Shown here in pieces: positions 1-64,000 of a stretch of 64,000 bases of DNA. How positions within the stretch are numbered: position 1 is the stretch's first letter; the number at the start of each line of letters is the position of its first letter. Location: positions 1 through 64,000 of the forward strand of contig NZ_JACIDR010000004.1 of assembly GCF_014196425.1 (NCBI RefSeq), given 5' to 3'. The notes beneath the pieces were generated by a model. That model made no database searches. It was not told where the DNA came from and saw only the letters and a program-made list of their open reading frames with translations. The DNA comes from Hansschlegelia beijingensis. Lineage in GTDB: Bacteria > Pseudomonadota > Alphaproteobacteria > Rhizobiales > Methylopilaceae. Made by a program: the position numbers and the translations under genes.

Positions 1-330
1 GAAGCCCTCGCGGCCCGCCGCGTAGAGCCGTGTCCCCATCGTGGCGACGTCGAGCATCGCGTTCAGGCGGAACAGCAGCGTCGGCGCCGACGGCATCACA
101 TGAAGGGCGTCCGCCCCGAGCTCGCGCAGCGCCGCCGCATGGTCGCGGCCCGCCGACCCCGCCGGGCAGTACAGGATCGCGGTCCGGCCAAGCGCCTCCG
201 ACGCCCCGCCGAACGCCTCGATCACCGCCACAGCCCCCTCGCCCTCCGCAGCCACAAGATGACGCCGCGCAGAACCGTCAACCCGCAACCCGCCATAAAC
301 CGGACGGCTCTTTATCTCGGAAAGCTGCAT
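1..330 (-). CDS. DmmA-like protein (possible dimethylamine monooxygenase subunit), N-terminal part only
   Basis: The frame is open from an ATG at 330 to the window edge, 110 codons, so the C-terminal part is missing. Visible pieces are an IKSRPVYGGL start, RRHLVAAEGEG, and GTRLYAAGREGF at the edge. From memory these resemble the N-terminal domain of DmmA, a subunit of the haem-dependent dimethylamine monooxygenase of methylotrophs. The cysteine-rich C-terminal part that would settle this lies outside the window. There is no obvious Shine-Dalgarno sequence. The upstream permease gene on the same strand is separated from it by a strong terminator, so this gene probably has its own promoter. Family call is tentative; the presence of a real coding frame is more certain. 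Confidence 0.5.
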   Translation of the reverse strand, partial: MQLSEIKSRPVYGGLRVDGSARRHLVAAEGEGAVAVIEAFGGASEALGRTAILYCPAGSAGRDHAAALRELGADALHVMPSAPTLLFRLNAMLDVATMGTRLYAAGREGF

Positions 331-352
331 GAACGGAGGCTCTGGGCTGGAC

Positions 353-386
353 AAAGAAAAGGCCCCGGCGCATTCGCGCCGGGGCC
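353..386 (-). terminator. Intrinsic terminator after the 398-2017 permease gene
   Basis: A perfect 11-bp stem (361-371 with 376-386, GC-rich) with a 4-nt loop is followed on the minus strand by TTTTCTTT (complement of 353-360). It starts 12 bases past the permease stop codon, the normal position and orientation for a Rho-independent terminator. Confidence 0.9.
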
Positions 387-397
387 GGGACTGATCG

Positions 398-2017
398 TCA
401 GAGTTGGAAGACGGCGTTCGCGATCAGGACCACCGCGACGCCCGCCAGGAGCGTGAGGTAGGGCAGCATGCCCGCCCTGCGGGAGGCGTTGAGGCCCTCC
501 GACCCGATCTGAAGATCGTCAAGCATCTGCTGCGGGAACTTGCCCTTGTCCTGCACATAATGCCGGTAGAAGAACACCGGGATGATCATGGCGGCCGTGA
601 TCAGGCCCGCCCACAGCGCCATCGGGTTCCAGACCTTCGCGCCGGCCCCCATGAAGATGGCGTTGACGAAGGCGAACACGGCGCCGAGTCCGATGATGAA
701 CGCGGGCGCCTTGTAGGGCCGCGGGATGTGGCCGCTGTCGATGCGGTGGATCCATCCCGAGTTCAGGTTCAGGAAGTTGAAGATGATGTAGCCGCAGTTC
801 GACACCGCGAGGATGAAGAAGAACGACGTGGCGTCCGCGCAGGCGATCGCGAGCAGGAGCAGGTTGACGCCGAGGTCCGTCCACATGGCGTTGGTGGGCG
901 CGCCATGATGGTTGACGTAAGACAGGTAGCGGGGGAGCCAGCCGTCGACCGAGCCCTGGTACAGCGTGCGCGAGGAGCCCGCCATGGCGGTCATCAGGCA
1001 CAGCATGAGCGCCAGGATCATCAGCATGACCAGGGCGTTCTCGATGATCGGGCCGCCGCCGACCATGTGGGCGAGCGCCGCCGCGACGCCGGAGCCGTCG
1101 ACGATCGGCGTCTCGAGCATGCCCGTCAGGCCGAGCTCGCTCTGGAAGGTGAAGGGCACGATCACGAAGATCGCGATGCAGAGCAGGCCCGAGAAGAAGA
1201 TCGCCTTGAAGGTGTCGCGGGCCGGATCCTTGAATTCGCTCGTGTAGCAGATCGCGGTCTCGAAGCCGTAGGTCGACCAGGCGGCGATGAACATGCCGCC
1301 GAGCACGAGCGTCCAGCCCGGGATGTTCCACGCGCCCGGCTCGGGCTTGTAGGCTTCGGCGATCGGCACGAAGGGCTGGAAGTTCGCCCAGTTGACGCCG
1401 TGCTGCAGGAGCGGCGCGACGCCCACGATGATGAGCGGCACCAGCACCAGCACGCCGACGATCCGCTGCACGCGCGCGGTGCCCAGGATGCCGCGATGCT
1501 GGACCGCGAAAGTGCCGAGCATCAAGGCGGCGCCGATGAAGAAGGCCGAGTTCAGCGAGAACGACACCGGACCGAGCGCGCCGGAGAACAGCGTCCATCC
1601 GGCGAGGCCCGGCGTGACCGGAGCGATGGCGGTCAGGATGTAGCCGGCGGCGATCGAACAGCCGAGCGAGAGCACCGGCGACCAGGCGAACCAGTTGCAC
1701 CAGACCGAGAGCGGCGCGATCGGCTTGGCGTAGCGCACCCAGGCGGCCGCGCCGTAGATCGAGGCGCCGCCGGACTTGTTCGGGAACAGGCCGGCGATCT
1801 CGGCGTATACGAAGGACTGCAGGAAGCCCATCATCATCGAGGCCGCCCAGATCGCGAAAGCGGGCGTGCCGGTGGTGCCCGCGATGCCGCCGATCGAGAA
1901 CAGCACGAGCGGCGGCACGCCGCTCGCCACCCAGAACGCGCCAGTCCAGGAAATGCTTCGCCGCAGCTGATGCGTGTCGGCGGCTGAGACCGGCGTCTCA
2001 GTCATTGCTATCGTCAT
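398..2017 (-). CDS. APC superfamily amino acid/amine permease
   Basis: Predicted inner-membrane transporter of 539 residues with about twelve hydrophobic segments, typical of the amino acid-polyamine-organocation (APC) superfamily. The first helix region carries the family-like stretch VASGVPPLVLFSIGG, followed by a helix ending in YAEIAGLFPNKSGG, which resembles the conserved glycine/proline-rich second-helix end of APC carriers. The ATG at 2017 is preceded by GGGGA about 8 bases upstream; the ATG four codons later has no such site. Substrate is not readable from sequence. A DmmA-like gene follows on the same strand and a second APC permease lies upstream, so an amine is a reasonable guess. 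It ends at a strong terminator, so it is probably monocistronic. Confidence 0.85.
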   Translation of the reverse strand: MTIAMTETPVSAADTHQLRRSISWTGAFWVASGVPPLVLFSIGGIAGTTGTPAFAIWAASMMMGFLQSFVYAEIAGLFPNKSGGASIYGAAAWVRYAKPIAPLSVWCNWFAWSPVLSLGCSIAAGYILTAIAPVTPGLAGWTLFSGALGPVSFSLNSAFFIGAALMLGTFAVQHRGILGTARVQRIVGVLVLVPLIIVGVAPLLQHGVNWANFQPFVPIAEAYKPEPGAWNIPGWTLVLGGMFIAAWSTYGFETAICYTSEFKDPARDTFKAIFFSGLLCIAIFVIVPFTFQSELGLTGMLETPIVDGSGVAAALAHMVGGGPIIENALVMLMILALMLCLMTAMAGSSRTLYQGSVDGWLPRYLSYVNHHGAPTNAMWTDLGVNLLLLAIACADATSFFFILAVSNCGYIIFNFLNLNSGWIHRIDSGHIPRPYKAPAFIIGLGAVFAFVNAIFMGAGAKVWNPMALWAGLITAAMIIPVFFYRHYVQDKGKFPQQMLDDLQIGSEGLNASRRAGMLPYLTLLAGVAVVLIANAVFQL

Positions 2018-2270
2018 GGATCGTTCCCCGTGCCCCTGAAGTGCGCGCCGTCAGCCGGCGCCGGCCGCTCCGGGCCGCCGATCCGCGCAAGTCGCCTCTG
2101 CGAGGACCAGCGTCATTTCCGGAGTATGCGTGTCACTGTTCGATGGGAACGACAGGGAACCGACTTCCTCCTCGGCGATCTCTGCAAACGCAGACCCGTC
2201 CGACGCCGAAGCGCTCCGTCAGCCTGGAAGAGGAAAGACTTCATCCACCACCTGCGCGACCCAGAATGGG

Positions 2271-2298
2271 ATCATGACGCAGATTTGATCCGTGTCAA
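2271..2298 (-). promoter_or_regulatory. Candidate sigma70-like promoter for the 398-2017 permease
   Basis: On the minus strand a perfect TTGACA (complement of 2293-2298) is followed after 16 bases by CATGAT (complement of 2271-2276), a 4 of 6 match to the -10 consensus. It points at the permease whose start is about 250 bases further on. Position and -35 quality support it; the -10 box is weak. Confidence 0.35.
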
Positions 2299-2301
2299 AA
2301 G

Positions 2302-2320
2302 TTTTTCCCGTGGGGAAAAA
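2302..2320. promoter_or_regulatory. AT-flanked dyad TTTTTCCC/GGGGAAAAA (terminator or operator)
   Basis: Eight-base arms TTTTTCCC (2302-2309) and GGGGAAAA(A) (2313-2320) surround a short centre. It lies 39 bases past the stop of the 2359-2625 gene and directly upstream of the candidate TTGACA at 2293-2298. It could end the upstream operon or bind a regulator of the permease promoter; the sequence does not decide between them. Confidence 0.4.
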
Positions 2321-2358
2321 TCTTGCTGTGCGTCGGCGACGCTAAAGGCTTCCTCCGC

Positions 2359-2625
2359 TCACATTTTCGCCCGGACAGCGTCGGTCCGGGCGCTTCTGTA
2401 GGCGTCCGGGAGGGACAGCGCCCAGACGAGAAATCCGCCAGCGTGCCGGCCGATCATGCCGGCGTCCGGGGCGGCGAACTTCGTCGTCAGCCAGCCGAGC
2501 ACGAAGGTGAAGAGCGCAAAGCCGAGCCCACGCGCCGCGCGTCCGATCATGACATGTCCCATCCCCGGCAGGATGGCGGCGACAAGCAGAACCAGCCGCG
2601 GATCAGGCGGCGCGCGAAGCGTCAT
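2359..2625 (-). CDS. Small membrane protein with PGMGH motif, function unknown
   Basis: 88 residues with two hydrophobic segments (about residues 8-27 and 32-48). The stretch ILPGMGHVMIGRAARG resembles the PG(L/M)GH...G(R)..RG motif seen in many small bacterial membrane proteins, with no assigned function that I know. Its start overlaps the 3' end of the upstream 2603-3307 gene by 23 bases, so it is translationally coupled and is the last gene of the permease operon. Not recognised as a named family. Confidence 0.65.
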   Translation of the reverse strand: MTLRAPPDPRLVLLVAAILPGMGHVMIGRAARGLGFALFTFVLGWLTTKFAAPDAGMIGRHAGGFLVWALSLPDAYRSARTDAVRAKM

Positions 2626-3307
2626 CGGCGTGTTCCTTTGACTGTCGGGACTCCATGACCGCGAGCGCGGCCGAGATCGCGAGGTCGAGCGCCCGGGCCG
2701 CCTCGGCGGGCTCGGCGCGGGCGTTTTCGAACCGCGAGTCCCGGAACAGCAGATAAGCGCCTCGCTCGCCCTGCCGGAGCCGGCGCACGACCCGGGCGCC
2801 GGCGGGCGTCACGGAGACTTCCTTGGTGAGATCGTCGGCGAGCATCGGGGCCAGCGGCCCGGCCAGCGCGGGGAGCAGCGCCTCTGCGCCACGGGAGCCG
2901 CGGACGCTCGAATCCTGGGGCCACGACGCGGGCGGCCGAAAACCCTCAGGGAGGCTGGGGCCCAGAGCGAAGAATTCGGCGCCGGTGGGGCGTCGGAGAA
3001 CATCGAGGGTCGCCTCCGCGCCGGTCGGAAGGCGGACCGAGGCGATCAGCCAGAGTTGCGGAAGACGACGGAAGGCGAGTTGCTCCGCCACCGGCCGAAG
3101 CGCCGCCTCGAAGCCGCGATAGCGGCCGCGCAGGACATCGTAGCCGGACGGGTCGGGGTTGAGGACGGCGCCGTCGAGCAGGGGCAGGCAGTCCACGAGG
3201 ATCTCGCGGCGCCCGCTCTGTTCGGCGCGCGCGGCCTTGCGCAGACGGAGCCCCGCGGCGGCGAGCGCCGCCGCGGAGATCGTCGCCAGAACGGCGGTTC
3301 CGAGCAT
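2603..3307 (-). CDS. Hypothetical membrane-anchored protein in permease operon
   Basis: 234 residues. An N-terminal hydrophobic stretch (about residues 2-20) followed by basic residues looks like a signal anchor; the remainder is soluble. The stretch PDPSGYDVLRGRYRG and later EQLAFRRLPQLWL suggest a structured domain, but I recognise no family. It begins 8 bases after the stop of the 3315-4745 permease and its end overlaps the next gene, so it belongs to the same transcript. A role in assembly or regulation of the permease is only an inference from position. Confidence 0.7.
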   Translation of the reverse strand: MLGTAVLATISAAALAAAGLRLRKAARAEQSGRREILVDCLPLLDGAVLNPDPSGYDVLRGRYRGFEAALRPVAEQLAFRRLPQLWLIASVRLPTGAEATLDVLRRPTGAEFFALGPSLPEGFRPPASWPQDSSVRGSRGAEALLPALAGPLAPMLADDLTKEVSVTPAGARVVRRLRQGERGAYLLFRDSRFENARAEPAEAARALDLAISAALAVMESRQSKEHADDASRAA

Positions 3308-3314
3308 CGCCGCC

Positions 3315-4745
3315 TCAGTATCCGCGGGGCTTCGGCCAGGCCATCGTGAACTGCTCGCCCCGCCGGCAGTACTTGTAGCGGTGAACGACGAACCAGGCCG
3401 ACGCCAGGATGTAGAAGCTCATCATCGCGAGCAGCTGCGTGCCGTAGCCGAGGAACACCGCGAAGTAGGTCACGGCGCACAAGGTCAGAAGCAGGATCGC
3501 CGGAAGCGGATGGAGCGGGTGGACGTATCCGCGGTTGATCGACCCGAGCGGCCATTTGCGACGGAAGATGATCACCGCGATCGCCATGATCGTATAGCCA
3601 AGCAGGCCGGAAAGGATCGAGAAGGTGATCGTCTGGTCGAGCGGGGTCGACACTGCGAACAGGATCGCGATCGGCACGAAGAACACGATCGAGCGGAACG
3701 GCGTCCGATACTTCGGATGCACCCCTCCGAACCACACCGGCATGTAGCGGTCGCGGCCCATGGCGAACCAGGCGCGCGAGGCGTCGTTGATGCAGCCATT
3801 GGCGGAGGCGAGCGTCGCGAACAGGGTGCCGACGAACAGGAACACCTCGAGCGGCGCGCTGCCGGTGAGGCGGCCGGCGTCGTAGAGCGGCGTGATCGCC
3901 TGCCCGAGATATTCCCAGGGCATCAGGCCTGTGCCGATGTACCAGGTCAGGGTGGCGGCGATCAGCAGGGTCATGATCCCGGTGAGCGTGCCGAGCGGCA
4001 GCGAGCGGGCCGGCGAGCGGACCTCTTCGGCGGCCTGGGTCGTCCCCTCGATGCCCAGATAGAACCAAAGGCCGAAATGCATCGCGGCCAGGATGCCGAG
4101 GCCGCCATAGGGAAGTCCGGTCAGAAGATCCGAATGCTTCGTGACCTCCCCGGGCGCCCAGGGGCGGACATAGGCGAACAACGTCAGGATGGCCGCGAAG
4201 GCGATGGCGGTGATGACGTAGTTCACCGTGAGGGTGGCGAGCACGCCGCGGTAGTTGAGCCACGCCAGGAAGACGATCGTCAGCACCATGAAGGCGCGTT
4301 TGTCGAGATCTCCGACCAGGCCCATGTTGTGCGCGAAGGCTTCGATGAGATCGCCCGTGACGATCGCGTTCGAGACCTCAAGCATCGTGTAGGCCATGAC
4401 GAGGTAGAGGCCGACGTTGAAGGCGGCGAGCGGGCCGATGATGTGCTTCGCCTGCGCGTACTGGCCGCCCGCGGCGGCGACAGTCGAGGTCACCTCGGAG
4501 TCGATCATCGCGACGCAGGTGTAGAGGATGCCTGCGAGCCAGCAGGCGGTGAGCGCGGCGATCGCGCCTCCCTTTCCGACGGCGAAGTTCCAGCCCATGA
4601 ACTCGCCGACAAGAACGATGCCGACGCCGAGCCCCCAGACATGGGCCGGCCCGAGGACGCGCTTCAGCGCGACGCGCGACGGGGTGGCGGACGGGGCGGC
4701 CGCAGCGGCGGCGGCCGGAGTCGCGGGGTGAGCGAGGTCCACCAT
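3315..4745 (-). CDS. APC superfamily permease, ethanolamine-permease-like
   Basis: Inner-membrane carrier of 476 residues with about twelve hydrophobic segments after an Ala/Pro-rich N-terminal tail. The stretch LGVGIVLVGEFMGWNFAVGK in the first helix region is like that of ethanolamine/amine permeases of the APC superfamily (family memory), and KHIIGPLAAFNVGLYLVMAY fits the third helix. The ATG at 4745 shares its A with the TGA of the upstream 56-residue gene (TGATG), so translation is coupled; a GTG one codon upstream is the alternative start. Embedded in an operon with several small membrane proteins, it is a candidate amine transporter, perhaps for methylated amines. Substrate is not determined by the sequence. 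Confidence 0.85.
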   Translation of the reverse strand: MVDLAHPATPAAAAAAAPSATPSRVALKRVLGPAHVWGLGVGIVLVGEFMGWNFAVGKGGAIAALTACWLAGILYTCVAMIDSEVTSTVAAAGGQYAQAKHIIGPLAAFNVGLYLVMAYTMLEVSNAIVTGDLIEAFAHNMGLVGDLDKRAFMVLTIVFLAWLNYRGVLATLTVNYVITAIAFAAILTLFAYVRPWAPGEVTKHSDLLTGLPYGGLGILAAMHFGLWFYLGIEGTTQAAEEVRSPARSLPLGTLTGIMTLLIAATLTWYIGTGLMPWEYLGQAITPLYDAGRLTGSAPLEVFLFVGTLFATLASANGCINDASRAWFAMGRDRYMPVWFGGVHPKYRTPFRSIVFFVPIAILFAVSTPLDQTITFSILSGLLGYTIMAIAVIIFRRKWPLGSINRGYVHPLHPLPAILLLTLCAVTYFAVFLGYGTQLLAMMSFYILASAWFVVHRYKYCRRGEQFTMAWPKPRGY

Positions 4746-4915
4746 CACTGCCTCGCCGTGATCTCGCCGATCTCGGCGTCGATGATCTCACCCTCCGCCG
4801 AGGAGGTCAGATACTCCTCGGAATAGGCTCGGTTCGTCTTGATCATGTCCCAGAGCATCCAGAGCGCGAGCGCGGCCGCGGCCGACCAGGCGCAGATGTT
4901 CATCGCCGATATCAT
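4745..4915 (-). CDS. 56-residue single-span membrane microprotein upstream of permease
   Basis: A short frame with an excellent Shine-Dalgarno site (GAGGAGG, 5 bases before ATG at 4915) and a stop that overlaps the permease start as TGATG. The peptide has one hydrophobic segment (about residues 5-23, WSAAAALALWMLWDM at its core), then a charged tail rich in Glu and Ile (GEIIDAEIGEI). The ribosome site, coupling and position between membrane genes argue that it is real despite its size. No known family. A small subunit or stability factor for the permease is the simplest idea. Confidence 0.7.
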   Translation of the reverse strand: MISAMNICAWSAAAALALWMLWDMIKTNRAYSEEYLTSSAEGEIIDAEIGEITARQ

Positions 4916-4952
4916 CTCGGCCTCCTCGGTATGGCTTGTGACTTCAGGCGGA

Positions 4953-5348
4953 TCAGGCCGACGGGCGGTCGTCGTCGAAGCGTTCGGCGATGACCTCGCG
5001 ATATTCCTTGTCGGACCAGCGCAGCATGCCGACGAAGTAGACGAGGATGACGGCGGCCGTGACCGCGAAGCCGATCCAGGAGAACGCGTAGTCGAACTTC
5101 ACGCCGATGATCGCCGCGGCGGAGGTCGGATCGAAGCCGAGCTTCTCCCACTGGGTCGCCATGGTGGCGTTCTGGCCGAGCGTCTCCCAGGTGGGATTGT
5201 CGAACGTGCTGGTCGTGGTCCCGCCGCCGGCGAGCTTCAGCAGGAGCGGCACGTAGAGCGTGACCAGCACCAGCGCGAGCATGATGAAGGCGTCGACGAT
5301 CTGCCCGAAGACCGACTGCGCCGGCGGCTCGTAAGGCTGCTTCCTCAT
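4953..5348 (-). CDS. Small membrane protein (131 aa) in permease operon
   Basis: 131 residues with two hydrophobic segments (about 15-38 and 89-108) separated by a polar loop with Thr-rich GGGTTTSTFDNPTWE and TQWEKLGFDPTS, and ending in an acidic FDDDRPSA tail. The chosen ATG at 5348 overlaps the TGA of the upstream 98-residue gene as ATGA, indicating coupling; the frame is open further upstream but that part is antisense to other sequence. Unknown family. It is the second gene of the operon that contains the 3315-4745 permease. Confidence 0.7.
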   Translation of the reverse strand: MRKQPYEPPAQSVFGQIVDAFIMLALVLVTLYVPLLLKLAGGGTTTSTFDNPTWETLGQNATMATQWEKLGFDPTSAAAIIGVKFDYAFSWIGFAVTAAVILVYFVGMLRWSDKEYREVIAERFDDDRPSA

Positions 5349-5641
5349 CGGGCCAGCCTCCGGTCCGCTACGATGCGGTCCAGGTAGTAGATGTCGGTGC
5401 CGTAGATCGCGGCCTTGTCTTCCTTGTAATGGCGGATCAACGCCCAGACGGCCGCGGTGTTGAGCAGCAGCACAAGACCGCCGAGGATCAGCATCAGCAG
5501 CGTCACGCCGCTGGCTGCGAACTGATCGGACATCCGCCAGAACGTGAAGGCGTAGACCGCCCAGACGGTCGTGACGGAGACATAGGCCGCAAGCTTGTCC
5601 CGCCTGTACATCGCTTCGACACGCGCCTGATGGTCGCGCAT
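5345..5641 (-). CDS. Small membrane protein (98 aa), first gene of permease operon
   Basis: 98 residues with two hydrophobic segments (about 19-38 and 47-70) and charged ends; the C-terminus reads KAAIYGTDIYYLDRIVADRR. The start at 5641 is chosen because GGGGAGGA lies 5-8 bases before that ATG; an in-frame ATG five codons upstream has no such site. The stop overlaps the next gene (ATGA). I do not recognise the family. Being first, it sits closest to the promoter, which should lie in 5642-5762. Confidence 0.7.
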   Translation of the reverse strand: MRDHQARVEAMYRRDKLAAYVSVTTVWAVYAFTFWRMSDQFAASGVTLLMLILGGLVLLLNTAAVWALIRHYKEDKAAIYGTDIYYLDRIVADRRLAR

Positions 5642-5962
5642 GGCGTTCCTCCCCATGTTCTTGCGAAGAAAATTTCGCTCTTTTCAGGAAAAGGTGACCG
5701 CCTAATTTGCGGGCGTCAAGCGCTCTGTTTATGTGCAATGCGATATTTATTTGAGCAGAAGCGGTGCGGCGCAGCAGTCGCATCGCAGAGTCGCCGCTTC
5801 CGATCGCGCGACGTCTTCGCTGGCCGGGGCGGATCCGCATGGAACGTCCGTCTTTCGCCGCCGTCCCCGCTGACGGCGGCGAGGGGCCGGAGCTTGCGGG
5901 CGCACCTTCGAGGCGCCAGAACGCGGCGCGTCCTCACAGGCGGCGCGGACGTGGCGTGATCC
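5642..5962. other. Divergent intergenic region (permease operon / amine oxidase)
   Basis: This gap separates the minus-strand permease operon from the plus-strand amine oxidase and should hold both promoters. I see an AT-richer block at about 5725-5760 and a small dyad GCGAA/TTCGC at 5663-5678, but no promoter hexamer pair good enough to list. Confidence 0.4.
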
Positions 5963-7204
5963 ATGAGCAAGGCGGAAGTCGAAGTCGCGGTCGTGGGCGC
6001 CGGCGCCGCGGGAATCGGGGCCGCTCGGCGTCTGCATGAGGCGGGCGTCGACGTCCTGCTGATCGAGGCCCGCGCCCGCCTCGGCGGCCGCAGCTTCACC
6101 GAGCCCCATCCGGTCGTCGGTCCGCTGGACCTCGGCTGCGGCTGGCTGCATTCGGGCGACGAGAATCCCTGGACCGCGATCGCGGAGCGGCAGGGGCGTG
6201 CCGTCGAGCGCTCGGCCGCGCCCTGGAGCAAGGCGGCGCTGGCAGCCGGCTTTCCGGCGGAGCAGCAGGCGGACTTCCGGGCGGCCAGCGAGAGGTTTCA
6301 CGAGCGCCTGGGGGAAGCCGCATCTGGCTCGCCCGACCGGCCGGCCTCCGCCTGCCTTGAGCCAGGAAACCGGTGGAACGGCCTTCTCGACGCAGTCAGC
6401 ACCTATGTGAGCGGCGCTGAACTGCAGCGCGTCTCCGCCCGCGATCTCGCGGCCTATCGGGACACCGGCGTGAACTGGCGCCTGGGCGCAGGCTACGGCG
6501 CCGTCATCGCGCGGCACGCGGACGGCGTGCCGCTTGCGCTGGAATGTCCCGTGAGCGAGATCGACCACAGCGGCAGGCGCATCCGGCTCACGACGCCGCA
6601 GGGCGAGATCTCGGCCGAACGCGCCGTCGTCACGCTGCCGACGGACCTGCTGGCGCAGGAGGCCGTGACGTTCCGGCCCGCTCTGCCGGAGAAAAGCGAG
6701 GCCGCGCGCGGCTTGCCGCTCGGGCTCGCCGACAAGCTCTACATGGCGCTCGAAGGCGCGGAGGAGTTCGAGATCGACAGCCGCGCGTTCGGGCGAACGG
6801 ACCGCGTCGCGACGGGATCCTATCATTTCCGGCCGCTCGGGCGCTCCGTGATCGAGGGCTATTTCGGCGGAGCGCTCGCGGCCGATCTGGAGCGGGGCGG
6901 GTCGGCCGCCTTCTTCGACTTCGCGCGGCAGGAGCTGACGGGACTGTTCGGCGCCGGCTTCGCGGGTCGCCTTCGGCCGGTCGCGAGCCATTCCTGGGGC
7001 GCCGACCCCTATGCGCGCGGCTCCTACTCCTTCGCCTCGCCCGGCATGGCGGGGAAGCGCGAAATCCTCGCCGCCTCGGTGGACGATCGGCTGTTCTTCG
7101 CCGGCGAGGCCTGCTCGCCGCGCGACTATTCGACGGCGCACGGCGCCCTGCGCACGGGCCTCGCGGCGGCGGACGCGATCCTTGCCGCGCGCGGGCGGAG
7201 ATAG
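5963..7204 (+). CDS. FAD-dependent flavin monoamine oxidase family protein
   Basis: 413 residues. The N-terminus has the dinucleotide-binding Rossmann signature VVGAGAAGIGAARRL (about residues 10-24), an acidic ribose-binding residue in LLIEARARLGGR (about 33-44), and the C-terminus has the FAD-contacting FFAGEACSPRDYSTAHGA followed by a helix, typical of the MAO/polyamine oxidase/phytoene-desaturase-like family. It presumably oxidises an amine with oxygen in the cytoplasm; no Tat signal is seen. It is divergent from the permease operon, so the two might handle related amines, but that is inference. The substrate is unknown. Confidence 0.88.
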   Translation: MSKAEVEVAVVGAGAAGIGAARRLHEAGVDVLLIEARARLGGRSFTEPHPVVGPLDLGCGWLHSGDENPWTAIAERQGRAVERSAAPWSKAALAAGFPAEQQADFRAASERFHERLGEAASGSPDRPASACLEPGNRWNGLLDAVSTYVSGAELQRVSARDLAAYRDTGVNWRLGAGYGAVIARHADGVPLALECPVSEIDHSGRRIRLTTPQGEISAERAVVTLPTDLLAQEAVTFRPALPEKSEAARGLPLGLADKLYMALEGAEEFEIDSRAFGRTDRVATGSYHFRPLGRSVIEGYFGGALAADLERGGSAAFFDFARQELTGLFGAGFAGRLRPVASHSWGADPYARGSYSFASPGMAGKREILAASVDDRLFFAGEACSPRDYSTAHGALRTGLAAADAILAARGRR

Positions 7205-7245
7205 CCCGCAACTCACGTCAGGCTTCGGCGATGATGGGAAAGCGA

Positions 7246-7332
7246 TGGTGCGGGCGGTCGGACTCGAACCGACATATCCGTGAGGACGGCGGATTTTGAG
7301 TCCGCTGCGTCTACCAGTTCCGCCACGCCCGC
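7246..7332 (-). tRNA. tRNA-Leu (anticodon CAA)
   Basis: The minus strand folds into an 87-nt tRNA with encoded CCA. The 7-bp acceptor stem GCGGGCG/CGCCCGC is perfect, the anticodon arm is GCGGA-CTCAAAA-TCCGC giving CAA, the T arm contains GGTTCGAGTCC, and there is a long variable arm as expected for leucine tRNA. Confidence 0.97.
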
Positions 7333-7406
7333 GGCGCTGCCAGTCGTGCAGGACGCCCGCAGGCGTCCGGCTCCTGTAACCCACCTCGGGCGGGGGCGCC
7401 AGATGG

Positions 7407-7802
7407 CTAGGCCGGATCGGGCGACGCGAGTGCGACGACGTCGGCGATCGACCACACCTCGTCGATCCTGCCGTCCCGAAACCGGTAGAAAACGTTCTCG
7501 CCGAAGGCGGCGCGCCTCCCTGTCGGCCGGAGGCCCTGCCACTCCCGCGTCAGCGTTGCGGTGTCGCGCAATCGCGCAGCGACGAAGTCCTCTTCGATGA
7601 CGAGCTTCTCGACGCTCCACTGAAGATCGGGCATCGCGGCGAAGCTGTCCTCGATCGCCCGGGCGCGCCACTCCGCCCTGCTCATGCGCTCCCCATTGTA
7701 CAGCAACTCATCCCAGTAGAAGCTCTCGGCCTCGTCCAGCCGGCGTTCGTTCAGGCACGCGATGTAGCGCCGGTAGAGCGCTTCGAGCTCGTCTCGGGTC
7801 AT
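7407..7802 (-). CDS. SnoaL/NTF2-like protein
   Basis: 131 residues with the pattern of an NTF2-like cone fold: an N-terminal helix pair (ELEALYRRYIACLNERRLDE), then a strand-rich middle, and a C-terminal FYRFRDGRIDEVWSIAD, which is the usual end of SnoaL-like/ester cyclase domains. The ATG at 7802 is chosen because GGGAGGAGG lies just upstream. Such proteins may be small-molecule isomerases, hydrolases or binding proteins; which one cannot be told. Lies alone between tRNA-Leu and a divergent VTT membrane protein gene. Confidence 0.8.
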   Translation of the reverse strand: MTRDELEALYRRYIACLNERRLDEAESFYWDELLYNGERMSRAEWRARAIEDSFAAMPDLQWSVEKLVIEEDFVAARLRDTATLTREWQGLRPTGRRAAFGENVFYRFRDGRIDEVWSIADVVALASPDPA

Positions 7803-8031
7803 CAATCCTCCTCCCTTCGCCGGACAGGGGGCCGGCCTCGGCGTCAACGGCCGGTTCGCGGCGAGGTTCACTGACACCGCCGCTGAAGCGCCGCGCTGAA
7901 GAAACTCACGACTTGCGCCACGCGCGCAAAGCCCTCATAGGCTTCGGCGCCTGAGGTAGGTTCGCACGCGCGAAGGCCGGTTGAATCGGGACGCTACGGG
8001 GCGCGCTCCGCGTCTCAGCGAAGGGTCGGGA

Positions 8032-8613
8032 ATGCTGAGACGCCTTTACGAGTGGACGCTTTCGCTGGCGGCGGGCCCGAAGGCCGACAGGGCCCTGTTC
8101 TGGGTCGCCTTCACCGAGAGCTCGTTCTTCCCGCTGCCCCCCGACGTCCTGCTCGTCCCGATGACGATCGCACGTCCGGACAGGGCCTATTACTACGCGA
8201 TCCTGTGCGGGGTCGCCTCCACGCTCGGCGGCCTGCTCGGCTACGCGATCGGCGCGCTGCTCTATGACAGCGTCGGCCTGTGGATCATCAATCTGTACGG
8301 CTACGGCGACAAGATGGAGGCGTTCCGGCACGCCTACGCCGAGTACGGGCTGTGGATCATCCTGCTCAAGGGGCTGACGCCGATCCCCTACAAGCTCGTG
8401 ACGATCGTCTCCGGCTTCGCGGGCTACAACGTCTTCCTGTTCGTGGTGCTGACGATCATCTCGCGGACGCTGCGATTCCTCGCGGTCGCCTGGCTGCTCA
8501 AGCGCTACGGCGAGCCGGTGCGGGAGTTCATCGAGAAGCGCCTCGAGGTCGCGACGATCCTGCTGCTCGCCTTCGTGGTCGGCGGCTTCGTGCTGGTCAA
8601 ATACGTGGTGTGA
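8032..8613 (+). CDS. YqaA/DedA-type VTT-domain membrane protein
   Basis: 193 residues, about four to five hydrophobic segments. The stretch AFTESSFFPLPPDVLLVP near residue 30 and GLTPIPYKLVTIVSGFAGY near residue 120 are hallmarks of the VTT (DedA/YqaA) family, inner-membrane proteins linked to lipid flipping and envelope homeostasis. I take the ATG at 8032, with GGGTCGGG just upstream; the frame is open for 17 codons before it but only with a TTG start. The next gene dsbB begins about 60 bases later on the same strand, suggesting co-transcription. Confidence 0.85.
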   Translation: MLRRLYEWTLSLAAGPKADRALFWVAFTESSFFPLPPDVLLVPMTIARPDRAYYYAILCGVASTLGGLLGYAIGALLYDSVGLWIINLYGYGDKMEAFRHAYAEYGLWIILLKGLTPIPYKLVTIVSGFAGYNVFLFVVLTIISRTLRFLAVAWLLKRYGEPVREFIEKRLEVATILLLAFVVGGFVLVKYVV

Positions 8614-8671
8614 CGGCGTGGCGGCGGTCGGCCCACGCGACAGGCCGCGCGAGATCGGCCATACCGGCCCG

Positions 8672-9172
8672 ATGACGCGCAACCGCCCAGCCGCGATCCT
8701 GGCCTTCGTGATCGCCGCCGCCGCCGCCCTCACGGTCGGGGCGGCGCTCGTGTTCCAGCACGGCTTCGGCTACGTGCCGTGCATGCTTTGCCTCTGGCAG
8801 CGCTGGCCCTATTACGTCGGGGCCCCGCTGGCGCTCGCCGCCGGGCTTCTCGGGCTCGCCGGCGCTACCGGCGCGATGCGCCTGCTGCTTGCGGCCACGG
8901 CCCTGCTGTTCCTGGGCGGCGCGGCGCTGGGCGGCTATCACGCCGGCGTCGAGTGGGGCTTCTGGCCAGGGCCGGCGAGCTGCGCCGGGGCGAACGCCGC
9001 GCCGACCTCCGCGAGCGATCTGCTCAAGCAGATGAGCGGCGCCCGGCTGGTGCCGTGCGACAGGGCCGCGTGGCGGCTGCTCGGCCTCTCGCTGGCCGGC
9101 TACAATGCGCTGATCGCAGCCGGCCTTGCGGCTCTCGCCCTCTACGCGCTCAGGCGTCCGACCACGTCCTAG
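8672..9172 (+). CDS. dsbB: Disulfide bond formation protein B
   Basis: 166 residues, four hydrophobic segments. It has the first redox pair CMLC (Cys37/Cys40) followed by LWQRWPYY, the DsbB signature, and a second periplasmic cysteine pair in the long loop (ASCAG and LVPCDRA). DsbB reoxidises DsbA and passes electrons to quinones in the inner membrane. I prefer the ATG at 8672; a GTG at 8618 would add a polar 18-residue extension. The 3' end overlaps the convergent L,D-transpeptidase gene by 23 bases. Confidence 0.9.
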   Translation: MTRNRPAAILAFVIAAAAALTVGAALVFQHGFGYVPCMLCLWQRWPYYVGAPLALAAGLLGLAGATGAMRLLLAATALLFLGGAALGGYHAGVEWGFWPGPASCAGANAAPTSASDLLKQMSGARLVPCDRAAWRLLGLSLAGYNALIAAGLAALALYALRRPTTS

Positions 9173-9881
9173 GCGGCAAGCCGGCGTCCGCCGTCGGCAG
9201 GTCGGCGCCGTCCTGCAGCACGACCACGGGCGTGTCCTTCGGCACCCGGGCGTAGAGATCGATGATGTCCTGGTTGAACAGCCGGATGCAGCCGCTCGAC
9301 ACCGCCTTGCCGATGGACCAGGGCTCCGACGTGCCGTGGATCCGGAACAGCGTGTCCCGGTTCCCCTGGAACAGGTAGAGCGCGCGGGGTCCGAGCGGAT
9401 TCTCCAGGCCGGGCGGCACGCCGTCAGCGACCGGGCCGTAGCGCTCCGGCTCGCGGGCGATCATGTCCCGCGTCGGAGTCCAGCGCGGCCACTCGGCCTT
9501 CCGGCCGACGCGCGCGGCCCCGGCGAATTCGAGCCCGGCCTTGCCGACGCCGATGCCGTAACGCAGCGCCATGCCGTTCTCCTGCACCAGGTACAGGTAC
9601 CGGGCGCGGGTATCGATCACGATGGTGCCGGGCCGCTCCTGCGTGTCGTAGGGGACCTGCTGGCGCAGCCACCTGGGGTCGACCTTCGAGATGTCGGTGG
9701 CCGGCAGGGGAAAGCGCTCGTCCGGCGCGGGACCGTACCGGGCGAGCGTCGCCGGGTCGTGGACAGGGCCCGCCACAGTGCGGGGGCCGGACGATGCGCA
9801 GGCGGAGAGCGCCAGCGCGCCGCAGAGCAACGCACAGCATCGGACGGACCCACGTAACGTGGACCAGGAAAGGAGTGTCAT
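9150..9881 (-). CDS. L,D-transpeptidase (YkuD domain) lipoprotein
   Basis: 243 residues. The N-terminus is a lipoprotein signal with lipobox LSAC (Cys28). The YkuD catalytic domain spans about residues 80-215: GTIVIDTRARYLYLVQ at its start, then FRIHGTSEP and the active-site VSSGCIRLFN with the nucleophilic cysteine and upstream histidine. It should cross-link peptidoglycan by 3-3 bonds or attach proteins to it, acting in the periplasm. Residues 30-75 are a linker that resembles the N-terminal part of ErfK/YbiS-type enzymes. Convergent with dsbB, overlapping by 23 bases. A second L,D-transpeptidase lies at 26093-26611. Confidence 0.9.
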   Translation of the reverse strand: MTLLSWSTLRGSVRCCALLCGALALSACASSGPRTVAGPVHDPATLARYGPAPDERFPLPATDISKVDPRWLRQQVPYDTQERPGTIVIDTRARYLYLVQENGMALRYGIGVGKAGLEFAGAARVGRKAEWPRWTPTRDMIAREPERYGPVADGVPPGLENPLGPRALYLFQGNRDTLFRIHGTSEPWSIGKAVSSGCIRLFNQDIIDLYARVPKDTPVVVLQDGADLPTADAGLPPRTWSDA

Positions 9882-10111
9882 GATGGTCGCCGTGTGAACT
9901 TCAGAGGCGTCCAACCGTCGGTGGACGCAGTGCCGATCGGCTGAAATAGAGGCGTCTACACGTTTAAAAAAGCGCGAAATAGTGGCGGCGCCGTCGGCGT
10001 TGCTAATCGGCAACGCTTTCGGGGAGGTCTGTCTGCAGTGCAGAACAGCTCTGCGGTAACGTGTTGTTGATGGACCGGGCGGCGTGACTGGCGAGAGGGT
10101 CCGCCGTTTAC

Positions 10112-10672
10112 TCAGGGCTCCAGCTCGGAATCCCAGTAGAGATAGTCGAGCCAGCTGTCGTGCAGATAGTTCGGCGGGAAGGCGCGGCCGTTGCGGTGCA
10201 GGTCGTGCACGGACGGCTGGAACGGCTCCTGGGTCGGCCGCATGCCGCAATCGTCCGGCATCTGGCCGCCCTTCCGCAAATTGCAGGGGGAGCAGGCGGC
10301 GACGACGTTCTCCCAGGTGGTCTGGCCGCCGCGTGAGCGCGGGATCACATGGTCGAAGGTCAGGTCGTCGCGCGCGCCGCAATACTGGCAGGAGAAGCGG
10401 TCGCGCAAGAACACATTGAACCGCGTGAAGGCCGGATTTCGCGACGGTTTGACGTAGGTCTTCAGGCAGACGACCGAGGGCAGCCTCATCTCGAAGGATG
10501 GGCTGTGCACCGTGCGGTCGTAACGGGACAGGACGTTCACCCGGTCGAGGAAGATCGCCTTGATGGCGTCCTGCCACGCCCACAGCGACAACGGATAGTA
10601 GCTGAGCGGACGGTAGTCCGCATTGAGAACCAAGGCCGGGCACGCATCAGGCGAGACGGCGACCGTCACCAC
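10112..10672 (-). CDS. HNH endonuclease
   Basis: 186 residues. The HNH domain is complete: zinc-binding CQYCG, then the histidine pair region LTFDHVIPRSRGG, the asparagine in WENVVAAC and the second zinc pair CSPCNLRKG. The N-terminal half (ALVLNADYRPLSYYPLSLWAW) is that of the widespread alphaproteobacterial HNH protein found as a single chromosomal gene, rather than a homing or restriction enzyme. Start is one of two adjacent GTG codons (10672 or 10669); a GGGAG lies a few bases upstream. Its exact role is not established. Confidence 0.88.
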   Translation of the reverse strand: MVTVAVSPDACPALVLNADYRPLSYYPLSLWAWQDAIKAIFLDRVNVLSRYDRTVHSPSFEMRLPSVVCLKTYVKPSRNPAFTRFNVFLRDRFSCQYCGARDDLTFDHVIPRSRGGQTTWENVVAACSPCNLRKGGQMPDDCGMRPTQEPFQPSVHDLHRNGRAFPPNYLHDSWLDYLYWDSELEP

Positions 10673-10733
10673 GCACTCCCTAAGCGCGCGCGGGCGCAGG
10701 CCCGCGCTCGGAGAGCATCCTATATGTGGTGCG

Positions 10734-11420
10734 TCAGCCTTGTGAAGCCGCGCGAAGGCTTGTTCTTCGGGGTTTCAGGGCGCTCGCCAGGAAGGCGCCG
10801 CCCTGACGCAGACCCTCCGGGTCGATGCCGTGGCCGACGCCCGGCGAAAGGTGCCACTCGGCCGGAATTTCGGCCGCTCCCAGCGCGTCCGTCGCGGCGA
10901 ACAGGGCGTCGACCGGGATGACGTCGTCGCGCTCGCCGTGGACGAGAAGGATCGGCGGCTTGCCCGTCGCCTCGGACTGCAGGACCTCCGGCGCGACCAG
11001 CATCCCCGAATAGCCGAGGATCGCGGCGGGAGGCGTGGCGCGCCTCAGGCCGACATGCAGCGCCATCATGGTCCCTTGGCTGAAGCCCACCAGGGCGAGC
11101 CGGTCGCCGCCGAGGCCATGGCGCGCGAGCTCCGCGTCGAGGAAGGCGTCCAGGCCGGGCCGGGCGGCGATGACGCCGCGCCGCCGCTCGTCCGGATCGC
11201 GGAAGGTCAGCGGGAACCACTGGCGCCCGGCGGGCGAGGCCATGCAGCGCTCGGGCGCATGCGGCGCGACGAAGGCGGCGTCGGGCAGCGACCGGGCCCA
11301 TTCCCGGCCGATCGCGATCAGATCGTTTCCGTCCGCCCCATAGCCGTGGAGGAAAACGACGAGCGATTTCGCGACCCCGGAGGCGGGCGCAAGGCGGGGG
11401 CCGTCGATCTGCTGGCTCAT
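10734..11420 (-). CDS. Alpha/beta-hydrolase, carboxylesterase/phospholipase family (YpfH-like)
   Basis: 228 residues of the alpha/beta-hydrolase fold. The oxyanion-hole region LVVFLHGYGADGND, nucleophile elbow GFSQG, acid in GERDDVIP and histidine in GVGHGIDPEG give a full catalytic triad. PAGRQWFPL near residue 65 is typical of the YpfH/acyl-protein thioesterase-like esterases. Cytoplasmic, no signal peptide. Its start overlaps the stop of the upstream alkA-like gene by 4 bases, so the two are probably co-translated. Natural substrate unknown. Confidence 0.88.
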   Translation of the reverse strand: MSQQIDGPRLAPASGVAKSLVVFLHGYGADGNDLIAIGREWARSLPDAAFVAPHAPERCMASPAGRQWFPLTFRDPDERRRGVIAARPGLDAFLDAELARHGLGGDRLALVGFSQGTMMALHVGLRRATPPAAILGYSGMLVAPEVLQSEATGKPPILLVHGERDDVIPVDALFAATDALGAAEIPAEWHLSPGVGHGIDPEGLRQGGAFLASALKPRRTSLRAASQG

Positions 11421-12106
11421 AGGGTCTCTCTCACGGTCGCGGCTCGGCTCGGCGCGGAGACCGCATCAAGGCCGCCGCGCATGGCGCGGTAATAAGCCCA
11501 GAGCAGTTGGGCCGCCACTCCGCGCAGCGGCCGCCAGCGTTCGGCGATGCGTTCGGCCTCGGCGACGCCGGGACGCGCAGGCAGGCCGAACGCCTCCTTG
11601 AGGGCCGCCCGCAACGCGACGTCTCCGGCCGGAAACGCATCGGCGCGGCCGTGGGCGAAAAGCAGGAACACGTCGGCCGTCCACGGGCCGATGCCCGGAA
11701 TGGCGGTGAGCGTCGCGCGCGCCTCCTGCTCGTCGCGTTCGGCGAGGCCAGCGATGTCGAGCCCGCCGTCGACCGCCGCGCACAGCGCTCGTATCGTCCG
11801 GAGCTTGCCGCGCGAGACGCCGGCGGCGCGGAACAGCTCGTCGGGAGCCTGCGAAAGCCGGGCGTGATCGAGCGCCCCGAGCGCGGCTTCGATCCGGCCG
11901 TGAATGGCTCGCGCGGCGGTCACCGATATCATTTGCGAGTTGACGAGCCAGACCAGTCCGGCGAGGCCGGGGTCCAGCGCGCGCAGCGGCGGCTCCCCCG
12001 CGACCGCGCGCAGGCGCGCCATCTCGGGATCGAGCGCGCAGAGCGCGTCGAGCGCCGCCGCGAGCTCAGGCTTGCCAAGAATGCGGAGAGGGCCCACCGC
12101 TGCCAC
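11417..12106 (-). CDS. DNA-3-methyladenine glycosylase II (AlkA-type HhH-GPD)
   Basis: About 229 residues. The helix-hairpin-helix/GPD motif reads LTAIPGIGPWTADVFLLFA and is followed by FPAGDVALR, where the aspartate is the catalytic residue of AlkA-like glycosylases. It removes alkylated bases in base excision repair. There is no iron-sulfur cluster motif. No ATG is available near the N-terminus; the start is a GTG at 12106 or 12097, and I give the outer one. Divergent from gluQ with only about 18 bases between, and followed by the esterase gene with a 4-base overlap. Confidence 0.88.
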   Translation of the reverse strand: MAAVGPLRILGKPELAAALDALCALDPEMARLRAVAGEPPLRALDPGLAGLVWLVNSQMISVTAARAIHGRIEAALGALDHARLSQAPDELFRAAGVSRGKLRTIRALCAAVDGGLDIAGLAERDEQEARATLTAIPGIGPWTADVFLLFAHGRADAFPAGDVALRAALKEAFGLPARPGVAEAERIAERWRPLRGVAAQLLWAYYRAMRGGLDAVSAPSRAATVRETL

Positions 12107-12124
12107 GCTAGCGGGAAAGGACAG

Positions 12125-13081
12125 ATGCAGGAACCGGCATCGCGGGATCGGAGGGAGGAGGGAGGCTCGGCGCCGCTCCCTGGAGAGGGGCGGCCGGTGT
12201 TCCGCTTCGCGCCGTCGCCGACCGGGCATCTGCACCTCGGCCACGCCCTCTCGGCGTCGTGCGTATGGCGCGCGGCGGAGGCCGCGGGCGGGCGCGTGCT
12301 GCTGCGCATCGAGGATATTGATCCGGTGCGCTCCAGGCCCGAATTCGCAGAAGCCATCGAGGAGGACCTCGCCTGGCTCGGCTTCCGCTGGGAGGGGGCG
12401 CCGCGTCGGCAGTCGGAGCATCTCGACGACTATCTGCGCGCCCTTGAGCAACTCGACCGACGCGGGCTGGTCTACCGCTGCCGGCTCACCCGGTCCGACA
12501 TCGCGGCCGCGGTCGCCCGGGCCGAAGCCGCGCGCGGCGTTCGCTGGCCGCGGGACCCGGACGGCTCTCCCCGCCTGCCGGTCGGGGACGCGACGGCGGC
12601 GGACGCCGAGGCGCCGTTCGCGCTGCGGCTCGACATGCGCAAGGCGCTGGCCGAACTCGCCGGCGAACGTCTGAGCTGGCCGGAGGAGGGCGTGGGTCCG
12701 AACGGGGAGCGGGGGACGGTCGTGGCCCGTCCGGAGCTCTGGGGCGATGTCGTGCTCGCCCGCAAGGACACGCCGACGAGCTACCATCTCGCGGTGACGG
12801 TGGACGACGCCCTGCAAGGCGTGACGCATGTCGTCCGAGGACAGGATCTGTTCGAGGCGACCTCGGTTCATCGTTTGCTGCAGCGGCTGCTCGGCCTGCC
12901 GACGCCGGTCTACCGCCACCACCCGCTCCTCATCGCGCCGGACGGCCACAAGCTCGCCAAGACGAGGGGCTCTCCTTCGCTGCGGTCGCTCCGGGCCGCC
13001 GGCTGGACGCCTCACGACGTGCTGAACGCCGCCGCGGCGGGGTGTTCGGAGCCGTTTCGAGCCCAAGAACAGAGCACCTGA
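12125..13081 (+). CDS. gluQ: Glutamyl-Q tRNA(Asp) synthetase
   Basis: 318 residues. A GluRS-like catalytic core without the C-terminal anticodon-binding domain, the mark of GluQ-RS, which attaches glutamate to queuosine in tRNA(Asp). RFAPSPTGHLHLGHA contains the HIGH-type motif, RIEDIDP follows as in GluRS, and a KMSKS-like KLAKT is near residue 280. A run of residues before the catalytic core (1-24) is unusually polar. ATG at 12125 has AAGGA upstream. The next gene, the large NAD-GDH, starts 34 bases later. Confidence 0.9.
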   Translation: MQEPASRDRREEGGSAPLPGEGRPVFRFAPSPTGHLHLGHALSASCVWRAAEAAGGRVLLRIEDIDPVRSRPEFAEAIEEDLAWLGFRWEGAPRRQSEHLDDYLRALEQLDRRGLVYRCRLTRSDIAAAVARAEAARGVRWPRDPDGSPRLPVGDATAADAEAPFALRLDMRKALAELAGERLSWPEEGVGPNGERGTVVARPELWGDVVLARKDTPTSYHLAVTVDDALQGVTHVVRGQDLFEATSVHRLLQRLLGLPTPVYRHHPLLIAPDGHKLAKTRGSPSLRSLRAAGWTPHDVLNAAAAGCSEPFRAQEQST

Positions 13082-13115
13082 CCGCGTGCGGCCCGCGTGC
13101 GGCGGAGAGGAAGCG

Positions 13116-16100
13116 ATGGACGAGGCCGGAGACCAGCGCGCGGCGCTTCTGAACGAGGCCGGGTCCCTGCTCGGCGCCGCGTCGCCGGCCGGCTTCGCGG
13201 ACGCGATGTTCGGCCACGCCTCCGCCGAGGATCTCGCCCCCTTCACCCCTGACGCGCTCGCGCGCCTCGCCGGCGCGGCGTGGGAGCATCTCGGCAGGAG
13301 GCGCCCACGCGCGCACGACGTCCGCCTGACGGACCATGATCTTCCGGGCGTCGGCGAGATCACGGCGCTCGAGATCGTCAATGACGACATGCCGTTTCTG
13401 CTCGACAGCGTGCTGGCCGAACTCGCGGATCGGCGGCTGCCGGTCCGGTTCGTGGTCCATCCGATCTTGGCGGTCACGCGCCGCCCGGATGGGACGCTGG
13501 CCGCCTTCGGCGGAGACGCCGACCGCGCCGAGTTCGAGAACGCGCCGCGCGAGAGCCTGATCCACCTTCACCTCGACCGCATCGACGACGCCGACGAGCG
13601 CCGGGCGCTCGTGGAGTCGCTCGACGGCGTGCTCGGCGAGGTCCGGAGCGCGGCGGATGACTACGCGCCGATGCTCGCCGCGGCGCGCTCCGCGGTCGCG
13701 GCGTTCCGCGAGGCGCCGCCGCCGCTGCCGGCCGACGAGATCGCGGAAGCCGTGCAGTTCCTCGAATGGCTGACGCAGGATGACTTCGTCTTCCTCGGCG
13801 TGCGGGAATATGCCCTGACCGGCGCGGGGGAGGACGAGCGCCTGGATCCCGTGCCGGACACCGGCCTCGGCCTGCTGCGCGACCCGCAGATGCGCGTGCT
13901 CAAGAAGCGCGGCGAACTGGTGGTGATGACGCCGGAGATCCGCGCCTTCCTGCACGAGCCGAAGCCGCTGATCGTCACCAAGGCGAGCGTGAAGTCACGG
14001 GTCTTCCGGCGGCTCTATATGGATTATGTGGGCGCGAAGCGTTTCGACGCGGACGGCAGGCTCACGGGAGAATTGCGCGTCCTCGGCCTGTTCACGGGCT
14101 CGGCCCTGATGCGTCCCGCGCGGGAGACGCCGCTGATCCGGCGCAAGATCGCGGAGGTCATCCGCCGCGCCGGCTTCGACGCCGAGAGCCATTCCGGACG
14201 GGCGCTCGCGAACCTGCTCGAGACCTATCCGCGCGAGGAGTTGTTCCAGGCCGAAGTGGGCTCGCTGTTCGCCGCGGCCATGGAGGTTCTGGCGCTTTAC
14301 GGGCGGCCGCGGGTGAAGGCGCTGCTGCGGCCGGACCGGTTCCAGCGGTTCGTCTCGGCGCTCGTCTACGTGCCGCGCGAGCGCTACGATTCAGAGGTCC
14401 GCGCGAAGCTGGGGGCGCATCTGGCCGAACGTCTCGGGGGCCGCGTCTCGGCCTATAGCCCGAGCTTCCCCGAGGGGCCGCTCGCGCGCGTGCATTTCAT
14501 CATCGGAACGGACGCCGCGCCAAAGCAGGTCGATCCCGCGGCGCTCGACGCGGAACTCGGCGCGATCGTCCGGACATGGGGAGACGGGCTCCGGCTGGAG
14601 CTGGCCGCGACCCGTCCGGGCGCGGTCGCCCGATCCCTGGCGCAGCGCTACGGCGACGCGTTCGGCCCTGCCTACGAGGCGCGTGTGACGCCGCGCGAGG
14701 CGGTCACCGATGTCGAGCAGATCGAACGTCTCGACGAGGCCCGCCCCTTCGCGGTCGATTTCTACGCGCGCGACGACGAGCCGAAGGCGCGGCTGAACCT
14801 GAAGGTCTTCTCCCGCGCGCACGCCGTGCCCCTGTCGCGCCGGGTCCCGATGCTCGAGGACATGGGATTTCGCGTGATCGAGGAGCGGACCTTCGAGATC
14901 GCTCCGGCCGGAGGCGCCCGCGTCTGGCTGCATGACATGACGCTGGAGCGGGCCGCCGGCGGCGTCGTCGATCTCACGCCCGAACTCGACGCGCGGCTGG
15001 AGTCGCTGCTGATCGCAGTCCTGCGCGGCGAGGCGGAGAGCGACGGCTACAACGCGCTCGCGCTGGAGGGCGAGCTCGCATGGCGGGAAGTCGCCCTGAT
15101 GCGCGCCTTGTCGCGCTATCTGCGGCAGGCCCGCGCGCCATACGACCAGGACTACATGTGGCGCACGCTGGTGAAGCATTCGGCGATCGCCACGAAGCTC
15201 GTGGCGCTGTTTCGCGCGCGCTTCGATCCCGCTCCGGGCGCGAGCGATCAGGCCCGCGAAGCCGCCCTCACCGCCGAGATCGAAGCGGCGCTGGAGGAGG
15301 TGGACAGCCTCGATGAGGACAGCATCCTCCGACGCTTCCTGAACCTCGTCCGCGCGATGGTGCGCACGAACTTCTTCCAGGGCGACCGTGAGGGCGTCCC
15401 CCGGGAAACCTTCGCGTTCAAGTTCGAGAGCCGCAGGATCGAGGACCTGCCGGCGCCGCGCCCGCTCTACGACATCTGGGTGTGCTCGCCGCGCGTCGAA
15501 GGGGTTCATCTGCGCTTCGGCAAGGTCGCGCGGGGCGGCCTGCGCTGGTCCGACCGGCCGCAGGACTTCCGGACCGAAATCCTCGGGCTCGTGAAGGCGC
15601 AGCAGGTGAAGAACGCGGTGATCGTGCCGGTCGGCGCCAAGGGCGGCTTCGTTCCCAAGCGGCTGCCGGCGGGACCGCGCGAGGCCTGGCTCGCCGAGGG
15701 AACCGAGGCCTACCGGCTGTTCATCAACGCCTTGCTGGACGTCACCGACGACCTGCGGGACGGGCGCGCCGCGCCGCCGGCGGAGCTCGTCCGGCATGAC
15801 GGCGACGATCCCTATCTGGTGGTCGCGGCCGACAAGGGCACGGCGGCGTTCTCGGATACGGCGAACGAGATCGCGGAGCGTCGCGGCTACTGGCTCGGCG
15901 ACGCCTTCGCCTCGGGCGGCTCGGCCGGATACGACCACAAACGTATGGGGATCACCGCGCGCGGCGCCTGGGAGGCGGTGAAGCGGCACTTCCGCGAGAT
16001 GGACGTCGACATCCAGACCACGCCGTTCACGGTGGTCGGCGTGGGGGACATGTCCGGCGACGTGTTCGGCAACGGCATGCTGCTGTCCCCGGCGATCAAG

Positions 16101-17921
16101 CTGATCGCAGCCTTCGACCATCGCGACATCTTCATCGACCCGAACCCGGATCCGGCCGTCTCGCTGGAAGAGCGGCGTCGGCTGTTCGGCCTGCCGCGCT
16201 CGAGCTGGGCGGACTACGACGCGCAGAAGATCTCGGCCGGCGGCGGCGTGTTCTCGCGCGCCCTGAAGTCGATCCGGCTGTCGCCCGAGGCGCAGGCCGC
16301 GCTCGGCTTCGACAGCGCCTCGGCCACCCCACGCCAGGTGATGAGCGCCATCTTGCGGGCCCCCGCCGATCTCCTGTGGTTCGGCGGCGTCGGCGCCTAT
16401 GTGCGCGCCTCGGACGAAACGGACGACTCGGTCGGCGATCGCGGCAACGACGCCATCCGGATCGCCGCGGCGGACGTCCGGGCGAAGGTGATCGGGGAGG
16501 GCGCCAATCTGGGCGTCACCCAGCGCGGCCGGATCGAGGCCGCTCGGCGGGGCGTCCGGCTGAACACCGACGCGATCGACAACTCGGCCGGCGTGAACAC
16601 CTCGGACGTGGAGGTGAACCTGAAGATCGCGCTCGCGGACCCCGTCCGCAGCGGCGCACTGCGCATGGAGGAGCGAAACCGGCTGCTCGGCGAGATGACC
16701 GACGAGGTCGCGCGGCTCGTCCTGCGCAACAATTACGACCAGACGCTCGCCCTCTCGCTCGCGCAGCGCTCGGCGGCGGCTGACGCGGGCTTCCACGCCC
16801 GGCTGATGCGCAGCCTCGAGTCCCGCGGCCTTCTCGACCGGGCCGTCGAGAACCTGCCTGACGACGCCGCGCTCGCCGAGCGCGCCCGCGGGGGCGAGGG
16901 GCTCACGCGGCCGGAGCTCGCCGTGCTGCTCGCATGGTCGAAGATCGCGCTCTACGACGACATTCTGGCCTCCGACATCCCGGACGCTCCGTACTTCGCC
17001 GGCGAGCTCTTCAGTTACTTCCCGGCGCCGATGCGGGAGCGGTTCGCGGAAGAGATTTCCGGGCACCGTCTTCGCCGCGAGATACTCGCCACCGCGGTCG
17101 CCAACGCGATGGTCAACCGGGGCGGCCCGGCCATCCTGGTTCGCCTCGCCGACCAGACCGGCGCCAGCGCGGCCCGCGCCGCGACGGCCTTCGCGGTCGC
17201 TCGCGAGGCGTTCCGGATGGAGGAGGTCCACGCGCAGATCGACGCCCTGGACGCAAAGATCTCGGGAGACCTGCAGCTCGGGCTCTACGCCGGCCTGCAG
17301 GAGCTGCTGCTCCATCGGATGGGCTGGTTCCTGCGGAACGTCGATCTCGAGGAGGACCTTGAACTGCTCGCCAGCCGCTTCCAGCGCGGGGTCGACGCCG
17401 TGGCTGCCGGTCTCGATCAGACCCTCAGCCCGGAGGCGGCCAGACGACGTTCCGCGCGCGCAGAGGAGCTGCTTCGATCCGGGCTGCCCGAACCGCTGGC
17501 GCAGCGGTTCTCCGCCCTTCTCGCCCTCGAAGGCGCCACCGACGCTGTGCTGATCGCCGACCGCACGGGACGCTCCACCGACGTCGCGGGCGCGGCCCTG
17601 TTCGCGGTCGCGGACCTGTTCGGGCTCAGCCGGCTGGTGCGCAGCGCCCAGGCGATCACGGCGGCCGACTATTACGAGAGGCTCGCCATCGACCAGGCGC
17701 TGGATCAGATCGGCGTCGCCGCGCGCAACGCCGCGATCGCGGCGTTGTCGGCCGCGCCAGAGGCGGACGGACGCTCGGCGGTCGAGGCTTGGCTCAAGAA
17801 GGCCGGGGACGCCGGCCGGGTCCGGCGGACGGTGGCCGAGATCGCCGATCCGGGGCTCACGCTCGGCCGGCTCTCTGTGGCCGCAGGACTGATGCAGGAC
17901 CTCGGGCGAACAAGCGGTTGA
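13116..17921 (+). CDS. NAD-specific glutamate dehydrogenase, large (180-kDa) class
   Basis: 1601 residues, the usual size of the large NAD-GDH class found in alphaproteobacteria and actinobacteria. It converts glutamate and NAD to 2-oxoglutarate, ammonium and NADH. The N-terminal third holds the regulatory ACT-like region; the catalytic part includes GGLRWSDRPQDFRTEILGLV and VPVGAKGGFVPK with the catalytic lysine, and GVGDMSGDVFGNGML for the nucleotide-binding region. I start at the ATG at 13116, preceded by GGAGAGGAAG; a GTG ten codons upstream is the alternative. The C-terminal helical domain (from about residue 1250) is present and intact. Confidence 0.95.
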   Translation: MDEAGDQRAALLNEAGSLLGAASPAGFADAMFGHASAEDLAPFTPDALARLAGAAWEHLGRRRPRAHDVRLTDHDLPGVGEITALEIVNDDMPFLLDSVLAELADRRLPVRFVVHPILAVTRRPDGTLAAFGGDADRAEFENAPRESLIHLHLDRIDDADERRALVESLDGVLGEVRSAADDYAPMLAAARSAVAAFREAPPPLPADEIAEAVQFLEWLTQDDFVFLGVREYALTGAGEDERLDPVPDTGLGLLRDPQMRVLKKRGELVVMTPEIRAFLHEPKPLIVTKASVKSRVFRRLYMDYVGAKRFDADGRLTGELRVLGLFTGSALMRPARETPLIRRKIAEVIRRAGFDAESHSGRALANLLETYPREELFQAEVGSLFAAAMEVLALYGRPRVKALLRPDRFQRFVSALVYVPRERYDSEVRAKLGAHLAERLGGRVSAYSPSFPEGPLARVHFIIGTDAAPKQVDPAALDAELGAIVRTWGDGLRLELAATRPGAVARSLAQRYGDAFGPAYEARVTPREAVTDVEQIERLDEARPFAVDFYARDDEPKARLNLKVFSRAHAVPLSRRVPMLEDMGFRVIEERTFEIAPAGGARVWLHDMTLERAAGGVVDLTPELDARLESLLIAVLRGEAESDGYNALALEGELAWREVALMRALSRYLRQARAPYDQDYMWRTLVKHSAIATKLVALFRARFDPAPGASDQAREAALTAEIEAALEEVDSLDEDSILRRFLNLVRAMVRTNFFQGDREGVPRETFAFKFESRRIEDLPAPRPLYDIWVCSPRVEGVHLRFGKVARGGLRWSDRPQDFRTEILGLVKAQQVKNAVIVPVGAKGGFVPKRLPAGPREAWLAEGTEAYRLFINALLDVTDDLRDGRAAPPAELVRHDGDDPYLVVAADKGTAAFSDTANEIAERRGYWLGDAFASGGSAGYDHKRMGITARGAWEAVKRHFREMDVDIQTTPFTVVGVGDMSGDVFGNGMLLSPAIKLIAAFDHRDIFIDPNPDPAVSLEERRRLFGLPRSSWADYDAQKISAGGGVFSRALKSIRLSPEAQAALGFDSASATPRQVMSAILRAPADLLWFGGVGAYVRASDETDDSVGDRGNDAIRIAAADVRAKVIGEGANLGVTQRGRIEAARRGVRLNTDAIDNSAGVNTSDVEVNLKIALADPVRSGALRMEERNRLLGEMTDEVARLVLRNNYDQTLALSLAQRSAAADAGFHARLMRSLESRGLLDRAVENLPDDAALAERARGGEGLTRPELAVLLAWSKIALYDDILASDIPDAPYFAGELFSYFPAPMRERFAEEISGHRLRREILATAVANAMVNRGGPAILVRLADQTGASAARAATAFAVAREAFRMEEVHAQIDALDAKISGDLQLGLYAGLQELLLHRMGWFLRNVDLEEDLELLASRFQRGVDAVAAGLDQTLSPEAARRRSARAEELLRSGLPEPLAQRFSALLALEGATDAVLIADRTGRSTDVAGAALFAVADLFGLSRLVRSAQAITAADYYERLAIDQALDQIGVAARNAAIAALSAAPEADGRSAVEAWLKKAGDAGRVRRTVAEIADPGLTLGRLSVAAGLMQDLGRTSG

Positions 17922-17937
17922 GCCGGGGCGAGCCGCT

Positions 17938-18258
17938 TCAGTCGAGCAGCACGGCCGTCCCGGACACCGTCACCATCAGCATGGAGCCTTCGCGTCCCAC
18001 GGTCTCATAGTCGAGATCCACGCCGATGACGGCGTTCGCGCCGCGGGCGCGGGCCTCCGCGACCATCTCGTCGATCGCGATGTCGCGCGCGCTCTTGAGC
18101 TCGCGTTCATAGGCGCCCGAGCGGCCGCCCACGATGTCCCGGACGGCGGCGAACAGATCGCGGAAGATGTTGGCGCCGAGGATCGCCTCGCCGGTCACCA
18201 GACCCTGATATTCGAGGATTCGGCGGCCTTCGACCGAATGCGTGGTCGTGACGAGCAT
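17938..18258 (-). CDS. YbjQ/UPF0145 family heavy-metal-binding-domain protein
   Basis: 106 residues matching the YbjQ family: [12 protein letters not shown] at the N-terminus, [16 protein letters not shown], a [16 protein letters not shown] helix and [16 protein letters not shown] near the end. The fold is a small alpha/beta pentamer of unclear function, often labelled a heavy-metal-binding domain without strong proof. Convergent with the GDH gene (17 bases between stops). Confidence 0.9.
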
Positions 18259-18325
18259 GAGACCTTCTCCTCCGCGGGACGCGCGCCGGAGCAGGCTAGA
18301 CCGTCAGATCCGATCGGATAAGTCC

Positions 18326-19102
18326 TCAGGACTGGCGCCCGGCCTCGGCGACGGCCGGAGGCGGCGGGGCGAGCTTGCGATCGAGGGCTTCCGCCAGGAA
18401 GGCGCCGACGCACGCATGGCCGACGTCGTTCATGTGCAGGCGATCGCGCGAGAGCATCGCGGCGCCGCCGGCCTTGGCCATCGCGCGCATGGCGTCGTAG
18501 CGGCGGGCGAGCGGGATCCCGTTCGCCTCGGCCAGCGATTCCAGCACGTCGACATAGGGCTCGTAGTTCGCTTCATCCTGCGGGACGAACTGCGGGTCGA
18601 GCATCGCCACGTCGACGCCGCTCCCAGAGATCGCCTTGAGGCCCTCCGCGGCCACGCGGCGGAAGGTGGCGAGATCGATCCGCCGCGCCGCGTCGTTGGT
18701 GCCGATCTGCCAGACCACCAGATCGGGCTTCGTCGACGAAATCTCGCGCGACAGTCGCGCCTCGGCCCCCACCGCGGTCTCGCCGCCGACGCCACGCGCC
18801 ACCACGGTGACGCTGACGCCCGGCAGGCGTTGCGCGAGCTCCTGCTGCAGCCGCGCCGTGTACGCCTTGCCGGGCGAGGTGGCGCCCACGCCGGCGGTCG
18901 ACGAGGAGCCGATCACGAGGATCTTGAAGCCGTCGCTGTCCTTCAGATGGGAGGCGGCGCGGTCGAGCCTGCCGTTGAGGGCGAGATATTCGTCCGCAAC
19001 CCGGCAGGGGGCGCGCAACGGCTCGCCGATCGCGCCCGACGCGGTCAGGGCAAGGCAGCCGAGCAACGCGCCGGCGCGGAGGACGGAGACGACGGACGCC
19101 AT
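18326..19102 (-). CDS. Exported SGNH/GDSL hydrolase
   Basis: 258 residues. Signal peptide about residues 1-27 (ALLGCLALTASGA). The SGNH blocks are visible: block I ILVIGSSSTAGVG with the nucleophilic serine, Gly in VARGVGGETA, block III QIGTNDAA with Asn, and the C-terminal DRLHMNDVGH with Asp and His. This is a periplasmic or secreted esterase/deacetylase-type enzyme; acetyl-group removal from envelope glycans is common for the family but not shown here. I start at the ATG at 19102; a TTG ten codons upstream would extend the protein before the signal peptide. Confidence 0.88.
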   Translation of the reverse strand: MASVVSVLRAGALLGCLALTASGAIGEPLRAPCRVADEYLALNGRLDRAASHLKDSDGFKILVIGSSSTAGVGATSPGKAYTARLQQELAQRLPGVSVTVVARGVGGETAVGAEARLSREISSTKPDLVVWQIGTNDAARRIDLATFRRVAAEGLKAISGSGVDVAMLDPQFVPQDEANYEPYVDVLESLAEANGIPLARRYDAMRAMAKAGGAAMLSRDRLHMNDVGHACVGAFLAEALDRKLAPPPPAVAEAGRQS

Positions 19103-19244
19103 ATGTGCGGGACCCCGAAGATGCAGCAACAAGGGTGCGGGGGTACTCCCCGCTCATCGTGCGATAGCACGAGCGGGGCGCTGAGTCAGGTCAGGGCGAA
19201 TCCGTATGTTGAACTCGGCGTGAATGGAGCCGGGGCGGCGCCGT

Positions 19245-20831
19245 TCAGTGGCGGAAGTGCCGCACCCCGGTGAACACCATCGCAAGCCCCGCCTCGTCGG
19301 CGCGTGCGATCACCTCCGCGTCCCGCATGGAGCCGCCGGGCTGGATGACCGCGGTGGCGCCGGCTTCGATCGCGGCGTCCAGACCGTCCGCGAACGGGAA
19401 GAAGGCGTCCGACGCCACGACCGACCCTTCCGTCCCGGAGCGCGACAGTCCGGCCGCTTCGGCCGCCTCGCGCGCCTTGTGGGCGGCGATGCGCGCGCTG
19501 TCGACGCGGCTCATCTGGCCGGCCCCGATCCCGACCGTGGCGCCGTCGCGCGCGTAGACGATCGCGTTCGACTTGACGTGCTTCGCCACCCGGAAGGCGA
19601 ACCGCAGGTCCGAAAGCTCCTGCTCGGTGGGCGCGCGCTTCGTCGCCACCTTGAGATCGAGGTCGTCGACGACGCTCGAGTCGCGCGTCTGCGCCAGGAA
19701 GCCGCCCGCCACGGTCCGGATCGAGAGGCCGGGCGCGCGCGGATCGGGCAGGCCGCCAGCCAACAGAAGGCGAAGGTTCTTCTTGCCGGCGATGATGGCC
19801 TTGGCCTCGTCGTCGGCGTCGGGCGCGACGATCACCTCGGTGAAGATCTTGACGATCTCCCGCGCGGCGGCCGCGTCCAGCTTCCGGTTGAACGCCACGA
19901 TGCCGCCGAACGCCGAGACCGGATCGCAGGCGAGCGCGCGCTCATAGGCCTCGGCGAGGCTCGGGGCCTCGGCGGCGCCGCAGGGATTGGCGTGCTTGAC
20001 GATCACGCAGGCCGCGGTCCGCCGCGGGTCGAACTCGCCGACGAGCTCGTAGGCGGCGTCGGTGTCGTTGATGTTGTTGTAGGAAAGCTCCTTGCCCTGC
20101 GCCTGCACCGCGGTCGCCACCCCGGGGCGCGCCTCGGCCGTGCGGTAGAACGCGGCGCTCTGGTGCGGGTTCTCGCCGTAGCGCAGCGTCTGGGCGAGCG
20201 AGCCGCCGAGCGCCCGGAACGCCGGCGCGTCTTCGCCGACCTCGCGCGACAGCCAGGTTCCGATCGCCGCGTCATAGGCGGCCGTGCGCGAGAACGCCTT
20301 GGCGGCGAGCCGGCGGCGCAGCTCCGCCGTCGTCGCGCCCGCGTTGGCCTCCATCGCGGCCAGCACCGGATCGTAATCCGACGGCTCGACCACGACGGTG
20401 ACGTCCGCGTGGTTCTTGGCGGCGCCCCGGATCATCGCCGGACCTCCGACGTCGATGTTCTCGATCATCTCGTCGAACGGCGCCGCGCGGGCGAGCGTCG
20501 CCTCGAACGGGTACAGGTTGACCACGAGGAGATCGATGGCCGCGATGCCGTGCTCCTGCATCGAACGCTGATGTCCGGCGTCGTCACGGATCGCCAGAAG
20601 GCCGCCATGGACCTTCGGATGCAGCGTCTTGACGCGGCCGTCCATCATCTCCGGGAAGCCGGTCAGGGTCGACACGTCCTCAACCGGCAGGCCGGCCTCG
20701 CTCAGCGCCCGAGCGGTCCCGCCGGTCGACACCAGGGCGACGCCGCGCGCGTGGAGCGCCTGGGCGAACTCCAGAAGTCCGGTCTTGTCCGAAACGGAAA
20801 GCAGCGCGCGGGCGATGGGGCGATCAGACAT
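19245..20831 (-). CDS. purH: Bifunctional AICAR transformylase/IMP cyclohydrolase
   Basis: 528 residues, the normal length of PurH. It catalyses the last two steps of IMP synthesis. The N-terminal IMP cyclohydrolase domain begins with [14 protein letters not shown] and has [11 protein letters not shown] and [14 protein letters not shown]; the transformylase domain contains [11 protein letters not shown], the catalytic-lysine region [11 protein letters not shown], and ends with FTGVRHFRH. The ORF is clean. It follows the heparinase gene on the same strand (84 bases), a gene order I recall as common in Hyphomicrobiales. Confidence 0.97.
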
Positions 20832-20915
20832 GGGTCGGTTCCGGGCGAGGGGGACCTGCCGGTAGCATCTCGGGCCGCAGAGCTGAAGAGCCGAACGCGC
20901 GACGCTGACGAACGC

Positions 20916-22682
20916 TCAGGCCGTCCGGGGCGGCGGACCGAACAGGGTCGAGGCCGCCGGCAGCCGAGCGGAGCGACCATAGGCCGCCTCGTCCACGACC
21001 TCCAGGGACCAGGCGATCCTCGGCGTCGTGCGCGCGCTGGCGCGGATCACGAGCTGTTCGGAGCGGCGCGGCCCCCGGGCGTCCGACAGATAGACGCTCT
21101 CCTCGAGCGAGACGGCCGCATCGGCCGTCGAGAACATCCAGGTCGCGCCGCTCGGCAAGGCCAGCAGGGCCCCAAAGCCGTCGTCCCTGAGCGTGGCGCG
21201 GACGCTTGGGTGCAGGTGAAAACGGAGAGCCACGGCGGGGTCGCTCTGCGAGCGGGAGCCCTCCACGCGGCGGAACACGTCTTCGCCGGTGAGGCTCAGG
21301 CCGTCCTGCGCCAGCCAGAGCGAGCGCTCGTGCACAACGCCGAACCGCGTGGCGTAGCCGTCATGGCTGGCGACGACGCCGATCCGGTCGCCGCTGCGCT
21401 CCCTGCGCGCCGACGCCGCCGAGGGCCCGGCCAGCACCCGCGCGCCCGAAACGCGCCGCAGTCCCGCCGAGGTGAACCGGCAGGACGACACCTCTCCGAC
21501 CGTCGCGGTCGAGTGCGCGGCGGTCGCGCGTCCGGCCGCGAACCAGTCGCCGCCCTGAAAGCGCGGGGAGCCGCAGTTCACGATGACGCGCTCTTCGCCG
21601 GAAGAGAACTCGAACGACAGGCATCCCGCGTGGGCCTGCTGGGAGACGTCGAACGGCGGCGGCGGGCCGGCGTCCATGATGACGAGGCCATCGGCGGCCG
21701 CGAGCCGCTGGTAACCCGAATACTGCGCGTCCTCCACCGGAGCGCCGCGGGCGTCGTCATAGGCGAGGGCGGTGGCGATCAGATCGAACGAGGTCGGCCC
21801 CGCGCCGTTGAACTGCGCGAATTCGCCGTCGCCATGCCGGAAGAACCGCAGCATCGGCATCATCCGGTCGATCGCGCTGAGAAGCGTCTGCGGCGGCGAC
21901 GCGTTGCGCGCCGTGAAGGCCTGACGGAGCGGCAGCAGGTCCAGCAGCGCGCCGACGAGCGCCGCCGGATTGCGACTGACATGCCCGCCGTCGGGCAGGA
22001 TCTGCCGCTCGAGCTCCTGCGAAAGCCGCTTGGACGCCGTGCGGAGCAGGCGGGCCTCGCCGGAAAGACAAAGGCCCGCATAGGCGAGCGCCGCGGCGGC
22101 GGTCAGCCGGGGCAGGCCGTCAGGCGTCTGGTGGAACATGCGCTCCAGGCGTCGCGTCTGGCGGGTCGCGCTCCTGAGGAAGCGCCGGTAGAAGGCGCGG
22201 TCCGCCCCATCCAGGATGAGCGGGGCGTGGCAGAACCACGAGATCAGCCGTCGCGCGGCCACTTCCGGCTTGTGCGCGCTCTGCGCCGGCCCGCCCCGCA
22301 GGCCGATCCACTCATTGACGAGCGCCCGCCCGTTGGCGCGCGCGAGCGTCGTGTCGGCCGCCCGCAGGTGACGCAACCAGGCGAAGCCGTGCAGCGCGTC
22401 GGCCCACTCCTCGGAGGGGGGCGCGGCCAGGAAGGGCGAGCCGCCTTTCGTCTCCAGAACCCGGCCGGCGAGCGCGAACGTCCCGGCGTAGATTTCGGCG
22501 GCGCGGGTCGGGTCGGTGGTCCTGAGATCGTGCGGAGCGATGAGAAGCTTGTCGGGCGTGCGATGGGCGACCTCACGCGGCAGACCCGCGAGCGCGGCCA
22601 GCCGCCGCCAGACGCCGCGCGCCCAGATGGTCAAGACGATGCCGGCGAGTCGCGCCTTTTCGCCGAGCGCCGCCAACCCCAT
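20916..22682 (-). CDS. Heparinase II/III family protein
   Basis: 588 residues from the ATG at 22682, which has GGAGAG just upstream; an ATG at 22736 without a clear ribosome site would give 606. The N-terminal half is an all-helical toroid (many short Ala/Leu-rich helices, WADALHGFAWLRHLRA, HGDGEFAQFNG), and the C-terminal part is a beta-sandwich starting around residue 330 with SFEFSSGEERVIVNCGSP. This is the layout of heparinase II/III lyases. The Hyphomicrobiales members between rsmB and purH have no defined substrate; an anionic polysaccharide or envelope glycan is possible. No signal peptide is seen. Confidence 0.85.
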   Translation of the reverse strand: MGLAALGEKARLAGIVLTIWARGVWRRLAALAGLPREVAHRTPDKLLIAPHDLRTTDPTRAAEIYAGTFALAGRVLETKGGSPFLAAPPSEEWADALHGFAWLRHLRAADTTLARANGRALVNEWIGLRGGPAQSAHKPEVAARRLISWFCHAPLILDGADRAFYRRFLRSATRQTRRLERMFHQTPDGLPRLTAAAALAYAGLCLSGEARLLRTASKRLSQELERQILPDGGHVSRNPAALVGALLDLLPLRQAFTARNASPPQTLLSAIDRMMPMLRFFRHGDGEFAQFNGAGPTSFDLIATALAYDDARGAPVEDAQYSGYQRLAAADGLVIMDAGPPPPFDVSQQAHAGCLSFEFSSGEERVIVNCGSPRFQGGDWFAAGRATAAHSTATVGEVSSCRFTSAGLRRVSGARVLAGPSAASARRERSGDRIGVVASHDGYATRFGVVHERSLWLAQDGLSLTGEDVFRRVEGSRSQSDPAVALRFHLHPSVRATLRDDGFGALLALPSGATWMFSTADAAVSLEESVYLSDARGPRRSEQLVIRASARTTPRIAWSLEVVDEAAYGRSARLPAASTLFGPPPRTA

Positions 22683-22765
22683 CGCTCTCCGGTCCGATGC
22701 CGACGCCTCGGCGCCACCCGCAGGAGTCTCGCACATGACGCCGCGACTGTCGCGATTCGCGGGCG

Positions 22766-24142
22766 TCAGCCAACCCGCAGCCGCGCCGCGAAGAAGCCGT
22801 CGCAGCCGGCGAGGCGGCGGTCTTCATGCGGGAAATGGAACGGCAGCGTCCGCACGTATCCGCTCGGATCGATCGCCTCTTCCACGCCGGGCAGTTCCTC
22901 CGGGCGCGCCGGCACGACGCGAACGCGAGGATTGCGCGCCAGCAGGGCGTCGATCTGACGCTCGCCCTCCTCCGGCTCGAGCGAGCAGACGCAATAGACC
23001 AGCAGTCCGCCCGGCTTCACCAGCCGGACCGCGGAGTCCAGCAGCTGCGCCTGGACGCGCGCCAGCCCGGCGATGTCGCTCTCGCGCTTCAGCCAGCCGA
23101 CGTCCGGATGGCGGCGGGTGGTGCCGGTCGCGCTGCAGGGCGCGTCGAGCAGGACCGCGTCGGCGGGTTCCGCCGACAGCGTGGCGGCGTCCGCCACCGT
23201 GGTCGCGGCCGACAGGCCGAGCCTCGCCAGGTTCTGCGACAGCCGCATCAGGCGTTCGGCGGACTTGTCGACCGCCACGACCTCGGCGCCCGCGGCGGCG
23301 AGCTGCGCGGTCTTGCCGCCCGGCGCCGCGCAGAGATCGATGACCCTGAGGCCCTCGATGTCGCCCAGCAGGCGCGCGGGCAGGGCGGCGGCCGCGTCCT
23401 GGACCCACCAGGCGCCCTCGGAGAATCCCTCGAGCGCCGAGACGAGACCGCTCGCCACGAGCCGGACCGTGCCGGTCGGCAGGGCCACGCCGCCGAGGCG
23501 CGTGGCCCATTGCTCCGGCCCAGCCTTCACGGAGAGGTCGAGCGCGGGTTCGGCCCCGACGCTTTCGGCGATGCGCGCCGCCGCCTCCGGCCCGTAGGTG
23601 CGCGTCCAGCGCGCATAGAGCCAGCCCGGCACGTCCGCGCCGGGCGTCTCCGGCGGCGCGCCGTCGGCGACGATCCCGCGCAGCACCGCATTGGCGAGGC
23701 CCGCGAAGTGGCGGGCGTCCGGATCGGCGCGCGCCGTGGCGACGGCGAGATCGACGGCGGTGTGTGCCGGCACCTGCATGTAGAGCGCCTGCGCGGCGCC
23801 GGTCACCAGGATCGCCTCGAGCAGGCCGCCCTTCTTGGGCAGGCCCTTCTCGAGTTTGCCGGCCACCAGCGTCCGCAGCGTTCCGAGGCGCCGCAGGGTG
23901 ACGCCCGCGATGGCGCGCGCGAGCGCGCGGTCGCGTTCGTCGAGCGCGCGGAAGCCGCACGGGTCGTGCTCGATCTCGAGCGAGGCGTCGAGCGAGCGGG
24001 TGCGGGACAGCACGCCGTCGACGAGCCGGGCCGCGACGCGGCGCGTCGCAAGGCCCGGGACCTCAGGCTGCGATCGGCCGGGACCGTTCTGGAAGCGCCG
24101 GCCGCCGAAGGACCTGCCCTGAGGCGGACGGTTCAACCCCAC
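22766..24142 (-). CDS. rsmB: 16S rRNA (cytosine-5) methyltransferase, RsmB-like
   Basis: About 458 residues. The N-terminal half is a NusB-like RNA-binding domain ([14 protein letters not shown] to AVLRGIV); the C-terminal half is an m5C methyltransferase with the SAM-binding [14 protein letters not shown], the [18 protein letters not shown] motif with the PC cysteine, and [13 protein letters not shown] with the catalytic cysteine. The start is uncertain: no ATG, and I give the GTG at 24142, which overlaps the htpX stop; a TTG at 24136 or a GTG at 24172 are alternatives. It methylates C967-type positions of 16S rRNA. Confidence 0.9.
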
Positions 24143-25074
24143 GGACCGCCGCGCGTTCCCGTCGAGCTCCACGGACCATGGGCTCCCCGTCCCGGCGCCG
24201 GCGCAAAGCCGCGCGGGCCGCCGCCGCCGCCCGTCCGGCGCGCGAACTCCATCAGCGCCGCGATGCGGTTCTCGGTGGCCGGGTGGGTGGAGAACAGATT
24301 GTCCATGCGCTCGCCTGAGAGGGGATTGATAATGAACATATGCGCCGTGGCGGGATTGTGTTCCGCGGCCGGATTGGGGATCCGGGCGGCCCCTCCCGCG
24401 ATCTTGGCGAGCGCCGAGGCCAGCCATTCCGGACGGCCGCAGATTTCGGCGCCGCCGCGGTCCGCCGCGTATTCACGCGAACGGCTGATCGCCATCTGGA
24501 CCACCATCGCCGCAATGGGGGCGAGGATCATCATCGCGATCGTGCCGAACACGCCGAAGGGCGCGTTGTTATCCCGGTTGCCCGAGAAGAAGAACCCGAA
24601 ATTCGCGAGCATGGAGATCGCGCCCGCGATGGTGGCCGTGATCGTCATGATCAGCGTGTCGTGGTTCTTCACATGGGCGAGCTCATGCGCCATCACGCCG
24701 GCGACCTCCTCGCGGGTGAGCGAGTTGAGCAGTCCGGTCGTGGCCGCGACAGCGGCGTTCTGAGGGTTGCGGCCGGTCGCGAAGGCGTTCGGCTGGTCCT
24801 CGTGCATTATGTAGACGCGCGGCATCGGCAGGTTGGCGCGTTGCGCGAGCTCGCGCACCAGCGCGTAGAACTCCGGCGCGGTCCGCTCGTCGACCTCCTG
24901 GGCCCCGTGCATCGACAAGACCAGCTTGTCGCCGTTCCAGTAGGTGAAGGCGTTGGTGGCGACCGCGACGCCAAGCGCCAGCAGCATGCCGCCCTTGCCG
25001 CCGATCAGGAAGCCCACCCCCATGAACAACGCGGTCAATCCGGCGAGCAGAATGGCCGTGCGGAAGTAGTTCAT
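24133..25074 (-). CDS. htpX: Membrane zinc metalloprotease HtpX
   Basis: 313 residues. Two hydrophobic segments at the N-terminus (residues 5-50), then the M48 peptidase domain with [12 protein letters not shown] (HEXXH zinc site), further hydrophobic segments, and the third zinc ligand in [24 protein letters not shown] near the C-terminus is the usual HtpX ending, followed by a Gly/Pro-rich tail. It degrades misfolded membrane proteins under heat or envelope stress. ATG at 25074 has a GGAGG-like site upstream. The rsmB start overlaps its stop. Confidence 0.96.
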
Positions 25075-25186
25075 CTGAGCCTTCGCCTCCTGGCAGCGTG
25101 ACGTGCGGTTTCAGCGCATATATGTGGGCGGAAGGCCCGCTTCGCTACAGCGTGGGGACGGGCGCTGATTATCGGGAACGACGCGC

Positions 25187-25378
25187 ATGGTCGAGGAGCC
25201 ACGAAAGCCCGTCAGCGAGGCCGCCGCCCGGGCGCTCGCCGAGGCGGCGGAGCGCCGGCGCTCCTATGAGCAGGCCGAGGCCGAACTCGCTCGCAAAGCC
25301 GAGATCGCGGGCCCGGCCGGCCCGGACCCCGTCCGCTACGGGGACTGGGAGCGGAAGGGGCTGACGAGCGATTTCTGA
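25187..25378 (+). CDS. DUF1674/SDHAF4-like succinate dehydrogenase assembly factor
   Basis: 63 residues. Helical, charged N-terminal part, and the C-terminal signature GPDPVRYGDWERKGLTSDF, which is the conserved end of the DUF1674/SDHAF4 family. In mitochondria the family protects flavinated SdhA before assembly; a similar role in the bacterium is an inference. The ATG at 25187 begins 46 bases after a gap that also contains the htpX start on the other strand. Confidence 0.88.
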   Translation: MVEEPRKPVSEAAARALAEAAERRRSYEQAEAELARKAEIAGPAGPDPVRYGDWERKGLTSDF

Positions 25379-25454
25379 GCCTGATCCGCCCGCAGGTCGG
25401 TCTGCGCCGCCGATCCTGGGCCGCCTTCTGAGCCGGCTGCTCGCCGGCGTCGTC

Positions 25455-26090
25455 GTGATCGCCGCCATCGCCGCGGGGATCGTGCTGTCGGACCTGGACC
25501 ACTATGCGCCGCTCGATCTTCGCGAGCCGCCCGGCTTCCTGACGCAGTGGCGACTGCGCGCCCTGAAGGGCGACCCGGAAGGGTGCGTGGCCGTGCTCCG
25601 TCGTTCGCAGGTCGCGGTCCGCCGCGCGCCGGAACGGCGGCTCGCCAACAGCTGCGGCTACAGCGACGGCGTGACGCTCTCCGGAGGCGCTCTCTCGAAA
25701 CTGCCGGTCATGAGCTGTCCGCTCGCGGCGGCCGTCGTGAGCTGGGAACGGCACGTCCTCCAGCCCGCCGCGCAGGCGAGGCTCGGCGCGCGCGTGGTCG
25801 GCTTGCGGCATCTCGGCGCCTATTCGTGCCGAGACATCGCGGGGCGGCCGGGACGGAGGTCGCAGCACGCGACCGGAAACGCGCTCGACGTCGCGGCGTT
25901 CGAGCTGTCAGACGGAAACCTGGTCTCGGTCGCGTCGGACTGGAGCCGCGACACTCCCAAGGCGGCGTTCCTGCGGGACGCGCGGAGCGGGGCCTGCGGC
26001 GTCATGGCCGGGGTGCTGTCGCCCGACTGGAACGCCGCGCATCGGGACCATTTCCACCTCGACATGGGCCGGCTCGACGTCTGCCGCTGA
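25455..26090 (+). CDS. Extensin-like C-terminal domain protein, membrane-anchored
   Basis: 211 residues from a GTG at 25455; no ATG exists in this frame and it stays open to 25365, so the true start may be a little further upstream (a CTG). One hydrophobic segment (residues 2-18) anchors it. The extensin-like C-terminal domain has the conserved pieces LSGGALSKLPVMSCPLAA, HLGAYSCRDI, SQHATGNALDVAAFEL and AHRDHFHLDMG, the last two with metal-ligand-like His/Asp residues as in D-Ala-D-Ala carboxypeptidase-like folds. Probable peptidoglycan-related periplasmic role. Its stop is 2 bases from the convergent L,D-transpeptidase stop. Confidence 0.82.
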   Translation: MIAAIAAGIVLSDLDHYAPLDLREPPGFLTQWRLRALKGDPEGCVAVLRRSQVAVRRAPERRLANSCGYSDGVTLSGGALSKLPVMSCPLAAAVVSWERHVLQPAAQARLGARVVGLRHLGAYSCRDIAGRPGRRSQHATGNALDVAAFELSDGNLVSVASDWSRDTPKAAFLRDARSGACGVMAGVLSPDWNAAHRDHFHLDMGRLDVCR

Positions 26091-26092
26091 TC

Positions 26093-26611
26093 TCACGGCA
26101 CGACGACGACCTTGTCGCCGACGCGGACACGCTCATACAGGTCCACGATGTCGGCGTTGCGCATGCGGATGCAGCCGTAGGACGCGAAGGTCCCGATCGA
26201 GCCTGGCCGGTTGGTGCCGTGGATAGCGTACTGGTCCCGGTCCAGCACCAGGGCGCGCGGACCCATCGGGTTCCGGGGCGAGCCGCCGGGAATGACGTCC
26301 GGAAGGAAAGGCTTGTCGCGCTTCACGTCGGCGGGGGGCGACCAGGCCGGGGCGACATACTTGCCCTTGATATAGGCCGAGCCGAGCCATTGCTTGCCGC
26401 GCTTGCCGACCGCGACGGGGTAGCGATAGGCGGCGCCGTCGTTGAGGATGTAATAGAGCTTCCGCTCGGCGTTGCGGATCAGGATGGTGCCGGCGCGGTA
26501 CTGGTTGTTCTCCAGCCTGACGACCTCACGGGCGTGCCCCGGCCCCGCGCCGGACGCCAGAAGCGCAAGCGCCGCGCAGAGCCTGAGCCCGACCGACCCG
26601 ATACCCGTCAT
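26093..26611 (-). CDS. L,D-transpeptidase (YkuD domain), exported
   Basis: 172 residues. A signal peptide (residues 1-27, LCAALALLASGAGPGHA) precedes the catalytic domain: GTILIRNAERKLYYILNDG, then YAIHGTNRPGSIGTFASYGC ends in the nucleophilic cysteine, followed by IRMRNADIVDLYERV. It lacks the lipobox of the larger paralogue at 9150-9881, so it should be soluble in the periplasm. Role: 3-3 cross-links or attachment of proteins to peptidoglycan. Convergent with the extensin-like gene. Confidence 0.92.
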   Translation of the reverse strand: MTGIGSVGLRLCAALALLASGAGPGHAREVVRLENNQYRAGTILIRNAERKLYYILNDGAAYRYPVAVGKRGKQWLGSAYIKGKYVAPAWSPPADVKRDKPFLPDVIPGGSPRNPMGPRALVLDRDQYAIHGTNRPGSIGTFASYGCIRMRNADIVDLYERVRVGDKVVVVP

Positions 26612-26793
26612 CCTACGCCTCGAGCGCCCGCCTGCGGTCGCGCAGGCCTGTCAAACACTGAGCGCCCCTTAGAGCATGCGGCGCTGAACGCCCGGTTTAG
26701 CCGGCGCGCGAGTTTGCGTGGCTTCGCGCAATGATTTGTACAGTACGGAAGATAATCCTTTACTTGTCGAGATCATGGACGCCTTATAGGATC

Positions 26794-27300
26794 ATGTTCT
26801 TCTTTTCGCCTCGCCGCCGCTGGTCTGCGCAGCGCCTCGCCGATCTGGGCGCGGGCGTCTGCCTCGGCGTGGCGATCGCCGTTGCGGCGCAGGTGAAGGG
26901 CGAGGGCCGCGAAGTCCCCCCTTCGGCGCCGGAGGTACGATCGCCGCCGCAAGGGTTCCGCGCGACCGCGCTCTCCGTGCTCGACGGCGACACGTTCGAG
27001 GCGCGGGTGACGGTGTTTCCGGGACAGGAGATCGTCACGCGCGTGCGGCTCGCCGGGATCGACGCGCCTGAGCGCCGCGGTCGCTGCGCGGCCGAGAAGG
27101 CGGCGGCGGAGGCCGCGACCCGCGCCTTGCGGAAGCTCGTGGACGGCCGTCCGCTGACGCTGACCGACGTCGAGGCCGACAAGTATTTCGGCCGGGTGGT
27201 GGCGCGTGTGGCGAGCGGCGCCGGAGACGTCGCCGAGGCCCTGCTCGCCGACGGCCATGCCCGGCCCTATGAGGGGGGCCGCCGCGCGGGCTGGTGCTGA
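26794..27300 (+). CDS. Thermonuclease (SNase-like) family protein
   Basis: 168 residues. An N-terminal hydrophobic stretch (residues 14-32, LADLGAGVCLGVAIAVAA) looks like a signal anchor. The SNase core has VLDGDTFEARV, VRLAGIDAPERRGRC and KYFGRVVARV, and ends with LLADGHARPYEGGRRAGWC, the normal end of bacterial SNase-like domains. Calcium ligands and the first catalytic arginine region are recognisable, so a secreted or periplasmic nuclease is likely. The start is taken at the ATG at 26794. Convergent with acs, with a multi-copy hairpin between them. Confidence 0.85.
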   Translation: MFFFSPRRRWSAQRLADLGAGVCLGVAIAVAAQVKGEGREVPPSAPEVRSPPQGFRATALSVLDGDTFEARVTVFPGQEIVTRVRLAGIDAPERRGRCAAEKAAAEAATRALRKLVDGRPLTLTDVEADKYFGRVVARVASGAGDVAEALLADGHARPYEGGRRAGWC

Positions 27301-27305
27301 GCTTC

Positions 27306-27350
27306 GGGAGCCGCGGCCTGGGGGATGCGGCTCCCAGGGGCGGGAGCCGC
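27306..27350. terminator. Alternative hairpins between nuclease and acs genes
   Basis: GGGAGCCGC occurs at 27306-27314 and 27342-27350 with its exact complement GCGGCTCCC at 27327-27335, so the middle copy can pair with either. It lies between two convergent genes and probably works as a terminator in both directions, although no long T run follows. Confidence 0.5.
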
Positions 27351-27355
27351 GGGGC

Positions 27356-29314
<1,959 letters not shown>

Positions 29315-29433
29315 AGCGCTCGCTCCCAAGCGTAGTCATGCGCCCGCTCTCCGGGCGGGCTGCGGCCAGTTTAGGACGCGTCCCGGAGGCCCTACAAGCC
29401 GCCGCTCTCGGCAGTTTGGCGGAGAACGCGCGC

Positions 29434-30099
29434 TCAGCTTCCGAAGCGCGCGAGCCGCCAGACCGTCGTGCGCTTGATCTCGGAATCCTCGAGATCGCGG
29501 CTGACCGGAACCGTGTACTCGGCGACCGCCTGAAGCCTGTCGCGGGGCAGGTAGCTCCGCCCTGGGTCGCCGACCAGAATCTCGGCGCCGCCGGCCGCGC
29601 ACCGCTCCAGCCAGTCGATCAGCCGCGCCGCGAGGTCGCGCTCATAGAACAGGTCGCCGACCAGAACGACCTCGAAGGCGCCGGCCGCGCCGCCGATCGG
29701 GTCGTCGGCGAGCGGCGTCACCCGGACGCCGTTGGCCGCGGCGTTCAGCATCATCGCCGCGCGGGCGAACGGATCGGGGTCCGCCGCCGTCACCGAAGCC
29801 GCGCCGGCCTTCATCGCGGCGATCGCCACCAGCCCGGAACCCGAGCCGACGTCCAGAACCCGTCGCCCGGCGACGCTCGGCGGATGATCGAGCACATGCC
29901 GCGCCAGCGCCTGGCCGCCTGCCCAGGCGAACGCCCAGAACGGCGGCGGAAGCCGGGCCTGAGCCAGCTCCTCCTCGGTTTTCGACCAGAGCGGCACGGC
30001 CTCGTCGGCCACATGGAGCATGATCTCGGGCGCGTGCGGGACGGGTCGCAGCGTCGTGTTGCCCCGGATGAAGGCCGCGCGATCCGTCGGCGCGCTCAC
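29434..30099 (-). CDS. Class I SAM methyltransferase, ETFB/protein-lysine type
   Basis: 221 residues. The SAM-binding motif I is VLDVGSGSGLVAIAAMKAGA, followed by the acidic residue in VTAADPDP and motif-like DPIGGAAGAFEVVLVGDLFYE. The N-terminal PPFWAFAWAGGQALARHVLD is characteristic of the ETFB lysine methyltransferase/Nnt1-like group. A target in the electron transfer flavoprotein is the family expectation, not shown. The GTG start at 30099 overlaps the TGA of the EVE gene, so translation is coupled. Confidence 0.85.
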   Translation of the reverse strand: MSAPTDRAAFIRGNTTLRPVPHAPEIMLHVADEAVPLWSKTEEELAQARLPPPFWAFAWAGGQALARHVLDHPPSVAGRRVLDVGSGSGLVAIAAMKAGAASVTAADPDPFARAAMMLNAAANGVRVTPLADDPIGGAAGAFEVVLVGDLFYERDLAARLIDWLERCAAGGAEILVGDPGRSYLPRDRLQAVAEYTVPVSRDLEDSEIKRTTVWRLARFGS

Positions 30100-30521
30100 G
30101 CTGTCTCGGCCAGCCCGCCCATGTGGCAGACCTCGGCCCACTCCGCCTCGGTGACCGGCTGGACCGAAAGCCGCATGGACGTGACCAGAGCCATCCCGGC
30201 GAGCTTCGGGTTGGCCTTCACGGCCGCCAGCGTCACGGGCGTGGGCATGTCCGTCACGGCGCGGATGTCGACGCATTCCCAGGTGGGATTGTCGGCCGTG
30301 GAATCCGGATGGGCGAGCTTCGCGACCTCGACGACGCCGACGATCTCCTTGCCCTCGTTGGAGTGATAGAAGAACCCGCGGTCGCCGATCTTCATCGCCC
30401 GCATGTTGTTGCGGGCGAGGTAGTTGCGCACGCCGGTCCATTCGGTCCCGGCCGCGCCCGCGGCCTTCTGCTGGTCCCACGACCATGCGGCGGGCTCGGA
30501 TTTGAACAACCAGTAGGCCAT
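30096..30521 (-). CDS. EVE domain protein
   Basis: 141 residues covering a single EVE domain: YWLFKSEPAAWSWDQQ at the start, WTGVRNYLARNNMRAM, GDRGFFYHSNEGKEIVGVVE in the middle and RLSVQPVTEAEW near the end. EVE/YTH-like PUA folds bind modified bases in RNA or DNA; the partner here is unknown. The ATG at 30521 sits 3 bases after the gpsA stop and its own stop overlaps the methyltransferase start, so it is part of a tsaD-gpsA-EVE-methyltransferase operon. Confidence 0.92.
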   Translation of the reverse strand: MAYWLFKSEPAAWSWDQQKAAGAAGTEWTGVRNYLARNNMRAMKIGDRGFFYHSNEGKEIVGVVEVAKLAHPDSTADNPTWECVDIRAVTDMPTPVTLAAVKANPKLAGMALVTSMRLSVQPVTEAEWAEVCHMGGLAETA

Positions 30522-30524
30522 CGT

Positions 30525-31496
30525 TCAGATCTCGGACTTGAGCGGCCGGGCGAGCAGTCCGGCGACGGCCGCTCCCACGCTGACGCGTCCGGCGAGGACC
30601 TCGGCCACCGCCGTGGAGATCGGCATCTCGACGCCATGTTCGGCGGCGAGCGCCACCAGCGCCTCGACGGTCGCCGCGCCTTCGGCGAGTTTGTTCGGAG
30701 GGGGCTCCCCGCGCCCGAGCGCCAGCCCGAGCGAGAAGTTGCGGGATTGGGTGGATGAGGCCGTGAGCACGAGGTCGCCGAGGCCGGAGAGGCCGGCGAG
30801 CGTCTCCGGCCGGGCGCCGAGCGCCAGGCCGAGCCGGCCAAGCTCGGCGAACCCGCGGGCCACCATCGCGGCGACGGCGCTCGCGCCGAGGCCGCGGCCC
30901 GCCACTGCGCCGGCCGCGATCGCGAGCACGTTCTTGGCCGCGCCGCCGAGCGCCGCCCCGACGATGTCGGTCGAGCGGTAAGGCCTGAAGGAGCGCGTCG
31001 CGAGCGCCTCGCAGACAAGCGCTGCGGCCGCCTCGTCGGCCGAGGCGAGCGTGACGGCGGTCGGCAGGCCGAGCGCCACGTCCTCCGCGAAGCTCGGGCC
31101 GGACAGCAGCGCGCGCCGGGAGCCGGGCAGCGCCTCCTCGAGCACGATGTGGGGCAGGGCCAGGGTGCCCTTCTCGACGCCCTTGCAGCCGCTGACGACC
31201 ACCGACTCCGGCGACACCAGCGCGGCGATCTCGGTCGCCACGGCGCGCAGCGTCTGGGTCGGCACGACCATCAGCACGACGCCCGCGTCCGCGAGCGTGG
31301 TCTTGTCAGCGGTCGGGTAGACGCCCTTGTGAAGCGGGATGTTGGGCAGGCGCGCGGCGTTGGTCCGGTCGCGCGCGATCTCCGCCATGCGTCCCGGATC
31401 GCGGCCGATCAGCGGCGTGAGCTCGCCGGTGGCCTCCGCGGCGACATTGGCGAGGGCGGTGCCCCAGGCGCCGGCTCCGACGACCGCGACCTTCAC
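30525..31496 (-). CDS. gpsA: Glycerol-3-phosphate dehydrogenase [NAD(P)+]
   Basis: 323 residues. It reduces dihydroxyacetone phosphate to sn-glycerol 3-phosphate for phospholipid synthesis. The Rossmann motif [14 protein letters not shown] starts the protein; [21 protein letters not shown] and [16 protein letters not shown] with the catalytic lysine follow, and [14 protein letters not shown] is the usual C-terminal substrate region. The start is a GTG at 31496 that overlaps the tsaD stop (GTGA). Confidence 0.95.
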
Positions 31497-32548
31497 GCCT
31501 TGGCTCCCGGCGCGGCCGCCGCGAGATCGAGCGGCCAACGCGGCCGCGGCGCGAAGGAGAGATCGTCCTCGAGCCCAAGCGCGAGGCGCTCGGCGCCGGC
31601 CCACGCGATCATCGCGCCATTGTCGCCGCAGAGCGCAAGTGGGGGCGCCACCAGCCGCGCGCCCATCTCGCTCGACACCCTCTGGAGGGCCCGCCGGATC
31701 TGGCCGTTCGCCGCCACGCCGCCGGCGACCACGATCGCGCTCGGCGCGCCATGGCGCTCGCAGAACATCCGGAACGCGACGCGGACCCGGTTGGCGACGA
31801 CGTCGGCCACGGCGGCCTGGAAGCTGGCGCAGAGATCGTCGACGTCCTGCGCCGAGAGCGGCGCGACACGCTCCGCCTCGAGGCGGACGGCGGTCTTGAG
31901 GCCGGAGAGCGAGAAGTTCGGCTCCGCCCGCCCGAACATCGGTCTCGGAAAGGCGAAGCGCTCCGGGTCGCCGGTCTCGGCGCGCCGCTCGACCTCGGGT
32001 CCGCCCGGATAGCCGAGATCCAGCATCTTCGCGACCTTGTCGAACGCCTCTCCGAGCGCGTCGTCGAGGGTCGTGCCCAGCCGCACGTAACGGCCGACGC
32101 CCAGCACGGCGAGCAGTTGCGTGTGGCCTCCGGACGCCAGCAGCAGCAGGTAGGGGAAGGCGATCCCGTCGGTGAGCCGGGCGGTCAGCGCGTGCGCCTC
32201 GAGATGGTTGACGGCGATGAAGGGCTTCTCCGCCACCACCGCGAGCGCCTTGGCCGCAGTGAGCCCGACGATGACGCCGCCCACGAGGCCCGGCCCTGCG
32301 GCGGCGGCCACGCCGTCCAGATCGCGCAGCGTCACTCCGGCCCGCGACAGGGCGGCGGACAGCACGCCGTCCAGCGCCTCGACATGCGCCCGGGCGGCGA
32401 TCTCCGGCACCACGCCGCCGAACGCCGCGTGCTCCTCGACCTGAGCCCGAACCACATTCGAGAGGATTTCCCCGGGGCCGTCGCCCCCCCGCCGGACGAT
32501 GGACGCGGCGGTTTCATCGCAAGTGGTTTCCAGGCCGAGAACCAGCAT
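31493..32548 (-). CDS. tsaD: tRNA N6-adenosine threonylcarbamoyltransferase
   Basis: 351 residues. It makes t6A37 on ANN-reading tRNAs together with TsaB, TsaC and Tsa[17 protein letters not shown] starts the ASKHA fold; the metal site is HLEAH, with [11 protein letters not shown] and GYPGGPEVE as further family motifs. The ORF starts at an ATG at 32548. It heads the minus-strand operon with gpsA and is divergent from hemC (112 bases), a pairing usual in alphaproteobacteria. Confidence 0.97.
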
Positions 32549-32660
32549 GACGCCTCATATTCGGGAAGGGACAGCGGGAGACATAGCGGGAGACGAAGGA
32601 TCGCGCTACCAAGCCCCCGGCCGCGCCCATCGGGCGCCCGCAATGGAGCTTCTCTAGGGC

Positions 32661-33587
32661 ATGAGCCAGACGTTTCGCATCGGCACCCGCGGCAGTCCGC
32701 TCGCGCTGTGGCAGGCGCATCGCGTGCGGGACGGGCTGATCGAGGCCTGGGGGCTCGCGCCGGACGCCGTCGAGATCGTCGTGATCCGCACCACCGGAGA
32801 CGCGATCCAGGACCGGCCGCTCAGCGAAGCCGGCGGCAAGGGCCTGTTCGTCAAGGAGATCGACGAGGCGCTGCTCGACGGGCGCGTCGATCTCTCCGTG
32901 CATTCCGCGAAGGATCTCCCGACCGCGCTCGCCGAGGGAACGGAACTGGCGGCCACGCTGCCCCGCGCGGACGTTCGCGACGTGCTGATCGGCGGCTCGG
33001 CCCCCACGCTCGACGCCCTTCGTGAGGGCGCCGTGGTGGGCACGGCGTCGCTGCGTCGCGGGGCGCTGGTTCGCCGACGGCGGCCGGACCTGAAGGTGGT
33101 GACGTTCCGGGGCAACGTGCACAGCCGTCTGGAGAAGCTCGCCAGCGGCGAGGTCGACGCGACGCTGCTGGCGCTCGCCGGCCTCACGCGCCTGGGGCTC
33201 GAGCGGCACGCGACCGAGATCATGGACGCGGAGACGTTTCCGCCGGCGCTCGGCCAAGGCGCGATCGCGGTCACGGCGCGCGCCGGGGACGCAGCCACGC
33301 GCGAGGCGCTCGCGAAGCTCGACTGTCCGGCGACCGCCGCCGCGCTGATCTGCGAGCGCGCATTCCTCACGGTTCTGGACGGCTCGTGCCGAACCCCGAT
33401 CGCCGGGCTGGCCCGGGTGAACGGGGACACTCTGTCGTTCCGCGGGATGGTGCTGTCCGTCGACGGCGCGCGCGCCGTGGAGGCGACGCGCGAAGGCGCC
33501 GCGTCCGACGCGGCGGCGCTCGGCGCGGCGGCGGGCGAGGACGTCAGGTCGCGCGCTCCCGCCGATCTGCTGGCCGCGTTCGGCTGA
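32661..33587 (+). CDS. hemC: Hydroxymethylbilane synthase
   Basis: 308 residues. Polymerises four porphobilinogens into hydroxymethylbilane. RIGTRGSPLALWQAHRV begins the protein, GGKGLFVKEIDEALLDG and VHSAKDLPTALAEG follow, and the dipyrromethane cofactor cysteine is in VLDGSCRTPIAG. It is directly followed by hemD (7 bases). Confidence 0.97.
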   Translation: MSQTFRIGTRGSPLALWQAHRVRDGLIEAWGLAPDAVEIVVIRTTGDAIQDRPLSEAGGKGLFVKEIDEALLDGRVDLSVHSAKDLPTALAEGTELAATLPRADVRDVLIGGSAPTLDALREGAVVGTASLRRGALVRRRRPDLKVVTFRGNVHSRLEKLASGEVDATLLALAGLTRLGLERHATEIMDAETFPPALGQGAIAVTARAGDAATREALAKLDCPATAAALICERAFLTVLDGSCRTPIAGLARVNGDTLSFRGMVLSVDGARAVEATREGAASDAAALGAAAGEDVRSRAPADLLAAFG

Positions 33588-33594
33588 CGCGGCC

Positions 33595-34344
33595 GTGAAC
33601 GTCCTCGTGCTCAGGCCGGAACGCGCCGCCGTCCGCACAGCCAGCGCGCTCGGGCGGCTCGGCCACACGCCAATCGTCGCGCCTGTCCTGACGATCGAGG
33701 AAATCCCCTCCGCGATCCCCGGGACGGATTATCACGCGGTTCTCGCCACCAGCGCCAACGGCGTGCGGAAGCTCGCCCGGAGGCCGGAGATCGACGCCCT
33801 GTCGCGGCTTCCGCTGGTCGCGGTCGGCGACCGCACCGCGGAGGCGGGGCGGGAGGCCGGATTCGAGATCGTGCACGTCGCGGACGGCGACGGCCGCTCC
33901 CTGGTGGTCGAGACCCGCAGGGTGTTTCCCGAGCCGTCGCGCTTCCTGCACGCCGCGGGCGCCGACCGGGCGTTCGACGTCGCCGGCGCCCTCGCGGAGC
34001 ATGGGCATGACGTCACCGTGATCGAGCTCTACCGCGCCGTGGCCGCGACCACGCTGCCCGCCGCCGCCGCGTCGGCGTTGGCCGCCGGGGCTGTCGACGT
34101 CGTGCTGCATCATTCGCGGCGAATCGCCGAAACCTTCCTGACGCTGTCGGCGGCGGCCGGCTTCGCCGAACAGGTCCGCGCGCTGGGCCATGCGGCTCTG
34201 TCGGAACGCGTCGCCGGGGCGGTCCGGCTCGCGGGCTGCGAGCGGGTGGCGGTCGCGGCCCAGCTCGATGAGCCCGCGCTGCTGCGGGCGCTCGAGACGT
34301 TTGCGGCCGGAGCCTCGCCTTCCGGGGGCGGCCGGTCTAATTAG
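33595..34344 (+). CDS. hemD: Uroporphyrinogen-III synthase
   Basis: 249 residues from a GTG at 33595. Closes and inverts ring D to uroporphyrinogen III. Sequence conservation in this family is low; VLVLRPERAAVRTASAL at the start, LATSANGVRKLAR, VAVGDRTAEAGREAG and the bilobed spacing with VVLHHSRRIAETFL in the second half fit. Position directly after hemC settles the call. Confidence 0.9.
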   Translation: MNVLVLRPERAAVRTASALGRLGHTPIVAPVLTIEEIPSAIPGTDYHAVLATSANGVRKLARRPEIDALSRLPLVAVGDRTAEAGREAGFEIVHVADGDGRSLVVETRRVFPEPSRFLHAAGADRAFDVAGALAEHGHDVTVIELYRAVAATTLPAAAASALAAGAVDVVLHHSRRIAETFLTLSAAAGFAEQVRALGHAALSERVAGAVRLAGCERVAVAAQLDEPALLRALETFAAGASPSGGGRSN

Positions 34345-34395
34345 GACAGCGGGTCGTCGGCCGGCGGCCCCTTCTCGCATCGCAAGGAACGGCCA

Positions 34396-36192
34396 ATGGC
34401 GGACCCGAAGGGACCTGGGAGCGGACAGAGCGGCAGGAGCGGGCCGGGAGCTCGGCCGAAGCCCCAGACGCTCAACCTCTCGGCCACCGATCTGACGCCG
34501 AAGCCGAAGCCCGCCGCGTCATCCGGCTCATCCACGTCCGAGGCGGCCAAGACCGCCGCGCCCAAGCCGGCCGCCGAGGCGCCGAAGCCCGCCGCCGAGC
34601 CGGCCAAGCCTGTCGCTGCGCCCGCCGGGCCGGCGGCCGCGAAGCCCGCCGCCGCGTCCCCGAGCCCGGCCTCATCCCCGAGTTCGCCCGCGAGCCCGAC
34701 GAGCGCGGCCGGGAAGCCGGCCGCGAATCCCGCGACCGCGGCGGGCGTCGCCGCAAAGCCGGCCGCGGGCGCCGCGGCTTCGCCGGCCGCTGACGCCAAG
34801 ACCGCTTCGCCCTCCGGCCCCGCCCCGGCCAGCGCGCCTTCTGGTTCGCCGCAGTCCGCCGCGGGCAAGCCGGCGACGGCGTCGAGCTCCCCCTCGGGGT
34901 CAGCAGCGGGCGCGCCCTCGGGATCGCAGGGCGCCTCCCCGTCGGGACCGTCGGTCGCCGCGAAGGGCGCCGCTGCGTCCGGACCATCCTCGCCCCGGTT
35001 CGGGAGCTCGGCGCCCGGCCGGCCCGCGAGCGCTCCGCCGGCCGCGACCCGCTCACGCGGGATGGGCGTGCTGGGCGTGATCTTCGCGATGCTCGGCGGA
35101 GCGGCGCTCGCGGTGGCGACGATCGCGCTGTTCGGCCGTGACCTCATCCCTGCCGTCCAGCCCGACGACGCGCGTGTCGCCGCCGCGGAAAGCAAGCTCG
35201 ACGCCCTTGGCGGCGAGGTCGCGGCGCTGCGTGACCGCGCCGGCCAGAGCGCCCCGCCGGCGGGCGACGCCGGCGCGACGGACGAGAGGCTCGCCGAGGT
35301 CGGCAAGACGATCGAGGCGACCAACGCCCGGGCCGAGGCGCTGGAGAAGCAGGTCGCCGAGCTGACGGCCAAGGTCGAATCGTCGCCGCAGGGCGGCGAC
35401 CAGTCCGCCGTCGCCGCGCTCGCCAGCCGCCTCGAAGCGGTCGAGCAGCGCGGCTCGGCCGTGGACGCCGTCGCGGGGCTCGACAAGCGCGTCACCGACC
35501 TCGACGGGCGGATCTCTGATCTCGACGGACGGGTCGCCGCGCTCGGCGGCCGCCTCGACAAGCTCGCGACCGCAGAGCAGCTCGAAGCCTTGACCGCGAA
35601 GGTGCCGGAGACGGTCGCGGAGGCGGTGAAGCCTCTCGACGGACGCGTGGCTTCGGTGGAAGGCGCCCTCAAGGCGCGGCCGGCGGGCGATCCCGCGGCC
35701 CGCAGCGTGGTGGCGCTCGGCGCGCTCGAGCAGGCGCTCGACGCCGGGCGGCCTTTCGCGGCGGAGCTCGAGGCGGTGAAGACCTCGACGTCGAACGGCG
35801 AGCTCACGGCGCTTGACGCGTTCGCGGCCTCCGGGGTTCCGACCCGGCAGGCTCTGGCGAAGGAACTGTCCGGGATCATGGCCCAGCTTCCCGCGGAGAA
35901 GCCCGCCGAATCGGCTTCGCTGTTCGACAAGTTCGTCGCGAGCGCGGGGTCGGTCGTGAAGGTGACCCCGAAGGACGCCGGCTCCGCGACCGAGAACCCG
36001 CGCGCGCGGGTAGCGGCGCTTGCGGCGGCCGGCGATGTCGAACAGGCCCTGGCGGCGCGGCAGGGTCTCGATCAGGAGGCGCAGGCGGCGACCGCTGGCT
36101 GGGCCGAGAAGGCGACGGCGCGCATCGCCGCCGAGAAGGCCGTGGAGGGGGCGCGCGCGGCCGCGCTCGCCCGCCTGTCGGCGACCGAGTAA
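34396..36192 (+). CDS. Alphaproteobacterial Mic60/mitofilin family protein
   Basis: 598 residues. A long disordered Pro/Ala/Ser-rich N-terminus (residues about 15-215, many PKPAAEAPKPA-type repeats), one hydrophobic span (GVLGVIFAMLGGAALAVATI, about 220-240), a coiled-coil region (about 255-420, with heptad-like TDLDGRISDLDGRVAALGGR repeats), and a C-terminal mitofilin-like domain (VVALGALEQALDAGRPFAAE onward). This is the layout of bacterial Mic60, an inner-membrane protein that shapes membranes and contacts the outer membrane. Its place between hemD and hemY is the conserved setting of the bacterial family. Confidence 0.87.
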   Translation: MADPKGPGSGQSGRSGPGARPKPQTLNLSATDLTPKPKPAASSGSSTSEAAKTAAPKPAAEAPKPAAEPAKPVAAPAGPAAAKPAAASPSPASSPSSPASPTSAAGKPAANPATAAGVAAKPAAGAAASPAADAKTASPSGPAPASAPSGSPQSAAGKPATASSSPSGSAAGAPSGSQGASPSGPSVAAKGAAASGPSSPRFGSSAPGRPASAPPAATRSRGMGVLGVIFAMLGGAALAVATIALFGRDLIPAVQPDDARVAAAESKLDALGGEVAALRDRAGQSAPPAGDAGATDERLAEVGKTIEATNARAEALEKQVAELTAKVESSPQGGDQSAVAALASRLEAVEQRGSAVDAVAGLDKRVTDLDGRISDLDGRVAALGGRLDKLATAEQLEALTAKVPETVAEAVKPLDGRVASVEGALKARPAGDPAARSVVALGALEQALDAGRPFAAELEAVKTSTSNGELTALDAFAASGVPTRQALAKELSGIMAQLPAEKPAESASLFDKFVASAGSVVKVTPKDAGSATENPRARVAALAAAGDVEQALAARQGLDQEAQAATAGWAEKATARIAAEKAVEGARAAALARLSATE

Positions 36193-36204
36193 GGGCGGAA
36201 GATC

Positions 36205-37833
36205 ATGGTTCGCGTTCTGCTCTATCTCGCCCTCGTCGGACTGTTCGCCCTCGGAGCGATCTGGGTCGCCGATCGTCCGGGCGATCTGATGATCGACTGG
36301 CAGGGCTATCGCATCGAGACCAGCGTCGCGGCGGCCGTCGCCTTCGTGGCGGCGGTGGCCTGCGCGGCGGTCGTGCTCTGGAACGTCATGCGCTGGATCC
36401 TCGCGGGGCCGGAGGCGTTCGCGCTGTTCCGGCGGAACCGGAGGCGCGCCAAGGGCTATGACGCGATCACGCGCGGCGTCGTGGCGGTCGGAACCGGCGA
36501 CGCTCGCCGCGCCGGGCGCGAGGCCAACGAAGCCCGCCGGCTGCTCGGCAAGGAGCCGCTGACGCTGGTCCTCGCCGCGCAGGCGGCCCAGCTCTCCGGC
36601 GACCGTCCGGGCGCGGAGGCCGCCTTCCGCGCCATGACCGACCAGCCCGAGACCCGCTCGCTCGGCCTTCGCGGCCTGTATGTGGAGGCGGAGCGCAGGG
36701 GCGACCTGGTCGCCGCCAGGGCGATCGCCGAGGACGCCGCCCGCCAGTCGCCCGAGACTCCCTGGGCCGGCCAGGCGCTGTTCGACTTCCAGTGCGCCGA
36801 ACGGGACTGGGCCGGCGCGCTTGCGACGCTCGAGCGGCTGAGCGCGAACAAGCTGGTCGACAAGACCGAGACGCGCCGCCGGCGCGCGGTGCTGCTGACC
36901 GCGCAGGCGATGGATTCGTCCGGCGACGTGCCGCTCGCCATCCGGCGGGCGCGCGAGGCGCACGGGCTCGCGCCGGACTTCACGCCCGCCGCGGCGCTCG
37001 CCGCCCGGTTGCTCGCCGAGCAGGGCGAGGTCCGCAAGGCGATGAAGATCGTCGAAACCACCTGGGCGAAGGCGACCCATCCGGATCTCGCCGAGGTCTA
37101 TGTCCACGTCCGCACAGGCAACTCGGCCCGCGACAAGCTCAAGCGCGCCAGGGCGCTCGCGGAACGCTCCGGCGACGATCCCGAGGGTCTGATCGCGGTG
37201 GCGCGGGCGGCGCTCGCGGCCCGCGAGTTCGAGACGGCGAGCGAGGCCGTCGGCAAGCTGCTCTCGGTCCGCCCCACCGCGCGAGCCTGCATGCTGATGG
37301 CGGAGCTCGAGGACGTGAAGAACGGCGACGCCGGCCGCGCCCGCGAATGGCTCGGCCGCGCGCTTCGTGCGCCGCGCGATCCTGCGTGGGTCGCCGACGG
37401 GGTCGCCAGCGAGACCTGGGCGCCGATCTCCCCGGTCACCGGCCGGCTCGACGCCTTCGTGTGGAGGACGCCTGTCGAGGAGGCCCGGCCGAAGCTCGCC
37501 GCGGACGCCTGGCTGGACGAGCCGCCGCCTCCTCCCCCGCCGCCGCCTGCGACGATCGCGCCTGCCGCCGAGCCCCTGCCGCGCTCGATGCCCGTGCTGA
37601 TCGACGCCGCCGCGGAGCCGCCGCCGCAGGCCAAGAACGAGCCCAAGCAGGTCGCGCCGGCCTCGACGGTCGTCGTGGCTCCGGACGGGGCGAAGGGCCG
37701 CGGCGCACGGCCGACGCAGGCGGTGTTTCCGCTTGCGCGCGCGCCGGATGATCCAGGTCCGAACGGAGCGGAAACCGGCGACGCCGCGAATAATGGCGGT
37801 TTTCCAGCCTCCCGGCCGACCTACGGCGTCTGA
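36205..37833 (+). CDS. hemY: HemY-like protein with TPR domain
   Basis: 542 residues. Two hydrophobic segments at the N-terminus (about 2-20 and 41-62), then the HemY_N domain (SVAAAVAFVAAVACAAVVLW, RNRRRAKGYDAITRGVVAVG) and a helical TPR-like region (residues about 90-400). The C-terminus is Pro-rich and low-complexity (EPPPPPPPPPATI). Unlike protoporphyrinogen oxidase, which shares the name, this HemY is a membrane protein of unclear role found at the end of hemCD operons. 12 bases separate it from the Mic60 gene. Confidence 0.88.
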   Translation: MVRVLLYLALVGLFALGAIWVADRPGDLMIDWQGYRIETSVAAAVAFVAAVACAAVVLWNVMRWILAGPEAFALFRRNRRRAKGYDAITRGVVAVGTGDARRAGREANEARRLLGKEPLTLVLAAQAAQLSGDRPGAEAAFRAMTDQPETRSLGLRGLYVEAERRGDLVAARAIAEDAARQSPETPWAGQALFDFQCAERDWAGALATLERLSANKLVDKTETRRRRAVLLTAQAMDSSGDVPLAIRRAREAHGLAPDFTPAAALAARLLAEQGEVRKAMKIVETTWAKATHPDLAEVYVHVRTGNSARDKLKRARALAERSGDDPEGLIAVARAALAAREFETASEAVGKLLSVRPTARACMLMAELEDVKNGDAGRAREWLGRALRAPRDPAWVADGVASETWAPISPVTGRLDAFVWRTPVEEARPKLAADAWLDEPPPPPPPPPATIAPAAEPLPRSMPVLIDAAAEPPPQAKNEPKQVAPASTVVVAPDGAKGRGARPTQAVFPLARAPDDPGPNGAETGDAANNGGFPASRPTYGV

Positions 37834-37899
37834 CGGGATGCAGCCAAGGCGGTTCTCGCCTTGCATTGCGGGCGGCGTTTCGCTAGAGGGAGCGCCGTC

Positions 37900-37975
37900 G
37901 CCGCAATAGCTCAGCTGGTAGAGCACGTCATTCGTAATGACGGGGTCGGGGGTTCGAGTCCCTCTTGCGGCACCA
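37900..37975 (+). tRNA. tRNA-Thr (anticodon CGT)
   Basis: A 76-nt cloverleaf with encoded CCA: acceptor GCCGCAA/TTGCGGC, D arm GCTC-AGCTGGTA-GAGC, anticodon arm CGTCA-TTCGTAA-TGACG giving CGT, and T arm GGGGG-TTCGAGT-CCCTC (with a closing mismatch). It follows hemY by 66 bases. Confidence 0.97.
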
Positions 37976-38089
37976 CGCCCTCGGCCGATGCGTGTTTTGC
38001 GGCCGACCTCACCTACATTGGTCATACGGTCCGGCGCGGCGCGCAAAGCGTCGACGCGTCCCACAGCGGCTGAGCCGCCGGAGGTCCCC

Positions 38090-38566
38090 GTGCTCGAGAA
38101 TCTCCGCAGGTTTCTTCACGATCTGGCGGGCGTGCCGGAGGCCGACCATTTCGCGGTCGACGATTACCGCGTGGCCGCGGCGGCCCTGCTGATCAATCTG
38201 AGCGGCGTCGACGGCGTCGTGACGGACGCCGAGCGCGACGCGCTCCACGCGAGCCTGAAGTCCCATTTGGGGCTCGACGAGGCCGAGACGGCCGAGCTCA
38301 TCGCTGCCGCCGGAAGCCGCGAGGCCGAGGCCGTCGACCTCTACGCGTTCACGAGCGTGCTCAGGCGCTCGCTGGACGCCGCAGGCCGCGCGCAGATCGT
38401 CGAGATGATGTGGGAGATCGTGTTCGCTGACGGCGCGGTGCACGAGATCGAGGACAACATCGTCTGGCGGGCCGCCGATCTCCTCGGCGTGTCGTCCAGA
38501 GAACGGATCGAGCTGAAGCGCCGCATAGCGGCCGGAGCGCGGCCGCTGAACGCCGAGCACGGCTGA
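38090..38566 (+). CDS. TerB family tellurite-resistance/acid-tolerance-like protein
   Basis: 158 residues, all helical. The stretch AAAALLINLSGVDGVVTDAERDAL carries the acidic-residue loop typical of TerB domains (SGVDG.VTD.E), repeated at MMWEIVFADGAVHEIEDN. Function in bacteria without a ter operon is unclear. The GTG at 38090 is preceded by a perfect GGAGG with 5-base spacing, which fixes the start and excludes the longer open frame running back over tRNA-Thr. Confidence 0.87.
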   Translation: MLENLRRFLHDLAGVPEADHFAVDDYRVAAAALLINLSGVDGVVTDAERDALHASLKSHLGLDEAETAELIAAAGSREAEAVDLYAFTSVLRRSLDAAGRAQIVEMMWEIVFADGAVHEIEDNIVWRAADLLGVSSRERIELKRRIAAGARPLNAEHG

Positions 38567-38590
38567 CGCCCCGAAGCGGGACAGCCCCTC

Positions 38591-38624
38591 TCGCAAAACG
38601 CGACGACATTCGCAAAACGCGACG
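38591..38624. repeat. Two direct copies of a 15-mer, 19-base period
   Basis: TCGCAAAACGCGACG occurs at 38591-38605 and 38610-38624. Each copy has TCGC and GCGA as short inverted arms. The pair lies between two convergent genes, so it is not in the usual place for an operator. Confidence 0.75.
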
Positions 38625-38781
38625 CCTTCTGGGACGCCGTCGCCGACGTCTCCCCAGATGTGGCGGCTGATGGCTTCGCGCCGTCTATATCTTGCGGCAG
38701 TGACCCTCCATTAGGGTTGGCAAGCGGTTTGCGACGGTCCCCGCAGCCGGATCTGGTTCATGCGTACCGGCATCTGTTCGG

Positions 38782-38821
38782 GCGGGAGAGGGCGTTTCAG
38801 ACCCCGGCGACCCTCTCCCGC
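38782..38821. terminator. Long hairpin just past the YggS gene
   Basis: An 11-bp perfect stem, GCGGGAGAGGG (38782-38792) with CCCTCTCCCGC (38811-38821), and an 18-nt loop, 10 bases beyond the YggS stop on the minus strand. There is no T run, so it may slow or protect RNA ends rather than terminate by itself. Confidence 0.45.
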
Positions 38822-38830
38822 GCCGATCAG

Positions 38831-39520
38831 TCAGGGCTTCGGCCGGGCGCCGAAGATCGCGCTGCCGACCCGGACATGCGTCGCCCCGAGGGCGACCGCC
38901 TCCGCGAAATCCGAGCTCATCCCCATCGACAGGCCCTTGAGCCCGTTTCGTCGCGCGAGCTTGTCCAGCAACGCGAAATGCGGCGCCGGCGCCTCGTCGA
39001 CCGGAGGGATGCACATCAGCCCCTCGAACGTCAGTCCGTGCTCGTCCCGGCACGAGGCCAGGAAGGCGTCGACCTCCCGCGGGGGCACGCCGGCCTTCTG
39101 GGGCTCCTCGCCGGTGTTGACCTGAACGAACAGGCGCGGCCTGCGGCCCTGCGCCCGCATCGCGCTGGCCAGCGCCTGCGCGATCTTCGGCCGGTCGACG
39201 GTGTGGATGACGTCGAACAGGGCCACCGCCTCGTCCGCCTTGTTGGACTGCAGCGGGCCGATCAGATGGAGCTCGACGTCGGGGTAGCGCTCACGGAGGC
39301 CCGGCCACTTGGCCTTAGCCTCCTGCACGCGGTTCTCGCCGAACGCGCGGTGGCCGGCCGCGAGGGCCGGCTCGATGTCGTCCGCCGGGAAGGTCTTCGA
39401 CACGGCGACCAGCGTGACCTCGCCCTCCGCGCGGCCGGCGCTGCGCTCGGCGCGGCGAATGGCCTTCAGCGTCGCCGCCAGGCGGGACGGAACGTCGTCG
39501 GTCGGCTCTGTGGTGCTCAC
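38831..39520 (-). CDS. YggS family pyridoxal-phosphate homeostasis protein
   Basis: 229 residues from a GTG at 39520. PLP-binding TIM-barrel: the PLP lysine is in LVAVSKTFP, then FGENRVQEAKAKW, LHLIGPLQSNK, FVQVNTGEEPQKAG and LSMGMSSDFAEAV with GATHVRVGSAIFG at the end, all family motifs. It buffers free PLP rather than catalysing a known reaction. The frame is open upstream to a TTG/ATG, which I reject because the extra sequence is not family-like. Divergent from leuS. Confidence 0.93.
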   Translation of the reverse strand: MSTTEPTDDVPSRLAATLKAIRRAERSAGRAEGEVTLVAVSKTFPADDIEPALAAGHRAFGENRVQEAKAKWPGLRERYPDVELHLIGPLQSNKADEAVALFDVIHTVDRPKIAQALASAMRAQGRRPRLFVQVNTGEEPQKAGVPPREVDAFLASCRDEHGLTFEGLMCIPPVDEAPAPHFALLDKLARRNGLKGLSMGMSSDFAEAVALGATHVRVGSAIFGARPKP

Positions 39521-39690
39521 GCGCGGCTCATCTCCATGTCGAGGGTGGCGCATAAGCCGCAACGCGGCGGCGCTCAAGCGCGCAGGACCCTCTTCGGTTG
39601 ACCGTTTCAATCGTTCGCGCCAAGGTCCGGCCGCTTCGCGACCGGCGATCGCCGCGGCGCGCTCACCCTTCAGGATGCCTGGCGTAACCT

Positions 39691-42309
39691 ATGACGACGG
39701 AGCGCTACAACGCGCGCGAGGCCGAGCCCCGGTGGCAGGCCCGGTGGGACGAGCGAAAGCTCTTCCAGACCAATGAGGCCGACGGCCGGCCGACCTACTA
39801 CGTGCTCGAGATGTTCCCTTATCCGTCCGGGCGCATCCATATGGGGCACGTCCGCAATTACGCGATGGGCGACGTGGTCGCGCGCTACAAGCGCGCCAAG
39901 GGCTTCGACGTCCTCCATCCGATGGGCTGGGACGCGTTCGGCCTGCCGGCCGAGAACGCCGCCATCGAGCGGAAGGTCCACCCCAAGGCGTGGACCTACG
40001 AGAACATCGCGACCATGCGAAACCAGCTCAAGTCGATCGGGCTGTCGCTCGACTGGAGCCGCGAGATCGCGACCTGCGATCCGGACTATTACGCGCAGCA
40101 GCAGCGGCTGTTCCTGGATTTCCTGAAGGCCGGCCTCGCCTACCGGCGGAAGTCCAAGGTCAACTGGGATCCGGTCGACAACACCGTGCTGGCCAATGAG
40201 CAGGTGATCGACGGCCGCGGCTGGCGTTCGGGCGCGCTCGTCGAGCAGCGCGAACTGACGCAGTGGTTCCTCAAGATCACGGCTTTCTCCGAGGAGCTGC
40301 TGAGCGCGCTCGACGGCCTGCCGCGCTGGCCGGAGAAGGTCCGGACCATGCAGAAGAACTGGATCGGCCGCTCGGAAGGGATGCTGGTCCGATGGGCGCT
40401 CGCAAACGCCCATGGCGACGGCGCGCTGAAGGAAGTCGAGGTCTATACGACCCGGCCGGACACGCTGTTCGGGGCGAGCTTCATCGCGGTCTCGGCCGAC
40501 CACCCGCTCGCCGCGGCCTGCGCCGCCTGTGACCCGAAGCTTAACGCCTTCGTGGAGGAGTGCCGGCGCGCCGGGACGAGCCTCGCGGCGCTCGAGACGG
40601 CGGAGAAGAAGGGCTACGACACCGGCCTTCGCGCCTCCCATCCGCTCGACCCGAGTTGGGAGCTGCCGGTCTACGTCGCCAATTTCGTGCTCATGGACTA
40701 CGGCACGGGCGCGATCTTCGGCTGCCCGGCGCACGACCAGCGCGACTATGATTTCGCCCGGGCTTACGGGCTTCCGATCAAGCCGGTCGTCGCTCCCCCG
40801 GGCGCCGACGCCGAGGCCCTGATCGCGGACGCCGCCTATGACGGCGACGGCGTGCTGGTGAACTCGCGCTTCCTCGATGGTCTCGACGTCGCCGCCGCCA
40901 AGGAGGAGGTCGCTCGCAGGCTCGAGGCGGCGACGCTCGGCAACCGTCCGGTCGGGGAGCGGAAGGTCAACTGGCGCCTGCGCGACTGGGGAATCTCCCG
41001 GCAGCGCTACTGGGGCTGCCCGATCCCGATCATCCATTGCGAGGCCTGCGGGCCGCAGCCGGTCCCGGACGACCAGCTCCCGGTCCTGCTGCCGGAGGAC
41101 GTCAGCTTCGATCAGCCGGGCAATCCGCTCGACCGCAACGAGGCGTGGCGCAACGTCTCCTGCCCGGCCTGCGGCGGTCCCGCACGGCGCGAGACCGACA
41201 CCATGGACACCTTCGTGGACTCGTCCTGGTATTACGCGCGGTTCACGGCCCCGCGGGCCGCGACCCCGACCGAGCGGGCGGTCGCGGACCGCTGGCTTCC
41301 CGTCGACCAGTATATCGGCGGCGTCGAGCACGCGATCCTGCACCTGCTCTATTCCCGCTTCTTCACGCGCGCGATGAAGATGACCGGACATCTCGGCATC
41401 GACGAGCCGTTCGCCGGCCTGTTCACGCAAGGGATGGTCGTCCACGAGACCTATCGGGACGCGTCCGGGCAGTGGGTCGCGCCGTCCGAGATCGCGATCA
41501 GCGAGGCCGAAGGACAGCGCCGCGCAGCGCGCCTCTCGAACGGCGATCCGATCGAGATCGGGCCGATCGAGAAGATGTCGAAGTCGAAGAAGAACACCGT
41601 CGACCCCAACGATATCATCGAGACCTACGGGGCCGACACCGCGCGCTGGTTCATGCTGTCCGACAGCCCGCCCGAGCGCGACGTGATCTGGACCGAGGCG
41701 GGCGTCGAAGGCGCCAGCCGCTTCGTCCAGCGCGTGTGGCGCCTCGTGAACGAGGCGGCGGAGCGCGGGGCGCCCGCCGGCGCCGCCGCGCCGGAGCAGA
41801 TCGGGGCGCCGGCGGAGGCGCTGCGGCGCACGGCGCACGGCGCGCTCGCCCGCGTCGGCGAGAGCATCGAGCGCTTCCATTTCAACCGCTGCGTCGCCGC
41901 CGCCAACGAACTCGCGAACGCGCTCGGGCAGGCGCTCCAGGCCGCGCGCGAGCCGGACGCCGACATCCGCTTCGCGCTGCGCGAGGCGGCCGAGATCCTG
42001 GTGCGGATGATCGCGCCCTTCACGCCGCATCTGGCGGAGGAGTGCTGGGCGGCGCTCGGACATGAGACGCTGGTCGCCGAGGAGGCGTGGCCGGAGGCCG
42101 ACCCGGCGCTGCTCGCCTCCGACTCCGTGACCCTGCCGGTGCAGGTGAACGGCAAGAAGCGCGACGAGATCGTGGTTGCGCGCGACGCGGACGCCGCGAC
42201 GATCGAAAAAATGGTACGAGAACTCGATGTCGTTCTGAAGGCGGTCGGCGACAAGCCGATCCGCAAGGTCATCGTCGTGCCGCAGAGGATCGTGAATGTC
42301 GTCGCTTGA
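39691..42309 (+). CDS. leuS: Leucyl-tRNA synthetase
   Basis: 872 residues. Class I synthetase charging tRNA(Leu). [14 protein letters not shown] holds the HIGH motif, the editing (CP1) domain has [29 protein letters not shown] is the leucine-specific region, and [12 protein letters not shown] is the KMSKS loop. C-terminal anticodon-binding domain complete. Its end overlaps lptE by 14 bases. Confidence 0.98.
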
Positions 42310-42844
42310 TCCGCGCTTCGTCCGGCTTGGCCTGGCTTTCGGCCTGGCGCTTCTGGTCGCCGGCTGCTTCCGCCCCGTCTACGGCGACATGTCCACGCCT
42401 GGAGTCCTGGCCAAGGACGGCGGGGGCGGCGACGTCGCCGCGGCGCTCAAGACCGTCGAGGTCAAGCCCATCGAGGGCCGGGTCGGCGGCAAGATGCGCA
42501 ACGAGCTCATCTTCATGCTCAGGGGCGGCGCCGGCCCGGGCGCGGTCGCCTACCGGCTCGAGGTGAGGAGCATCAACGAGATCGGCCAGTCGGCGGTGGT
42601 CGATCCGCTGACCGACGTGCAGGAGACGCGGACGATCTCGCTGGCGGTGCAGTACGTGCTGACGCGCGCCGGGTCGATCGACCCGCTGTTCACCGGCAAC
42701 GCGCTCGCGACCGCGACCTATTTCGCCGGCCTGCAGCGCTTCGCGAACGTCCGCGCCGAGCGCGACGCCGAGGATCGCGCCGCGACCCAGATCGCCGAGC
42801 GCATCCGCGCCCGGCTGGTGAGCTACTTCGCGACCGGAAGGTGA
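42296..42844 (+). CDS. lptE: LPS assembly lipoprotein LptE
   Basis: 182 residues with a lipoprotein signal ending in [12 protein letters not shown] (cysteine near residue 24). LptE plugs the LptD barrel and helps insert lipopolysaccharide in the outer membrane. The RPVYG after the lipid-anchored cysteine, MRNELIFML and the Ala/Arg-rich C-terminal helix are as in alphaproteobacterial LptE. It overlaps leuS by 14 bases. I recall holA usually following in relatives; here the next gene is a convergent ppa. Confidence 0.87.
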
Positions 42845-42860
42845 GCGCGCCCGCGGCCCT

Positions 42861-42876
42861 GGCCCCCGTGGGGGCC
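42861..42876. terminator. GC hairpin between lptE and ppa
   Basis: GGCCCC (42861-42866), CGTG loop, GGGGCC (42871-42876), between the stops of two convergent genes. Very stable, but without a T run; a bidirectional terminator is the likely role. Confidence 0.45.
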
Positions 42877-42887
42877 GGCCGCCTGCC

Positions 42888-43427
42888 TTAGTCCGCCTTG
42901 GCGGCTTTCGCGCGCTCGATCGCTTCGATGATCATGCGCTCGGCCTCGTCGACGCCGCCCCAGCCCAGCGCCTTCACCCACTTGTCGCCTTCGAGGTCTT
43001 TGTAGTGCTCGAAGAAGTGCGTGATCTGGTCGAGCGTGATGCCGGGCAGCTGATCGTAGCTGGTGATCTGCTCGTAGCGCCGCGTGAGGTGGGCCGACGG
43101 CACCGCGATGATCTTCTCGTCGAGGCCCTTCTCGTCCTCCATCTTGAAGACGCCCACCGGACGGCAGCTCATCACCGCGCCGGGCGCGATCGCGCGCGTG
43201 TTGGCGACGAGCACGTCGATGGGATCGCCGTCTTCGGACAGCGTGTGGGGAATGAAGCCGTAATTCCCCGGATAGCGCATGGAGGTGTAGAGGAAGCGGT
43301 CGACGAACAGCGTCCCTGCGGCCTTGTCGAGCTCGTACTTGATGGGCTCGCCGCCGATCGGCACCTCGACGATGACGTTCACGTCCTTCGGAGGGTTGGC
43401 GCCGATCGGAATGGCTTCGATACGCAT
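42888..43427 (-). CDS. ppa: Inorganic pyrophosphatase
   Basis: 179 residues, family I PPase. Hydrolyses pyrophosphate with Mg2+. The metal and substrate residues are in [32 protein letters not shown] and VLVANTRAI, with [13 protein letters not shown] later. The ATG at 43427 has GAGGA upstream; the frame remains open far upstream but that region belongs to the antisense of hrpB. Confidence 0.97.
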
Positions 43428-43500
43428 GGACGTCCTCATTTGGCGGTCGTGCGCCTCTGTAGCGGAGCGATGCGGCCGCGAGCAACAGCTAGAAGCCGCG

Positions 43501-45972
43501 ATGGCTGAGTCCGGGGCCGATTCTCTGCCGATCGACGAGGCTTTGCCGCGTCTGATGGCGGCGCTCGAGCGCGGCGACGCGGTGCTGGTCGCGCCGCCCG
43601 GCGCGGGCAAGACCACGCGGGTCCCGCTGGCGCTGCTCGACGCGCCCTGGCGCGGAGATGGCCGCATCCTGCTGCTCGAGCCGCGCCGGATCGCGGCGCG
43701 CGCGGCGGCCGAGCGCATGGCGCGCACCCTCGGCGAGCGCGTGGGCGAGACCGTCGGGCTGCGCGTCAGGCTCGGCTCCAAGGTGGGACCGAAGACGCGA
43801 ATCGAGGTGGTCACCGAGGGCGTGTTCGCGCGCCGGATCATCGCCGATCCGGAGCTCGCCGGGGTCGCGGCCGTGCTGTTCGACGAGTTCCACGAGCGGT
43901 CGCTCGACGCGGATCTCGGCCTCGCCCTCGCGCGCGACGCAAAGGAGGGGCTGCGGCCGGATCTCCGGTTGCTGGTGATGTCCGCTACGCTCGACGGCGC
44001 GCGCGTGGCCCGCCTGCTCGGGCGCGCGGAGACGATTGAAAGCCTCGGCCGCTCCTATCCGGTCGAGACGCGTCACCTGCCGCGCCCGGCGCGGGTCCGG
44101 GTCGAGGACGCCATGGCGGCGGCCGTTCGCCGCGCGCTCGGCGAGGAGCGCGGCGGCGTCCTGGCGTTCCTGCCGGGGCGGGCCGAGATCCGGCGCACGG
44201 CCGAGCGGCTCGCCGATCTCGGGCCGGAGGTGGAGATCGCCGAGCTGCATGGCGGGCTCGACCCGAACGCGCAGGACCGCGCCATCGCTCCAGCCTCCGC
44301 CGGACGGCGCAAGGTGGCGCTCGCGACCTCGATCGCCGAGACCTCGCTCACCATCGAAGGCGTTCGCATCGTCATCGACTCAGGCCTTTCGCGCGAGCCG
44401 CGGCACGAGCCGGGCCTCGGACTGACGCGGCTCGAGACGGTGCGGGTCTCGCGCGCCGCAGCCGATCAGCGGCGGGGCCGCGCCGGCCGGACCGAGCCGG
44501 GCGTGTGCTACCGGCTGTGGGAGGAGGCCGCGACCGCGAGCCTGGACCCGTTCGCCCGGCCGGAAATCCTCGCGAGCGATCTGACGGGCTTTCTGCTCGA
44601 TCTTGCCGCCTGGGGCGTCACCGATCCCGGCAAGCTCGCCTTCCTGGACGCGCCGCCGGCCGCCGCGGTCGCGGAAGGCCGAGCGACCCTGCGCGCGCTC
44701 CGCGCCCTCGACGACGACGGCCGGATCACGGAGCGCGGCCGGCGGCTGCGGGAGATCGCCCTGCCGCCGCGCCTCGCCGCCATGCTGGTCGACGCGGCGC
44801 CTGTGGGGGATGGCAAGCTCGCCTCGCTCATCGCCCTCCTGGCCGTCGAACGCGGCCTTGGCGGCGACAGCCCGGACGTGACCGAGCGGCTCGAGCGTTT
44901 CGCCCGGGAGCGCGGGCCGCGGGCCGAGGGCGCCCGGCGGCTCGCGGCCGGCTGGCTCTCCTCGGTCGGCGCCGGCGACGAACAGGCGGTCGAGGTCGCC
45001 CGCGCCGGGCTGGTGATCGCGCGCGCCTTTCCGGACCGGATCGCGAAGGCCCGCGGCGGCCGCCCCGGGGCCTTCCTGCTCGCGAATGGCCGCGGCGCGG
45101 CGGTCGATCCGGCTTCGCCGCTTTCGCGCGAGCCATACCTGGTCGCCCTCGACGTCACCGGCGTCGCGCAGGAAGGCCGGATCCTGCTCGCGGCGCCGCT
45201 GACGGAGCCCGACCTGCTGGAGGCGGCAGCCGATCGGATCGAGGAGCGTGAGGACATCGCCTTCGATCCGCAGGCGGCCGCGGTGCGCGGACGCGCCCGG
45301 CGCAGGCTCGGCGCCCTCACGCTTTCGGAGCGGCCGTTCGCGCCGCCGCCCGGGCCCGCGACGGCCGCGGCGCTTGCGGAGGGCGTCGCGGCGGCCGGGC
45401 TGCAGCGGCTGCCCTGGAGCCGCGGCGCGCGCGCGCTCGTCGCCCGCGTCGAGTTCCTGCGGCGGTCGCAGCCGCAGGCCGGCTGGCCCGATCTTTCGGA
45501 CGCTGCGCTCTCCGCATCCGTCGGGGACTGGCTCGCGCCGTTCCTCGGAGACGCCGCGGCGCTGCGGGAGATCCCCGCCGAGACGGTCATGAACGCGATC
45601 GAGGCGCTCGTGCCGTACGACCTTCGCCGACGCCTCGATGCTGAAGCGCCGAGCCATTTCGACGCGCCGTCCGGCTCCCGTCTCCCGATCGACTACGATG
45701 CGGAGGAGGGGCCAGCGCTCGACGTCCGCGTGCAGGAGCTGTTCGGCCTTCAGCGACATCCCGCGATCGCCGGGGGGCGGGTCCCGCTCATGCTGCGCCT
45801 GCTGTCGCCTGCCCATCGGCCGATACAGGTGACCCGCGACCTGCCGGGCTTCTGGGCCGGATCCTGGAAGGAGGTCCGCGCCGAGATGCGCGGGCGATAT
45901 CCCAAGCACGTCTGGCCGGAAGATCCGGCGGCGGCGGCGCCGACCAGCCGGGCCAAGCCTCGCGGCGCCTGA
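43501..45972 (+). CDS. hrpB: ATP-dependent helicase HrpB
   Basis: 823 residues. DEAH/RHA-type helicase. [17 protein letters not shown] is the Walker A site, [15 protein letters not shown] is the DEAH-box variant, [12 protein letters not shown] is motif III, and [18 protein letters not shown] is motif VI; the HA2-like and HrpB-specific C-terminal domains follow to the end. I start at the ATG at 43501; the frame is open upstream but overlaps ppa in antisense. The cellular role of HrpB is poorly defined; RNA remodelling is assumed. Confidence 0.94.
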
Positions 45973-45973
45973 G

Positions 45974-46909
45974 CTAGGCCACGCCGAGCACGAGCAGCCA
46001 GACCGAGACCGACAGCACCGAGATCGCCGTCGACACCGCGATGGCCGCCGAGGCCGTGGTCTCGCCCACCTGATAGCGCGCCGCGATCAGATAGGCGTTG
46101 ATGCCGCACGGCATGGCGGCGAACAGGACCGCGACCCCGGCCCAGACCGGGGGGACGTCCAGAACGTGGAACGCGAGCGCCCACACCAGCAGCGGGTGCA
46201 GCACGAGCTTGAGCGCCGAGATCGACCAGACGGCCTTGAGGTCGCTCAGGAAGCCGAAGCGCTTCAGCGCCAGCCCCATGGCGATCAGGGCGCACGGGCT
46301 GGCGGTCGCGGCGAGCTGGCCGATCACGGATCCGAAGGCGCCGGCCGGAACATAACCCTGGCGCTGGGCGACAAGGCCGGCGACGAGCGCCAGGATGATC
46401 GGGTGAGTGACGATCGTCCGCGCGAGCCGCTTCGCCATGGCGCCTGAGGAACCGCGCGGGCCAGCGGTCTCGATGAGCAGCGCCGCCGCGGTCATCATGA
46501 TCGGCAGGTGGACCGCCAGCAGCAGGAACAGCGGCGTCGCGCCGGCTTCTCCGTAGACGTTGAGGATCAGCGGCACGCCGACCAGGACGGTGTTGGACTG
46601 GGCGGCCGCGAACCCGTGGACCGCGGCCTCGCGCCTGTCGCGTCCCAACCCCTTGATGGCGATCGCCATCGATATCATCCAGACCACCGCCACCCCGCCG
46701 AAATAGGCGATCCAGTAGCCCCATGGATTGGCGGCGGGCGATTGGCCTTCCGCAAGGGTGCGGAAAATGAGCGAGGGGATTGCGATCAGGAACACATAGT
46801 CCGACAGGCCGTCGCCGGCCCGGTCGCCGAGCAGGCCCAGCCGCCCGACAAGATAGCCGAGGCCGATGAGCCCGAACGTCGGGAGCACGATGGCGACGAG
46901 TTCTGACAT
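45974..46909 (-). CDS. AEC (auxin efflux carrier) family transporter
   Basis: 311 residues with about ten hydrophobic segments in two five-helix halves. FGLIGLGYLVGRLGLLG at the start, AAAQSNTVLVGVPLIL in the middle of the first half (the conserved N(T/V)..(G)(V/I)P crossover region) and AAMPCGINAYLIAARY in the second half are typical of the AEC family, inner-membrane exporters or importers of organic acids and related solutes. Substrate unknown. Convergent with hrpB with 1 base between stops. Confidence 0.9.
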   Translation of the reverse strand: MSELVAIVLPTFGLIGLGYLVGRLGLLGDRAGDGLSDYVFLIAIPSLIFRTLAEGQSPAANPWGYWIAYFGGVAVVWMISMAIAIKGLGRDRREAAVHGFAAAQSNTVLVGVPLILNVYGEAGATPLFLLLAVHLPIMMTAAALLIETAGPRGSSGAMAKRLARTIVTHPIILALVAGLVAQRQGYVPAGAFGSVIGQLAATASPCALIAMGLALKRFGFLSDLKAVWSISALKLVLHPLLVWALAFHVLDVPPVWAGVAVLFAAMPCGINAYLIAARYQVGETTASAAIAVSTAISVLSVSVWLLVLGVA

Positions 46910-47127
46910 GCCGGAATGGAGCCGGAGGCTGCGCGGGCGGGAGTTCGACCCCTAGGGACTGCGGGCGCGCAGGTCAACGCGGACCCGCCGCATGGGCTTG
47001 TCGCGAAGCTGGGGATCACGCGTGCACAACGCTGTTTTACGCGGTCGGCTTAGCCCATCGTTAAAGCCCTGTAAGCCACTGTCGCGGTCGAACCTTCCGT
47101 CCCCGCCACCGTCTCAGGAGCCGCCGC

Positions 47128-48231
47128 ATGAGTGCGACCGCGAGCCTCGCCGACGCTGCTCCGGCCGTCGACGCGACGCACCGCATCGCGGTCGCGGCGC
47201 ATGAGATCAGGACGCCGCTGGGGGGCATTCTGGCGCTGGCGGACCTGCTGCTGGCGGAGGATCTGACGGAGGCCGCGCGCGGGCACGCCGCGGCGCTGAA
47301 GACGGCGGCCGAGCACCTGCTCGGCGTCGCAACCACGCTTCTCGGCGCGCCGGAGCAGCCGAAGCCTGCGCCGGTGGAGATCGACGCCTTCCTGAGCCGG
47401 GTCGCGCCGCCGCTCGCCGCGAGGGCGACCGCGAAGGGCCTCGTGTTTCGCGCGCTGCGCGGGCCGGGCGTTCCGGACCGGGTGACGGCCGAGGAGGGCG
47501 CGCTCAGGCAGATCGTGGAGAACCTCGCCGACAATGCGCTCAGGGTCACGGATCGCGGATCGGTCGAGTTCGCGATCGAGCGCGTCGGCGGCGACGCCCG
47601 CTCGGTGACGCTGAAGCTCGCCGTGCGCGACACCGGTCCCGGCCTGGGAGGCTCGCCCGAAAGACTGTTCGAGCCCTATGCGCAGGGCGCGGCGGCCCCG
47701 GGCGCGGCCGGCCTTGGACTGGCGCTCGTTTCGGAGCTCGCGCACCGGATGGGCGGCCACGCCGAAGCCAACGACCGGTCCTCGGGAGGAGCCGAGGTGG
47801 CCGCGGTCGTGCGTCTCGAAGCGGCCGAGCCGGAGCCTCACGCCAGCCGGCCGCTGCGGATCCTGGTGGCGGAGGACAACGCGGTGAACCAGCGCGTCAT
47901 CGGCACGCTGCTCGACCATTTCGGCCATCTGCACGACATCGTCGAGGACGGCGCCGCGGCCGTCGAGGCGGCAGCCGGCCAGGCCTACGACATCGTCCTG
48001 ATGGACGCCGCCATGCCGCGGCTCGACGGTCTCGCGGCCGCGAGGGCGATCCGGGCCCTGCGGGGGCCGGCGGCGAAGGTGCGGATCATCGGCGTCACCG
48101 CGCGGGCCTTCGACAGCGAGATCAGGGCCTTCCTCGCGGCCGGCGCGGACGCCGTCGTCACCAAGCCGATCTCGGTGGCCGAGCTCTGGCGGGCGATCGC
48201 GATCGAGCCGGAGCGCCGCCAGGCGGGCTAG
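47128..48231 (+). CDS. Soluble hybrid histidine kinase with receiver domain
   Basis: 367 residues, no membrane segment and no sensor domain. The HisKA domain starts at residue 15, phospho-acceptor in VAAHEIRTPLGGILALADLL; the ATPase domain has the N box NLADNALRVTD, DTGPGLGG and LGLALVSELAHRMGG. The receiver domain begins about residue 247: ILVAEDNAVNQRV, phosphorylatable Asp in IVLMDAAMPRLDG and the lysine in VVTKPISVAELW. A cytoplasmic input or protein partner must supply the signal. Convergent with ecm; no response-regulator gene with DNA-binding domain is adjacent. Confidence 0.92.
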   Translation: MSATASLADAAPAVDATHRIAVAAHEIRTPLGGILALADLLLAEDLTEAARGHAAALKTAAEHLLGVATTLLGAPEQPKPAPVEIDAFLSRVAPPLAARATAKGLVFRALRGPGVPDRVTAEEGALRQIVENLADNALRVTDRGSVEFAIERVGGDARSVTLKLAVRDTGPGLGGSPERLFEPYAQGAAAPGAAGLGLALVSELAHRMGGHAEANDRSSGGAEVAAVVRLEAAEPEPHASRPLRILVAEDNAVNQRVIGTLLDHFGHLHDIVEDGAAAVEAAAGQAYDIVLMDAAMPRLDGLAAARAIRALRGPAAKVRIIGVTARAFDSEIRAFLAAGADAVVTKPISVAELWRAIAIEPERRQAG

Positions 48232-48250
48232 CCAGCCTGGGTCGGCGGGT

Positions 48251-50221
48251 TCAGGCCGCCTTTTCGCCGGCGCCTTCTGCGATTCTGACGATGTCGGCCA
48301 TGATCGCGGTCAGGTCGAAGTTCTTCGGCGTGTAGACCGCGGCGACGCCCATCGCCTTCAGCTCCCGCTCGTCCTCCGGAGGAATGATCCCGCCGACGAT
48401 CACCGGCACGTCGTCGAGGCCGTTGCGGCGCATGCGCTCCATGACCTCCCGGACGAGGGGAAGGTGGGAGCCGGAGAGGATCGAAAGCCCGACGACGTGG
48501 ACGCCCTCCTCGAGCGCCGCGTTCACGATCTCCGCGGGCGTCAGCCGGATCCCCTCATAAACGACCTCGAACCCGCAATCGCGCGCCCGCACGGCGATCT
48601 GCTCGGCGCCGTTCGAATGGCCGTCGAGGCCGGGCTTGCCGACGAGCAGCTTCAGCCGCCTGCCGAGCGCGAGCGAGGCGGCCTCGACCGCCTTGCGCAC
48701 CTCCACGATCTCGCCGCCGCCGCTGGACTCGCGGGCGGCGCGGCCGACGCCGGTCGGCGCCCGGTACTCGCCGAAGATCTCGCGCAGGGTCGCGCCCCAC
48801 TCGCCGGTGGTGACGCCGGCCTTGGCGGCGGCGATCGAGGGCTCCATGACGTTGCGGTCCTCGCGGGCGGCGGCCGCCAGCTCGGCGAGCGCCTTCGCGA
48901 CCGCGGCCTCGTCGCGCTGGGCCTTCCAGGCCTTCAGCCGCTCGATCGCCTCTGTGCCGACATGCTCGGGAACCACCTGGATCGAGTCGGAGCCGGTGGA
49001 GAGCGGAGAGGGCTCGGTCGACTGGAACTTGTTCACGCCCACCACGATCTGATCGCCGGACTCGATGGCCGCGAGGCGGCGCGCGTTGGACTCGACGAGG
49101 CGGCCCTTCATGTAGCCCGCCTGGACGGCCGCGATCGCGCCGCCCATGTCGTCGATGCGGGCGAGCTCCGCGCGCGCCTCCTCCTTCAGCTGCTCGACCT
49201 TGGCGTCCATCACCTTGGAGCCGGTGAAGATGTCCTCGTATTCGAGGATGTCGGTCTCGTAGGCGAGGATCTGCTGCGCGCGCAGCGACCACTGCTGGTC
49301 CCATGGCCGGGGCAGGCCGAGCGCCTCGTTCCAGGCCGGGAGCTGCACGGCCCGCGCGCGCGCGTCCTTCGAGAGGGTGACGGCGAGCGTCTGGATCAGG
49401 ATGCGATAGACGTTGTTCTCGGGCTGCTGCTCGGTGAGGCCCAGCGAGTTCACCTGCACGCCGTAGCGGAAGCGGCGGGACTTGGCGTCGGTGACGCCGT
49501 AACGGTCGCGGGTGATCTCGTCCCACAGGTCGACGAAGGCCCTCATCTTGGCGATCTCGGTGATGAACTTCATCCCCGCGTTCACGAAGAACGAGATGCG
49601 CTGCACGGTCTGCCCGAACGCCTCCTCGCTCGGGTTGGTGGCCTTCACCTCGTCAAGGACGGCGATCGCGGTCGCGAGCGCGTAGGCGAGCTCCTGAACC
49701 GGCGTCGCTCCCGCCTCCTGCAGGTGGTAGGAGCAGACGTTCATCGGGTTCCACTTCGGCATCTCCTTCGTGGTGAAGAGGATGACGTCGCGGATCAGCC
49801 GGAGCGACGGCGCGGGCGGGAACACGTAGGTCCCGCGCGACAGATACTCCTTGATGATGTCGTTCTGGGTGGTGCCCTGCAGCGACGAGCGGTCCGCCCC
49901 CTGCTCCTCGGCCTGCGCGACGTAGAGCGACAGCAGCCAGGCCGCGGTCGCGTTGATGGTCATCGAGGTGTTCATCTGCTCGAGCGGAATGCCGTCGAAC
50001 AGGGTGCGCATGTCGCCGAGATGCGAGACCGGAACGCCGACCTTGCCGACCTCCCCGCGCGACAGCACGTGGTCGGGATCGTAGCCGGTCTGCGTCGGGA
50101 GATCGAAGGCGACCGACAGACCGGTCTGACCCTTGGCCAGGTTCGACTTGTAGAGCTTGTTCGACTCGACCGGCGAGGAATGGCCGGCATAGGTCCGGAA
50201 CAGCCAGGGTTTGTCGGGCAT
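48251..50221 (-). CDS. ecm: Ethylmalonyl-CoA mutase (B12-dependent)
   Basis: 656 residues, single chain, lacking the N-terminal extension of methylmalonyl-CoA mutase. It converts (2R)-ethylmalonyl-CoA to methylsuccinyl-CoA in the ethylmalonyl-CoA pathway, which regenerates glyoxylate for the serine cycle and assimilates acetate. TYAGHSSPVESNKLYKSNLA and GLSVAFDLPTQTGYDPDH are close to the Ecm/MeaA consensus (family memory), and the cobalamin domain has KPGLDGHSNGAEQIAVRARD (DxHxxG) and VIVGGIIPPED. The ATG at 50221 has a GGCGGAG site 6 bases upstream. The other pathway genes are not in the window. Confidence 0.92.
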   Translation of the reverse strand: MPDKPWLFRTYAGHSSPVESNKLYKSNLAKGQTGLSVAFDLPTQTGYDPDHVLSRGEVGKVGVPVSHLGDMRTLFDGIPLEQMNTSMTINATAAWLLSLYVAQAEEQGADRSSLQGTTQNDIIKEYLSRGTYVFPPAPSLRLIRDVILFTTKEMPKWNPMNVCSYHLQEAGATPVQELAYALATAIAVLDEVKATNPSEEAFGQTVQRISFFVNAGMKFITEIAKMRAFVDLWDEITRDRYGVTDAKSRRFRYGVQVNSLGLTEQQPENNVYRILIQTLAVTLSKDARARAVQLPAWNEALGLPRPWDQQWSLRAQQILAYETDILEYEDIFTGSKVMDAKVEQLKEEARAELARIDDMGGAIAAVQAGYMKGRLVESNARRLAAIESGDQIVVGVNKFQSTEPSPLSTGSDSIQVVPEHVGTEAIERLKAWKAQRDEAAVAKALAELAAAAREDRNVMEPSIAAAKAGVTTGEWGATLREIFGEYRAPTGVGRAARESSGGGEIVEVRKAVEAASLALGRRLKLLVGKPGLDGHSNGAEQIAVRARDCGFEVVYEGIRLTPAEIVNAALEEGVHVVGLSILSGSHLPLVREVMERMRRNGLDDVPVIVGGIIPPEDERELKAMGVAAVYTPKNFDLTAIMADIVRIAEGAGEKAA

Positions 50222-50335
50222 CTCGCGCTCCGCCTCGCACAGGGAGGCGTCAGCTCTGGCCGCGCCCCGCACAGTCTTTAGCGGACGTGTGCGGCGCCGC
50301 AATGAGCCGATCGTCGGACGGAGGCGGGGCCTCGC

Positions 50336-50677
50336 TCAGCCGAATTCCTTGTCCGCGAGCGTGCGCCGCGCCGCGTCGCGGTGGCGGTCGTTGAGATGGG
50401 TCCGGACCAGCGCCAGCGTCGCGGCGAGCACGCTGGCGTCGTCCGCGAACCCCATCAGGGGCACGAAGTCCGGCAGCGCGTCGAGCGGCAGCACAAAATA
50501 GGCGAGGGCGCCGATCAGCGTCGCCCGCACGTGGGTCGGCGTCTCGCGGTCGAAGGCGCAGTAATAGGCCGCGACCGCGTCCTCGGCGAACGGGATGCTG
50601 CGCGCGACGCGCTTCACCGTCGGCCAGAAGTCACGCTTTACGCGGGCCTCGTCGGAAGAGGCGCTGTCGGCGGCCAT
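50336..50677 (-). CDS. DUF1232 (YkvA-like) membrane-associated protein
   Basis: 113 residues. The DUF1232 core, ALAYFVLPLDALPDFVPLMGFADDASVL, has the conserved P-(L/I)-D-(L/A)-(I/L)-PD motif and lies in a weakly hydrophobic segment. Function unknown. The ATG at 50677 is chosen for the GAGGAG just upstream; an in-frame ATG 18 codons before has none. It lies 50 bases after the metallopeptidase gene on the same strand. Confidence 0.9.
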   Translation of the reverse strand: MAADSASSDEARVKRDFWPTVKRVARSIPFAEDAVAAYYCAFDRETPTHVRATLIGALAYFVLPLDALPDFVPLMGFADDASVLAATLALVRTHLNDRHRDAARRTLADKEFG

Positions 50678-50727
50678 GTCGGGTCTCCTCGGCGGTCGCC
50701 TGAAGGTGGCGTCGCGCGGTCGGGCGA

Positions 50728-51141
50728 TCAAGGCTCCGCGGTCGCGGCGGCCTCGATCGCCTCCATGTCCTCGTCCGACAGGCCGAAGTGATGGCCGATC
50801 TCATGGACCAGGACATGCGTGACGATCGCCCCGAGCTTCTCTTCGTGCTCGGCCCAATAGTCGAGGATCGGCCGCCGGTAGAGGTGGATGACGTTCGGCA
50901 TCTGCCCGGTGCGGGGAACGGCTTCCGCATGCGCGAGGCCGACGCCGGTGAACAGGCCGAGAAGGTCGAACTCGCTCTCCGCGCCGAGCTCGGCCAGAAC
51001 CTCCTCGGTGGGAAAATCGTCGACGCGGATCACCGCCGTCGCCGCAAGGGCCCTGAACGCCTCCGGAAGCCGGGCGAAACCCTCCTCTGCGAGGCGCTCG
51101 ATATCGGCCAGATCGGGAGCCGGAAGGTCAGTCCAATCCAA
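50728..51141 (-). CDS. Zincin-like metallopeptidase family protein
   Basis: 137 residues. The zinc motif HEIGHHFGLSD (HEXXHxxGxxD) near the C-terminus and TLIVHLYRRPIL-like NVIHLYRRPILDYW in the middle fit the short MMP1-like/minimal metallopeptidase family often found next to DUF1232 genes. Whether it is an active protease is unknown. The start ATG at 51141 is the first in frame. Confidence 0.88.
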   Translation of the reverse strand: MDWTDLPAPDLADIERLAEEGFARLPEAFRALAATAVIRVDDFPTEEVLAELGAESEFDLLGLFTGVGLAHAEAVPRTGQMPNVIHLYRRPILDYWAEHEEKLGAIVTHVLVHEIGHHFGLSDEDMEAIEAAATAEP

Positions 51142-51193
51142 GTGTTGTGCCCTGCGCCGTCGTGGAGGCCGGTATGGAACTCAATCCTATCCC

Positions 51194-51209
51194 GTCGCGT
51201 TATCGCGAC
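51194..51209. promoter_or_regulatory. Perfect inverted repeat GTCGCG-TTAT-CGCGAC
   Basis: Six-base arms around TTAT in the region between the metallopeptidase gene (divergent) and the first small exported protein gene. It looks like an operator or hairpin. No partner regulator is visible. Confidence 0.4.
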
Positions 51210-51384
51210 AAGTCGTGCCTCCGCGCGCGGCCCGGGGGTCGACCTTACATGCAGGCGCGCCCAGTGCTTTGCCAATGAACGTCACGTGAACGCCGCCGTA
51301 ACGGCGAGTTCATCCCTGCCAAGCCATAGATCAAGCCTGAGGTCGGCGTTTTTGGGCTCCGACCCGAGGGACAAGGAGACGTTG

Positions 51385-51702
51385 ATGAGGACTGCTCTTC
51401 TCTCCGCCGCCGCGCTGGCCCTGGGCCTCGGCGCTTTCGCCGCCGCTCCCGCGAGCGCTGCGCCGATCGCCACGCACGCCACCATCGCCGCGCCGGCCGC
51501 GGTCAGCGACGTCGCCTGCCGCACGGTCCGCAAGACGGTCTGGCGCAACGGCGTCAAGCGCACCGTCACGAGCCGCGAGTGCGACCGGGCCAACCGCAGC
51601 TGGCGCCGCGATCGCGTCGTGGAGCGCCGTTATCGTCCGGGGCCGCGCCCGTACTACCGTCCGGCTCCGCCGCGTCCGGGCATCGGCATCTACGTTCGCT
51701 GA
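51385..51702 (+). CDS. Small exported basic protein with two cysteines (array member 1)
   Basis: 105 residues. Signal peptide about residues 1-26 (ALLSAAALALGLGAFAAAPA, cleavage near ASAAP). The mature part has CRTVRKTVWRNGVKRTVTSR with a second cysteine in RECDRANRSW, then an Arg/Pro/Tyr-rich tail (YRPGPRPYYRPAPPRPG). AAGGAG precedes the ATG at 51385. It is followed by a strong terminator and resembles the next two genes in size, export signal and cysteine spacing. I recognise no domain. Confidence 0.8.
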   Translation: MRTALLSAAALALGLGAFAAAPASAAPIATHATIAAPAAVSDVACRTVRKTVWRNGVKRTVTSRECDRANRSWRRDRVVERRYRPGPRPYYRPAPPRPGIGIYVR

Positions 51703-51727
51703 CGCGAGCCGAGCCTGATCGACAAAG

Positions 51728-51759
51728 AGCCCGGCGCTTGCAGGCGCCGGGCTTTTTTT
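51728..51759 (+). terminator. Intrinsic terminator after the 51385-51702 gene
   Basis: AGCCCGGCGC (51728-51737) pairs perfectly with GCGCCGGGCT (51744-51753) over a 6-nt loop, followed by a run of seven T (51753-51759). Classic Rho-independent terminator for the plus strand. Confidence 0.95.
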
Positions 51760-51816
51760 CGTCTGGCGTAGATCACCCGTAAACTATTAAGGCTGGTCCA
51801 GTATTCAGAAGCCCAT

Positions 51817-51822
51817 TATAAG
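51817..51822 (+). promoter_or_regulatory. Possible -10 box (TATAAG) in an AT-rich stretch
   Basis: The stretch 51778-51850 is clearly richer in A and T than its surroundings and contains TATAAG at 51817-51822, 130 bases before the ATG of the next small exported protein gene. No good -35 box is seen, so this is only a suggestion. Confidence 0.25.
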
Positions 51823-51951
51823 TCGATTTTTCGCCATCAACCTCTTCAAGGATGAAGATCAGGCGGCGGGCTGAGCCTCTTGCGGGGCCGGAGCCTCCGC
51901 CGGACGTGCGCTCCCGTCTGGAGAGCGCGCATCTCGTTGAGGGGAACTGCG

Positions 51952-52209
51952 ATGAAAGCTCTCGCACTGGCGTTCTCGGCCGCCATTCTTTCGGCTGGCT
52001 TCGCGGCCGCGCCCGCGGCGGCCGGCGTCTACATCGAGTATGACGGGCCGCGTTACCACCATCGGCCGCCGGTCTATTACGCGCGTCCGGCGCGCGTCTA
52101 CTACGCCCCGCGCCCGGCGCGACGCGTCTGCCGCGTCACCTATGTGCGGGAGTGGGGCCGGTTCGGCCCGCATAGCCGGCGCATCGAAACCTGCCGCGAG
52201 CGGTGGTGA
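51952..52209 (+). CDS. Small exported basic protein with two cysteines (array member 2)
   Basis: 85 residues. Signal peptide about residues 1-24 (ALAFSAAILSAGFAAAPAAA). The mature part has Tyr/Pro/His/Arg-rich PRYHHRPPVYYARPARVYYA, then CRVTYVREWGRFGPHSRRIE ending before a second CRERW at the C-terminus. GGGGA precedes the ATG at 51952. Cysteine spacing and the CR.(V/T)...R..E.CR pattern are shared with the genes on either side. Function unknown; an envelope-associated small protein is likely. Confidence 0.8.
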   Translation: MKALALAFSAAILSAGFAAAPAAAGVYIEYDGPRYHHRPPVYYARPARVYYAPRPARRVCRVTYVREWGRFGPHSRRIETCRERW

Positions 52210-52290
52210 GGCGAACAGCCACTTCTCAGGTCCGCGCCGCGCGCTAACTCCGAACCGGTCGGCGAGATCGCCCGGTTCGGAGGAATGACG

Positions 52291-52575
52291 ATGAAGCGGT
52301 GGCAGGCGGGACTGGCGGCGGCGCTCGCGATCGGCGGGGCGTCGTCGGCGTTTGCGGCGGATCTCCCCTATGAGCGCTCCTATGGCGAGCGAGTCCTCCG
52401 GTCGCGGACGATCGTGACCGAAGAACGCGCGCTGGTCAGGCCGGTCAACTTCCGGCTCGACGTGCGGACCACGCCCTGGCTGCACTACGAGATGAGGCCG
52501 TCACTGATTTGCCGGCTCGCTTGGGAGCGCGGCAGGCGCGGCGATCGACCCGTGGAGGTGTGCCGGAGCTGGTGA
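52291..52575 (+). CDS. Small exported protein with two cysteines (array member 3)
   Basis: 94 residues. Signal peptide about residues 1-20 (WQAGLAAALAIGGASSAFAA). The end reads CRLAWERGRRGDRPVEVCRS, with the same CR...E.CR pattern as the two preceding genes. There are two ATGs, at 52285 and 52291; GGAGG at 52279-52283 stands 7 bases from the second and only 1 from the first, so I take 52291. Its stop is 3 bases from the stop of the convergent acetyltransferase gene. Function unknown. Confidence 0.8.
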   Translation: MKRWQAGLAAALAIGGASSAFAADLPYERSYGERVLRSRTIVTEERALVRPVNFRLDVRTTPWLHYEMRPSLICRLAWERGRRGDRPVEVCRSW

Positions 52576-52578
52576 GCC

Positions 52579-53037
52579 TCACCAGGCGACGGAGCGGTCG
52601 ATCCTGATCACATAGTTCCGCCACGGCGCCCGCTCGGCGATGCGGTCGTAGAGCGCGGCCGCCGGGTTCGCCTCAGGGACCATCCACCGCAGGTGGACCC
52701 AATCTCGCGCCGCGCCCTCCTCGACAAGGCAGGCGACCAGGGCCTGGGCGACGCCCTTTCCGCGGCAGGCGGCGTCGACGAACAGGTCGTCCAGCTGACC
52801 GGCGCGCCTGCCAGAGATCGCCTCGGGCAGGTCGTAATAGAGCGCGAAGCCGACCAGCGCGCCGTCTAGCTCGGCGCCAGCGATACCCACCATCGGCTCG
52901 GCGATCAGCTTCGCCGCGTAGGCTTCGTCAGGAGCGCCGGGCTGGCTTGCGAGGAGAGCTCCCGAATAAGCCGCGATCAGAGGCGCCAGACGGGGCGCGT
53001 CGCTCGCCTGGAGCCGGGGGATGATGCGCAGGGACAT
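52579..53037 (-). CDS. GNAT family N-acetyltransferase
   Basis: 152 residues. GNAT fold: the acetyl-CoA-binding motif A is DDLFVDAACRGKGVAQALVA (R/Q-x-x-G-x-G/A as RGKGVAQ) and motif B is NPAAALYDRIA near the C-terminus. Substrate not evident. Downstream of leuC, on the same strand, with a 57-base gap. Confidence 0.9.
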   Translation of the reverse strand: MSLRIIPRLQASDAPRLAPLIAAYSGALLASQPGAPDEAYAAKLIAEPMVGIAGAELDGALVGFALYYDLPEAISGRRAGQLDDLFVDAACRGKGVAQALVACLVEEGAARDWVHLRWMVPEANPAAALYDRIAERAPWRNYVIRIDRSVAW

Positions 53038-53094
53038 GCTGTGCGCCGCAATCCGTCGGGAGCCCCGAAGACGAGGCTCCCGAGTTTCAGAGGG

Positions 53095-54504
53095 TCACCG
53101 CCACTCGCGGATGTCGACGAAACGGCCGGCGACAGCCGCCGCCGCCGCCATCGCGGGGGAGACCAGATGCGTACGGCCCCGGAACCCCTGACGGCCCTCG
53201 AAATTGCGGTTCGAGGTCGAGGCGCAGCGCTCTTCCGGCGCCAGCTTGTCCGGGTTCATCGCGAGGCACATCGAGCAGCCGGGCTCGCGCCAGTCGAAGC
53301 CGGCGGCCTTGAAGATCCGGTCGAGGCCTTCGGCCTCCGCCTGCTCCTTCACGAGCCCGGAGCCAGGGACGACCATGGCGTTGACGTTGCCGTTGACGGT
53401 CTTGCCCTCGATCATCTTGGCCGCCTGCCGCAGATCCTCGATCCGCCCGTTGGTGCAGGAGCCGATGAACACGCGATCGATCGCGATGTCGGTGATCTTC
53501 GCGCCCGGGGTCAGGCCCATATAGGCCAGCGCCCGCTGGATCGCGGCGCGCTTGCCCTCGTCGGCCGCCGCGTCCGGGTCCGGAACGACGCCCGTGACTG
53601 CGACCACGTCCTGCGGGCTGGTGCCCCAGGAGACGATCGGCGGCAGGTTCGCCCCGTCGAGCCGGACGATGCGGTCGAAATGCGCGCCGTCGTCGGTCCT
53701 CAGCGTGTCCCAGTAGCGGCGCGCCGCGTCCCAGGCTTCGCCCTTGGGCGCCATCGGCCGGTCCTTGAGGAAGGCGTAGGCCTTCTCGTCCGGCGCGATC
53801 ATGCCCGCGCGGGCGCCGCCCTCGATGGACATGTTGCAGATCGTCATGCGGCCTTCCATCGACAGGTTCTCGATGACCTCGCCGGCGTATTCCATGACGT
53901 GGCCGGTGCCGCCCGCGGTGCCGATCTCGCCGATGATCGCGAGGATCACGTCCTTCGCGCCGACGCCCTCCGGCAACTTGCCGTCGACGACGATGCGCAT
54001 GTTCTTCGCCTTCGTCTGGATCAGCGTCTGGGTCGCGAGCACATGCTCGACCTCGGACGTCCCGATGCCATGCGCGAGAGCGCCGAACGCGCCGTGGGTC
54101 GAGGTGTGGCTGTCGCCGCAGACGATCGTCGTGCCCGGGAGGGTGAAACCCTGCTCGGGGCCGACGACGTGCACGATGCCCTGCCGCTTGTCGAAGGCGT
54201 CGTAATACTGGACGCCGAACTCGCGGGTGTTCTCGGCCAGCGCGGCGATCTGCGCGGCGCTTTCCGGATCAGGGTTCGGAAGCGAGCGGTTCGACGTCGG
54301 CACGTTATGGTCGACGACGGCGAGCGTCTTGTGCGGTGCGCGGACCTTGCGGCCGGTGGCGCGCAGCCCTTCGAACGCCTGCGGGCTCGTCACCTCATGC
54401 ACGAGGTGACGGTCGATGTAGAGCAGCACGGAGCCGTCAGGCTGACGGTCGACGACATGGTCGTCGAAAATCTTGTCGTACAGGGTCTTGGGGGCGGCGG
54501 ACAT
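53095..54504 (-). CDS. leuC: 3-isopropylmalate dehydratase large subunit
   Basis: 469 residues. With LeuD it isomerises 2- to 3-isopropylmalate in leucine synthesis. The [4Fe-4S] ligands are in [14 protein letters not shown] and in [31 protein letters not shown] is the conserved active-site stretch. ATG at 54504 begins the protein. leuD is not adjacent downstream (a GNAT gene is). A candidate promoter and a 42-codon open frame lie upstream (54566-54731). Confidence 0.97.
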
Positions 54505-54565
54505 TGAGCGCCTCTAGGTCGTTGGAGCGTGGAGAGGAGTGGGGCTGCGCCGGCGGCGCAGGACG

Positions 54566-54694
54566 TCAGCTCCCGAGTCGGCTCGTGATCGCCGACAGAC
54601 GCGCGTGGAAGCGGGACGGCAGGCGCACGTGGTCGGAGCGGCCCGCGAAGGCCTCCGACGTCAGCGCAAAAAGTCCCGATCCGCGGCCGCTCAT
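54566..54694 (-). CDS. Possible 42-residue leader peptide upstream of leuC
   Basis: An ATG at 54694, eight bases after the -10-like TATATC, opens a 42-codon frame ending in TGA at 54566, 61 bases before leuC. It contains five leucine codons (CTT, CTG, CTG, CTG, CTC), spread rather than clustered, and no Shine-Dalgarno site, so it may be accidental or start on a leaderless RNA. A hairpin follows. Listed because position fits a leader peptide. Confidence 0.25.
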   Translation of the reverse strand: MSGRGSGLFALTSEAFAGRSDHVRLPSRFHARLSAITSRLGS

Positions 54695-54701
54695 GGGGGG
54701 T

Positions 54702-54731
54702 GATATAAGTGAACAACCCTATGAGTTGCAA
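54702..54731 (-). promoter_or_regulatory. leuC: Candidate leuC promoter (TTGCAA-N18-TATATC)
   Basis: Minus-strand TTGCAA (54726-54731) and TATATC (54702-54707) are 18 bases apart in one of the few AT-rich spots of the region. Both boxes match the sigma70 consensus at 4 of 6 positions. It would give a leader of about 200 nt before leuC. Confidence 0.4.
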
Positions 54732-54866
54732 ACGTCTGCGGCGGATTTTGGAGCGCTTCGAGACGCAGGTCCGCTGCTCCGTCCTGGCGGCTTGACAATC
54801 AGGCCCGAAGGCGGACCTTCGCGAACGCCGCTCCCGCCCGTCTTCGGGCCCAGAAAGGACGACGCC

Positions 54867-55478
54867 ATGAGGCTCTCGCTCACCGCGCCCGCCATCCGCA
54901 TGTTCGCGGCGCTTACGCTCACCGGTCTCGCGCTGTCGCTCGCCGGCTGCGGCGTCAACAACGTGCCGACCCTCGAGGAACAGGCCAAGGCGCGCTGGAG
55001 CGACGTCCAGAACCAGTATCAGCGCCGCGCCGATCTGATCCCCAACCTGGTGGAGACCGTGAAGGGTTTCGCGCGCCAGGAGGAGAAGGTGCTCACCGAG
55101 GTGGTGGAGGCCCGGGCGAAGGCGACGCAGGTCAACATCGACGCCAGCAAACTGTCGGACCCGGAGGCCGTGAAGCGCTTCCAGGAAGCCCAGGCGCAGC
55201 TCTCGGGCGCGCTGGGACGGCTGCTGGCGGTGTCGGAGAACTATCCGGACCTGAAGTCCAACCAGAACTTCCTGGCCCTGCAGTCGCAGCTCGAAGGCAC
55301 CGAGAACCGCATCGCGGTCGCGCGCCGCGACTACATCCAGGCGGTCCAGGCCTACAACACGGAGCTTCGCACGATCCCGGGTCGCTGGATCGCGGGCTGG
55401 CTCTATCCTGAGGCGAAGCCGATGGCGACCTTCGAGACGGCCCCGGAGAACCAGGCTGCGCCGAAAGTGTCGTTCTAG
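54867..55478 (+). CDS. LemA family protein, lipoprotein-like
   Basis: 203 residues. The N-terminus has a signal with LSLAGCGVNN, a possible lipobox (cysteine near residue 28). The LemA domain follows: VQNQYQRRADLIPNLVETVK is its signature, then a long helix bundle to AYNTELRTIPGRW. LemA proteins are envelope helix-bundle proteins of unclear role, frequently encoded with TPM-domain proteins; no such partner follows here, since the next gene is convergent. Its stop shares CTAG with the GGDEF gene stop. Confidence 0.93.
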   Translation: MRLSLTAPAIRMFAALTLTGLALSLAGCGVNNVPTLEEQAKARWSDVQNQYQRRADLIPNLVETVKGFARQEEKVLTEVVEARAKATQVNIDASKLSDPEAVKRFQEAQAQLSGALGRLLAVSENYPDLKSNQNFLALQSQLEGTENRIAVARRDYIQAVQAYNTELRTIPGRWIAGWLYPEAKPMATFETAPENQAAPKVSF

Positions 55479-56665
55479 CTGACGATGCCGTTGGCCCGCC
55501 CGGCTGAGGGCGCGGGACGCCGGCCGGCGCCCCATCGCACCGCAGCCGTGGCGACGATGCACTGTGACTTGCCGGCCGTCTTGGCCCGGTAGAGCGCCTC
55601 GTCGGCGGTGTCGAGCAGCTCCGAGACGTCCTCGCCGTGGTCAGGCGCGAGCGCCACGCCGACGCTGACGCCGACGCTGACCAGAAGGCCGCTCTGGATC
55701 TCGTAGGGCGCGCCGAGCTCCCGGATGAGACGTTCCCCGAAGGCCGGCGCCTGCCTGCGGTCGACCCCGAGGGCGATGATGACGAATTCGTCGCCGCCGA
55801 TGCGCGCGGCGACGTCGCCGGCCCGGAGCAGGCCGCGCAGGCGATCGGCCGCAGCCTTCAGCAGCTCGTCTCCGGCCGCGTGGCCATGCCCGTCGTTCAC
55901 GCTCTTGAAGCCGTCGAGATCGAGGTAGAGCAGGGCGGCGCGACGTTCGCCGCGCTTCTCCATCTCTCGCAGCAGGCCGGCTCGATTGGAGAGCCCGGTC
56001 AGCGGATCGTGGCGGGCGAGCCGGTCGTTCTCGCGCTCCGCCTGCATGGTGGCGACCATCAGCGCGTTGAGCCTGTATGCGGCAAGCCGCATGCTGACGA
56101 GGTAGAACGGGATCTGGATCACCGTCAGCAGCATGATCGGCTCGCCGGATAACGGCGCCGCCAACACGGTGGGGCCGAGGCTGAGGGCGATCATCAGCGC
56201 CGCGAGCCGGGGCGCTCCGAAATTGCGGAACGCGATGCCGCCGATCATGGCGCCGGCGGACATGCAGGCGATGGTGGCCGCGACCCAGTCGCCGCTGAGC
56301 AGGGACATGAAGGCACCGTAGCCGACGCTCGCCGCCCACAGGATGCCGAGGCAGAGGTAGAGATCGGTCGGGGTGTCGCGGCCTTCCTTGCTAAGCCTGA
56401 AGGCGCTCAGCAGCACGACGAGCCGCGCGCCGCAGATCAGCAGCTCGGACAGGAACCAGATGATGAACGGCGCGCTCTGGAGGCGAAGCGCCAGAAGGCC
56501 GGACACCAGCAGGCTGTTCAGGACGCCGCCCGCGAAAATGGGCAGCGTCCCGAACAGGCTCGCGACGAGGGCGCGCCTGATGTCTTCCGAGACATCCGGG
56601 CCGGCGTCCGTCAGCCAGCGCGTGAAGCGCCAGCGGGGCAAGCTGTACGAGAGCTCCATCCGCAT
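55475..56665 (-). CDS. Membrane diguanylate cyclase (GGDEF)
   Basis: 396 residues. The N-terminal 215 residues contain about six hydrophobic segments with no recognised sensory domain; the GGDEF domain covers about 230-375. The active-site motif is RIGGDEFVII, preceded by RAGD five residues upstream, the RxxD inhibitory I-site, and DPLTGLSNRAGLLREME begins the domain. It should make cyclic di-GMP under membrane-borne control, with product inhibition. Downstream of the Fae-like gene by 53 bases on the same strand, so possibly co-transcribed. Confidence 0.93.
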   Translation of the reverse strand: MRMELSYSLPRWRFTRWLTDAGPDVSEDIRRALVASLFGTLPIFAGGVLNSLLVSGLLALRLQSAPFIIWFLSELLICGARLVVLLSAFRLSKEGRDTPTDLYLCLGILWAASVGYGAFMSLLSGDWVAATIACMSAGAMIGGIAFRNFGAPRLAALMIALSLGPTVLAAPLSGEPIMLLTVIQIPFYLVSMRLAAYRLNALMVATMQAERENDRLARHDPLTGLSNRAGLLREMEKRGERRAALLYLDLDGFKSVNDGHGHAAGDELLKAAADRLRGLLRAGDVAARIGGDEFVIIALGVDRRQAPAFGERLIRELGAPYEIQSGLLVSVGVSVGVALAPDHGEDVSELLDTADEALYRAKTAGKSQCIVATAAVRWGAGRRPAPSAGRANGIVS

Positions 56666-56718
56666 GGCGCGAACAGGGCGCCCGGGACCGTTAATTCCAG
56701 CTTACCACCTGCGCCGGC

Positions 56719-57264
56719 TCAGTAGTCGATCACGCCGTCCAGCGCGTAGTGCTTCACCGTCTTGCGGTTGGCGATCAGCTCATCGATCGTCGGCTCGCCC
56801 GTCATGGCGCGCTTGATGGCGAGCTTCGTCGCCTCATAGTTCGTGCGGTAGAGGTCCTTCTTGTCGACGTTCGGGTCCTCGGCGCAGCGGGGGTCGAGCC
56901 ACACCGTCATGATGATGCAGATCTTGTCGCAGAGATCCTTGGCGATGACCCCTTCGATCACGCTGTCGAGAACGGCGTCGCCGAGGGCCGCCTGAACCAC
57001 GCCGCCCAGCAGATCGACATATTCGGCGCTCTGGATCGTGACCTTGCTGGTCATGATGGTCGCGGGCTTCACGGTCTGGTTGAGGTCGCGCACCACGAAC
57101 ATGCGCGTATGGCCGACCGACTGGCCGAGCATCGAGGCGAAGGCGGTCCCGACCGGGCCGTCGACCGTCCCGATCACGATCTCCGGCATGGCGTCCGTCG
57201 CTTGGCCTTCCACGGCCAGCACGGTCGCTTCGCCCGTGCGGAAAGTCAGGTCGGTCATCGGCAT
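56719..57264 (-). CDS. Formaldehyde-activating enzyme (Fae) homologue with altered active site
   Basis: 181 residues (175 from the second ATG at 57258, which has better spacing to AGAGG). Canonical Fae condenses formaldehyde with tetrahydromethanopterin. Fae features here are EIVIGTVDGPVGTAFASMLG, SKVTIQSAEY, the block NYEATKLAIKRAMTGEPTID and a C-terminal NRKTVKHYALDG. Where canonical Fae has AHIDLIIG, with the histidine proposed as the catalytic acid, this protein has AMPEIVIG, so that histidine is missing. It is probably a Fae paralogue (the Fae2/Fae3 kind) rather than the main enzyme. It follows the carbonic anhydrase gene by 17 bases on the same strand. Confidence 0.82.
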   Translation of the reverse strand: MPMTDLTFRTGEATVLAVEGQATDAMPEIVIGTVDGPVGTAFASMLGQSVGHTRMFVVRDLNQTVKPATIMTSKVTIQSAEYVDLLGGVVQAALGDAVLDSVIEGVIAKDLCDKICIIMTVWLDPRCAEDPNVDKKDLYRTNYEATKLAIKRAMTGEPTIDELIANRKTVKHYALDGVIDY

Positions 57265-57281
57265 TTCCTCTCCAGAGTTCG

Positions 57282-57926
57282 TCAGTTCGCCGGCACGTCG
57301 GCCCAGAAGCCGCGGTCGTCTCTACAGCGGAGACAGCCCGTCGCCACGCCGAAATGCATGCCCGTGATCTCGAGCTCGCCCTGCTCGACCCGCTCGCGGA
57401 TCCAGGGGAAGCTCATCAGGTTCTCCATCGTCACGCCCACGCAGGCCTGCTCGCCGGCGCGGCTGCGCTCCTCGCCCTCGAGCGCGGGATCGACCTCGGA
57501 CCTGGCCCGCTCGGCGATCCCCATCCAGCTCACCACGAAGTCCGACACCTCGGGCGGGGCGCCGTCGAACAGCGCCTTCACGCCGCCGCAGCCGGCGTGC
57601 GCGAGCACGACGATCCGGCGCACCCCAAGGACGCGGACGGCGAATTCGATCGCGGCGCTGGCGCCGTGATGCGCCTGGTCGGGCGCGTAGGGAGGCACCA
57701 GGGCGGCGACGTTGCGGAGCACGAACAGCTCGCCCGGAGCGGCGCCGAGAATCTGCTGCGGATCGACCCGGCTGTCCGAGCAGCCGATCACCATCACCTT
57801 CGGCGCCTGGCCATGCGCAAGGCTCTCGTACCGGCGCTGCAGTTCCGGCCAGGCCTCATGGCGAAACCGCCGATAGCCCTCGAAAAGCGCGTCCAGAGAT
57901 CCGGCCTGCTTGTCCGCGTCGCTCAT
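57282..57926 (-). CDS. Beta-class carbonic anhydrase
   Basis: 214 residues. Zinc ligands are in VIGCSDSRVDP (Cys, with the Asp-Arg dyad) and in LAHAGCGGVKAL (His and Cys); FVLRNVAALVPP follows the first motif as usual. Interconverts CO2 and bicarbonate in the cytoplasm. The ATG at 57926 has GGAGG just upstream. First gene of a minus-strand group with the Fae homologue and GGDEF gene; bicarbonate supply for C1 carboxylations is a reasonable role. Confidence 0.95.
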   Translation of the reverse strand: MSDADKQAGSLDALFEGYRRFRHEAWPELQRRYESLAHGQAPKVMVIGCSDSRVDPQQILGAAPGELFVLRNVAALVPPYAPDQAHHGASAAIEFAVRVLGVRRIVVLAHAGCGGVKALFDGAPPEVSDFVVSWMGIAERARSEVDPALEGEERSRAGEQACVGVTMENLMSFPWIRERVEQGELEITGMHFGVATGCLRCRDDRGFWADVPAN

Positions 57927-58112
57927 ATGTCCTCCACGCCCCATTCCCGCCGCACGGATCATGGCGGCCACGATCACGTCAACGGCGCAGACCGTCGCGG
58001 GTTTCTCAATCCTCGTCTTCGTGGATGCGGGGCACACTGGCGGCGGGCCGCGGCTCCGCTATCTCGTGCGGGGCAGCTCCTTAGGCTTCGCCCCGATCGA
58101 GCGAGAAGACGC

Positions 58113-58967
58113 ATGGTCAGTCCGTCCGGCGGAGCGGTTCCGCTGCCGCCCGATGACGCCGCCGCCTGGGGCGCGGTCAGAGCCGTCCGGCAGGGCGCGG
58201 TCGTCCCTGCGTCGCTCGAAAACCATCCGCTGTGCCGGATGATGCTGCCGGTCGCGAGACCCGAGACCCTCGTGCTCGCGCAGCTCGGCCAGTCGCTGGA
58301 CGGACGGATCGCGACGATCGGCGGCGGCTCCGCGCTCATCAACGGACCTTGCGGCCTCGACCATCTGCACCGGCTGCGCGCCCTGGCGGACGCCGTGCTG
58401 GTCGGCGTCGGCACGGTCTGCGCGGACGATTGCCAGCTGACGGTCCGCCGCGTGGAGGGGCCGTCCCCGGCCCGGGTCGTCATAGACCCGCGCGGACGGA
58501 TGCCGCCGCGGCCGCGCGCGCTGCGCGACGACGGCGTGAGGCGGATCGTCATCCGCGCCGAGGGCGCGCCGCATTGCGCCGAGCCCGGCGTCGAGACCGT
58601 GCATCTGAGATCGCGCGGCGGCCTCATCGCGCCCGCCGACATCGTCGCGGCGCTCGCGCGGCGGGGATTGCGTCGCCTGCTGATCGAAGGCGGGGCGGCC
58701 ACCGTCTCGGCTTTCATGTCGGGCGGCGCGCTGGACCGCCTGCACGTCGTGGTGGCGCCCCTGATCGTCGGCTCCGGCCAGCCGGGCCTGAGCCTTCCTC
58801 CGATCTGCGACCTTGACCGCGCGGCGCGACCGGTCACGATCGTTCACCCGCTCGCGGACGGCGACGTGCTGTTCGACTGTGACATGCGCGCTTCCGCGGG
58901 CGCCCGATGCGACGGAGGACGCGATGAGCGCGACGCCAGCCCGGGGCGATTATTCGCGGACGGCTAA
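58113..58967 (+). CDS. RibD C-terminal-type reductase
   Basis: 284 residues. A single reductase domain of the RibD_C/dihydrofolate-reductase-like fold, without the deaminase domain of RibD: QLGQSLDGRIATIGGGSALI, LADAVLVGVGTVCADDCQLT, VVIDPRGRMPP and LLIEGGAATVSAF are its motifs. A 50-residue N-terminal extension precedes it. In riboflavin synthesis the domain reduces a ribosylamino-pyrimidine; stand-alone forms serve other pterin or flavin-like pathways. Its neighbours (PTPS-like, glycosyl- and methyltransferase genes) suggest such a pathway. The 3' end overlaps the cytochrome gene by 44 bases. Confidence 0.86.
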   Translation: MVSPSGGAVPLPPDDAAAWGAVRAVRQGAVVPASLENHPLCRMMLPVARPETLVLAQLGQSLDGRIATIGGGSALINGPCGLDHLHRLRALADAVLVGVGTVCADDCQLTVRRVEGPSPARVVIDPRGRMPPRPRALRDDGVRRIVIRAEGAPHCAEPGVETVHLRSRGGLIAPADIVAALARRGLRRLLIEGGAATVSAFMSGGALDRLHVVVAPLIVGSGQPGLSLPPICDLDRAARPVTIVHPLADGDVLFDCDMRASAGARCDGGRDERDASPGRLFADG

Positions 58968-59460
58968 GGTCCTGCACTGGGTGATCGCAGCCCTGGTGCT
59001 GGGGCTGATCCCTGTCGGTTTCTCGCTCGATCTGCTGCCGCAGGGACCCGTTCAGGACTTCGCCTATCTGATGCACAAGTCGACGGGCTTCGTCGTCCTG
59101 GTGCTGATGATCGTGCGCCTCGGCTGGCGGCTGGCCTGCCCGCCGCCCCCGCCGGAGCCGGACATGCCGCGCTGGCAGCAGGCCTTGGCCTCCGCCAACC
59201 ACTACGCGTTCTACGCCATCCTGCTGACGATGCCGTGGCTCGGCTGGGCTGGCTCGAACGCCTTCGGCGCGCCGGTGAGCGTCTATGGACTGTTCACGCT
59301 CCCGGACCTGGTGGCCGAGAACAAGGAGCTCGCGAAGACTCTTCTCGGCTGGCACGCCGCGCTCGGGATCACCGTGACGGCGTTGATCTGCGTGCATATC
59401 GGCGCGGTGCTGTTTCACCGCTTCGTCCGACGCGACGCCGTGCTGGCCCGGATGACCTAG
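58924..59460 (+). CDS. Cytochrome b561
   Basis: 178 residues with four hydrophobic segments. Candidate haem-ligand histidines are in KVLHWVIA, LMHKSTGF, LGWHAALG and CVHIGAVLFH. Bacterial b561 proteins move electrons between quinones and periplasmic or superoxide acceptors. The ATG at 58924 follows GGAGG. It overlaps the reductase gene by 44 bases, strongly suggesting a shared transcript, and its stop shares CTAG with the convergent methyltransferase stop. Confidence 0.92.
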   Translation: MSATPARGDYSRTAKVLHWVIAALVLGLIPVGFSLDLLPQGPVQDFAYLMHKSTGFVVLVLMIVRLGWRLACPPPPPEPDMPRWQQALASANHYAFYAILLTMPWLGWAGSNAFGAPVSVYGLFTLPDLVAENKELAKTLLGWHAALGITVTALICVHIGAVLFHRFVRRDAVLARMT

Positions 59461-60308
59461 CGCGCGGTTCCGGGCGGCTCGAGCAGCAGATCGACATGTC
59501 CGACCTCTCCGCCGCCGGCGGCGGAAGCCTCCCGGAAGGCGAGCCAGGCCGCCAGACCGTCCGGCGCCTCCGCCGTCTCGCTGGCCGCGGAGGCCATTCC
59601 GCGCACGAGCGCCGTCGTAAGCGCCCGATCGGCGGGGCCGAGCCGCCAGGGGCTGCGGCCTTCCAGCGCCCCATAGCCGCTCCGGCGGGCCAGCTCGCAA
59701 AGGCGCGCTCCCGCTTCGGGCCCGAGCGCCGGCCCCAGTCCCTTGTCGCTTCGCTGATGCGCGTTGAAGGCGGCGAGCGCCGCCTCATCAAGGTCGTGCG
59801 GCGGCTGGAACCGCTTGGCGCCGTCATAGATCAGCGGCGCGTAAAGCGTGCGCCGGGCCGCCGTGAGGCGCTCAGCAAAGGCGGTGAGCCAGGCGTCTCC
59901 CGCGAGGTCGAAGAAGGCGACCGCGACGATCAGGTCGGCGGCGGCCGCCGCCGGCGGCAAGGGGGCCGGGGCGAGGTCCGCCCGGCTGAACCGCACTTCG
60001 ATGGTCGCCGCGTCCTTGCGGAGCTTCAGCGCGTCGCCCTCGGCGTCCGAGGCGTCGGCCCAGTCCCGGAGCCGGCTGCGGGCATGGTCGAGAAGGGCGG
60101 CGCTGGAATCGATCAGGGTCCAGCTCTGAACCGTGGCGAGCAGCGGCGCCAGCTTCCGCAACGCCGATCCGGAGCCCGCGCCAAGATCGACGACGGAGAC
60201 AGGCGCGTCGCCGAACTTCGCGGCGAGCCGCTCCAGAGGGCCGGCGGCCAGGGATCTGTGATCGACGGCTTCCCGCAGATCGAGCCAGGCGGGATCGAAG
60301 CCGCTCAC
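59457..60308 (-). CDS. SAM-dependent methyltransferase-like protein in the glycosyltransferase operon
   Basis: 283 residues. Class I fold: motif I VVDLGAGSGSALRKLAPLL near residue 45, acidic residue in LIDSSAALLDHAR, then AADLIVAVAFFDLAGDAWL. No closer family is recognised. The start GTG at 60308 overlaps the glycosyltransferase TGA (GTGA). Last gene of a four-gene minus-strand operon. Confidence 0.82.
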   Translation of the reverse strand: MSGFDPAWLDLREAVDHRSLAAGPLERLAAKFGDAPVSVVDLGAGSGSALRKLAPLLATVQSWTLIDSSAALLDHARSRLRDWADASDAEGDALKLRKDAATIEVRFSRADLAPAPLPPAAAAADLIVAVAFFDLAGDAWLTAFAERLTAARRTLYAPLIYDGAKRFQPPHDLDEAALAAFNAHQRSDKGLGPALGPEAGARLCELARRSGYGALEGRSPWRLGPADRALTTALVRGMASAASETAEAPDGLAAWLAFREASAAGGGEVGHVDLLLEPPGTAR

Positions 60309-61369
60309 GCGGCCTTGCCCGCGCGCGGGGCCCCAGCCATCAGGCGTTCGAAAACGGTGGCGGCGTCCGCCCATCGCGGCAGGGTCTGGCCGCAGGACCA
60401 GGCGGCGTCGGAGGCCGCCGGGCGCGCGCCGCCATCTTCGATCAGCCGCCGCAGCGCCGCCGCGACGCCCCGGACGTCGTCGGGGTCGACCCGCGCGCCC
60501 GCGTCGCGGGGGACGAGCTCGGAAGCCGCCCCTGCGTCTCCGGCGATCACCGGCAGCCCGCGCGCAAGAGCTTCCGCATAGGCCATCCCATAGCCCTCGT
60601 GGCGCGAGGGGAGGGCGAAGAGATCGGCGCTCGCGTAGGCGGCCTCGAGCTCGGCCGGCGCGACGGCGCCGAGAAGTTCGACCCGCTCGTCCAGTCCGAG
60701 TTCGCGGATGAGCCCGGAAAGACGCCGCGCGCAGGCCGGATCCCGATCCGGGCTTCCGACGAGTCTCCAGCGCCAGGCGAGATCGCCCAGCAGGGCGAGC
60801 GCGCGGGCAAGGGTCTCGTGGTTCTTTCGCGGGATCAGGGCGCCGACGCTGAGCACCACAGGCGCGCCGCCGCGGCTGCCCGCCGCGCGCGGAGCCGGGT
60901 CGACGCCAGGCTCGGCGACATGCACGCGCTCTTCCGGGACCCCGTAGCGCGCGACCAGCGTGCGCCGGGTCGCGGCGCTCGTGCACACGACGGCCGCGGC
61001 CTGCGCGAGCGCCTCGCGTTCGCTCGCCTCGAGCCGCTCCGTTTCGGCGGGCGCGAGGCCGGTCTCGAGCGCCAGCGGATGATGCACCAGCGCGACGAGC
61101 GGTCGGCCCAGGCTCCGAAGTCTCTCGGCGGGCAACTCCGCGAAGGCGAGGCCGTCGATCACCAGCGTGGCGCCGCGCGGAGCGGCGGCCAGCAGATCGA
61201 GGCTCCGTGCGAGCGAGGCTTCGGTCGGTCGCGGAAAATCATCCGGCAGCGCCAGCGCGCGCGCCGCGTGCCCGCGCGCCTTGAGCTCGCGCAGAATGCG
61301 GGCGTCGTAGAGATAGCCGCCCGTCGGCGTCGCGAGGTCGCCGGGCGCGGCCAGGATGAATTCACCCAC
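60305..61369 (-). CDS. Glycosyltransferase family 4-type (GT-B)
   Basis: 354 residues. GT-B fold with the C-terminal nucleotide-sugar motif in [20 protein letters not shown] followed by GAASELVP, and the middle [20 protein letters not shown], typical of GT4. Donor and acceptor unknown. GTG start at 61369 overlaps the stop of the PTPS-like gene, so translation is coupled. A soluble enzyme; no membrane segment is seen. Confidence 0.9.
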
Positions 61370-61766
61370 CGACAGGGCCTTCGAACCAGGCGCGGGCGAT
61401 ATGGGACTCCTCGAGCGTGACCCGGATCCGGGACAGGCCCGCCGCGTGCGCGCCCAGAGCGCCTGTCCGGGCGGCTTCCGCCATGCGGTCGAAGATGTGG
61501 CGGCACAGGAATTCCGTTGTGGTCACCTGGCCGGCCAGCTCCTCGGCCTCGTCGAGGTTCCGGTAGTTCAGCGGCGCGAGCGCAGCCTTCAGCGCTTCGG
61601 TGGCGCGCCCGATGTCGACGACGATGTTGTCGGGGTCGAGCTCTTCCCGGAAGAACGCGACGTCGACCACGAAGGTCGCGCCATGCAGCGCCTGGGCGGG
61701 CCCGAACACGTCTCCCTTCAGGCTGTGGGCGATCATGATGTGGTCGCGGACTTCGACGGCGTACAT
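61362..61766 (-). CDS. 6-pyruvoyl-tetrahydropterin synthase/QueD-like protein, divergent
   Basis: 134 residues. The PTPS/QueD fold shows in [46 protein letters not shown] and [14 protein letters not shown]. Canonical members bind zinc through one His in AAH and two in LHGH; here the second motif reads LHGA, so one ligand is absent unless another residue (such as His9 in RDHIM) replaces it. Reaction therefore uncertain. Eight bases separate it from the dehydrogenase gene upstream and it overlaps the glycosyltransferase start. Confidence 0.8.
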
Positions 61767-61774
61767 GGCGGACC

Positions 61775-62776
61775 TCAGGGGTAGCGGAGAACGACGGCGA
61801 GACCCTGCGCGCCCGGCGCCAGAGCGTCCGGCAAGGCGGAGGGAGCGTCGTCGAACAGAATCTCGGTGTCGAGCAGAAGGTCGTAGCGGTTATCGGCCGC
61901 GAGCAGCGCGAGCGCGGCGCCGAGACGGCGTCGCGTGCTCCATCGCGGCCTTCGCGAAGGCGCGACCTGACCGACCTGGGAGGACACCAGCTTGAGCCGG
62001 CGCGCGTGAAACGCGCGGCCGAGCGGCACCGCGACGTCGTCCACGCCATGCCAGCTCATCTCCACCACGGTCGCCTCCTCGCCCGCCGCCGCGAGCGCGG
62101 TCGCAAGCCCCGCGGCGGTCGCGCTGGCGTGGAAGACGACATCGGCGTCGCGGGGCGCGTCGCCCGGCTCGGCGAATCCGGCGCCAAGGCTCTCCGCCAG
62201 AGCCCGCCGCCGCTCATCGACGTCGACCACCGTGACCTCGACGCCCGGCAGCCGGCTGAGCAGCGCCGCCGTCAGAAGCCCGACGGGGCCGCCGCCGACC
62301 ACCACGGCGCGGTCGCAGGGGCCCGCGCCGGAATCCCAGACCGCGTTCAGGGCGGTCTCCATGTTGGCGGCGAGGACCGCGCGGCGAGGGGGCAGTCCAG
62401 CCGGCAGAGGGTGGAGGGTCGACGCGGGCGCGGAGAACGCGTCCTGGTGCGGGTTCAGGCAGAACACCATCCGGCCGGTCAGGTCCGGCGGGCCCGCCTC
62501 GACCCGCCCGACGGCCGCGTAGCCGTATTTGACCGGGCCGGGAAACTCGCCTTCCTGACGGGGCGCGCGCATCCTCCGCCATTCGCTTTCCGGCACCCGG
62601 CCGCCGCAGACCAGTCGCTCGGTGCCCCGACTCACGCCGGAGAAAAGCGTGCGGACGAGGGGCTCGCGCGGGTCCGGGCGGGCCAGCAGCTCCTCCCGAA
62701 GCTCGACGCCGCCACGGCCGTCATACCAGAGGGCTCTGGCACTTAGTGTCTCTGGGCCGTTGTCGGTGACTGTCAT
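61775..62776 (-). CDS. Zinc-type alcohol dehydrogenase-like (MDR family) protein
   Basis: 333 residues. Medium-chain dehydrogenase/reductase: [20 protein letters not shown] in the catalytic domain (the GT(E) region also seen in BchC-like members), [12 protein letters not shown], then the NAD(P) site [20 protein letters not shown] and [19 protein letters not shown]. The structural zinc cysteines of classical ADHs are absent. First gene of the operon with the PTPS-like protein, glycosyltransferase and methyltransferase, so it probably oxidises or reduces the same small molecule. Divergent from opgH. Confidence 0.87.
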
Positions 62777-62886
62777 CCGCCTAAATTCGGAGCAGGTCGT
62801 GCCGGTTTGACGACCGCGGAAGTGATATAGCGGCGCCCCCCGGAGCCGCCAGACCGTCCCTCGTCCGGCCCACCCGAAAGCGTAAG

Positions 62887-64000
62887 ATGCGTTCAGACAC
62901 CGACCTGCTTCAGGCCGCCACTCCCAGCCTCCTCACCGCGAGCGGCCGCCGCGCCGGCACGACTCCGACCGGCTCGCAGTCGATCCTGGCGCTCAGGCTC
63001 AGGCGCGTCGCGATGGGCGCTCTGACGCTCTCGACCTACGCGGCGCTTTCCTACTCCTTCGCCCAGGTCATCGGCGGCGACGGATGGTCGGCGCCGGAGC
63101 TCGCGATGTTCGTCTGCTTCCTGGTGTCGTCGCCCTGGATCGTTCTCGGCTTCTGGAACGCGACGATCGGTTTCGCGCTGCTGCGGTTCGCCAAGGATCC
63201 CGTCGCGTCGGTGGCGCCCTGCGTCCTGACGACGCGTGTGGACGCGCCCGTGGAGGGTCGCCACGCCATCGTCATGTGCATCCGCCACGAGGATTCGGCG
63301 CGCGTCGTGCGCCGCCTCGACGCCATCATGGCGAGCCTCGATGCGACGCCGTTCGGCGACCGCTTCGACCTGTTCGTCCTCAGCGACAGCCAGAAGCCCG
63401 AACTGATCGAAGACGAAGAGGCGGCGATCAGCGCCTGGAGAGCCGGGCTCGAGGACCCGAGCCGCGTCATCTATCGCCGGCGCGACACCAATGAGGGCTT
63501 CAAGGCCGGAAACATACGGGAGTTTCTGGATCGCTGGGCGGACCGTTACGAGGTCATGATCACGCTCGACGCCGACAGCGTCATGTCCGGCGCGACGATC
63601 CTCCGGCTCGTCCGGATCATGCAGGCGAACCCCAAGCTCGGCATCCTTCAGACGCTGGTGGTCGGCCTGCCGGCGCGCACGGTGTTCGGCCGCGCGTTCC
63701 AGTTCGGCATGCGGGCCAGCATGCGCTCCTATTCGATGGGCGCTGCATGGTGGAGCGGCGACTGCGGTCCCTATTGGGGCCACAACGCCGCCATCCGGGC
63801 CAAGGCGTTCCGCGATCACGCGCGCCTGCCGCAGGTGCCGGGCGCGGCGCCGCTGGGAGGGGACGTGCTCAGCCATGACCTCTACGAGGCCGTGCTGATG
63901 CGCAAGGCCGGCTACGAGGTGCGGGTGCTGCCGGAGGAGAGCGGCTCCTGGGAGGACAATCCCGCGACGTTGACCGAGTTCATCCGGCGCAACCTGCGCT
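62887..64000 (+). CDS. opgH: Glucan glucosyltransferase OpgH/MdoH, 5' part
   Basis: 371 codons before the window ends; the complete protein would be about 600-700 residues. Two hydrophobic segments (about 42-62 and 73-96) precede a GT2 domain: DLFVLSDSQKPELIEDEE, GFKAGNIREFLDRW, ITLDADSVMSGATIL (DxD-type metal site) and WWSGDCGPYWGHNAAIRAKA, then GGDVLSHDLYEAVLMRKAGY with the catalytic aspartate region. This matches OpgH, the inner-membrane enzyme that polymerises periplasmic glucans. The ATG at 62887 begins about 110 bases from the divergent dehydrogenase start. Confidence 0.93.
   Translation, partial: MRSDTDLLQAATPSLLTASGRRAGTTPTGSQSILALRLRRVAMGALTLSTYAALSYSFAQVIGGDGWSAPELAMFVCFLVSSPWIVLGFWNATIGFALLRFAKDPVASVAPCVLTTRVDAPVEGRHAIVMCIRHEDSARVVRRLDAIMASLDATPFGDRFDLFVLSDSQKPELIEDEEAAISAWRAGLEDPSRVIYRRRDTNEGFKAGNIREFLDRWADRYEVMITLDADSVMSGATILRLVRIMQANPKLGILQTLVVGLPARTVFGRAFQFGMRASMRSYSMGAAWWSGDCGPYWGHNAAIRAKAFRDHARLPQVPGAAPLGGDVLSHDLYEAVLMRKAGYEVRVLPEESGSWEDNPATLTEFIRRNLR

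Follow-up and report, generated by a model that had tools for sequence, protein, structure and literature searches.

Introduction

The T-fold subfamily PTPS-IV has been described before, as has its association with GTP cyclohydrolase II and RibD_C. The AGeNNT study describes PTPS-IV as a subfamily of COG0720 with the signature FGPAQ, reports a gene neighbourhood with PF00925 (there called FolE2) and PF01872 (RibD_C), and does not propose a function in its account of the subfamily (PMC5445326). A further paper deals with the same subfamily (PMC5041015). The AGeNNT account of PTPS-IV names no MDR dehydrogenase, GT4 glycosyltransferase, methyltransferase or cytochrome b561, and no MdoH, CDP-alcohol transferase, flippase-like or creatininase members (PMC5445326).

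A second related system is the archaeal-type early riboflavin route, in which a separate formamidase is used together with a stand-alone reductase; BrbF of Sinorhizobium meliloti is described as a formamidase of the creatininase family (PMC9478397). The module analysed here has the same kinds of first enzymes, with creatininase-family proteins among them at some loci. However, where the archaeal-type route has lumazine and riboflavin synthases, the module has the MDR dehydrogenase, PTPS-IV, the GT4 glycosyltransferase and the methyltransferase in their place.

Results

We analysed a stretch of 64,000 nucleotides from Hansschlegelia beijingensis (the window), in which the sequence-only reading had placed six genes at 58113-62776. 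All six were found and were intact, and five had Pfam support. On the plus strand, the gene for a stand-alone RibD_C-type reductase lacking the deaminase domain (284 aa; 58113-58967; PF01872, 1e-36) overlaps by 44 bases that for a prokaryotic cytochrome b561 (178 aa; 58924-59460; PF01292, 4e-32). The b561 gene converges, with a 4-base overlap, on the minus-strand gene for a class I SAM-dependent methyltransferase (283 aa, GTG start; 59457-60308; PF13649, Methyltransf_25, 2e-7). Also on the minus strand are genes for a GT4 glycosyltransferase (354 aa, GTG start; 60305-61369; PF13692, 1e-28), a PTPS-IV protein with a T-fold, the FGPAQ signature and no HGH motif (134 aa; 61362-61766; PF01242, 4e-21), and an MDR dehydrogenase, classed from NCBIfam and conserved residues as weakly BchC-like and NAD(P)-binding (333 aa; 61775-62776). 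The spacing claimed earlier for these four genes (an 8-base gap, an 8-base overlap and a 4-base overlap, starting from the MDR gene) was confirmed. A divergent intergenic region of 110 bases (62777-62886), in which a consensus scan found no sigma-70-like site, separates the MDR gene from a plus-strand gene for an MdoH-like membrane glucosyltransferase (641 aa), which begins at 62887 and runs past the window end at 64000 (12888-14813 in our locus L145). This protein was assigned through its 45% identity to a protein annotated as MdoH at another locus (L118).

Co-occurrence was followed in a sample of 398 Pseudomonadota genomes, the window's own included. PTPS-IV and this type of MDR dehydrogenase were present in the identical 27 genomes, and the set is therefore not one of chance. 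The cluster-type stand-alone RibD was found in 24 of the 398 genomes, every one among the 27 with PTPS-IV, and the cluster methyltransferase in 25 of the 27 and in 1 of the 371 others. The matching distribution of these four families ruled out a chance neighbourhood; the earlier proposal of a true functional set stands, as homologues of its genes clearly co-occur elsewhere. Nine MDR loci had no adjoining PTPS gene, and each of the nine genomes had one PTPS-IV elsewhere, beyond the stretch read. The order MDR-PTPS-glycosyltransferase-methyltransferase is kept in Alphaproteobacteria, Gammaproteobacteria and two actinomycetes, while at a Polynucleobacter locus (L053) the first three genes are together and the methyltransferase gene lies apart. 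Two Rhodobacterales plasmids carry the operon without GT4, the second having a GT4 gene ~5 kb away, and two Streptomyces plasmids have PTPS-IV without the remaining genes. Since the core is also found in Actinomycetota, the set is common to at least two phyla. On clustering of 29 loci, the only other family recurring in at least four was an ABC ATPase. The genes thus form a conserved module, in whose members particular motifs are intact or missing as described below, and which has apparently spread partly by horizontal transfer.

The FGPAQ signature, present in 69 of 71 aligned rows including the window protein, places the latter in PTPS-IV (COG0720). Its nearest solved structure is PDB 3d7j (SCO6650 of Streptomyces coelicolor), which it matched by profile with an E-value of 2.7e-55 over 131 of 134 positions, and by fold with a TM-score of 0.91 at 60% identity. 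SCO6650, an actinobacterial member of the same subfamily deposited as an uncharacterized protein, reportedly has neither zinc nor PTPS activity. TM-scores of the PTPS-IV model (normalised to query length) against QueD and PTPS entries were 0.64-0.76, indicating that the T-fold is kept, and E120, which aligns with the C-terminal pterin-anchoring Glu of QueD, is conserved in all 71 rows. While fold and anchor are common to PTPS-IV and QueD or 6-pyruvoyl tetrahydropterin synthase, the HGH zinc site, the catalytic Cys and the Asp-His pair of those enzymes are missing. The third zinc His is lost (HGA in 71 of 71 rows, HGH in none), although the other two His are kept; the catalytic Cys and the Asp-His pair were absent on alignment with the genome's own QueD, and no Cys column reaches half of the 71 rows. 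This QueD is encoded separately, has the usual motifs and is 27% identical to PTPS-IV.

The MDR protein scored just below the ADH_zinc_N Pfam cut-off (30.3 versus 31.8 bits). Its best NCBIfam match was bchC (TIGR01202), but the score of 38.1 bits was so far below the cut-off of 291 that identity with BchC was rejected. G161, G163, G166 and D185 are invariant in an alignment of 17 rows, and the enzyme probably uses NAD. No invariant Cys that might serve as a catalytic-zinc ligand was present in these 17 rows; the best Cys column is occupied in 57 of 80 rows and by Ala in the window protein. Our analysis suggests that the labels usually given to these genes, '6-carboxytetrahydropterin synthase' and 'zinc-binding alcohol dehydrogenase', are wrong.

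The best solved relative of the RibD_C protein is 6p8c, deposited as 2,5-diamino-6-ribosylamino-4(3H)-pyrimidinone 5'-phosphate reductase. Against the curated eubact_ribD model the protein scored 82.6 bits and did not reach the cut-off of 156. Pfam detected no deaminase domain in it, a second RibD_C gene is present in the genome, and no lumazine or riboflavin synthase recurs in four or more of the 29 clustered loci; a plain riboflavin operon was rejected on these grounds. No RibD match was found at 48 MDR-seeded loci, and 20 of their genomes were searched for the cluster-type RibD at 1e-30. Four had a strong match elsewhere, one had a weak match resembling housekeeping RibD and 15 had none, so that RibD_C is either dispensable or replaced by housekeeping RibD.

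GTP cyclohydrolase genes had been predicted to join the set, which proved correct for relatives and not for the window's own genome. A GTP cyclohydrolase II match (PF00925) was found at 45 of 110 loci; at two of them (L013 and L066) almost 10 kb separates it from the MDR gene. The strict zinc-cysteine motif CxTGDxxxSxxCDCG is present in 41 of the 45 matches, and the protein of locus L016 passes NF006456 (481 versus 464 bits). PF01872 matched 55 of the 110 loci. Only PF01872 is present at the window locus, and the sole GTP cyclohydrolase II domain in its genome is the half of a RibBA protein, without the zinc cysteines. Creatininase-family genes were found at 11 of the 110 loci, nine of which also have GTP cyclohydrolase II.

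Cytochrome b561 has six His conserved in every one of 38 rows. Its gene is present at only 46 of the 110 loci, and lies on the same strand as RibD and within 300 bases of it at 28 of the 32 loci having both. The AlphaFold model of the methyltransferase (pLDDT 96) has a generic class I fold, with a best PDB TM-score of 0.64 among the matches listed, and fold comparison gave no clue to its substrate. In the glycosyltransferase the EX7E spacing is preserved, with E258 in 68 of 68 rows and E266 in 67 of 68.

Relatives of the locus carry either an MdoH-like glucosyltransferase, as in the window, or a CDP-alcohol phosphatidyltransferase together with a flippase-like protein. MdoH-type matches were found at 71 of 80 MDR-seeded loci and 80 of 110 overall, and the gene is on the strand opposite the MDR gene in all 70 loci where it was called. 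The MdoH-like neighbour probably belongs to the set. The sequence-only reading had overlooked this neighbour, as well as the prior work on PTPS-IV and the lipid-headgroup and flippase-type genes of relatives. The CDP-alcohol phosphatidyltransferase occurs at 16 of 110 loci, with the motif DxxDGxxAR...GxxxDxxxD in 16 of 16. An LPG_synthase_TM-type protein is encoded at 11 loci, always alongside the transferase, and a sulfatase-like protein at 10. The window's locus has neither the transferase nor the flippase-like gene, and its genome as a whole encodes no such transferase. Of the 14 PTPS-IV genomes with this transferase type, 12 have its gene no more than ~500 bases from MDR and a 13th has it beside RibD; in genome G016, RibD is ~60 kb from the core and is grouped with FkbM, CDP-alcohol transferase and MdoH genes. 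This positioning near MDR or RibD indicates that the transferase is part of the system, and points to a lipid. It was found in none of 13 PTPS-negative genomes, a weak control because all 13 are from the window's order, in which only 1 of 13 PTPS-IV genomes has the transferase type.

Discussion

The literature that could be searched yielded no account of the complete set or of its membrane genes, and no report naming the product or purpose of the set. The reading that we favour, with a probability of roughly 0.55, is a dedicated pathway whose starting point is an early intermediate of riboflavin synthesis and whose product, a pteridine or aminopyrimidine bearing sugar and methyl groups, is probably meant for the cell envelope. 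GTP cyclohydrolase II, present in the module of many relatives, would lead to 2,5-diamino-6-ribosylamino-pyrimidinone phosphate, which the housekeeping riboflavin route would have to supply in the window's organism. The stand-alone RibD_C would reduce the ribosyl chain to ribityl, and the MDR enzyme, which lacks conserved Cys zinc ligands, would oxidise a chain hydroxyl to a ketone. Should this hydroxyl be the one at C2', chemical reasoning suggests that a ring could form between the ketone and the 5-amino group; RibD and MDR together would then arrive at the 7,8-dihydroneopterin phosphate skeleton, which GTP cyclohydrolase I forms by rearrangement. PTPS-IV, without the usual zinc site and with the anchor Glu kept, may hold or close the pterin ring, and the glycosyltransferase and methyltransferase may decorate it. 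The product could then be moved to a lipid or glycan by MdoH and FkbM, or by the CDP-alcohol transferase and its flippase-like partner, with cytochrome b561 as a possible electron-exchange partner of the product. Such a product would be a glycosylated pterin in common with cyanopterin and biopterin glucoside of cyanobacteria, whose biosynthesis starts from GTP cyclohydrolase I. The pathway is favoured by the shared genome distribution and gene order of the core, by GTP cyclohydrolase II and creatininase-family genes in relatives, by the grouping of RibD with envelope-type genes in G016 and by the anchor Glu of PTPS-IV. Arguing against it are the genomes without a cluster-type RibD, the lack of a zinc-cysteine GTP cyclohydrolase II in the window's genome, the plasmids with no GT4 in the operon or with PTPS-IV alone, the limited occurrence of b561, and the missing CDP-alcohol transferase and flippase-like genes at the window's locus.

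In a more specific form of this pathway, which we regard as rather improbable, the product would be a pteridine anchored in the membrane. Its GTP-derived ring, glycosylated, methylated and carried on a polyol chain, would be attached to lipid by the CDP-alcohol transferase (or, in the window's lineage, built onto an MdoH-type glucan), flipped across the membrane and kept reduced by b561. The route to this pteridine would be independent of GTP cyclohydrolase I, and would proceed through GTP cyclohydrolase II, reduction by RibD, oxidation at C2' by MDR and closure on PTPS-IV.

The envelope-type genes, namely the motif-intact CDP-alcohol transferase (16 of 110 loci) and the LPG_synthase_TM-type (11), sulfatase-like (10) and MdoH-type (80) proteins, would also suit a glycolipid or glycan of the envelope that has an unusual head group and no pterin ring, PTPS-IV and RibD having been recruited to non-pterin chemistry. 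Loss of the compared PTPS-type catalytic residues is consistent with this. We nevertheless consider it unlikely, as the zinc-intact GTP cyclohydrolase II of many loci, the presence of a reductase from its pathway and the conserved pterin-anchoring Glu point to a GTP-derived ring. A modified flavin or riboflavin-branch product, such as a flavin glycoside or a secreted flavin precursor, would account for GTP cyclohydrolase II and RibD_C, both riboflavin enzymes, but would leave PTPS-IV without a role. It is made improbable by the lack of a lumazine or riboflavin synthase recurring in at least four of the 29 clustered loci, by the deaminase-less cluster RibD and by the second RibD_C in the genome.

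Cyanobacteria are known to contain pterin glycosides (PMC13259868), and the presence of GT4 and methyltransferase genes could also fit a diffusible pterin-type pigment, light screen or signal, with the membrane genes serving in export or being mere neighbours. The CDP-alcohol transferase near MDR in 12 of 14 genomes, and with RibD in a 13th, argues against this product, which we hold to be no more probable than a flavin. Each family is common by itself, and the PTPS gene is labelled as 6-carboxytetrahydropterin synthase in plasmid records, as might be expected of a chance neighbourhood or of genes for queuosine or folate synthesis. With identical genome distributions of PTPS-IV and MDR, a QueD that the same genome encodes separately and that has the usual motifs, and no further family except the ABC ATPase recurring in at least four of the 29 loci, this is scarcely credible, and a queuosine or folate role of the PTPS gene was rejected.

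The set is conserved in 27 of the 398 Pseudomonadota genomes sampled, or about 7%, and in some actinomycetes. The favoured pathway would explain the role of the orphan PTPS-IV subfamily, and the presence of GTP cyclohydrolase II and a stand-alone RibD beside genes unrelated to riboflavin. A new pterin-type cofactor or lipid might come to light through the set; a membrane-anchored pteridine, if true, would represent a lipid-linked redox cofactor of a new class.

Organisation of the gene set and character of the PTPS-like protein

All six genes that the sequence-only reading had placed at 58113-62776 are present and intact. Four lie on the minus strand and are, in order of transcription, those for the MDR dehydrogenase (62776-61775), the PTPS-like protein (61766-61362), separated from it by an 8-base gap, the GT4 glycosyltransferase (61369-60305), overlapping the PTPS-like gene by 8 bases, and the methyltransferase (60308-59457), overlapping the GT4 gene by 4 bases. 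On the plus strand, the RibD_C gene (58113-58967) overlaps the b561 gene (58924-59460) by 44 bases, and the latter converges with the methyltransferase gene. The MDR gene is preceded by 110 intergenic bases, beyond which a gene for an MdoH-like glucosyltransferase starts at 62887 in the opposite orientation; its full frame runs past the end of the window and encodes 641 aa, and the product is 45% identical to MdoH of a Methylosinus plasmid. RibD is adjoined by a beta-type carbonic anhydrase gene (57282-57956; Pro_CA, 7e-42), in a place occupied by GTP cyclohydrolase II in many relatives.

The PTPS-like protein carries the FGPAQ signature assigned to the PTPS-IV subfamily in the AGeNNT paper; the section consulted already ties PTPS-IV to PF00925 and PF01872 and gives no function (PMC5445326). 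In a profile search of the PDB the top match, at E 2.7e-55, was SCO6650 of S. coelicolor (3d7j), the four further PTPS entries scoring much lower, and an AlphaFold model of the protein (pLDDT 91) superimposed on 3d7j with a TM score of 0.91 and 60% identity. The protein of 3d7j reportedly showed neither zinc nor PTPS activity. In alignment with the genome's own QueD, the protein has HGA where QueD has HGH and so lacks the third zinc histidine; the catalytic Cys is missing too, as is the Asp-His pair, and the C-terminal anchor Glu is retained. Across 71 aligned PTPS-IV rows, HGA was found in 71, HGH in none and FGPAQ in 69, and His14, His28 and Glu120 were each present in all 71. Two Streptomyces plasmids (L111, 9001-9426, and L112, 9001-9399) carry PTPS-IV with no MDR, GT4 or RibD nearby, and both neighbourhoods contain cupin, MBL-fold and BTAD-regulator genes.

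Co-occurrence of the genes in other genomes

In a draw of 398 Pseudomonadota genomes, the MDR type (E 1e-50) was found in exactly the 27 genomes that carry PTPS-IV (E 1e-25). Related genomes are not independent draws, yet these span 19 genera and 11 families and represent two or more classes, one of them that of the window. The RibD type (1e-50) was found in 24 genomes, every one among the 27 (absent from G086, G382 and G392), and the methyltransferase (1e-15) in 25 of the 27 (G200 and G217 lack it) as well as in a single further genome, G369. In each genome the search scored no more than a few preliminary candidates, and three RibD and two methyltransferase matches had one stop inside the matched stretch. 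The methyltransferase of G369 (contig C2, 66675-67472) is of the cluster type in a genome with no PTPS-IV or MDR match, and is possibly a remnant or in separate use.

At the level of loci, scanning a genome collection with the MDR protein gave at least 515 relatives, and the 80 top-scoring loci were retained; to these were added 20 of the 26 PTPS-IV genomes other than the window's own. A further 10 loci came from plasmids, tblastn for PTPS-IV having matched 20 of 72,556 plasmid records. In these 110 loci, some of them cut by contig ends, core matches numbered 108 for MDR, 101 for PTPS, 95 for the glycosyltransferase, 91 for the methyltransferase, 55 for RibD and 46 for b561. In the 20 PTPS-seeded genome loci, where MDR played no part in the choice, we found MDR in 20, the glycosyltransferase in 19, the methyltransferase in 18, RibD in 16, CDP-alcohol transferase and MdoH in 8 each and GTP cyclohydrolase II in 7. 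All 99 loci with both MDR and PTPS have the two genes on one strand, and in 95 they are at most 300 bases apart. Nine MDR loci lacked PTPS within the stretch read, and each of the nine genomes had one PTPS-IV outside it. The order MDR-PTPS-GT-MT is kept in Rhizobium, Agrobacterium, Methylosinus, Thiodictyon, Streptomyces and Microbacterium records; the methyltransferase is separate from the rest in a Polynucleobacter locus, and GT4 is absent from the operon in two Rhodobacterales plasmids.

RibD had no match in 48 of the MDR-seeded loci (best 80 of at least 515). The genomes of 20 of these were checked; four had the RibD type elsewhere, one had a weak match resembling housekeeping RibD, and 15 had none, eight of these being Bosea or Boseaceae. 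RibD is thus a usual member of the set, yet not an indispensable one, unless the housekeeping RibD stands in for it.

Clustering of the frames from 29 loci, picked to favour distant relatives, gave a single unlisted family in at least four loci, an ABC ATPase in five. Judged by eye, an ATPase-like gene sits between MDR and PTPS in L027 (7095-8315), and in L014, where the stretch shows no PTPS, MDR is followed by a gene of similar kind (11081-12316). Among the MDR-seeded loci (best 80 of at least 515), further families recur, chiefly one of about 367 aa with no Pfam match, seen in 36 loci (for example L032, 5765-6925), and a membrane family of about 787 aa, seen in 20 (for example L037, 15300-17663); this recurrence may be ordinary synteny of Hyphomicrobiales.

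Precursor supply and proposed mechanism

GTP cyclohydrolase II was matched in 45 of the 110 loci and creatininase in 11. The zinc cysteines of the former are intact in 41 of the 45 by a strict pattern, the misses being L110 (CECG in the annotated protein), L134, L013 and L066, the last two with matches nearly 10 kb off; one example exceeds the NCBIfam cut-off. The single PF00925 domain of the window's own genome is the second half of RibBA (L143, 9305-10435, contig C2) and lacks the zinc cysteines, and therefore another enzyme probably carries out the first riboflavin step there. The same genome has one creatininase-family protein, 49% identical to that of a Vineibacter locus; a member of this family acts as a formamidase on the same intermediate in S. 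meliloti (PMC9478397). With no cysteine-bearing PF00925 domain and one creatininase-family protein, the genome probably draws its diaminopyrimidine from the housekeeping route.

The closest solved relative of the stand-alone reductase is 6p8c, deposited as a 2,5-diamino-6-ribosylamino-pyrimidinone phosphate reductase, followed by 2azn and RibD entries. In the MDR protein the glycine loop is retained and the second strand ends in Asp, a residue usual for NAD; a classical zinc site is unlikely from the alignment, because no Cys is invariant. BchC turns a secondary alcohol next to a ring system into a ketone, and the weak likeness of the MDR protein to it fits such an oxidation. The EX7E motif of GT4 is intact, and the class I fold of the methyltransferase is well predicted. 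All 38 aligned b561 rows have six His, which suggests electron exchange, but the gene occurs in under half of the loci.

We propose that the stand-alone RibD_C would reduce the ribosyl chain and that MDR would then oxidise C2', giving the amino-ketone that is also formed, through rearrangement, by GTP cyclohydrolase I. The amino-ketone could close to dihydroneopterin phosphate, and GT4 and the methyltransferase would decorate the ring. The membrane genes hint at the destination of the product.

Membrane genes and spread of the set

Further matches over the 110 loci were MdoH in 80 and FkbM in 45, common families whose counts may include unrelated neighbours (MdoH in L128 and L129 is weak, at 34-35%, and distant), CDP-alcohol transferase in 16 and the LPG_synthase_TM type in 11. 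A sulfatase type was matched in 10. Names of the accessory families rest on a Pfam check of one or two examples each, and the sulfatase-type example scores below the cut-off. The GARxDMExD motif of the CDP-alcohol transferase is intact in 16 of 16 loci, and each LPG_synthase_TM-type match occurs together with it. MdoH-like genes stand in place of or beside it in 71 of the 80 MDR-seeded loci (best 80 of at least 515). Among the 27 PTPS-IV genomes, 14 have the CDP-alcohol transferase type, and in 12 of these no more than about 500 bases separate it from MDR. It was found in none of 13 PTPS-negative genomes (of 371), a weak control, as all 13 belong to the window's order, where only one of 13 PTPS-IV genomes has it. 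The type was not found in the window's genome, whose four family members are of other types. Genome G016 links the core half to the membrane half: its RibD, some 60 kb away from the core, adjoins FkbM, CDP-alcohol transferase and MdoH.

On the tree of MDR and PTPS, the CDP-alcohol label requires three changes, and therefore the arrangements were exchanged more than once. Polynucleobacter is placed among Hyphomicrobiales rows, and this position, together with the plasmid copies, suggests some horizontal spread of the set.

In the open-access literature searched, neither the set as a whole nor its membrane half or product was found described. PTPS-IV itself is already known, as is part of its neighbourhood; the set is best read as an uncharacterised pathway of known enzyme types built around a known orphan subfamily.
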